From: Patescibacteria group bacterium
GTDB lineage: Bacteria > Patescibacteriota > Minisyncoccia > UBA6257 > Colwellbacteraceae
DNA length: 35,996 nucleotides
Assembly (NCBI GenBank): GCA_023380305.1
Contig: JAMCQZ010000007.1
Coordinates: 1 to 35,996 of the forward strand
Direction: 5' to 3'
Program-made: the position numbers and the translations under genes
Shown here: positions 1 to 35,996 of the stretch, one piece after another
How the letters are laid out: every line of letters begins with the position of its first letter
How positions within the stretch are numbered: the first letter of the stretch is position 1
The notes under the pieces: generated by a model
The model's input: the letters and a program-made list of their open reading frames with translations, nothing else
The model's database searches: none
What the model was told of the DNA's origin: nothing

Positions 1-540
1 AACAACGGAACCGCCTCCAACCCGAACTCTACCGGAATGTCTTTTGTTACTGGAAAAGTGGGGAATGCCGTGCAGTTTGATGGGGTGGATGATTGGGTGG
101 AAATTCCTTACAGCGCGAGCTTAAACCTGTCTGGGGCGGACGAAACCATTTTAATATGGGTCAAGCATAATGCGAGCGGCAATATCCTTTTTCAAGAATC
201 CGGTTGGAGCAGGAGATTAGGATCGGCAAGTTGGACTTTTTATTTTGTCGGGCATACGAGTAACTCTATCACCGCAGCCGTTTCAAATGATAATCAATAC
301 CATCTGGTTGGCTATACATTTTCAAACGGTCATCTAAGATCTTATTTGGATGGCAAATTGATTGGGGAAAAAGATGCTGTCGCGAACATAGAGCCTGCCG
401 GGGCAAGGTGGTGGCTTGGCAGAATGTGCGGTGGATCTTCGTGCACTTATTTTTATACCGGCATCATTGATGATCTACGTATATATAGCAGAGCTTTATC
501 AAGTGAAGAAATCATGTCTTTATATAAGATTAATAAATAA
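1..540 (+). CDS. LamG/concanavalin A-like domain protein, C-terminal part (5' end outside window)
   Basis: Frame is open from base 1 (NNGTASNPNSTGMSFVTGKVGNAVQFDGVDDWVEIPYS...GIIDDLRIYSRALSSEEIMSLY), typical LamG_3 motifs; stop at 538-540. Confidence 0.85.
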   Translation, partial: NNGTASNPNSTGMSFVTGKVGNAVQFDGVDDWVEIPYSASLNLSGADETILIWVKHNASGNILFQESGWSRRLGSASWTFYFVGHTSNSITAAVSNDNQYHLVGYTFSNGHLRSYLDGKLIGEKDAVANIEPAGARWWLGRMCGGSSCTYFYTGIIDDLRIYSRALSSEEIMSLYKINK

Positions 541-630
541 TTTCGCCCTTGATTTTTAGCGATTTTTGTGGCATCATAGGCTTATAACCCCCTTATATAA
601 GCGGAAACCGGGGGCGATTTTGCTTTTTAA

Positions 631-2619
631 ATGGCGTTCAAACTGATTTCCAAAAACAAGCCCGCCGGCGATCAGCCCAAAGCGATTGACGAGCTGGTTT
701 CGGGTTTAAGCCAGGGTCTTCAAGAACAGACCCTATTAGGCGTGACCGGATCGGGCAAGACCTTCACGGTGGCGAATGTTATCAAAGAGATCGATCGGCC
801 GACTCTGGTCATCGCTCATAATAAAACCTTGGCGGCCCAGCTTTGCAACGAGTTTCGGGATCTTTTTCCGGAGAACGCCGTCCACTATTTCGTCTCCTAT
901 TACGATTATTACCAGCCGGAAGCTTATATGCCTCGGACCGATACCTATATCGGTAAGGAGGCCTTGATCAACGACGAGATCGACAAATTGAGGCACGCGG
1001 CGACCACCAGTTTGCTTACGCGGAAAGATGTCATTATTGTGGCTTCGGTTTCCTGCATCTACGGTTTGGGAAGCCCGGAGGTTTACGAGAAAAACATCCT
1101 GCATTTCAAGGTCGGGGATCGGATCACCCGCCAGGAGCTGATGCGGCAATTCATCAAGATGCAGTTCGGCCGGACAAACGCCGACTTGAAACGGGGTACC
1201 TTCAGGCTTCGCGGAGATAATTGGGAGATCATGCCGCCGAACGAGGAAACGATTTACAACTTCCGTTTGGAAAACGGCGTTATCGCCGAGATTTTGAAAA
1301 TCGACCCGGTGGCCGGATACGAGCCGGAGAAAACCCCGTCGGTTCCGGAAGTCTTCATTTCTCCAGCCAAGCACTTCATCACCTTGGACAAAGAAAGGGA
1401 GTCGGCCATTTTGAATATTGAAAAAGAATTGGAAGAAAGACTCAAATATTTCGAATCCAAAAAGCAGTTTCTGGAGGCCGAAAGGCTGGAGCGCCGGACG
1501 CGGGCCGACATCGCCATGATGCGCGAGATCGGTTACTGCAACGGCATCGAAAACTATTCCCGTCATCTCTCCGGCCGCGCCGAGGGCGAACCGCCGGCGA
1601 CCCTGCTTGATTATTTTCCGAAAGATTTTCTGACGGTGATCGATGAATCGCACGTGACCGTTCCCCAGATCCGGGGTATGTATGAAGGAGATGTTTCGAG
1701 AAAAAAGACTTTAGTCGAATACGGCTTCAGGCTGCCGTCGGCCAAAGACAACCGGCCGCTCACTTTTCCGGAATTCGAAAAACGCATCGGCCAGGTGATT
1801 TATACCTCGGCCACTCCGGGAGATTACGAGAAGGAGCGGAGCGCCAAAATCGTCGAGCAGATCATCAGACCGACCGGACTGGTTGACCCGGAGCTTGTTG
1901 TCCGTCCGGCCAGGGGACAGATCGACGATTTGATTCCGCGGATCAAAGAGCGGGTGGAACGCAAAGAACGGGTGCTCGTAACTACTTTAACCAAACGCAT
2001 GGCCGAGGATTTAAGCTCATATCTCGACGAGCAGAAAATCAAGGTAACCTATCTTCATAGCGACGTGAAGACTTTGGAGAGAATCAAGATTCTGACGAAC
2101 CTGCGGCGGGGGACTTTTGACGTGCTCGTGGGTGTCAACCTCTTACGCGAAGGTTTGGACTTGCCGGAGGTATCGCTTGTGGCTATACTCGACGCCGACA
2201 AGGAGGGGTTCCTGCGGAGCGAGACTTCGCTTATCCAAACGATTGGCCGCGCCGCGAGGAACGTCGGCGGTCAGGTTTTGATCTACGCCGATTCCATCAC
2301 CGGTTCGATCAAGCGGGCCATGATCGAGACCGAACGCCGTCGGAAAATCCAACTGGCCTACAACAAGGAACACCACATCGTGCCCCAGACAATCATCAAG
2401 GAAATCAAGGATATTCTGCCATCGGATGAACTTCTCGATCTTGAAATGAAGCCGGTGCCGAAATCGGAAAGGGCCCTGGAAGCGCTTATCAAGCAAAAGG
2501 AGCGCGAGATGAAGGCGGCGGCCAAGGAACTCGACTTTGAGTTGGCGGCCATCTTACGGGACGAACTCAAGACTTTGAACGAGCAGTTGAAAAAGAAACC
2601 AACGTCGAAGAAGCAATAA
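631..2619 (+). CDS. uvrB: Excinuclease ABC subunit B
   Basis: [70 protein letters not shown]-terminal UVR motif. Confidence 0.98.
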
Positions 2620-2620
2620 A

Positions 2621-5143
2621 ATGGAAAAGAACAAAATCATTATCAAGGGAGCCCGGGAGCACAATCTGAAGAATATCGATCTCGAGATTCCCAGAAATAA
2701 AATGGTCGTTTTCACCGGACTTTCCGGATCAGGGAAGTCGTCTTTGGCGTTCGATACCATTTTTGCCGAGGGTCAGCGCCGGTATGTCGAATCTTTGTCG
2801 GCTTATGCTAGGCAGTTCTTAGGCAGGCTCGACAAACCGGACGTGGATGAAATCGAGGGTTTGTCTCCGGCGATTTCGATCGACCAGAAAGCTCACTCTT
2901 CAAATCCGCGTTCGACCGTGGCGACCATCACCGAGATTTACGATTATCTGCGGGTGCTTTTCAGTCGCGCTGGAATACCCTTTTGCCCGCTTTGCGGCCA
3001 GGAGATCAAAAAAATGAGCTTGGCCGAGATCGTCGACGCCGCTGTCGCTTTCAGCGCTCCGGAAGGAAAGCTCAAAAAAGAGCTGGTTGTGTTCGCTCCG
3101 GTTGTTCGCGGCCGGAAGGGGGAATATTACCAGATGCTTTACGATTTTCTGGCGGCCGGTTACAGGGAGGCGAGAGTCGACGGCAAAACACATTTCTTGC
3201 GGGATAAGATCAGGATGGAGAGGTACAAACAGCACATGATCGAAATCGTGATCGATCGTCTTCCCGCCGGATTGGATTTTAAAGACAAAGACAACCGTTT
3301 GCGCTTGAGCGAGGCGGTCGAGGCTTCGTTGAAACACGCCGAAGACACGGTGCTTTTTATGAACGCCGGCCGGGAAGTCAGTTTTTCGGCCAAGTTTTCC
3401 TGTCCGAGGGACAATTTTTCTTTTCCGGAGATAGAGCCGAGACTTTTTTCATTTAACAGTCCTTACGGCGCCTGTGATGCCTGCCACGGATTGGGAGTGA
3501 AAGACATCTGGTCGGAAGACACCTGCGAGGTTTGTCGCGGCCGGAGATTGCGGCCGGAAGCCTTGAGCGTTTTGATTAAAAATAAGAACATCGCCGAAGT
3601 AACGGCGTTATCCGTCGCCGAGGCCCAGGATTTTTTCAAGGATCTCGGGGAGAAAATGGACGACCGGCAGCGGGAGATCGCGGAGGTTCCCCTTCGGGAA
3701 ATTTCGGCGCGATTGAAATTCATGTACGACGTGGGCCTCGACTATCTCACTTTGGACAGGAAAGCCGGCACTCTTTCCGGCGGCGAATCGCAGCGTATCA
3801 GGCTGGCTTCCCAGATCGGATCGCGGCTCGTGGGCACGCTTTACATTTTGGACGAACCAACCATCGGCTTGCACCAGCGGGATAACGCCAAGCTCATCAA
3901 CACCTTGCACGAGTTGCGGGATCTCGGCAATTCCATTGTCATTGTCGAACACGACGAGGAGACGATAAGGGAATCGGATTATCTTGTTGATTTCGGGCCT
4001 TTGGCCGGCGTGCATGGCGGCCGGATCGTGGCTAAAGGTCCAGTTCCCGGAATTTTCGGCGACAAAAATCAGGATTCGCTCACCTTGCGTTATCTGCGCG
4101 GCGAAGAAAAAATCGAGATTCCTAAAAAAAGGCGTTCGGTGAAAGATGCGCCGACGATCAAGCTCCGCGGAGTAACGGAAAACAACCTGAAAGATTTGAA
4201 CATCGACATTCCGGTCGGCCGGTTCACGGCTATCACCGGAGTTTCCGGTTCGGGTAAAAGCACCCTGGTTTATGACGTTTTGTACAAGGCGGTCGCCAAT
4301 AAGTTGAATCATGCGAGCTTCAAGCCGGGGACTTGCAAGGGTATTATGGGGCTCGAATACGTCAACCGGGTGGTGAACATTGATCAGTCTCCGATCGGCC
4401 GCACGCCTCGTTCTAATCCGGCGACCTATATCGGCGCCTGGAGCGACATTCGTGATCTTTTCGCTTCGACTGAAGATGCCCGGATCAGGGGATGGAAACC
4501 CGGCCGTTTTAGTTTTAACGTGAAGGGCGGCCGATGCGAGCATTGCGAGGGCCATGGTTATATCGCCATCGAGATGCATTTTTTGCCGACGGTTTACGTC
4601 GCTTGCGATGTTTGCCATGGCAAGAGATTCGATCGCGAGACGCTGGAAGTGGAATATCGCGGAAAGAATATCTACGACATTTTGGAAATGACGATCGAAG
4701 AGGGAGTCAAGTTTTTCAAGGATATTCCCTGGCTTCGCGACAAGTTGAAAATTTTGGACGAGGTCGGCATGGGCTATATCAAGCTTGGACAGTCGGCGAC
4801 AACCCTCTCTGGTGGCGAAGCCCAGCGTATCAAGCTCGCGGCCGAACTCGGAAAGCGCGACACCAGGAGGACGCTTTATCTTTTGGACGAACCGACCACC
4901 GGTCTTCATTTTGACGACGTTAAAAAACTTTTGGAGGTGATCCAGAAGCTTGTCGACCGGGGGAACACGATGGTTGTCATCGAGCACAACCTTGACGTTA
5001 TTAAATCGTCGGATTGGATAATCGACCTTGGTCCGGAAGGTGGAGAAGCCGGCGGCCGGGTGGTTGCGGCCGGCGCGCCCGAAGAGGTGGCGAGGAAAGC
5101 CGGAAGCTATACCGGGGAATACTTGCGGAAAGTGTTAAAATAA
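2621..5143 (+). CDS. uvrA: Excinuclease ABC subunit A (short form, 840 aa)
   Basis: Two ABC ATPase halves ([52 protein letters not shown]), [15 protein letters not shown], second zinc module CEHCEGHGY...CDVCHGKRF. Confidence 0.97.
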
Positions 5144-5147
5144 AACC

Positions 5148-6029
5148 ATGGAGAATCAGGCGAAAACAAGGAAAAAAGTGGGGTTGGCTCTGGGCGGCGG
5201 AGGGGCGAGAGGTTTCGCACACATCGGCGTCATCAAGGCGTTGAAAGATTTGGGCATACCGATAGATTACATCGCCGGCACGAGTATGGGCGCGATTGTC
5301 GGCGGGCTTTACGCCTTGACCGAGAGCGTTGAAAACATCGAAGACCGGTTGGAAGGGCTCGAGGGGAAAAACCTGAAGGTGGTGAATGCCATCATCAGGA
5401 AAGATGCGAAGCCGATCATGAAAAATCAGTCGATGCTCCAGTTGATCGATGAGTTTTTCGGTAATGCTCGATTCGAGGATTGCCATGTTCCTTTTAGGGC
5501 GGTTGCGACCGACGTCAAAACCGGAATTGAAATCAGCCTCGACAAAGGCCTTTTGGCTCCGGCGGTCAAGGCAAGCGCGGCCATCCCGGTGGTTTTCCAA
5601 CCGGTCGAAATCGACGGCCGGCTTTTGGTGGACGGCGGATTGGCCAGGCCGATCCCGGCCGACGTCGTGAAAGCCATGGGCGCCGACGTCGTCATCGCCG
5701 TCGATGTTTCCGCCAAGTGGGTGGATATTTCCGAGGATTTAACCAAAGCCATCAGATGGCAGAGTTTTTACAGCGCTTTAAGCGACATTCTCGCAGCCGT
5801 CAGCCAGCAAATATCAAGAGAGGTCTTGAAAAACAACGCTGACATCGTCCTCCATCCGTCGGTTATGGGATATAACTGGCTGGAATTCGGCGATTCGGCC
5901 GATGTCATCGCGGCCGGTTACCGCGAGGCTTACGCCAACAAGGATTTGATCTGCGGCAAAACCGGTTGCAAGCCGAAGCAAAAAACCGGGCTCCAGGTCT
6001 TCCTCGATTTTCTTTTCGATCTGGAATAA
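5148..6029 (+). CDS. Patatin-like phospholipase (RssA-like)
   Basis: LALGGGGARGFAHIGVIKAL, GTSMG nucleophile elbow, VDGGLARPIP catalytic Asp motif. Confidence 0.93.
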   Translation: MENQAKTRKKVGLALGGGGARGFAHIGVIKALKDLGIPIDYIAGTSMGAIVGGLYALTESVENIEDRLEGLEGKNLKVVNAIIRKDAKPIMKNQSMLQLIDEFFGNARFEDCHVPFRAVATDVKTGIEISLDKGLLAPAVKASAAIPVVFQPVEIDGRLLVDGGLARPIPADVVKAMGADVVIAVDVSAKWVDISEDLTKAIRWQSFYSALSDILAAVSQQISREVLKNNADIVLHPSVMGYNWLEFGDSADVIAAGYREAYANKDLICGKTGCKPKQKTGLQVFLDFLFDLE

Positions 6030-6031
6030 AA

Positions 6032-7219
6032 ATGAAGAAGCTTTACGAAAATTTTCCCGACACGCCCGGCGTGTATTTGATGAAGAACGCCGCCGGCGAG
6101 GTTGTCTATGTCGGCAAGGCGGCCAACTTGAAACGGCGGGTTTCGAGCTATTTTACGAGGCCGCACGAGAGTCGCATTGAGAAACTGGTGTCGGAGATTA
6201 AAAAAATCGACTACAGAAAAACCGATACCGCCCTGGAGGCTTTGATTCTTGAAGCTCGGCTCATCAAGGAATACAGGCCGTTTTTTAACATCAAAGACAA
6301 GGACGACAAGAGTTTCCTTTATTTCGAAATTACCAAAGAGGATTATCCGCGGGTGATGTTCGTCCGGGGCAAGAAAAAGGCGCAGGGCGAGCGGTTCGGT
6401 CCGTTCACTTCGGCTTCGTCGGCCAGAGAGGCGGCGAAGATTTTAAGAAGGATTTTTCCCTGGAGCATTCACCCGCCGGAGAGAATCGGCCAGGCCAAGA
6501 GGCCATGTTTCGATTTCGAGATTGGGCTTTGTCCGGGCACCTGCAGCGGCCTTCCGGATAAGAAGGCTTATCGGAAGAATATCGTCAATCTAAAGATGTT
6601 TTTGAGGGGCAAGAAAAAAGCCTTGATCGCCAGCCTGCAAAAAGAAATGAAAACATCGGCTAAAAATCTTGATTTTGAGAAGGCCGAAAAAATAAAACGG
6701 CAGATTTTCAGCTTGACCCACATCCAGGACATCGCTCTCATCAAGGAAACGGCAATCGCTTCCGGAGAAAAGCCGGCTTTCCGCGTCGAGGGCTACGACG
6801 TTTCCAATATTTCCGGGGATTCGGCCGTCGGGAGCATGGTTGTCTGGGAAAACGGGGCATTGAATAACAACGAATACCGCAAGTTCAGAATTAAAACCAT
6901 CGGCCAGGCGAACGACACGGGGATGATCAAAGAGATGATCAGCCGCCGGCTAAAGAACGATTGGCCTTTACCAAATCTAATCCTTGTCGACGGCGGACTC
7001 GGCCAGATGTCGGCCGCCAGAGCCGCCCTGGAAGAGGCCGGTTTGAAGATTCCTGTTCTTGGCATCGCCAAGGGGCCGTCGAGGAAAGCAGACCGGTTGA
7101 TCGGCAGCCTGCCGAGCGCGGTCTCCAAGGACGATTTATTGAGGCTTCGCGACGAAGCCCATCGATTCGCCATCAGCTACCATAAGAAGCTTAGAAATGC
7201 TAAATTTATTGAGTTATGA
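6032..7219 (+). CDS. uvrC: Excinuclease ABC subunit C, minimal form (about 395 aa from ATG 6032)
   Basis: GIY-YIG domain (DTPGVYLMKNAAGEVVYVGKAANLKRR), UVR motif, RNase H-like catalytic motifs (EGYDVSNISG, LILVDGGLGQ, DEAHRFAISYH). ORF track start at 5966 overlaps the upstream gene; ATG 6032 preferred. Confidence 0.93.
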   Translation: MKKLYENFPDTPGVYLMKNAAGEVVYVGKAANLKRRVSSYFTRPHESRIEKLVSEIKKIDYRKTDTALEALILEARLIKEYRPFFNIKDKDDKSFLYFEITKEDYPRVMFVRGKKKAQGERFGPFTSASSAREAAKILRRIFPWSIHPPERIGQAKRPCFDFEIGLCPGTCSGLPDKKAYRKNIVNLKMFLRGKKKALIASLQKEMKTSAKNLDFEKAEKIKRQIFSLTHIQDIALIKETAIASGEKPAFRVEGYDVSNISGDSAVGSMVVWENGALNNNEYRKFRIKTIGQANDTGMIKEMISRRLKNDWPLPNLILVDGGLGQMSAARAALEEAGLKIPVLGIAKGPSRKADRLIGSLPSAVSKDDLLRLRDEAHRFAISYHKKLRNAKFIEL

Positions 7220-8220
7220 AATTATCTATTGGAATAGTCGGCTTGCCGAATGTTGGAAAAAGTACGCTTTTTAAGGCTTTAACCAAGCAAGAGGTGAATA
7301 TCGCCAACTATCCTTTCGCGACCATTGATCCGAACGTGGGGGTGGTGGCGGTGCCGGACGAACGCCTGGAAACGCTTGCCAAAATGAGCCAGTCCAAGAA
7401 AAAGATCCCGGCAGTCGTCGAATTCTACGATATCGCCGGACTTGTCAAGGGAGCTTATCAAGGCGAGGGATTGGGCAATCAGTTTTTGGCGAATATCAGG
7501 GAGACGAACGCCGTAGTCCAGGTGGTCCGTTGTTTCGAATCTTCGGAAATCATCCACGTGGAAAACGGTGTCGATCCTGTCCGCGATATCGATATCATCA
7601 ATACCGAACTGATTTTTAAGGATTTGGAGACCGTCGGCAAACGCTTGCAGAGTCTGGAAAAAGAAGCGCGTACCGGAGACAAACAGAAGCTTTACGAACT
7701 CGAAGTTTTAAAAAAGATCAAAGACGGCTTGGAAAAGGGGAGTCTTATCGTCAATCTGGGAGAAGCGAGGAAGGAACCGGTTGTTAAAGAACTCGGACTC
7801 TTGACGGCTAAACCGCAGATCTATCTCTTGAATGGCGCGGTTGAAGACGTTAAGCCGGAGCTGCGGGACAAGATCAGATCGCTTAACGCCGGTTACGTCA
7901 TTCAGGACCTGGGTCGTTCGACCGATCTTTCGGAGCTTATCAGAAAATCCTACGAGGTTTTGGGATTGATGAGTTTTTTCACGACCGGCGAGGACGAAAC
8001 CCGCGCCTGGACGATCGAGCAGGGGACCAAGGCTCCGCAGGCGGCTGGCGTCATCCATACCGATTTCGAGAACAAGTTCATCCGCTTGGAGGTGGTCGGC
8101 TATTTGAAGTTGGTCGAGGCCGGAAGCTGGAACAACGCCAGGCAAAAAGGCTGGATTAGGCTTGAGGGCAAGGACTACGTCGTCGAGGACGGGGATGTTG
8201 TTGTGGTAAGACACGGATAA
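7216..8220 (+). CDS. ychF: Redox-regulated ATPase / Obg-family GTPase YchF
   Basis: GIVGLPNVGKSTLFKALTKQEVNIANYPFATIDPNVGVVAVPDERL, DIAGLVKGAYQGEGLGNQFLANIRE; ATGA overlap with uvrC. Confidence 0.96.
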   Translation: MKLSIGIVGLPNVGKSTLFKALTKQEVNIANYPFATIDPNVGVVAVPDERLETLAKMSQSKKKIPAVVEFYDIAGLVKGAYQGEGLGNQFLANIRETNAVVQVVRCFESSEIIHVENGVDPVRDIDIINTELIFKDLETVGKRLQSLEKEARTGDKQKLYELEVLKKIKDGLEKGSLIVNLGEARKEPVVKELGLLTAKPQIYLLNGAVEDVKPELRDKIRSLNAGYVIQDLGRSTDLSELIRKSYEVLGLMSFFTTGEDETRAWTIEQGTKAPQAAGVIHTDFENKFIRLEVVGYLKLVEAGSWNNARQKGWIRLEGKDYVVEDGDVVVVRHG

Positions 8221-8275
8221 TGGTTCGGAAATCGCCATTTTAGGGTTATAATTAACAGGTTAAAACCGATCGGGC

Positions 8276-10390
8276 ATGTTTCTTCAAAAACTCGAGTTAC
8301 AGGGATTTAAATCTTTCGCCAATAAGACCGTTCTGGATTTTCCCGGAGGCATCGCCGCCGTGGTCGGTCCGAACGGTTCCGGAAAATCGAACATCACGGA
8401 CGCCATCCGCTGGCTTTTGGGCGAACGTGAGGCCAAAAACCTCCGCGGCGGGAAGAACGACGATCTGATTTTCGCCGGAACCGAGAAAAAAGCGCGCATG
8501 GGCATGGCGCAGGCTTCGTTGTATTTTGACAATTCTTCGGGTTTTTTCCCGACCGAGTTCAAGGAGGTGGTCATTAGCCGGCGCGTTGACCGCGACGGCG
8601 ATTCCAAATTCTTCCTCAATCAGTCGGAGATGAGAATGAAGGACATCGTCGATTTCTTCGCCAAAGCCAAGCTTGGAGCGAGGGGTTTGAATATGATTGG
8701 CCAGGGCGAGAGCGACATGATTTTGAAATCCACCCCGCTCGAACGCCGCGAATTGATCGAGGAGCTTTTGGGACTCAAAGAATATCTTTTAAAAAAGAAC
8801 GCCGCTTCGAGGGAACTTAAAAATACTTCCTTCAATCTGGAAAAAGCCCGGGCCCAGGTGGCCGAGATCGAGCCGCATTTGCGCAGTCTGCGGCGTCAGG
8901 TTTCCCGTTGGACCAAAAGAGACATTCTGGCCGAGGAGTTGCGACAGATCGAAAACAGCTATTTCAGCGGCCGCGTCCGGCAGATCACAGAAGGCCTTCG
9001 GGCTTTCGACCCGGAAATGGAGAAGCTGGACGCCGAAATCGCGAAGTTGAAATCCGAACAGAAAATTTTGGAGGCCGAGTTCAAAAAAATCGAGGTTTCC
9101 GAGCCCAAGGCCAAAAAAGAGCTTGAAGCCCTGAGAAACAAACGCCGCGAGCTTTTTAACGCCAAAATGGCGGCTTCGGCGGCCCCGGTTGTGGCCGGCA
9201 AACCCGCGGCGCCGGAGACCGACCCGAAACTGCTTTTTAAAGAGATCAAGGAATTGGCCGAGGCGGCTTTGGCTTCCGAAACTGAAGATGATCTGAAGGC
9301 GGTTTTGAAAAAAATCGTCAATTTGATCGAAGACGTCGAGAACGCCGACGAGGCCTCGGCTCCGGCCGCCGTCCAAGAAATCGACAACGGAAAACTCGTC
9401 GAATTCAACCGGCTGATGGACAGCCTCGATGAGGAAGAAAAAAGATACCAATCCGAGCTCGACGGGTTCAATAAAGTTTTCCGGGAAAGCCTGCGTTCGG
9501 TGGAGTCAAAGAAAGACGAGATCGAGGAACTCGACGACAAGAAACAGCAATTGATTTTCAAAAAAGACAAGGTGCTTTTTCAAAAGTCCGAGCTTGAAAA
9601 CCAGCTCCGGGCGATTTCGCGAAAGTTTGAGGATTTTGCCTCGGCCGCCGGAGCCGACTCTTCGATGGACGAACGGCAGGCGGAACAGCGGATGATGCGG
9701 CTCCGGGCGGAGTTGGCGAGCATGGGCGACGTGGACGAGGCGATTATCAAAGAGGCCGAGGAAACGGAAAAGAGGCACGCTTTCCTGGCCGGCCAGATCG
9801 CCGATCTGGAAAAAGCTTCGGCCGACTTGAAAATCTTGCTCAAGGACCTCGATTTCAAGATCAGGCACGAATTTAACACGGCGCTCGGGAAGATCAACGA
9901 CGAGCTCCAATCCTTTGTCAAACTGATGTTCGGCGGCGGCCGGGCGGAATTGAAGCTGGAGAACCGCCAAGCGCTGAAGCTGGCGGCGGTCGGAGACGGC
10001 GTCGCGGTCGGGACCGGAGCGGTTCTCCCGGTCGAAGAAGAGGCCGACGAGACAAGGCCGGGCATCGAAATAGACGTGGTTTTGCCTAAAAAGAAAATTA
10101 AAGGCTTGGAGGTCCTTTCCGGCGGCGAAAGGAGTCTTCTTTCGATAGCCATTCTTTTCGCTCTTATTTCCATTTCGCCCCCGCCCTTCTTGGTTTTGGA
10201 CGAAGTCGACGCGGCGCTCGATGAGAGGAACGCCAGGCGTTTTGGAGAGCTTCTCAAAAACTACGCCCGGGAGACCCAGTTCGTGATCGTTACCCATAAC
10301 CGCGCGACCATGGAGGCGGCGGACGTGCTCTACGGCGTTACCATGGGAGACGACGGCGCCTCGAGGATTGTTTCCTTAAAGCTTTCTTAA
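8276..10390 (+). CDS. smc: SMC-like ATPase, short form (704 aa), apparently without hinge domain
   Basis: Walker A VGPNGSGKSNITDAIRWLLGE, signature VLSGGERSLLSIAILFA, Walker B FLVLDEVDAALDERN, coiled coil between. Confidence 0.88.
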   Translation: MFLQKLELQGFKSFANKTVLDFPGGIAAVVGPNGSGKSNITDAIRWLLGEREAKNLRGGKNDDLIFAGTEKKARMGMAQASLYFDNSSGFFPTEFKEVVISRRVDRDGDSKFFLNQSEMRMKDIVDFFAKAKLGARGLNMIGQGESDMILKSTPLERRELIEELLGLKEYLLKKNAASRELKNTSFNLEKARAQVAEIEPHLRSLRRQVSRWTKRDILAEELRQIENSYFSGRVRQITEGLRAFDPEMEKLDAEIAKLKSEQKILEAEFKKIEVSEPKAKKELEALRNKRRELFNAKMAASAAPVVAGKPAAPETDPKLLFKEIKELAEAALASETEDDLKAVLKKIVNLIEDVENADEASAPAAVQEIDNGKLVEFNRLMDSLDEEEKRYQSELDGFNKVFRESLRSVESKKDEIEELDDKKQQLIFKKDKVLFQKSELENQLRAISRKFEDFASAAGADSSMDERQAEQRMMRLRAELASMGDVDEAIIKEAEETEKRHAFLAGQIADLEKASADLKILLKDLDFKIRHEFNTALGKINDELQSFVKLMFGGGRAELKLENRQALKLAAVGDGVAVGTGAVLPVEEEADETRPGIEIDVVLPKKKIKGLEVLSGGERSLLSIAILFALISISPPPFLVLDEVDAALDERNARRFGELLKNYARETQFVIVTHNRATMEAADVLYGVTMGDDGASRIVSLKLS

Positions 10391-10414
10391 CAGGTTTTTA
10401 CGGAGGAGATGTGC

Positions 10415-10536
10415 TATAATAAAAAAAGAAAGCGTTTGACCACTCATCTCAAAAAATAAATATATATTTCACGACTGACCGTTCCGTAAGGAAGTTCTCT
10501 TACATTGACGGACCGCGTTTTTCTGTGTAGTATATT
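10415..10536 (+). promoter_or_regulatory. Probable promoters of the rpsP operon
   Basis: Extended -10 TGcTATAAT (TATAAT 10415-10420), a second TTGACC at about 10436 ahead of an AT-rich stretch, and TTGACG (10505-10510) upstream of TAGTAT/TATATT just before the rpsP ATG. Confidence 0.45.
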
Positions 10537-10545
10537 TTACAAGAT

Positions 10546-10809
10546 ATGTTAGCCATAAAGTTGAAAAGGATCGGAAAAAAGGGCCAGGCTGCTTTTCGCG
10601 TGGTCGTGGCCGAAGCGAAGTCTAAATTAAGAGGTCAGTCTATCGAGGACCTCGGTTATGTCAATCCGCACACCAACAAGTTTGAGATTGACAGAGACAG
10701 GATTAATTATTGGATCAAGAACGGCGCCCGGGCCACTGAAACCGTGAAACGGTGGATAGTAAAATCTGGGATGGGGGGACAGACCGCCGTTGAAAAAAGG
10801 TCGAAATAA
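10546..10809 (+). CDS. rpsP: 30S ribosomal protein S16
   Basis: MLAIKLKRIGKKGQAAFRVVVAEAKSKLRGQSIEDLGYVNP; S16 signature. Confidence 0.96.
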   Translation: MLAIKLKRIGKKGQAAFRVVVAEAKSKLRGQSIEDLGYVNPHTNKFEIDRDRINYWIKNGARATETVKRWIVKSGMGGQTAVEKRSK

Positions 10810-10847
10810 TTTTTTCAATAATAACAAATAAGCAGACACAGCAAGAC

Positions 10848-11174
10848 ATGGAAAAATTTTCTGATCAGGAGTTTCTGGAGTTTCTCATCAAATCCATCGT
10901 TGACCATCCGGAGGATGTCGTCGTAACGAGAAAAATTGATGAAATGGGAGTCTTATTGTCATTAAAGGTTAACCCCCGTGATATGGGCCAGGTGATTGGC
11001 CGCGATGGAAATACAGCAAAATCCATTCGATCGTTACTGAGGATTGTGGGTATTAAAAACAATGCCCGCGTCAACTTGAAGATTGAGGAACCGGAAGGCG
11101 GAAGAGTGTCTCGAGAAGAAAGAAGCGCCGAGGCGAGCGTGGAAACTGAAAATCCCGCCGAAACCGCTTTTTAA
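10848..11174 (+). CDS. KH-domain RNA-binding protein (KhpA/YlqC-like)
   Basis: KVNPRDMGQVIGRDGNTAKSIRSLLRI KH motif; located after rpsP as expected. Confidence 0.88.
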   Translation: MEKFSDQEFLEFLIKSIVDHPEDVVVTRKIDEMGVLLSLKVNPRDMGQVIGRDGNTAKSIRSLLRIVGIKNNARVNLKIEEPEGGRVSREERSAEASVETENPAETAF

Positions 11175-11185
11175 AGCCACAACTT

Positions 11186-11221
11186 ATCCGCCCCTCTTTA
11201 TAAAAGAAGGGGCGGATTTTA
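11186..11221 (+). terminator. Rho-independent terminator-like hairpin between KH gene and trmD
   Basis: ATCCGCCCCT (11186-11195) pairs with AGGGGCGGAT (11208-11217), followed by TTTT. Confidence 0.7.
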
Positions 11222-11237
11222 TCATTAAGACAAATCC

Positions 11238-11921
11238 ATGCATTTTGATGTCCTCACAATTTTCCCCGAAGCTTTTGGATCGTATCTTGGCGAGTCGATT
11301 TTGAAGCGGGCAGTCCAAAAAAAAATTATTCGGATCAAGCTTTGGGATTTGCGGTTTTTCTCCAGAGACCGGCACAAAAAAGTCGACGACCGGCCGTACG
11401 GCGGGGGGCCGGGCATGGTCTTGGCGATCGATCCGATCAATCGCGGGGTGAAAAGGATTTTGGCCGGCAGCCGATCCCGAAAGAAGTCAAGGGTGATTCT
11501 TTTTAGCCCGTCGGGCCGCAAGTTGGACGAGGCCATGGTAAAAAGGCTTTCCAGATACGAACGTTTGGTGCTTATCTGCGGCCGCTATGAGGGGGTGGAC
11601 GAGCGGGTGGCGGAACGCGTCGCCGACGAAGAAATATCCATAGGCGATTATGTCCTTTCCGGCGGGGAACTCCCGGCCATGGTTCTGATCGAAGCGGTGG
11701 CGAGGTTCGTGCCTGGAGTTTTAGGAAAATATGAATCGCTCGAGGCGGTCAAGGGCTCGTATCCGGTTTATACCCGGCCGGAAGCCTTTGTCCCCGGAAA
11801 AAAACAAAAAGTGTGGAAGGTTCCGCAGGTTTTGCTCCAGGGCGACCACCGGGCAATTGCTGATTGGCGCCGGAAAGCCGCGGAGGCGAAGCTCGCCAAA
11901 AACCGCGGAAAAGTTGACTAA
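11238..11921 (+). CDS. trmD: tRNA (guanine-N1)-methyltransferase
   Basis: [58 protein letters not shown]. Confidence 0.97.
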
Positions 11922-11954
11922 AAAGAGGTTTTTAATTACTATTGTTTAGTATTT

Positions 11955-12722
11955 ATGGCGACCCAAATGGAGGCTAAAGAAAACGAAATAATCGAAGCGC
12001 AGGAAACCAAGGTTTCTCCGGAAGATTTGTTGACGCTCCAGGAAATGATCGACGCCGGCTTGCTTCATGGTCTGGCCAAGAGCAAGACCCATCCGAAAAT
12101 GAGGCCCTACATCCATTCGACGAGGAGTGGAATCGAGGTGATAGACCTCGTCCAGACGATTGGCCTTTTGAAAAAGGCAGCCGAATTTTTGAAATCGGTC
12201 GTCGGCGCCGGTAAGAGTGTGCTTTTCGTCGGAACCACGGCCATCGCCAAACAGGCGGTCAAGGATTATGCCGAAAAGACCGGCAACCCGTATGTAACCG
12301 AACGCTGGGTCGGCGGTATTTTGACCAACTTCAAGATTGTCAACGGCCGGGTCCAGCATTTTAAAAAATTATTGGCGGACAAAGAAACTGGCAATCTGGC
12401 GAAATACACCAAGAAAGAGCAGTTGATGATCGAAAGGGAAATCGCTAAGATGGCGACGGTCTTCACCGGCCTTAAAGATATGGGCCAGCTTCCGGGCGTG
12501 ATGCTTGTGATGAGCCCTTCGGAAAACAAACTGGCCATCGACGAGGCGAAGGCCGCCGGCATTCCGGTGGTGGCGCTTTTGAACACCAACGCCGATCCGA
12601 CAGCCGTCGAATACCCGATTCCGGGAAACGACAAGCTGTCGACGGCTATCAATTGGGTTTTAAATTATTTGGAACCGGATCTTAAACACAATGAACAACG
12701 CGGAATTAGTCAAGAAGCTTAG
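11955..12722 (+). CDS. rpsB: 30S ribosomal protein S2
   Basis: THPKMRPYIHSTRSGIEVIDLVQT, RWVGGILTNFKIV, VALLNTNADPTAVEYPIPGND. Confidence 0.97.
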   Translation: MATQMEAKENEIIEAQETKVSPEDLLTLQEMIDAGLLHGLAKSKTHPKMRPYIHSTRSGIEVIDLVQTIGLLKKAAEFLKSVVGAGKSVLFVGTTAIAKQAVKDYAEKTGNPYVTERWVGGILTNFKIVNGRVQHFKKLLADKETGNLAKYTKKEQLMIEREIAKMATVFTGLKDMGQLPGVMLVMSPSENKLAIDEAKAAGIPVVALLNTNADPTAVEYPIPGNDKLSTAINWVLNYLEPDLKHNEQRGISQEA

Positions 12723-13137
12723 GGAAGAAACTGGCGCGGGCGTGATGGATTGCAAGCGGGCGCTCGGGGACGCGGCTGGAGATTTTGACAAGGCTAAATC
12801 ATTGATCGCCGAACGCGGTCTCGCCAAAGCGGAAAAAAAAGCCGAACGGGCGACCGGAAGCGGACGGATCTTTTCGTATATTCATAACGAAAGAATCGGC
12901 GTTTTGCTTTTGCTCCGTTGTGAGACTGATTTTGTGGCCCGTCTCGAGGTTTTTCAGGAGCTCGGCCGGAATTTAGCCATGCAGATCGCGGCCATGGGGC
13001 CGGAGACCGTTGCCGATTTTTTAGCTGAGCCTTACATCCGGGACGAAAAAACGACCGTTGAAAATCTGATCAAGGGCGTCATCGCCCAGACGGGCGAGAA
13101 CATCCAGGTGGAAAAGTTCTGCCGCTATGTTTTATAA
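12691..13137 (+). CDS. tsf: Elongation factor Ts, short form (148 aa)
   Basis: VKKLREETGAGVMDCKRALGDAAGDFDKA, ERIGVLLLLRCETDFVAR; overlaps rpsB by 32 nt. Confidence 0.95.
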   Translation: MNNAELVKKLREETGAGVMDCKRALGDAAGDFDKAKSLIAERGLAKAEKKAERATGSGRIFSYIHNERIGVLLLLRCETDFVARLEVFQELGRNLAMQIAAMGPETVADFLAEPYIRDEKTTVENLIKGVIAQTGENIQVEKFCRYVL

Positions 13138-13441
13138 CTTTCTGCTCCAAATCGTCATGATGGCGGCTTTAGCCGCCGTGGTTTATATTGCGAGCCGCGT
13201 CATCCCGCGTATCGACGATGAAATCGCAGCTCCGGCTTTACCAAACAGCTTGTGGTGGGAACGGGCCATAAAAAAAATACCGCTCGACAAGATCGATGGC
13301 ACCTTTAATCGTTTCGTGGAAAAAACCTTGAGGAAACTGAAGATCGTCATCATGAAAGCCGATAATGCGGTAACGGGGAAGCTCAAGGGGTTCAAATCGG
13401 AAAACGGAAAGAAAAACGGCGACGGCGGTTTGATTTCTTAA
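13127..13441 (+). CDS. Small protein with N-terminal membrane anchor, unknown function
   Basis: ORF overlapping the tsf stop by 11 nt; hydrophobic N-terminus FYNFLLQIVMMAALAAVVYIAS. Confidence 0.65.
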   Translation: MFYNFLLQIVMMAALAAVVYIASRVIPRIDDEIAAPALPNSLWWERAIKKIPLDKIDGTFNRFVEKTLRKLKIVIMKADNAVTGKLKGFKSENGKKNGDGGLIS

Positions 13442-13490
13442 TCGGATTTCTGCTTAAATAGAAGAAGCCTTTTTAGGCTTGATCCGTGTT

Positions 13491-13574
13491 GCTGAGGTGG
13501 CGGAGCGGTCAATCGCAACAGACTGTAAATCTGTCGCCCTTGTGGCTACGGGGGTTCGAATCCCTCCCTCAGCA
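13491..13574 (+). tRNA. tRNA-Tyr (GTA), CCA not encoded
   Basis: Acceptor GCTGAGG/CCTCAGC, anticodon stem ACAGA/TCTGT with loop CTGTAAA, long variable arm, T-arm GGTTCGAATCC. Confidence 0.95.
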
Positions 13575-13584
13575 CCGATAATTG
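13563..13584 (+). repeat. 22-bp direct repeat, copy 1 (tRNA-Tyr 3' end plus 10 nt downstream)
   Basis: CCTCCCTCAGCACCGATAATTG. Confidence 0.9.
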
Positions 13585-13714
13585 CTTTTCGGTAATTATC
13601 AAGCGGAGGGATGAGGACAAGGAAGGGGTCGGGGAACTTGTTCCCCGTGGAGGAATTACTCAAACCGAGAGGTGTGAGAGAGCCCCGAGTCAACCGAGGG
13701 GCGACGTGAAATTT

Positions 13715-13736
13715 CCTCCCTCAGCACCGATAATTG
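13715..13736 (+). repeat. 22-bp direct repeat, copy 2
   Basis: CCTCCCTCAGCACCGATAATTG, identical to 13563-13584, offset 152 bp. Confidence 0.9.
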
Positions 13737-13743
13737 AATGGCG

Positions 13744-13770
13744 TCGCCGGCAGCGGCGATTTTTTATTTT
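13744..13770 (+). terminator. Rho-independent terminator downstream of the tRNA-Tyr/duplicated tail
   Basis: TCGCCG-GCAG-CGGCGA followed by TTTTTTATTTT. Confidence 0.8.
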
Positions 13771-13926
13771 CTCCGGAAGATAACGTTTTCCGGGATTTTT
13801 ATTGGCGAAAGGTATTTGTCTGAGCCTTTTTACAAAGGCAAGGATTTTGTAAATTAGGAGATATGTGGTAAAACATTTACGGAAAGCAGCGTCCGTTCTT
13901 TACCATCAAGAAGGGAGCAACAAGTC

Positions 13927-14874
13927 ATGGAGTTGCGCGGTATCGATTTCGGGAACGTTCTCGGCGCTTCGGGAGTCCAAGGTTTTTTCGGAGAGGGCTA
14001 CTGGTTTCATAGGATATGGAGCCGCTTCGGTCTCGACTTCGCGGGGATGACATTCGTCGCAAAAACGGCGACGCTTTTTCCTCGAGAAGGGAATATGCCG
14101 CTTACGCGCCTCTATACGCCGTATTATCCATTTCCGAGGTGCGTCAAGATAAAGCCCTTGCGTGGCGTAATGTTGAACTCCATTGGCTTAAGCAACCCCG
14201 GCATTGGCGCCTTGCTTGGAGTCGACAAATGGCAAAAGCGGACGAAGCCGTTTTTGCTCTCGGTTATGTCGCTTGCGGACACGCCGGCAAAAAGACTCGA
14301 TGAACTGCGCCTCCTGGTGGAGACGATTGGTCTCGTAAAAGATAGCTTTCATGCGCCATTCGGTCTGCAAATCAATTTATCTTGTCCGAATACCGAGCAT
14401 GATCCCCGCGAGCTCATCAAAGAGTCGGTGGAAGTTCTTAAAATCGTGGCTGCGCTCGGCGTGCCAATTATGCCAAAATACAGCATCGCGTCTGCTTCGA
14501 TGCAGGCTGTTTTGGAACTCGGTGATCATTCTGGATGCGATGCAATCTGTGTCTCCAATACTTTGCCGTTCGGATGGCAATCACTTGATTGGCAGAGTGC
14601 CTGGGGAAGCAGAATGTCTCCGCTTGCGAAGTTCGGCGGAGGAGGTTTGTCCGGGAAGGTTCTTCGTCCGTTGGTGTGCGAGTGGATTGCGCGCCTTCGT
14701 GACGCGGGCTTCACTAAGCCGATCAATGGAGGAGGGGGAATCTTCCTCCCCGAGGATGCCGAACATTATCATGATGCCGGAGCTTCTTCGATCTTTATCG
14801 GTTCGGTTGCGGTATTGCGGCCGTGGCGGGTCGCAAGCATCATCAGACGAGCGAATGATCTGGTCTGGGTGTAG
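13927..14874 (+). CDS. Dihydroorotate dehydrogenase-like flavoprotein
   Basis: NSIGLSNPG, LQINLSCPNTEHD, GGGGLSGKVLRPL, NGGGGIFLPEDAEHYHDAGASSIFIGS; SD-like AAGGGAG upstream of ATG. Confidence 0.85.
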   Translation: MELRGIDFGNVLGASGVQGFFGEGYWFHRIWSRFGLDFAGMTFVAKTATLFPREGNMPLTRLYTPYYPFPRCVKIKPLRGVMLNSIGLSNPGIGALLGVDKWQKRTKPFLLSVMSLADTPAKRLDELRLLVETIGLVKDSFHAPFGLQINLSCPNTEHDPRELIKESVEVLKIVAALGVPIMPKYSIASASMQAVLELGDHSGCDAICVSNTLPFGWQSLDWQSAWGSRMSPLAKFGGGGLSGKVLRPLVCEWIARLRDAGFTKPINGGGGIFLPEDAEHYHDAGASSIFIGSVAVLRPWRVASIIRRANDLVWV

Positions 14875-14897
14875 CTCGTTGATTGGAAAATTAACCT

Positions 14898-14948
14898 TGT
14901 GCCGTCTGTCGGATTGCAAACATATTTCGGCGGACGGCTTTTTCTTTT
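14898..14948 (+). terminator. Terminator-like hairpin after DHODH-like gene
   Basis: GCCGTC...GACGGC outer stem with TTTTTCTTTT following. Confidence 0.55.
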
Positions 14949-15177
14949 AAAAAAGACATGCGAGGAGCGAAATGTTAAAGCGCGGATTTTGTTAGCCGGA
15001 GCGTTTGTTATCTCGTCTGGATGGGCGACGACGCTAATTGGATTTTTTCCAATATTTCTGTTAAGATCGTTACTAACGGCGTTTATAAATGTCGCACGAT
15101 AATCGCTTTTCAATAGTTATTAAAAGCGGGGACAGAAATAAGGATCTTTGCCAAAGCCAGCCGGACTTTGCTATTAT

Positions 15178-15249
15178 GCCAGCATAGCTCAGTGGCAGAG
15201 CAACTGTTTTGTAAACAGTGGGTCGGGGGTTCGATTCCCTTTGCTGGCT
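15178..15249 (+). tRNA. tRNA-Thr (TGT), CCA not encoded
   Basis: Acceptor GCCAGCA/TGCTGGC; anticodon stem ACTGT/ACAGT, loop TTTGTAA; T-arm GGTTCGATTCC. Confidence 0.94.
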
Positions 15250-15269
15250 CCGGACGTCGTCGTTATAAT
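15241..15269 (+). promoter_or_regulatory. Predicted promoter of tRNA-Thr(GGT)-rpmG, -35 inside upstream tRNA
   Basis: TTGCTG (15241-15246), 17 bp, TATAAT (15264-15269). Confidence 0.55.
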
Positions 15270-15279
15270 AAGGTCTTAA

Positions 15280-15351
15280 GCCGATGTAGTTCAGTGGCAG
15301 AACGCTTTCTTGGTAAGAAAGAGGTCGTGAGTCCGATTCTCACCATCGGCT
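15280..15351 (+). tRNA. tRNA-Thr (GGT), CCA not encoded
   Basis: Acceptor GCCGATG/CATCGGC; anticodon stem CTTTC/GAAAG with loop TTGGTAA. Confidence 0.93.
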
Positions 15352-15376
15352 CAGGGAAGCAAAAAACAAACAAAAC

Positions 15377-15553
15377 ATGGCAAAAGCAAAATCAAAGTTT
15401 TCGGAAAATTTAATAAGGTTGAAGTGCGGTGTTTGCGGTAACATCAATTATTTCACTCGCAAAAACAAGAAGCTCGTTGAGAGGAAGGTAACCTTGCAGA
15501 AATATTGCGGTCATTGCCGGAAGCGCACCGAACATAAGGAAACCAAAAGATAA
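15377..15553 (+). CDS. rpmG: 50S ribosomal protein L33 (58 aa; below the ORF-track cutoff)
   Basis: Own translation: MAKAKSKFSENLIRLKCGVCGNINYFTRKNKKLVERKVTLQKYCGHCRKRTEHKETKR; CxxC...CxxC L33. Confidence 0.93.
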   Translation: MAKAKSKFSENLIRLKCGVCGNINYFTRKNKKLVERKVTLQKYCGHCRKRTEHKETKR

Positions 15554-15578
15554 GTTCGAATCCGAAGAAATAAAAATA

Positions 15579-15608
15579 AAGGCCCTTTCCTTGCGGAAAG
15601 GGCCTTTT
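15579..15608. terminator. Bidirectional terminator-like hairpin between rpmG (+) and the minus-strand gene
   Basis: AAGGCCCTTTCC-TTGC-GGAAAGGGCCTTTT. Confidence 0.85.
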
Positions 15609-15611
15609 GGA

Positions 15612-16232
15612 TCAGCGGCGCGAGGCGACGGCGAAGGCGATCTGCCTTTGCCGCGATGGTCGCGAAATGCGATTCACGGTCGCGGTTTCTCTGTCTCGCG
15701 ACCGGTCGCGGCTTTCGTCCGTTGATGTCTCGATGGTCGAAACCGCGGGCGCGGGTTTGACCTTCGTGTAGCTGCGGCCCTTGCCGTTCACGGATCTGTT
15801 GTAGACCGTGAAGTTGCGGTATTCGAGCAAGGACTCCAGCTGACGGCCGGACATCCGCTCGATTACCTCAAGCATGTTGCCGCGGTCGAAACTGAGCGCC
15901 GACGGCGTCTCATAGGCGCGCTGGCCGTTGACGACGAGCATGAGCGTTTGGGCTGATACCCCGGTTTCGCTCGGCTTTTCCGAGCCGACCGGCCGTCTCG
16001 TCGAGAGCTGATCGAAGACGGCGAGGCTCACCTCGAAGACGGTGACCGAAACGCAGATGTCCGCGATTTTCTTGAGAGCCGCCGCGGCAATCATCGTTTC
16101 GATCGTTTCCTTGAGCAGCCTGAGACGTCTGCGGGACATGGGCCTCTCGATCGCCAGCACTTCGGTTTCGACACCTGTCACCTTGATGCGGACTGCTTGG
16201 GCCGGAGCCGGGTCAGACGATTTCGCTTCCAC
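15612..16232 (-). CDS. Hypothetical protein with basic Arg/Ser-rich C-terminus (206 aa)
   Basis: Minus-strand AAAGGAGGATCAGTGTGGAAGCG gives a strong SD and GTG start at 16232; product V/MEAKSSDPAPAQAVRIKVTGVETEVL...RQIAFAVASRR. The longer 472-aa ORF runs antisense through pcm and is not believed. Confidence 0.7.
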   Translation of the reverse strand: MEAKSSDPAPAQAVRIKVTGVETEVLAIERPMSRRRLRLLKETIETMIAAAALKKIADICVSVTVFEVSLAVFDQLSTRRPVGSEKPSETGVSAQTLMLVVNGQRAYETPSALSFDRGNMLEVIERMSGRQLESLLEYRNFTVYNRSVNGKGRSYTKVKPAPAVSTIETSTDESRDRSRDRETATVNRISRPSRQRQIAFAVASRR

Positions 16233-16316
16233 ACTGATCCTCCTTTGGGATTTGAGATATGTTAGGGTCCGAATCAAAAATGGCCTCATAGGCCACTTTA
16301 TAGTAAAATAACATAA

Positions 16317-17027
16317 ATGGCTGAAAAAATCAATATTTTTGATAAAGACAAGGACGGGGTTGGATCCGGCGCCGCGGACGGTTCCGGATTTATCAACGAA
16401 AGCCACGAGGAACTCGTGAAACACCTTGAAGCCGACGGCTATTTGCAGACACCGGCTATCAGCCAGGCTTTCCGGAAAATAGACCGCAAGGATTTCGTGG
16501 CCCCCGAACTTCAAGATGAAGCCTATCTCGACTCGGCTTTGCCGATCGGTTTCGGTCAGACCATTTCCCAGCCCCTCACCGTCGCTTTTATGCTTGAACT
16601 TTTGCGACCGAAACCCGGGGAGCGTGTTCTTGATGTCGGAGCCGGAAGCGGCTGGCAGGCGGCCATTTTGGCCGAGCTCATTGGCGAGTCCGGCCAGGTG
16701 GTGGCTGTCGAGCGCATCAAGGAGCTTGCGGAAAAAGCCCGCGAGAATGTCGCTAAATACGATTTTATAGATTCCGGCCGGGTCAAGGTGATCACGGGCG
16801 ACGGATCGAAAAAAATAGAAGGCGAGCCGCCCTTCAATAAAATCGTCGCCGCGGCGAGCGGAGAAGAAATTCCCGAAGCTTGGAAGGAGGAGCTCGTTGT
16901 CGGCGGCCGCATCGTCGCTCCGGTAAGGCAAAGCATCATCGTCATCGATAAGATCAAACCGGATCAGTTCGAAACAAGGGAATATTTCGGTTTCAGTTTC
17001 GTGCCGCTCGTAAAATCCAAGAATTGA
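16317..17027 (+). CDS. pcm: Protein-L-isoaspartate O-methyltransferase
   Basis: LPIGFGQTISQPLTVAFMLELL, VLDVGAGSGWQAAILAEL, VVAVERIKELAEKAREN. Confidence 0.95.
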   Translation: MAEKINIFDKDKDGVGSGAADGSGFINESHEELVKHLEADGYLQTPAISQAFRKIDRKDFVAPELQDEAYLDSALPIGFGQTISQPLTVAFMLELLRPKPGERVLDVGAGSGWQAAILAELIGESGQVVAVERIKELAEKARENVAKYDFIDSGRVKVITGDGSKKIEGEPPFNKIVAAASGEEIPEAWKEELVVGGRIVAPVRQSIIVIDKIKPDQFETREYFGFSFVPLVKSKN

Positions 17028-17052
17028 CAAGGAGGCGGGGTTATGAGAGAAT
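17024..17052 (+). promoter_or_regulatory. Predicted rplJ promoter overlapping the pcm stop codon
   Basis: TTGACA (17024-17029), 17 bp, GAGAAT (17047-17052); predicted start about 17059 lies just before the leader stem. Confidence 0.55.
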
Positions 17053-17061
17053 TGATCATAT

Positions 17062-17131
17062 CCGCAGAAAGCAGGCGTTCGTCTTAATTCCGAAAGGAAC
17101 CTGCCGAGGAAAGCATTCAGGTCGACTGCGG
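17062..17131 (+). ncRNA. Ribosomal protein L10 leader-like cis-regulatory RNA
   Basis: Outer stem CCGCAG/CTGCGG; inner GAAAGCAGG...CCTGCCGAGGA motif characteristic of L10 leaders; sits directly upstream of rplJ. Confidence 0.8.
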
Positions 17132-17183
17132 GTTTATATGACGCAGTTTTTTATTGCCCGAAAGGGGAATAAATAAATTTCAC

Positions 17184-17663
17184 ATGTTAACCAGAAAAGA
17201 AAAGCAGGATATCCTCAAACAGGGAGCCGAAGATGTGAAATCCAGCCAGGCCCTGGTCTTTTTGGATTTTACCGGCGTTCCGACGGGGAAACTGAACGCT
17301 TTCAGGAGCGAAATGAGAAAGCTGGGCGGCCATTTTGACGTTGTCAAAAAGAGGTTGCTCAAGCTGATTTTTTCGAAGGCCAACCTGGCCATCGATCCGG
17401 AGGCCCTGGAAGGACAGATCGGCACGGTGTTCTCTCCGACCGACATTTTCACACTCGCCGGCCCCATCTATAAGGCCGAGGGCTTGAAGGTGGTCGGCGG
17501 ATTCGACATCGCCGCCGGGAAAGCGGTTCCCGCCGCGGACATCGTCGCTATGGGCAAGCTGCCTCCCCGCGAGATCTTGCTCGGACAGGTGGTCGGCACA
17601 ATTGCCGCTCCGCTTACCTCGTTGCTCTACGTGTTGAAAGAGAGGTCGAAACAAACAGCATAA
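17184..17663 (+). CDS. rplJ: 50S ribosomal protein L10
   Basis: MLTRKEKQDILKQGAEDVKSSQALVFLDFTGV...; followed by rplL. ATG 17184 preferred over track start 17154. Confidence 0.93.
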   Translation: MLTRKEKQDILKQGAEDVKSSQALVFLDFTGVPTGKLNAFRSEMRKLGGHFDVVKKRLLKLIFSKANLAIDPEALEGQIGTVFSPTDIFTLAGPIYKAEGLKVVGGFDIAAGKAVPAADIVAMGKLPPREILLGQVVGTIAAPLTSLLYVLKERSKQTA

Positions 17664-17673
17664 ATAAACCAAC

Positions 17674-18033
17674 ATGGAAAAATTCCAAAATATCATTTCG
17701 GAGATTGAGAAGTTGAGCGCCTTGGAGCTTTCGGAATTGGTGAAGGCTCTCGAGGAGAAGTTCGGCGTTTCCGCCGCCGCTCCGGTGGCCGCCGCTGGCG
17801 CCGCTGGCGCCGTCGAAGAGAAGACGTCTTTCAATGTTCTTCTTAAGGCTTCCGGCGACCAGAAGATCAACGTCATCAAAGTCGTGCGGGAAGCGACCGG
17901 TCTTGGACTCAAGGAGGCCAAGGATTTGGTCGACGCCGCCCCGAAGGTCGTCAAGGAGGGCTTGAAGAAAGAAGAGGCTGACGAACTCAAAAAGAAACTG
18001 GAAGAAGTCGGCGCGACCGCCGAATTGCAGTAG
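17674..18033 (+). CDS. rplL: 50S ribosomal protein L7/L12
   Basis: [28 protein letters not shown]...[33 protein letters not shown]. Confidence 0.98.
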
Positions 18034-18052
18034 ATTCCGTCGCTTGCAACAA

Positions 18053-18087
18053 TCAAAAACCGGCTCTTCAAAAAAGCCGGTTTTTGG
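18053..18087 (+). terminator. Rho-independent terminator after rplL
   Basis: AAAAACCGGCTcttcaaaaAAGCCGGTTTTTGG. Confidence 0.85.
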
Positions 18088-18111
18088 TTTATCTTTATAT
18101 CGTTGATGTCC

Positions 18112-18185
18112 GGGCGCTTAGCTCAGTTGGTTAGAGCGTACGATTCACATTCGTAAGGTCACTGGTCCGAATCCAGTAGCGCCCA
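18112..18185 (+). tRNA. tRNA-Val (CAC), CCA not encoded
   Basis: Acceptor GGGCGCT/AGCGCCC; anticodon stem TACGA/TCGTA, loop TTCACAT. Confidence 0.93.
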
Positions 18186-18395
18186 CATTGTATAAAACGC
18201 CTCCACGGCGGAAGGTTTCGCCGTCATCGTCATCTTAAAGATTTCCTTTTTCATCCATATTAAAAGTCCGATTTCCGTTCGGCGTCAAATCAAAAAAACA
18301 GCCGGCTTTTTTTCTCTAGTTTGCGGCGCCATACCGGATTTTTCTCGGTTTTCGGCCAAGTTTTCAAAGAGATTCGTTCGGGATATAATGATTCA

Positions 18396-19181
18396 ATGTC
18401 TAAGAAATTTTGGATTTGGACGGCCGTCGTTATCCTGCTTATCGTCGGGTTTGCCGTCGCAAAAACCAAGCTGGCGCATTATTCTTTGTCCCAGGCGGTC
18501 AGCTGTTCTCCGGCCGAGCTCTTTTCGATCATCTGTTTTGCCGGCATCCTCGATTCGATAAACCCGTGCGCCTTTTCCGTCCTGCTTTTGACCATAGGAT
18601 TTCTTTTGAGTCTCGAGACCATCGAGAGAAAGCGGATATTGAGGATAGGCGCCATTTTCATCGCCGCCATTTTTGCGGTTTATCTTTCGATCGGCCTCGG
18701 TCTCTTGAAGGCGTTCGCCCTTTTCGGCGTTCCTCGATTCATGTCCCGCTTCGGCGCGATTGCTCTGATAATTTTCGGCCTGCTCGAGGTATTGCCGGAG
18801 ATCGTCCCGTTTTTTCCGATAAAGTTGCGGATTCCCGCGAAAGCGAAGCCATCGATCGCCAAACTCATCGAGAGGGGATCGGAAACCGCGGCTTTGCTTT
18901 TGGGAGTTCTGGTGGGCCTCACCGAATTTCCCTGCACCGGCGGCCCGTATCTCGTGGTGCTGGCCCTGCTCCACGATAAAGCGACGTTCCTTGCGGGTTT
19001 TCGCTATCTCCTTGTTTACAACACGATTTTTATAATTCCTTTAGTGGCTCTCCTTTTCGCCGCTTCGGATAAAACTCTTGTCCGGAAGTTGGACGAATGG
19101 CGCAAGGCTAAAACGAGGACGTTCAAAATTATCACGGGTCTTTGCTTGATCGGCTTGGGCGTGTTGCTTTTCGTCCTTTAA
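18396..19181 (+). CDS. CcdA/DsbD-type transmembrane thiol transporter
   Basis: Multi-TM protein with DSINPCAFSVLLLTIGFL and LTEFPCTGGPYLVVLALL; ATG 18396 preferred (track start 18321). Confidence 0.88.
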   Translation: MSKKFWIWTAVVILLIVGFAVAKTKLAHYSLSQAVSCSPAELFSIICFAGILDSINPCAFSVLLLTIGFLLSLETIERKRILRIGAIFIAAIFAVYLSIGLGLLKAFALFGVPRFMSRFGAIALIIFGLLEVLPEIVPFFPIKLRIPAKAKPSIAKLIERGSETAALLLGVLVGLTEFPCTGGPYLVVLALLHDKATFLAGFRYLLVYNTIFIIPLVALLFAASDKTLVRKLDEWRKAKTRTFKIITGLCLIGLGVLLFVL

Positions 19182-19217
19182 TTTCGGGTTTTGGTCGAAA
19201 TGCGTTAGAATGCTTTT

Positions 19218-19718
19218 ATGAATGGAACGCCAGTCAATTTTGAGGATTTATTGAAAAAGATCGAAGCTTTGAAAGCCGGAGGGACCCTGGATTTGTCCTC
19301 CGACGAGGATTTGAGCATCGCCGTCATGAACCTCATCAGTCTCGAGGAGCACTTTTATTTCACCGCCGAAAAGACCGGCAAGAAAGAGTATTTCGACATG
19401 GTGAACGAGGTGCGGGAAATGCGGAAAAAACTTCTCGCGAAGATGATAGACAAGAAAGAGGGTGAAGCCTGGTGCATCTCCAAGCATCTCCTGGCGGCTT
19501 CCATGCGTTTAATCGAGGTCGGCACCAAGGCCCAAACCGACAATAAACCCGAAGAGGCGAAAGAGGTTTTCGATTACGCCTATAAGCTTTATTCGATGTT
19601 TTGGGCGATCCGGTTGAAGGTGGTGAGCGTCGCCGAAGCCAAAGAAGTCGCCAAGAAGGATGAGCCTTGGAGGCTCGAAGACATCGTCAATAAATTGGTG
19701 GATTGTTGCGGAGAATAA
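19218..19718 (+). CDS. Uncharacterised helical protein, C-terminal vicinal Cys (DCCGE)
   Basis: 166-aa ORF between ccdA-like and thioredoxin-like genes; predicted -10 6 nt upstream of ATG. Confidence 0.8.
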   Translation: MNGTPVNFEDLLKKIEALKAGGTLDLSSDEDLSIAVMNLISLEEHFYFTAEKTGKKEYFDMVNEVREMRKKLLAKMIDKKEGEAWCISKHLLAASMRLIEVGTKAQTDNKPEEAKEVFDYAYKLYSMFWAIRLKVVSVAEAKEVAKKDEPWRLEDIVNKLVDCCGE

Positions 19719-19731
19719 ATAAACAAACAAA

Positions 19732-20100
19732 ATGAGCAAAAAACAAATTTGGCCGATCGTTATGATTCTCGTTGTCATCGTCGGCGCCGTCATGCTGATT
19801 GAAAGTTTTTTCCCGGAGAATCCTGATCTCAAATACTCCGATTTCGCGAAGTGTCTTGCCGTCAAGGGTTGGACAATGTACGGCACGTCGACCTGCCCGC
19901 ATTGCGCCGAACAGAAAGCGATGTTCAAAGACGCTTTCAGATACATCAATTACGTCGGTTGCGACGTCCATCCGGAAAAGTGCGTCGAAGAAAATATTTC
20001 GGCCGTGCCGACCTGGACCGGCCTCGGGGGAGAGCGGATTACGGGGACCGTGCCCCTTGAAGAATTAAGCCGCTTGAGCGGTTGCGAGTTGCCCAAATAA
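19732..20100 (+). CDS. Membrane-anchored thioredoxin/glutaredoxin-like protein
   Basis: N-terminal TM (IWPIVMILVVIVGAVMLI), CxxC in MYGTSTCPHCAEQKAMF, AVPTW cis-Pro-like motif. Confidence 0.88.
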   Translation: MSKKQIWPIVMILVVIVGAVMLIESFFPENPDLKYSDFAKCLAVKGWTMYGTSTCPHCAEQKAMFKDAFRYINYVGCDVHPEKCVEENISAVPTWTGLGGERITGTVPLEELSRLSGCELPK

Positions 20101-20104
20101 ATCA

Positions 20105-21388
20105 GTGAAAATATCCAACTTCAACGATCTTGCCGAAAATGATTTGAGGAAGGCCGGACTACTGATCGCCGAAGCGGGCCTTAACGCCATCGATACCGGA
20201 GAAGCGGTTAAACGGAACGTGCTTTTGAGGGACGCTGACTTGTTTTTCAAAAACATCAGGATTCCGCTTGCTGATTTCAAAAGGATTTTTGTCGTCGCCG
20301 TCGGTAAGTGCGCGTTGGCCGCCGCCGGAGCTTTAAAAAATATTCTGGGAGACAGATTGAGCGGCGGGTTCGCTTACGACATCAAGCCCGGGGAAATTCC
20401 CGGAATCGAGATTTTGGTCGGCGACCACCCCTTCCCGTCGGAGAAGAACGCCGAGAATTCGGAAAAAATAAGGAATTTTTTGGAGAACCTTGGCGAGGAC
20501 GATTTTGTCATTTTCGCCGTTTCCGGCGGCGGTTCGGCTCTACTTTCCGACCCTCGCGATTTTAGCGTGGAGAAGGAAAAGGAAATTATCAAAAAGCTTT
20601 TTCGGGAGGGAGCCGGCATCAGGGAAATCAACACCATCAGGAAACATATTTCGGCGGTTCGCGGCGGCAATCTGGCCAAAGCGGCTTATCCGGCCAAGGC
20701 GGTTTCTCTGATTTTTTCCGACGTCCCCGGAGACGCCATCGAGTTTGTCGCCTCCGGTCCGACGGTCAAAGACACGACTTCCATTGAAGACGCCGAAGAA
20801 GTATTCAGACGATACGGCATCAGGCTGGGATGCGGCCTGGACGAGGGCGGGTTGATGGAAACTCCGAAGGACGACAGATATTTTGCGAACGTCTTGAATA
20901 TTTTGATTGTTTCAAACGGCGTCGCCCTGGAGGCGATGGCGAAGAAGGCCGAGGAACTGGGATTCGAGGCGGAGATCATGACGGACACCATGGACGGCGA
21001 AGCGGCCGAGTCCGGCAGGAAAATCAGCGAGACGCTCCACGGCGAAGCCCCGAAGACAGCTCTTCTTTATGGCGGAGAGACCGTTGTCGTCGTTAAGGGC
21101 GACGGCCAGGGCGGCCGTAACCAGGAGCTTGCTTTGAGCGCTTTGCGTTTCATCGAAGAAGGCGAATTGATTCTTGCTTTGGCTTCGGACGGCAAAGACA
21201 ACACCGAGTCCGCCGGCGCCATCTGTGATATAATTGTGAAAAGTCGCGCCGCGGAAAAAGGCTTGAATCTCGAGGAATACCTCGACAGAAACGATTCTTT
21301 CGGTTTCTTCGTAAAGACCGGAAGTCAGATCCTGACGGGCCCCACCGGTTCCAACGTGGCCGATCTTGTCGTCGCTATCAAACAATAA
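20105..21388 (+). CDS. Glycerate 2-kinase (MOFRL family)
   Basis: VVAVGKCALAAAGAL, FAVSGGGSALLSDP, LIFSDVPGDAIEFVASGPTVKD, GGETVVVVKGDGQGGRNQELAL. Confidence 0.9.
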   Translation: MKISNFNDLAENDLRKAGLLIAEAGLNAIDTGEAVKRNVLLRDADLFFKNIRIPLADFKRIFVVAVGKCALAAAGALKNILGDRLSGGFAYDIKPGEIPGIEILVGDHPFPSEKNAENSEKIRNFLENLGEDDFVIFAVSGGGSALLSDPRDFSVEKEKEIIKKLFREGAGIREINTIRKHISAVRGGNLAKAAYPAKAVSLIFSDVPGDAIEFVASGPTVKDTTSIEDAEEVFRRYGIRLGCGLDEGGLMETPKDDRYFANVLNILIVSNGVALEAMAKKAEELGFEAEIMTDTMDGEAAESGRKISETLHGEAPKTALLYGGETVVVVKGDGQGGRNQELALSALRFIEEGELILALASDGKDNTESAGAICDIIVKSRAAEKGLNLEEYLDRNDSFGFFVKTGSQILTGPTGSNVADLVVAIKQ

Positions 21389-21392
21389 AAAA

Positions 21393-23819
21393 ATGACAAA
21401 GCAAAAACCGTTTATTCTCTGGTTCGACAGGATAACCATGAAGGACGTGCCGCTCGTCGGCGGCAAAAACGCCTCTCTGGGCGAGATGATCAAATATCTT
21501 TCGCCGAAAGGGGTGAACGTGCCCTACGGTTTTGCCATGACTTCCGAGGCCTACCGTTATTTCATCAAAGAAACCGGATTGGAAGAGCTGATCCGTACGA
21601 CTTTGAAAAATGTGGACGTCAAAAACATCAAAGATCTGGCTAAGCGCGGAAAAATCATCCGCGACGCTTTTCTCACCAAAGAAATTCCCGAAGATTTAAG
21701 GAAGGAGCTTGTTGCCGCTTACCGCAAGCTCGGCCGTAAATTCAAGGAGCCGAACATCTCCGTCGCCGTGCGTTCGAGCGCCACGGCCGAGGACGCGCCG
21801 ACAGCCAGCTTCGCCGGCCAGATGGAAACCTACCTGAACGTGCGCGGAGAAGAAGAGCTTTTGAAATCGATCAGGCTTTCGATGCAATCGCTTTTCACCG
21901 ATCGGGCCATTTTCTATCGCGAACAGATGAAGTTCGACCATCTGAAGATCGCCCTGTCTTCGGGTGTCCAGCAGATGGTGCGGTCCGATCTGGCCGCCGC
22001 CGGAGTGATGTTTTCCATCGATACCGAGACCGGATTTCCAGACGTGGTTTTGATCAATGGCAGTTGGGGTTTGGGGGAAAACGTGGTCAAAGGACGCGTG
22101 ACGCCGGACCAGTATTACGTTTTCGAAACCACTTTAAAAAAAGGTTTCAAGCCTGTCATCGGGAAAGTTTTGGGCGCCAAAGAAAGCAAGCTTATTTATG
22201 GCAAGGGGAACGTGCTCACCAAGGACGTGCCGACTTCGGCGCCGGAACGCCAGAAGTTTGTTTTGACCGACGCGGAAATTCTGACACTCGCCAAATGGTC
22301 GGTTCTCATCGAGAAGCATTACGGCCGGCCGATGGATTCGGAATGGGCCAAAGACGGCCTAACCGGCAAGCTTTACATGGTCCAGGCAAGGCCGGAGACG
22401 GTTGAGAGTCGCAAGGCCGTGGGTATGCTCGAGGAGTACGAGATTGATCGTTCGAAAAAACCGACCACGCTCGTTTCCGGTTTGAGCGTCGGCGCCAAAA
22501 TTGGCCAGGGCAAGGCCCATGTCATCAAAAGCGTTAAGGAGATCACCGAATTCAAGGAGGGAGAGGTTTTGGTTACGAGGATGACCGACCCGGATTGGGT
22601 GCCAGCCATGAAACTCGCCTCGGCCATTGTTACCGACGCCGGCGGCCGGACAGCCCACGCGGCCATTGTTTCTCGCGAGCTCGGCATTCCTTGCGTTGTC
22701 GGCACGGGCAACGCCACCGCGGTTATTAAATCCGGAGAGCCGGTAACCGTCGATTGTTCCGGAGGCGAAACCGGCCGGGTCTATCAGGGGCTCGTGCCTT
22801 TCAAAATAAAGAGAATAGACGTTTCCAAGATTCGTAAGCCGAAAACGAAAATTATGATGAACGTCGGCGAACCCGGCCAGGCTTTCGGATTGAGCTTTTT
22901 GCCGAACGACGGCGTCGGCCTTTGCCGCGAGGAGTTTATTATCGCTTCGGACATCGGCATTCATCCGATGGCGCTCATCAATTACGAAAATCTGAAAAAG
23001 AGCGCTGATCCAAAAATAAAAGTCATCGTCAAGAAAATCGACCAGAAAACTATCGCCTGGCCGGACAAGCCGCAATTTTACATAGACAACCTGGCTTTCG
23101 GTATAGGCAAAATCGCCGCCGCTTTTTATCCGAAAGAAGTCATCGTGCGTTTTTCCGATTTCAAGACGAATGAATACCGTTCGCTTGTCGGAGGAGAACT
23201 CTACGAGCCGAAAGAGGAGAACCCGATGATCGGTTGGCGCGGCGCCTCCCGCTATTATCACCCGAACTTTGCTCAGGCTTTCGCTTTAGAGGTGAAAGCC
23301 ATCAAAAAAGTCCGCGAAGAAATGGGACTCGTAAACGTTTCGGTGATGGTTCCTTTCTGCCGCACCGTCGATGAAGGACGGAAAGTCGTCAAACTGATTC
23401 AGCAGAATGGCTTGCGGCGCGGAAAATTCCTGGGGAACCCCGGAGTGAAAATCTATGTCATGTGCGAGATTCCTTCGAACGCGCTTTTGGCCGACGATTT
23501 CCTCAAAGTTTTCGACGGCATGAGCATCGGCAGTAACGACTTGACCCAGTTGACCGTGGGTATTGATCGCGACGCTGGCGAGCTTTTGCGGGGCATCGCT
23601 AATGAAAACGACGAATCCGTGAAAATATTGATCGATCACGTCATCAGACGCTGTAACATTCTTCACAAATACATCGGCATCTGCGGCCAGGCTCCTTCGG
23701 ATTTTCCGGAGTTCGCGTTGTTCCTCGTCAAACAAGGAATTCAAAGCATTTCTCTGAATCCCGACTCTGTTTTGAAGACTATGGCAAAAATCAATGCTTT
23801 TGAGCGAAAAAGAAAGTAA
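21393..23819 (+). CDS. ppsA: Phosphoenolpyruvate synthase
   Basis: VPLVGGKNASLGEMI, VRSSATAEDAPTASFAGQMETYLNV, GGRTAHAAIVSRELGIPCVVGTGNAT, MGIGSNDLTQLT-like SIGSNDLTQLTVGIDRD. ATG 21393 preferred. Confidence 0.96.
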   Translation: MTKQKPFILWFDRITMKDVPLVGGKNASLGEMIKYLSPKGVNVPYGFAMTSEAYRYFIKETGLEELIRTTLKNVDVKNIKDLAKRGKIIRDAFLTKEIPEDLRKELVAAYRKLGRKFKEPNISVAVRSSATAEDAPTASFAGQMETYLNVRGEEELLKSIRLSMQSLFTDRAIFYREQMKFDHLKIALSSGVQQMVRSDLAAAGVMFSIDTETGFPDVVLINGSWGLGENVVKGRVTPDQYYVFETTLKKGFKPVIGKVLGAKESKLIYGKGNVLTKDVPTSAPERQKFVLTDAEILTLAKWSVLIEKHYGRPMDSEWAKDGLTGKLYMVQARPETVESRKAVGMLEEYEIDRSKKPTTLVSGLSVGAKIGQGKAHVIKSVKEITEFKEGEVLVTRMTDPDWVPAMKLASAIVTDAGGRTAHAAIVSRELGIPCVVGTGNATAVIKSGEPVTVDCSGGETGRVYQGLVPFKIKRIDVSKIRKPKTKIMMNVGEPGQAFGLSFLPNDGVGLCREEFIIASDIGIHPMALINYENLKKSADPKIKVIVKKIDQKTIAWPDKPQFYIDNLAFGIGKIAAAFYPKEVIVRFSDFKTNEYRSLVGGELYEPKEENPMIGWRGASRYYHPNFAQAFALEVKAIKKVREEMGLVNVSVMVPFCRTVDEGRKVVKLIQQNGLRRGKFLGNPGVKIYVMCEIPSNALLADDFLKVFDGMSIGSNDLTQLTVGIDRDAGELLRGIANENDESVKILIDHVIRRCNILHKYIGICGQAPSDFPEFALFLVKQGIQSISLNPDSVLKTMAKINAFERKRK

Positions 23820-24966
23820 AATCGCGAGCGTCGGCGCGAGATCCATCTTGGATTCGCGGGGGGAAGAAACGATCGAGACGAGCGTTGTTTTGGAATCGGG
23901 CGCTTCCGGAACCTGCGGCGTGCCTCAAGGAAAAAGCAAAGGAACCCACGAAGCTGTCTATATTTCCGTCGCCGACGCCGTCAAAAATATCGAAACGATC
24001 GTCTTGCCGAAGCTCCGGGGCTTCGGATTCAATTTTCAAAAAGAGCTCGACGAAAAACTGATCAAGCTTGACGGAACCAAAAATAAATCCAAGCTCGGCG
24101 CGAACGTTATTTTGGGAGTTTCCATCGCCGCTGCCAGGGCGAGAGCCAAAGACGTAGAAATGCCTTTTTGGGAATACATCCGCGAGAATTACGGCGACAG
24201 CCCGAAAAGCACGCCGAAGATTCTGGCGAATATCATCAACGGCGGAATGCACGCCAAAAACAACCTCGATTTTCAGGAATATATGCTTATTCCCCGGACG
24301 GACAATTTTATGGAAAGCCTGAAGATTATCCGAGCCGTGTACGAGGAGCTGAAAAACCGTTTCAACGGCGAATCGAAGATCGGCGACGAGGGAGGTTTCG
24401 CGCCCGATTTTAAGGACAACGCCGAGCCGTTTGAAATAATGAAAGAAGCGGTCAAGAAACTCGGTTACGAATCCGTGGTTGATTTCGGCCTGGACGCGGC
24501 CGCGAGCGACGTCAAAAGACCGACGGAAGAGCTTTTCGGATTTTACAAAAAGATCAAGGCGGATTTCGACATCGCCTATATCGAGGATCCTTTTTCCGAA
24601 GAGGATTTCGACGATTTTCGGAAATTGGAGACTTTGATCGGTGAAAACACGATGATTGTCGGCGACGACTTAACGACGACGAACGTCGAACGCATGGCCC
24701 TGGCTTACGAGAAGCAGGCGATAAACGGCATGATCGTCAAACCGAACCAGATCGGGTCGCTCACCGAAACGCTCGAAGCGATCCGGCGTTGCCGCGATTA
24801 CGGCTGGGCGGTCATTATTTCGCACCGGAGCGGTGAAACTATGGACGATTTTATTGCCGATATCGCCTGGGCGGTCGGAGCCGAGGGAATAAAGATCGGC
24901 AGCCCGTCCAAGCCCGAAAGATTGGCCAAATACGTCAGATTATTGGATATCCAAAACCCCTCGTAA
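23794..24966 (+). CDS. eno: Enolase, divergent short form (390 aa)
   Basis: ILDSRGEETIETSV, LDGTKNKSKLGANVILGVSIA, KIGDEGGFAPDF, VKPNQIGSLTETLEAI, VISHRSGETMDDFIADIA. Confidence 0.95.
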   Translation: MLLSEKESKIASVGARSILDSRGEETIETSVVLESGASGTCGVPQGKSKGTHEAVYISVADAVKNIETIVLPKLRGFGFNFQKELDEKLIKLDGTKNKSKLGANVILGVSIAAARARAKDVEMPFWEYIRENYGDSPKSTPKILANIINGGMHAKNNLDFQEYMLIPRTDNFMESLKIIRAVYEELKNRFNGESKIGDEGGFAPDFKDNAEPFEIMKEAVKKLGYESVVDFGLDAAASDVKRPTEELFGFYKKIKADFDIAYIEDPFSEEDFDDFRKLETLIGENTMIVGDDLTTTNVERMALAYEKQAINGMIVKPNQIGSLTETLEAIRRCRDYGWAVIISHRSGETMDDFIADIAWAVGAEGIKIGSPSKPERLAKYVRLLDIQNPS

Positions 24967-24980
24967 AGGGGTTTTGATTT
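24953..24980 (+). terminator. Rho-independent terminator after enolase
   Basis: AAAACCCC-TCGTAAA-GGGGTTTT followed by gatttt. Confidence 0.75.
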
Positions 24981-24997
24981 TGTGATAGAATGGGGCT

Positions 24998-26275
24998 GTG
25001 GCAGATTTATTCATGGAAACTGAGGAGAAATCTTTGAAAGAAAAAGCCCCTTTGGCCGACCGGATGAGGCCGGAGACTTTGGAGGATTTTGTGGGCCAGG
25101 ATGCGATTGTCGGCGTCGGCAAAATGCTCAGGAAGGCGATCGAGGCGGATGAGATTCCTTCGATGATCTTTTGGGGTCCGCCTGGTTGCGGCAAGACAAC
25201 TCTTGCCCGGATTATCGCCAAAATGACCAAGGCTCATTTTGTCCAGTTCTCGGCCGCGGCCGGAAGCGTTAAGGAAATCCGGGACATTATTGCCGAGGCC
25301 AGGGATCGTTTGCGGAACAAAGCCAAGAAGACCATTCTTTTCGTCGACGAGATCCATCGTTTCAACAAAGCCCAGCAAGATGCTTTTTTGCCGCACGTGG
25401 AAAGCGGCACGATTATTTTAATCGGCGCCACCACCGAGAATCCTTCATTCGAGGTCAATTCCGCCTTGCTTTCGCGAAGTCGGGTCTTTGTTTTGAAAGC
25501 CCTGGAACCGGAAGATATCGAAGTTATTTTGAAAAAAGCTTTGTCCGATAAGGAGCGGGGATTTGGTAATTTGAAAATAGACATTTCCGAGGAGTCGCTG
25601 AAATTCTTGGCTTCGGTTTCGGACGGCGACGCCCGCACCGCCTTGAATGCCTTGGAGTTGGCGGTAAAATCGGCCAAGCCTTCGATGTCGAAGACAAAGA
25701 AAGGATTGAAACCGATTAAACTCGACGACGAGCTGATCCGCGAAGCGCTGCAGAAAACTCATCTGCTCTACGACCGCAAGGGCGAAGAACATTACAATAT
25801 TATTTCGGCGCTCCATAAATCGATGAGGGGGAGCGACGCGGACGCGAGCCTGTATTGGCTGGGAAGGATGCTCGAAGCCGGAGAAGACCCATTGTTTGTG
25901 GCAAGGCGGCTTATAAGATTCGCGTCGGAAGACATTGGCTTGGCGAACCCAAACGCCATGCTCTTAGCTGTCGCCGCTTACGAGACTGCCCACTTTATCG
26001 GTATGCCCGAGTGCAATCTTTCTTTGGCTGAAGCCGTTGTTTATATGGCCAAAGCCAAGAAAAGCAATGAATTATATGTTGCTTACGGTAAAGTAGAGAG
26101 GGATATCGAGGAAATGCCGAATGAAGGCGTGCCGCTTCATCTGCGGAACGCGCCGACCAAACTAATGAAGGAAATCGGCTATGGTAAAGGTTATAAATAT
26201 AATCCAAAATATAAGGAACCGGTCGATCAGGATTATTTGCCGGAAAGGCTGAAAAAGAGAAAATATTTAGAGTAA
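24998..26275 (+). CDS. rarA: Replication-associated recombination protein A (AAA ATPase)
   Basis: ADRMRPETLEDFVGQ, FWGPPGCGKTTLARIIA, FVDEIHRFNKAQQDAFLPHVE, ATTENPSFEVNSALLSRSRVF; GTG start. Confidence 0.95.
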   Translation: MADLFMETEEKSLKEKAPLADRMRPETLEDFVGQDAIVGVGKMLRKAIEADEIPSMIFWGPPGCGKTTLARIIAKMTKAHFVQFSAAAGSVKEIRDIIAEARDRLRNKAKKTILFVDEIHRFNKAQQDAFLPHVESGTIILIGATTENPSFEVNSALLSRSRVFVLKALEPEDIEVILKKALSDKERGFGNLKIDISEESLKFLASVSDGDARTALNALELAVKSAKPSMSKTKKGLKPIKLDDELIREALQKTHLLYDRKGEEHYNIISALHKSMRGSDADASLYWLGRMLEAGEDPLFVARRLIRFASEDIGLANPNAMLLAVAAYETAHFIGMPECNLSLAEAVVYMAKAKKSNELYVAYGKVERDIEEMPNEGVPLHLRNAPTKLMKEIGYGKGYKYNPKYKEPVDQDYLPERLKKRKYLE

Positions 26276-26279
26276 AACA

Positions 26280-27647
26280 ATGCCGATATTTGATTCTCAG
26301 GAAATAGTAGTAGATCAGACGACAAAAAGCTTGCGAGAGGGGCTTAAAATACCCAATAACTATCTTAATATTCTAATAGGCCCGAATAATAGCGGTAAAA
26401 GTAATATTTTAGAATTTATAAATCAACAATATAAGACTGATGGGGCCACAGCCAGTGATTATATTCCTCCCCGAAGATTTGACGTTAGTAATAACATGCA
26501 AAGTATGGCCGATACTTATAAAGAGTTAGAAGCGTCTCTTAATCAAAGGCGTCGTGTTAAAGATTCGAGTACATCAGAATTACCGAATTTTGATCCAATT
26601 CGAGAGTTAGCCGCATTAGACAATTCAGCAAGGAGCGCCTTATTAAAATGGCATAATAAATATTTCGGGCACATAGAAATTATCGAGAATCCCGAAAGAA
26701 GATATGAGACACCAAAGGTACTTATTGATGATCGATTGCCGGCGCAACAAGGATCTGGATCCCGTGCAATATTGTCGATTTTAGTAAGAATATTTGATAA
26801 TAGACTTAAAGTATTACTTATTGATGAGCCCGAGATATCTCTAGAGCCTAAAACTCAAAAGAAATTAATGTTTTTGTTTCAATTAGCCAGCCAAGGCAAG
26901 GAGGGCCTTCCTCAAAAAAAGATATTTATTTCGACGCACTCCCATTTATTTATAGATAGAGAAGATTTTAGAAATAATTCTATAGTTCAAAAAAAAGATG
27001 ATCAAACAACCATTCGCAAAGTGCAAAATGAAAAAGAGTTACAAGAAATAGTTTTTAGTCTTTTAGGGAGTTCTCCAGAGGACTTATTTTTTCCCTCAAA
27101 TATTATCGTGGTAGAAGGTGCCAGTGATGCTATTTTTTTACAAAAAGTCTCTAACTTTATTGGTGATATGAATAAAAACATTGCAATTCATTTTGCTGAG
27201 GGAGACAGCAAGGTCCCTATCGCGGCTGAAGCTATTGAACAAATGCTAAAAACATCAAGCTATATTCCTGTATATAAGGATAAAATTTGTGTTTTACTTG
27301 ATGGGAAGAGAGACTCATCTTTTGTTAATAAAGCCAAAGAGATACTTAAAGATGAAGGAGAAAGAGTTATACAGTTAAGTAAAGAAGCGATTGAATATTT
27401 TTATCCTAAAAGGATACTAAAAAAGATTACTGGGCTAGATGAAACAAATATAGATAAAGAAATTAAATCTTTTTTATGTCAAGTTAACAAAAATAAAGAA
27501 ACTTGGGCGGGGCAGCTTGGAAGATTTAACGGAACTAAAGTCAATCTAGCGAAAATGGTAACTGAGTTAATGGAAATTAGCGATTTAGAAGATGTGTCTT
27601 TAGAAATAAGGAAATTACTGAGCGTGGCAATAAATAAATGTTTTTAA
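26280..27647 (+). CDS. OLD-family-like protein: AAA/ABC ATPase plus TOPRIM-like domain
   Basis: ILIGPNNSGKSNILEFI Walker A, VLLIDEPEISLEPKTQKKLMFLFQ Walker B, ISTHSHLFIDR, then IIVVEGASDAIFL and CVLLDGKRD TOPRIM-like motifs. Clearly AT-richer than neighbours. Confidence 0.85.
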   Translation: MPIFDSQEIVVDQTTKSLREGLKIPNNYLNILIGPNNSGKSNILEFINQQYKTDGATASDYIPPRRFDVSNNMQSMADTYKELEASLNQRRRVKDSSTSELPNFDPIRELAALDNSARSALLKWHNKYFGHIEIIENPERRYETPKVLIDDRLPAQQGSGSRAILSILVRIFDNRLKVLLIDEPEISLEPKTQKKLMFLFQLASQGKEGLPQKKIFISTHSHLFIDREDFRNNSIVQKKDDQTTIRKVQNEKELQEIVFSLLGSSPEDLFFPSNIIVVEGASDAIFLQKVSNFIGDMNKNIAIHFAEGDSKVPIAAEAIEQMLKTSSYIPVYKDKICVLLDGKRDSSFVNKAKEILKDEGERVIQLSKEAIEYFYPKRILKKITGLDETNIDKEIKSFLCQVNKNKETWAGQLGRFNGTKVNLAKMVTELMEISDLEDVSLEIRKLLSVAINKCF

Positions 27648-27651
27648 TACG

Positions 27652-28362
27652 ATGTCTAAACTAATCTTTGATATAGAAACAGTAGGGGAAAATTACGATA
27701 CTTTGGATGAGACCACTAAGGAATCATTAACCCGTTGGCTTAAAAAAGAATCTGTCGGAGAAGAGGAATACGAAGTGGCGCTCGAGGAGCTTAAAGCCGG
27801 ACTTGGATTTTCTCCGTTGACGGGCGAGGTGGTTGCCATTGGTATGCTTGATTACGACCAGAACAAAGGCGCTGTCTATTACCAGGCTCCGGGGCAAGAG
27901 AATAAAGATGAAGAATCCGACGGCATTAAGTTCAAGCAGATGACCGAAGCGGAGATGCTCCAAGCTTTTTGGGAAGCGGCTTCGAAATACGATGAGTTTG
28001 TTACTTTCAATGGCCGGGCGTTCGACGCGCCGTTTCTAATGGTCCGTTCGGCTATTAATAAAATCAAACCGACTAAGGATTTGATGTCGAACCGCTATGT
28101 TTCGAGCCAGAAGTTCGGGGCGGTCCATATCGATCTCTTAGACCAACTCACTTTTTACGGAGCGGTTAGGAAAAAGGGGAATCTTCATCTGTGGAGCCGG
28201 GCCTTTGGCATCGAAAGCCCTAAGGCCCAGGGCGTAACCGGAGACGACGTCGGCCGGCTTTTCAAAGAAAAGAAATTCCTGGACATCGCCAAATACAACG
28301 TCGGCGACATCCGGGCCACGCGAGAGCTTTACAAGAACTGGACCGAATACATAAGAATGTAA
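27652..28362 (+). CDS. Predicted DEDD-type 3'-5' exonuclease (PolB-like exonuclease family)
   Basis: LIFDIETVG (DxE), FVTFNGRAFDAPFLMVRS, HIDLLDQLTFYGA, YNVGDIRATRELY. Confidence 0.85.
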   Translation: MSKLIFDIETVGENYDTLDETTKESLTRWLKKESVGEEEYEVALEELKAGLGFSPLTGEVVAIGMLDYDQNKGAVYYQAPGQENKDEESDGIKFKQMTEAEMLQAFWEAASKYDEFVTFNGRAFDAPFLMVRSAINKIKPTKDLMSNRYVSSQKFGAVHIDLLDQLTFYGAVRKKGNLHLWSRAFGIESPKAQGVTGDDVGRLFKEKKFLDIAKYNVGDIRATRELYKNWTEYIRM

Positions 28363-28419
28363 TTTGACATAAGCTCTAAGAAGTGTAATTGTATGCTAAT
28401 TTGTGCTATACTTTAAACA

Positions 28420-28755
28420 ATGTTTTTCTTCCATAAAACCGAGGTTATCCCTCAAGCATTGGCGGCTTATAAATGGAGATTACCCCAAGAGCTTCAGGTG
28501 TCTTTGAAAAAATCCGCGGACGGCGGTTATATTGCGTTTGTTGATAATGTTCCTGGTTGTGTAACGCAAGCTGAAACAGGGCAAGATCTTTTCACCCAAG
28601 TAAACGATGCTTTATATACTTATTATGAAATACCCGAGAGCTATCAGCCCTATATGCCCATTTTTTTGCCGCCGGAAAACGTGCGTTCGGAATTAAATAT
28701 TCATATTCCAGAGAAATATTTAAAAACTAACGCTTTTGTTTTAACAGCCAATTAA
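28420..28755 (+). CDS. HicB-like antitoxin
   Basis: DGGYIAFVDNVPGCVTQAETGQDLFTQVNDAL HicB fold signature. Confidence 0.75.
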   Translation: MFFFHKTEVIPQALAAYKWRLPQELQVSLKKSADGGYIAFVDNVPGCVTQAETGQDLFTQVNDALYTYYEIPESYQPYMPIFLPPENVRSELNIHIPEKYLKTNAFVLTAN

Positions 28756-28758
28756 TAA

Positions 28759-28992
28759 ATGGGAGACTTTAGTTTTCCATGTAAGTCTAAAAAACTGATA
28801 AAAGCTTTAGGTAAGCTGGGGTTTGTCGTAGAACACGGCGCCAAGCATGATCTGGCGAAGTGCGTCCATAACGGACATAAAACCACTATTCCAAGGCATG
28901 TCGAGGTTAAAAGAGAGATCGTGCAGAATATAGCAGAATTTTTGTTAGAAAAGGAGATTCCCCATGAGAAGTTGTTAGAATTATTGCGTTAG
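28759..28992 (+). CDS. HicA-like mRNA interferase toxin
   Basis: LIKALGKLGFVVEHGAKHDLAKCVHNGHKTTIPRHVEVKREIVQNIAEFL; HicA signature with His. Confidence 0.78.
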   Translation: MGDFSFPCKSKKLIKALGKLGFVVEHGAKHDLAKCVHNGHKTTIPRHVEVKREIVQNIAEFLLEKEIPHEKLLELLR

Positions 28993-29016
28993 CTAGTTTA
29001 GCGTTATAATTTCTTT

Positions 29017-29838
29017 ATGGAAGAAAACAAAAAGAAGATGTTTCAACAACGCGTCAAATTCGCGGGTTGGTTTTCCGTGGTAGCCGGCTGGCTCATCATC
29101 GCCGCTTACGCGGCGGTCGCCGTCGCCACCTACGCCAAATTGCCGGGAGTGGAAAAAATAGCCGTTTCCATCGACCCGGTGGCCGCGATTTTCACGATCG
29201 CCATCGGCGTTGCCTATGTCTTTTTCGGCAACCAGGTGCGGCGGATGAAAACAGTTCATCTCAAGAACGACATCCAACTGCTTTTCTACGGCTCCCTGGT
29301 GCTCGCGGTGCTCACTATTGTCGGCGGCAGTCTGCCGGGACTCGTGCTCGTGCTTCTGATCGTGAGCTTAGGATTTGCCGGAAACGCGGTTGACGAGCTT
29401 ATGAAAGAAGAGGGTTTCAGATCAAACCTCAAGGAAGATTTGCTGTGGCTTCACAGGTTTTTCTACAGGCTGAACGACCTGGCACACAAGCGGACGCCGT
29501 TGCAGGCGGTTGGATTCTATTTCAGCTACATTGTTCTGATGCTCGGCGTCGGAGCTTTGCTCTTGGGCCTCGGGGAACTGTGGGTGTATTTCGTTAAGAC
29601 TCCGGTTATTTCGCTCGAAACCAACGTTTCGATGATTGCGAGCGCGGTCTATCTCCTCGGTATCGCTTATCTTTCCTGGCGGATCTTGAAAGCCAAGAAT
29701 CTCTGGCCGGAATCGGCCTACGTCGTCATCTGGGTGTTCGATATTCTGATGACGCTTTTCCTCGGCGGACTTTTCGGTTTGATCGTGCCGGCGTATCTCA
29801 CCACGCTTCCCAAGAGACACAAAACAGAAGAGGCTTAG
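29017..29838 (+). CDS. Multi-pass membrane protein, unknown function
   Basis: 273-aa ORF with several hydrophobic segments; TATAAT 6 nt upstream of ATG. Confidence 0.8.
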   Translation: MEENKKKMFQQRVKFAGWFSVVAGWLIIAAYAAVAVATYAKLPGVEKIAVSIDPVAAIFTIAIGVAYVFFGNQVRRMKTVHLKNDIQLLFYGSLVLAVLTIVGGSLPGLVLVLLIVSLGFAGNAVDELMKEEGFRSNLKEDLLWLHRFFYRLNDLAHKRTPLQAVGFYFSYIVLMLGVGALLLGLGELWVYFVKTPVISLETNVSMIASAVYLLGIAYLSWRILKAKNLWPESAYVVIWVFDILMTLFLGGLFGLIVPAYLTTLPKRHKTEEA

Positions 29839-29925
29839 CGGACTTCGGAGGAAGCGCGGGACGTTATTTTTTCGTATCCGGTCGCGGTCTTGGTTTTTTC
29901 GAAGAGGTGCGGCTATAATGTTTTT

Positions 29926-30822
29926 ATGAACGAGATTTATGTGATCGGCCACAAAAGTCCGGATACGGACAGCGTCTGTTCGGCCATAGTCTACGCCGGA
30001 ATCAAGGGATATATTCCCGCGAGGCTCGGGGAGATCAATAAGGAAACGGCCTACGCTTTGGATTTCTTCAAAACGCCGGCGCCGCAGATCCTCGAGAACG
30101 CCGAAGAAAAGAAGATTGTGTGCGTTGATCACAACGAAGCGACCCAGATGGCGGACGGTTGGGATAAGGCGGAGATCGTCGAGATCATCGACCATCATAA
30201 AATCAATTTTGATTACGCGAGCCCGATCTATTTCCATTCCGAGCCGGTCGGCTGCACAGCCACCATCATCGCCAAACAGCATAGGGGAGAAGTGAAAGCT
30301 AATCCGAGCTGGGCCGGGCTTCTGCTTTCGGCCATTCTTTCGGACACGGTCGTTTTCAAGTCGCCGACGACGACCGAGGAAGATAAGGCTATTGCCGCCG
30401 AATTGGCGGCCGTTGCTGGCATCGAAGACGTAATCGCTTTCGGAGTGGCTTTAAAAACGAAAAACGCCGACATCGACGGCCGGAGCATCCAAGAGATTAT
30501 TGTTTCGGATTTCAAGGATTTCGATTTCCATGGAAAAAAGATCGGCATCGGCCAAATTGAAGTCGTCGAATCCGCGGGGATCGAATCCAAAGCAGACGAG
30601 ATCATCGCCGGCCTCCAATCCTTGAAACAGAATGGATACGAAGCAGTGTTTTTCATGGTGACGGATATCATGAAAGCCGGCACCAGACTTTTCTTCGCCG
30701 GAGACGAGGGGATCGTTGAAAAGGCTTTCGGCGTCAAGCCGGAAAACAACTCGGTTTATCTTCCGGGAGTGATGTCGCGGAAAAAACAGATTGTGCCGGA
30801 GTTGGAAAAAGCCTTCGCCTAA
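29926..30822 (+). CDS. ppaC: Manganese-dependent inorganic pyrophosphatase-like DHH protein
   Basis: VIGHKSPDTDSVCSAI, VCVDHNE, EIIDHHKINF, SEPVGCTATIIAK, C-terminal SRKKQIVPELEKAF. Confidence 0.92.
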   Translation: MNEIYVIGHKSPDTDSVCSAIVYAGIKGYIPARLGEINKETAYALDFFKTPAPQILENAEEKKIVCVDHNEATQMADGWDKAEIVEIIDHHKINFDYASPIYFHSEPVGCTATIIAKQHRGEVKANPSWAGLLLSAILSDTVVFKSPTTTEEDKAIAAELAAVAGIEDVIAFGVALKTKNADIDGRSIQEIIVSDFKDFDFHGKKIGIGQIEVVESAGIESKADEIIAGLQSLKQNGYEAVFFMVTDIMKAGTRLFFAGDEGIVEKAFGVKPENNSVYLPGVMSRKKQIVPELEKAFA

Positions 30823-30844
30823 AACCGACTGAAACTAATAAACC

Positions 30845-30873
30845 AAAAAAGCGGGGATAGCCCGCTTTTTTGG
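30845..30873 (+). terminator. Rho-independent terminator after ppaC
   Basis: AAAAAAGCGGG-gatag-CCCGCTTTTTTGG. Confidence 0.88.
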
Positions 30874-31060
30874 TTGTCCACAATGGAGAGCCCAGTTTCC
30901 GGGGCCTGTGGACAAACAATCAGCCGAGTTTTTGAGACAGAACGGCCCAAACCCCGGGGCGTCCGAGAGCATTGAGTTATGCACACTTTGACCTTGGGGA
31001 GGGTGTGGAGTAAAATGGTATAAAAGTGGGGAAAAGTGGATAACCAAGGTTTTATCCAAA
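30874..31060. promoter_or_regulatory. Cluster of DnaA-box-like 9-mers
   Basis: TTGTCCACA 30874-30882; TGTGGACAA 30907-30915 (inverse); TTATGCACA 30977-30985 (exact TTATNCACA); AGTGGATAA 31035-31043 (inverse TTATCCACT); TTATCCAAA 31052-31060. Confidence 0.5.
30988..31041 (+). promoter_or_regulatory. mraZ promoter with periodic TGG operator boxes
   Basis: TTGACC (30988-30993) -17- TAAAAT (31011-31016); TGG at 30995, 31006, 31016, 31027, 31037 (spacing 11,10,11,10). Confidence 0.7.
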
Positions 31061-31066
31061 AGCCAA

Positions 31067-31498
31067 ATGTTTATCGGGGAATATCAGCACAATCTGGATA
31101 CGAAATCTCGGCTGGCCATACCGGCCAAGTTCAGAAGTCAGTTATCGGGCGGCGCCATCATCACTCGGGGATTGGATCGCTGCCTTTTTGTTTTCACCTC
31201 GAAGGATTGGGAAGTCTTGGCGCAAAAGCTTATGGCTTTGCCTTTGACCCAGGCGGACTCGCGGGCCTTTGTCCGTTTGATGCTCGCCGGAGCGGCCGAA
31301 TGCGATTTCGACACCCAGGGCCGCGTGCTCATTCCGGATTATTTGCGGAAATACGCCGATCTCAAAAAAGAGGCGGTGGTGACGGGTTTGTATAACAGGA
31401 TTGAAATATGGGATTCGGAAGTCTGGTCTGCCTACAAGAAGAGGACCGAAGGCGCTTCCGAGGAAATAGCCGAACATTTAAGGGATTTGGGGATATAG
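31067..31498 (+). CDS. mraZ: Division/cell wall cluster transcriptional repressor MraZ
   Basis: MFIGEYQHNLDTKSRLAIPAKFRSQL, ITRGLDRCLFVF, ECDFDTQGRVLIPDYLRKYADL. Confidence 0.97.
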   Translation: MFIGEYQHNLDTKSRLAIPAKFRSQLSGGAIITRGLDRCLFVFTSKDWEVLAQKLMALPLTQADSRAFVRLMLAGAAECDFDTQGRVLIPDYLRKYADLKKEAVVTGLYNRIEIWDSEVWSAYKKRTEGASEEIAEHLRDLGI

Positions 31499-31502
31499 GT
31501 TT

Positions 31503-31530
31503 CGGCGGGCTTTAAGGAGCAAGTCCGCCG
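31503..31530 (+). promoter_or_regulatory. Hairpin presenting AAGGAG in the loop, between mraZ and rsmH
   Basis: CGGCGGGCTT / AAGTCCGCCG 10-bp stem (one G-U), loop TAAGGAGC, GTG start at 31537. Confidence 0.5.
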
Positions 31531-31536
31531 GAGCCT

Positions 31537-32496
31537 GTGAAGCGATTGGTTAATTCGGAACAAAGGTCGAAAAAAATGGATTCAACCAAAAACAAAAACA
31601 CCGAAGAGCAAAGCGATTCACGGGCGTCGACACGGACGCACATTCCAGTTCTTTTAAACGAGACGATCGATGCCTTGGATCCGCAGCCAGGAGAGTTCTT
31701 CGTCGATGGCACAGCCGGAGAAGCCGGCCATATGAAAGTTATTCTTTCAAAAATCGGTCCGACCGGAAAATACCTGGCGATTGATTGGAACAAGCTAAAC
31801 GCCGAACGACTGCGCGAGGAATTCAAGGATGACCACCGGGTGAGGGTGGAAAACGTAAACTTCGCCGGGATTCCGGAACTGCTTCGCGGGGAGAAAGCCG
31901 ACGGCTTGCTCCTTGATCTCGGATTTTCATCCGGAGAACTTGAGGCCGGCCGGGGGTTCAGCTTTCAGAAGGACGAGCCCTTGCTCATGACCTACAGCGA
32001 CGAGGAAGAGCCGCTCTACAAGGTTTTGAAGAGGCTGTCCGAAAAAGAGATCTTCGAGATATTGAAGCTGACCGGCGAGCGATACAGCCGGCCGATGGCC
32101 AAAGCCATTTTCGAAGCGGAGAGGAAACATCCGGTTGAAACGACCGGGGAACTGGTGGAGGTTTTGCAAAAAGCGGTCCCCGGAAGATACGAAGCCGGAC
32201 GTCTTAATGTGGGGACAAGGGCCTTTCTCGGATTCCGGATTTACATCAACCGCGAGCTCGAGAATCTGAACCGCATCCTCGAAGCCACGACCGATGTCGT
32301 GAAGCCTGGAGGCCGGGTGGCCGTGATCACTTTCCAGTCGTTGGAAGACAAGATCGTCAAGGAGATTTTTAAAAAACAGGCCAAGGAGGGGAAAGCGGAA
32401 TTGCTTTTCAAGAAACCGCTCGGTCCGACCCTCCGGGAAATCAGGGAGAATCCCAGAAGCCGTTCAGCTAAGCTGAGAGCAATCCGCATTATTTAA
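31537..32496 (+). CDS. rsmH: 16S rRNA (cytosine1402-N4)-methyltransferase
   Basis: HIPVLLNETIDAL, FVDGTAGEAGHMKVIL, LLLDLGFSSGELE, VNVGTRAFLGFRIYINRELENL-type motifs. Start could instead be ATG 31576. Confidence 0.95.
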   Translation: MKRLVNSEQRSKKMDSTKNKNTEEQSDSRASTRTHIPVLLNETIDALDPQPGEFFVDGTAGEAGHMKVILSKIGPTGKYLAIDWNKLNAERLREEFKDDHRVRVENVNFAGIPELLRGEKADGLLLDLGFSSGELEAGRGFSFQKDEPLLMTYSDEEEPLYKVLKRLSEKEIFEILKLTGERYSRPMAKAIFEAERKHPVETTGELVEVLQKAVPGRYEAGRLNVGTRAFLGFRIYINRELENLNRILEATTDVVKPGGRVAVITFQSLEDKIVKEIFKKQAKEGKAELLFKKPLGPTLREIRENPRSRSAKLRAIRII

Positions 32497-32500
32497 AAAA

Positions 32501-32794
32501 ATGACCATCATCCAACCGAACAAAAACACGAATCCGTTACGGGGCCTAAACGCCGTTTTGGTTGTTATGCTTTTTGTTTCCGTTGTTGCGAGCATCAGCC
32601 TTTGTTCGAAAGCGGAAAGCTTCAGATTTGAGGCCAAGAAGCTGAAGAACGAAATCGACGAGGCCCAGCTCGTGAATGCCGAGCTGAAGGGCCGCATCAT
32701 GAACGCCGTCGACGCCGAGAGCATCGACAGGATCGCTTCCGAAAAAGGGTTGATTAAAGACAGAAATCCGCAATGGGTGTTCGCTTTGCAATAG
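32501..32794 (+). CDS. FtsL-like small bitopic membrane protein
   Basis: One TM helix then heptad-like segment (SFRFEAKKLKNEIDEAQLVNAELKGRI); located between rsmH and ftsI. Confidence 0.65.
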   Translation: MTIIQPNKNTNPLRGLNAVLVVMLFVSVVASISLCSKAESFRFEAKKLKNEIDEAQLVNAELKGRIMNAVDAESIDRIASEKGLIKDRNPQWVFALQ

Positions 32795-34389
32795 TCATCT
32801 TGATATTTTCCCTGGCTTATATGAGCTTGGGCCTTCGTTTTTATAACCTGCAGATAGAAAACGGCCGGCAGTATTTGGCGAAAGCCGAGGATCTGCGAGC
32901 CGGAGCCGACTTGGTCGATCCCGAAAGGGGCGACATTTTTTTTACGGACAAGAACGGCAATCTGATGCCGGCCGCCATCAAGAAGGAATATGAGAATATC
33001 GTGGCGGTTCCGAAAGACATCGAAGACGCGGATGAAGCCGCCGAAATTCTGGCTTCGGTCCTCGGAATGCCCCAAAAAGAGGTTTTGGCGAAGATCGGGA
33101 ATTCCGGAAGTTCCTACGCCATGATTTTGAAGAAAGCGCCCGAGATCGTCGCTAAAGAGGTGAAACGCTTGAAGATCAAAGGCATCCGGGTGGAAATGGC
33201 GGAAACAAGATTCTATCCGTATGGGACGCTCGCGTCGCATGTTTTGGGATTTGTGCGCGATCGCGCCGGCCAATACGGGGTAGAGGCTTTTTATAACGAA
33301 GCTCTGGTCGGGGCAACGAACGATGCCGCTTCCGGAAAATGGACGGGCGCCGAGAACGGCGAGGACATCCAACTGACCATCGAGCCGAACGTCGAATCAC
33401 AGGCGGAAAAAACGCTTGCCAAACTGGTTTCGACCTACAAAGCCGAAAAAGGGCTCGTTATTGTCGGCGATCCGAAAACAGGGGAAATCTGGGCCATGGC
33501 CGGAACGGACAATTTCGATCCGAACAACTACGGCGCCTCTCCTATGGGGAGCTATCTCAACAAATCGGTCCAGGAGGTTTACGAACCGGGTTCCATCTTC
33601 AAAATCGTTACCATGGCCGCGGGCATAGATTCCGGAAAAGTCTCGCCGCAGACGACCTATTACGACAACGGGTCGGTTGTCGTCGACGGATACACCATCG
33701 AGAACTGGGACCATAAAGCGCACGGCACGATGACCATGGCCGGCGTGATCGAAAAATCGTTGAATACCGGAAGCATCTTTGTCATGCGACAGATGGGCAA
33801 AAAGACTTTTTGGAATTACATCGAAAAATTCGGTTTCAACGAAAAAACCGGGATTGATCTTCCGGGAGAGCGGACGAGCGACACCAAGAATTTGAAAAAC
33901 GGCGGCGACGCCAATTACGCCACGGCTTCTTTCGGCAGCGGCATCGCTGTAGCGCCGATACGGCTTTGGGCTTCGATCGCCTCGATCGCCAACAAGGGCG
34001 TGATGATGCGGCCGCACGTCGTTAAAGCCGAGCCGCAGGAAATAGGCCGTTCGGTTTCCGAGGAAACCGCCAAAAAGGTGACAAATATGCTTGTGACGGC
34101 CGTCGACAACGGCAAAGTGGCGACGATCAGCGGCTACACCGTGGCCGGAAAGACCGGCACCGCTTTCATTCCAGACCTGGTCCACGGCGGATACACCGAA
34201 GACGTGATCAACACCTATATCGGCTTCGCGCCGGCCTCCGATCCGAAATTCATGGTTTTGATAAGGATGGATAGGGCTGCGGGCGCGCCGCTCGCCGGCC
34301 AGACGATCATCCCGGCCTTCCGGGAGCTCGCGGATTTTATCCTCCGTTATTACGAAGTGGCGCCGGATAGACCGGAAGCCATAAATTAG
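32773..34389 (+). CDS. ftsI: Penicillin-binding protein 2 / FtsI-type transpeptidase
   Basis: YEPGSIFKIVT (SxxK), SLNTGS (SxN), VAGKTGTAF (KTG). Confidence 0.93.
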   Translation: MGVRFAIVILIFSLAYMSLGLRFYNLQIENGRQYLAKAEDLRAGADLVDPERGDIFFTDKNGNLMPAAIKKEYENIVAVPKDIEDADEAAEILASVLGMPQKEVLAKIGNSGSSYAMILKKAPEIVAKEVKRLKIKGIRVEMAETRFYPYGTLASHVLGFVRDRAGQYGVEAFYNEALVGATNDAASGKWTGAENGEDIQLTIEPNVESQAEKTLAKLVSTYKAEKGLVIVGDPKTGEIWAMAGTDNFDPNNYGASPMGSYLNKSVQEVYEPGSIFKIVTMAAGIDSGKVSPQTTYYDNGSVVVDGYTIENWDHKAHGTMTMAGVIEKSLNTGSIFVMRQMGKKTFWNYIEKFGFNEKTGIDLPGERTSDTKNLKNGGDANYATASFGSGIAVAPIRLWASIASIANKGVMMRPHVVKAEPQEIGRSVSEETAKKVTNMLVTAVDNGKVATISGYTVAGKTGTAFIPDLVHGGYTEDVINTYIGFAPASDPKFMVLIRMDRAAGAPLAGQTIIPAFRELADFILRYYEVAPDRPEAIN

Positions 34390-34394
34390 CTAAA

Positions 34395-35759
34395 ATGGTT
34401 TATCTCGGCCAGCCGGATTTTTCCGGAGCCGATTCTAAAATGAAAAAAACGCTTTTAAAATTTTTGGAAATCGTCTTGAGGAGAATCGCCAAATCGACTC
34501 TCAAAAAATACAAGCCGCGGATCGTCGGCATCACCGGCAGCGTCGGCAAAAGTTCCACCAAAGAAGCGGTTTTGGCGGTCTTAAAGACCAAGAAGAGCGT
34601 CCGGGCGAACCAGGGCAATTTGAACAACGAATTGGGCTTGCCGCTCACCATCCTCGGCGATTACGACTATTATCGCGAAGACAGTAAAAATAAGATCGGA
34701 TTTTGGATCAAAGTGGTTTTTTCCGGAATCAAGGGTCTTTTGAAGACGCGGAGCGACTATCCCGAAGTGCTGGTTCTCGAATACGGCGCCAACAAGCCCG
34801 GAGACATCGAATACCTGCTTAAAATCGCCAAGCCCGACATCGCCATCATCACGGCCATTTCCGAGGTTCCGGTCCACGTGGAGTTTTATCAGAATCCGGA
34901 GGCGCTGGCGCGGGAAAAATCCAAATTAGTTTCGGCCTTGTCCGCTAAGGGCGTGGCTGTTTTAAACCGCGACGATGAGATCGTCATGCATATGAAGGAG
35001 AAAACCAGGGGCCGCGTCGTTACGTTCGGGTTCGAGGAAGGGGCGGATATTAGGGCCGTCAATTTCGAAAACCAGGCCGAGGGTTTGAGGCCGATCGGAT
35101 TGTCCTTCAAAATCGAACATGGCGGCAGCGCCGTGCCCGTGAGAATGGCCAATATTTTCGGCCGGAGCTACGTCTACAACATGCTGGCGGCCGCGGCCGT
35201 CGGTCTCGAGTTCAATATGAATCTCGTGGAAATCGCCTCGGCCCTGATGCTTTACCGTCCGTTGCCGGGAAGGATGAGGCTTGTCAAAGGAGAAAAGGAC
35301 ACTTGGATTCTGGACGATACCTATAACGCCGCTCCGGCTTCGACCGAAGAGGCCCTGGAAGCCCTGAAAAGCTTGCCGGCCAAACGTAAGGTGGTGATTC
35401 TTGGAGACATGGCCCAGCTCGGTGAATACTCGGTCCAGAGCCACGAGGCTGTCGGCAAGAAAGCGTCCGGGATCGCCGACATCATCGTTACCGTCGGCAA
35501 CAGAGCGAGATTTATCGCCGAGGCCAGCCGAAAGAAAGGATTTTCAAAAGACAACATTTATAGCTTTGACAATTCCGATGACGCGAAGACGATCGTCGAG
35601 CGGATCGTCAAGGAAGGGGATTTGATTCTCGTCAAAGGCTCCCAGGTAACAAGGATGGAAAAGATCGTTATGGAGATCATGGCCGAGCCTGACAAGGCTA
35701 AAGACTTGCTTGTGCGGCAATACGGCCGCTGGCTTGGTGAATATTACATCGACATGTAA
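34395..35759 (+). CDS. murF: MurF-like Mur ligase
   Basis: GITGSVGKSSTKEAVLAVL, NQGNLNNELGLPLTIL, LEYGANKPGDIEYLL, ILDDTYNAAPASTEEALEAL, ILGDMAQLG. Start may be ATG 34441. Confidence 0.9.
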   Translation: MVYLGQPDFSGADSKMKKTLLKFLEIVLRRIAKSTLKKYKPRIVGITGSVGKSSTKEAVLAVLKTKKSVRANQGNLNNELGLPLTILGDYDYYREDSKNKIGFWIKVVFSGIKGLLKTRSDYPEVLVLEYGANKPGDIEYLLKIAKPDIAIITAISEVPVHVEFYQNPEALAREKSKLVSALSAKGVAVLNRDDEIVMHMKEKTRGRVVTFGFEEGADIRAVNFENQAEGLRPIGLSFKIEHGGSAVPVRMANIFGRSYVYNMLAAAAVGLEFNMNLVEIASALMLYRPLPGRMRLVKGEKDTWILDDTYNAAPASTEEALEALKSLPAKRKVVILGDMAQLGEYSVQSHEAVGKKASGIADIIVTVGNRARFIAEASRKKGFSKDNIYSFDNSDDAKTIVERIVKEGDLILVKGSQVTRMEKIVMEIMAEPDKAKDLLVRQYGRWLGEYYIDM

Positions 35760-35777
35760 TTTATTTAGAAATCTCAT

Positions 35778-35783
35778 TATAAT
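35778..35783 (+). promoter_or_regulatory. Predicted -10 element 7 nt upstream of the pilin ATG
   Basis: TATAAT at 35778-35783, ATG at 35791. Confidence 0.5.
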
Positions 35784-35790
35784 TATTTAG

Positions 35791-35996
35791 ATGCCTGTAT
35801 TTTTTTTGCGTAATTCCAAATTTGTTTTACCTTCTTCATCTCGAATTGCATTTCTCCACCCCGGCTTCCCCCCGTCCCAAACCCGCAGTTTGGGACGGGG
35901 TTTCACCCTCCTCGAACTCCTCCTTGTCATAGGAATCCTTGGAATCCTCGGAGGAATCACCTTCGTAGCCTTGAATCCCCAGGAACTCATCGCCGA
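35791..35996 (+). CDS. Type IV pilin/pseudopilin-like protein, N-terminal part (runs off window)
   Basis: Own translation MPVFFLRNSKFVLPSSSRIAFLHPGFPPSQTRSLGRGFTLLELLLVIGILGILGGITFVALNPQELIA; class III signal G|FTLLE. Confidence 0.85.
   Translation, partial: MPVFFLRNSKFVLPSSSRIAFLHPGFPPSQTRSLGRGFTLLELLLVIGILGILGGITFVALNPQELIA
35870..35900. repeat. Perfect 13-bp inverted repeat with 5-nt loop inside the pilin leader
   Basis: CCCCGTCCCAAAC-CCGCA-GTTTGGGACGGGG. Confidence 0.9.

Follow-up and report, generated by a model that had tools for sequence, protein, structure and literature searches.

What reads the row of TGG triplets that lies across the mraZ promoter, where a dcw operon begins in a small Patescibacterial genome, and how many of the triplets belong to the element? 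The genome (544 kb in 11 contigs) has Patescibacteria/Parcubacteria metagenome-assembled genomes (MAGs) as its closest named relatives, the top two with 91-92% identity in MraZ. The window, meaning the whole stretch of DNA that was analysed, is 36 kb long (35,996 nt).

Gene context and the TGG chain

The following features frame the array.

30841-30875, listed on the minus strand: intrinsic terminator-like hairpin with a T tail; the plus strand reads GCGGGGATAGCCCGCTTTTTTGG
30988-30993, plus strand: -35 hexamer TTGACC, invariant across three congeneric species
31011-31016, plus strand: -10 hexamer TAAAAT, lying between box 2 and box 3
31067-31498, plus strand: mraZ, 143 aa (TIGR00242, E=7.5e-48)
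31576-32496, plus strand: rsmH (mraW), second gene of the dcw cluster (TIGR00006, E=1.2e-70)
32773-34389, plus strand: FtsI/PBP2-type transpeptidase gene of the dcw cluster (ncbifam SpoVD/PBP2/FtsI models, under their curated cut-offs)

The array thus lies 50 bp upstream of mraZ, the first gene of a dcw cluster, in which rsmH and then the FtsI/PBP2-type gene follow. The mraZ product has two MraZ domains and, in its translation, both DxxxR motifs of the family (DTKSR and DTQGR); by phmmer it is similar to the MraZ structures 1N0E, 9QLR, 9QLG and 9SX6, and no papers for the entries 9QLG, 9QLR and 9SX6 were found in the literature searched. Since a putative intrinsic terminator separates the array from the gene on its 5′ side, which encodes a Mn-dependent inorganic pyrophosphatase, mraZ probably has its own promoter. 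TTGACC and TAAAAT, with a 17-bp spacer, are the sole σ70-like match between 30600 and 31200. An inverted repeat (TTGTCCACA at 30874-30882 and TGTGGACAA at 30907-30915, with a 24-nt loop) also lies between the terminator and the mraZ promoter; it is not conserved in the two congeners.

The TGG triplets start at 30995, 31006, 31016, 31027 and 31037, in steps of 11, 10, 11 and 10 bp. Re-reading of the sequence reproduced exactly the positions and spacing across TTGACC-17-TAAAAT given in a preliminary description, which had proposed an extended five-box MraZ operator that might load much of a MraZ ring. Nowhere else in the 36-kb window, on either strand, is there a chain of at least four TGG at 10- or 11-bp steps, the runner-up having three triplets. 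Under a first-order Markov null, 0.3% of 36-kb one-strand sequences held a chain of at least four, and none of 300 held one of at least five; 20,000 draws of 166 nt with the local composition gave 0.04% and 0. A chance layout of TGG within a G-rich stretch might draw on the weakness of boxes 1 and 3, taken singly, against the box profile described below. However, such chains are rarely reached either in these Markov nulls or in shuffles of relatives' mraZ upstream regions, and boxes 2-5 are conserved, so that chance is effectively refuted already and its probability is negligible.

Individual boxes and their conservation

The boxes were scored with a profile trained on relatives outside the genus and ranked among about 72,000 window positions. 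All lie on the plus strand.

Box 1, 30992-31001, plus strand: CCTTGGGGAG, TGG at 30995; TTGG core, score -5.9, rank 1774, which is background
Box 2, 31003-31012, plus strand: GTGTGGAGTA, TGG at 31006; GTGG 2 nt 5′ of the -10 hexamer, rank 50
Box 3, 31013-31022, plus strand: AAATGGTATA, TGG at 31016; ATGG, its T shared with the -10 hexamer, weak at rank 464
Box 4, 31024-31033, plus strand: AAGTGGGGAA, a canonical MraZ box that covers the predicted start site, rank 3 (tied second-best score)
Box 5, 31034-31043, plus strand: AAGTGGATAA, a canonical MraZ box, lying in the initially transcribed region, rank 1

The five triplets are therefore unequal: boxes 4 and 5 are canonical and match AGTGGGAAATTGTGGGG of E. 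coli, while box 1 is at background level. A GTGG core is present in boxes 2, 4 and 5 and ATGG in box 3, at steps of 10, 11 and 10 bp, and the array covers the TAAAAT at 31011-31016. A 41-bp block containing boxes 2-5, TGTGGAGTAAAATGGTATAAAAGTGGGGAAAAGTGGATAAC, does not differ between the three species of the genus, whereas its flanks have diverged. Box 1 is missing in both congeners, where its spacer reads TAAAAAGGCC in place of TTGGGGAGGG. Since box 1 scores as background and is absent from the congeners, the conserved operator would consist of four rungs at 10/11/10 bp, two of them strong (4 and 5) and two weaker (2 and 3). Box 1 is probably a degenerate, incidental match rather than a functional conserved box.

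A broader comparison drew on 123 non-identical mraZ upstream regions, taken from whole-genome relatives and from contigs of named genomes; the genome-wide statements are pattern searches. The tandem formed by boxes 4 and 5, RTGGNNWANNGTGGNNAA, is present in a single copy in its own 544-kb genome, at the mraZ site, and lies 5′ of mraZ in 45 of the 54 mraZ-bearing relatives (counted from match coordinates). The seven relatives lacking mraZ gave one match to the tandem pattern, an ATGG variant, and GTGG-GTGG in none. A GTGG-type tandem is found in 112 of the 123 distinct upstream regions.

TGG offsets were measured from this tandem in 110-112 relatives' promoters, with a median count of 1 per offset. 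Peaks fall at 0 and +10 and also at -31 (33), -21 (58), -20 (15), -11/-10 (28), +20 (49), +22 (25) and +42 (22), and boxes 1 to 5 here occupy -32, -21, -11, 0 and +10. The box 2 register thus holds TGG in 58 of 110 relatives. At the exact register of box 1 TGG occurs in nine relatives, and at -31 and -32 combined in 42 of 110. Among the 112 anchored promoters, 54 candidate -10 hexamers start 15 nt 5′ of the tandem, as TAAAAT does here. A distance of 6 nt from the start of GTGG to a TANRAT hexamer was counted 54 times, against counts near zero for neighbouring distances. Among 87 candidate -10 hexamers in relatives, 67 have GTGG at that spot, 30 (about a third) have GG right after the hexamer, the counterpart of box 3, and 25 have both. 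Across 61 genomes, a composite promoter-operator pattern (GTGGnnTAnAAT-n9-GTGG-n6-GTGG, at most one mismatch) gave 27 matches, of which 26 lie at mraZ; the control gave one.

In one relative, a second composite copy away from mraZ, GTGGAATAGAATGTAGCTCTAGTGGGAAATTATGG (one mismatch; G044:C7:128-162), is a possible second MraZ target.

Conservation, the fixed register with the -10 hexamer, one site per genome and the lack of GTGG-GTGG in genomes without mraZ together give strong support to a MraZ operator, and the element is very probably one through which MraZ represses the dcw operon that it heads, by occluding the -10 hexamer and start site. The number of rungs is a separate matter. A single functional five-rung operator that includes the TGG at 30995 would account for the contiguous 11/10/11/10 chain, which is very improbable by chance. 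It would also fit the relatives with TGG at -31/-32, and strict chains of at least five rungs, and up to eight, occur in 11 of the 123 upstream regions against 0.02% of shuffles. However, box 1 is a TTGG within a variable spacer, lost from both congeners and scoring as background, and a five-rung operator is unlikely. Comparison of relatives' upstream regions, as the preliminary description had suggested, thus upheld boxes 2-5, which are invariant within the genus, but not box 1. At least three repeats are conserved, namely four, and the fifth is not; the idea of an extended operator holds for other Patescibacteria with 5-8 rungs, but in this genus the conserved rungs number four.

Few of the 123 regions have as long a TGG ladder as the one 5′ of mraZ at locus L069 in genome G041, which runs from the -35 region into the leader.

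A smaller site has also to be considered, in which MraZ would contact boxes 4 and 5 alone and the GTGG before and GG after the -10 hexamer would be promoter features or coincidence. The profile scores of boxes 4 and 5 far exceed the rest, and the GTGG, at a constant distance of 6 nt 5′ of the -10 hexamer, could in principle be a promoter element instead of a MraZ contact. Against this, the other positions do not scatter but stay in the ladder's 10/11-bp helical register. The composite, too, is limited to mraZ but for one match in 61 genomes, although its pattern includes the tandem, so that the GTGG/-10 pair is not isolated by it. A site of two boxes is considered very unlikely, and a four-rung MraZ operator is preferred.

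Resemblance to DnaA boxes

Box 5 and its counterparts resemble DnaA boxes in sequence, and one further feature lies just upstream of the promoter.

30977-30985, plus strand: TTATGCACA, a perfect match to the DnaA-box consensus TTATNCACA, 2 bp 5′ of the -35 hexamer

Both congeners have TTATACACA where this genome has TTATGCACA, within an otherwise diverged upstream region; among the anchored promoters of relatives, the position is not conserved beyond the genus. The boxes may thus also, or instead, be DnaA boxes that couple replication initiation to the division operon. Besides the site at 30977-30985, this would be consistent with the second strong box, which is TGTGNATAA, the DnaA consensus, in 45 of 112 relatives. 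Further copies of TGTGNATAA stand at +20, +30 and +40 in relatives, with downstream steps of 12 and 20 bp in the same family. It would also be consistent with the enrichment of TTATCCACA genome-wide across the order (16 copies against 1 for the reversed-pattern control in this genome). Against it, box 5 here is TTATCCACT, one mismatch from the consensus, and the 10-bp phasing and the GTGGGGAA of the first box suit MraZ. In many other families the distal rungs are TGGGGATAA, off the DnaA consensus, although TTATCCACA is still enriched in those same genomes. Since the distal rungs read TGGGGATAA where TTATCCACA stays an enriched word, MraZ is favoured as the main reader, and recognition of the boxes by DnaA appears quite unlikely.

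Two observations concern the DnaA-like word itself. TTATCCACA is strongly over-represented relative to the reversed-pattern control in nearly all Patescibacterial relatives among the 61 genomes. Three perfect same-strand copies at 12- and 20-bp steps lie in the mraZ leaders of several relatives, at G010:C11:28224-28264, G020:C45:27454-27494, G024:C1:17380-17420 and G029:C3:20282-20322. Perfect DnaA boxes in tandem, 10 bp apart (TGTGGATAANTGTGGATAA), were looked for as well, and were not found in relatives save for a single one-mismatch match away from mraZ.

A more speculative possibility, and an improbable one, is that the Patescibacterial dcw promoter is a dual switch, a long, helically phased MraZ ladder of up to 5-8 rungs that encloses the -10 hexamer and whose rungs have been co-opted as consensus DnaA boxes in some lineages. 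Were this so, DnaA and MraZ would compete for the same DNA, and division-gene expression would be tied to replication initiation in cells with very few regulators. The literature searched yielded no paper on MraZ from Patescibacteria, nor any linking MraZ to DnaA boxes.

Proposed action of MraZ and comparison with known operators

For a MraZ operator the following mode of action is proposed, by analogy with characterized systems. MraZ, the product of the operon's first gene, would bind the GTGG-type direct repeats, which recur once per helical turn along a single face of the DNA. It would thereby cover the 3′ end of the spacer, the -10 hexamer and about 20 bp beyond the predicted start. Bound MraZ would block RNA polymerase at its own promoter, giving negative autoregulation of the operon. 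From what is known in E. coli, Mollicutes and B. cenocepacia, MraZ would be expected to occupy the strong boxes 4 and 5 first, after which adjacent protomers within one and the same ring would fill boxes 3 and 2 cooperatively.

Both in E. coli and in M. genitalium, MraZ is a repressor of its own operon (PMC8475190). It binds as an octamer (PMC5282649). The array 5′ of mraZ in E. coli K-12, read directly from its sequence, is GTGGGAAATTGTGGGGCAAAGTGG. As in E. coli, GTGG direct repeats exactly 10 bp apart lie just 5′ of mraZ, and GTGGGAAATTGTGGGG resembles GTGGGGAAAAGTGGAT. Unlike the three rungs of E. coli, the conserved ladder here adds one rung on each side of the -10 hexamer (boxes 2 and 3). 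For Mollicutes, the site is (AAAGTGKN3)3 (Fisunov et al. 2016, as cited in PMC5282649 and PMC8475190). As far as those two papers describe it, the two share an A-rich flank with a GTG core, a 10-bp period and a single mraZ site per genome (M. genitalium), and they differ in that the Mollicutes site has three repeats, whereas here two strong and two weaker rungs follow at 10/11-bp steps. In Burkholderia cenocepacia, MraZ binds the PmraBc fragment, in which four repeats of 7 nt, spaced by 3 nt, lie 3′ of the -10 hexamer and span the start site (PMC7761207). The arrangement described here is comparable, except that two rungs enclose the -10 hexamer.

The element is thus of an ordinary, well-conserved kind of control element, somewhat longer than the textbook examples. 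The MraZ operator of E. coli, Mollicutes and Burkholderia appears to have been retained in the streamlined and mostly uncultured Patescibacteria, where the ladder is longer and its register with the -10 hexamer is fixed. The natural arrays of two to eight rungs should help to address the question of how a closed MraZ ring contacts multiple phased boxes.
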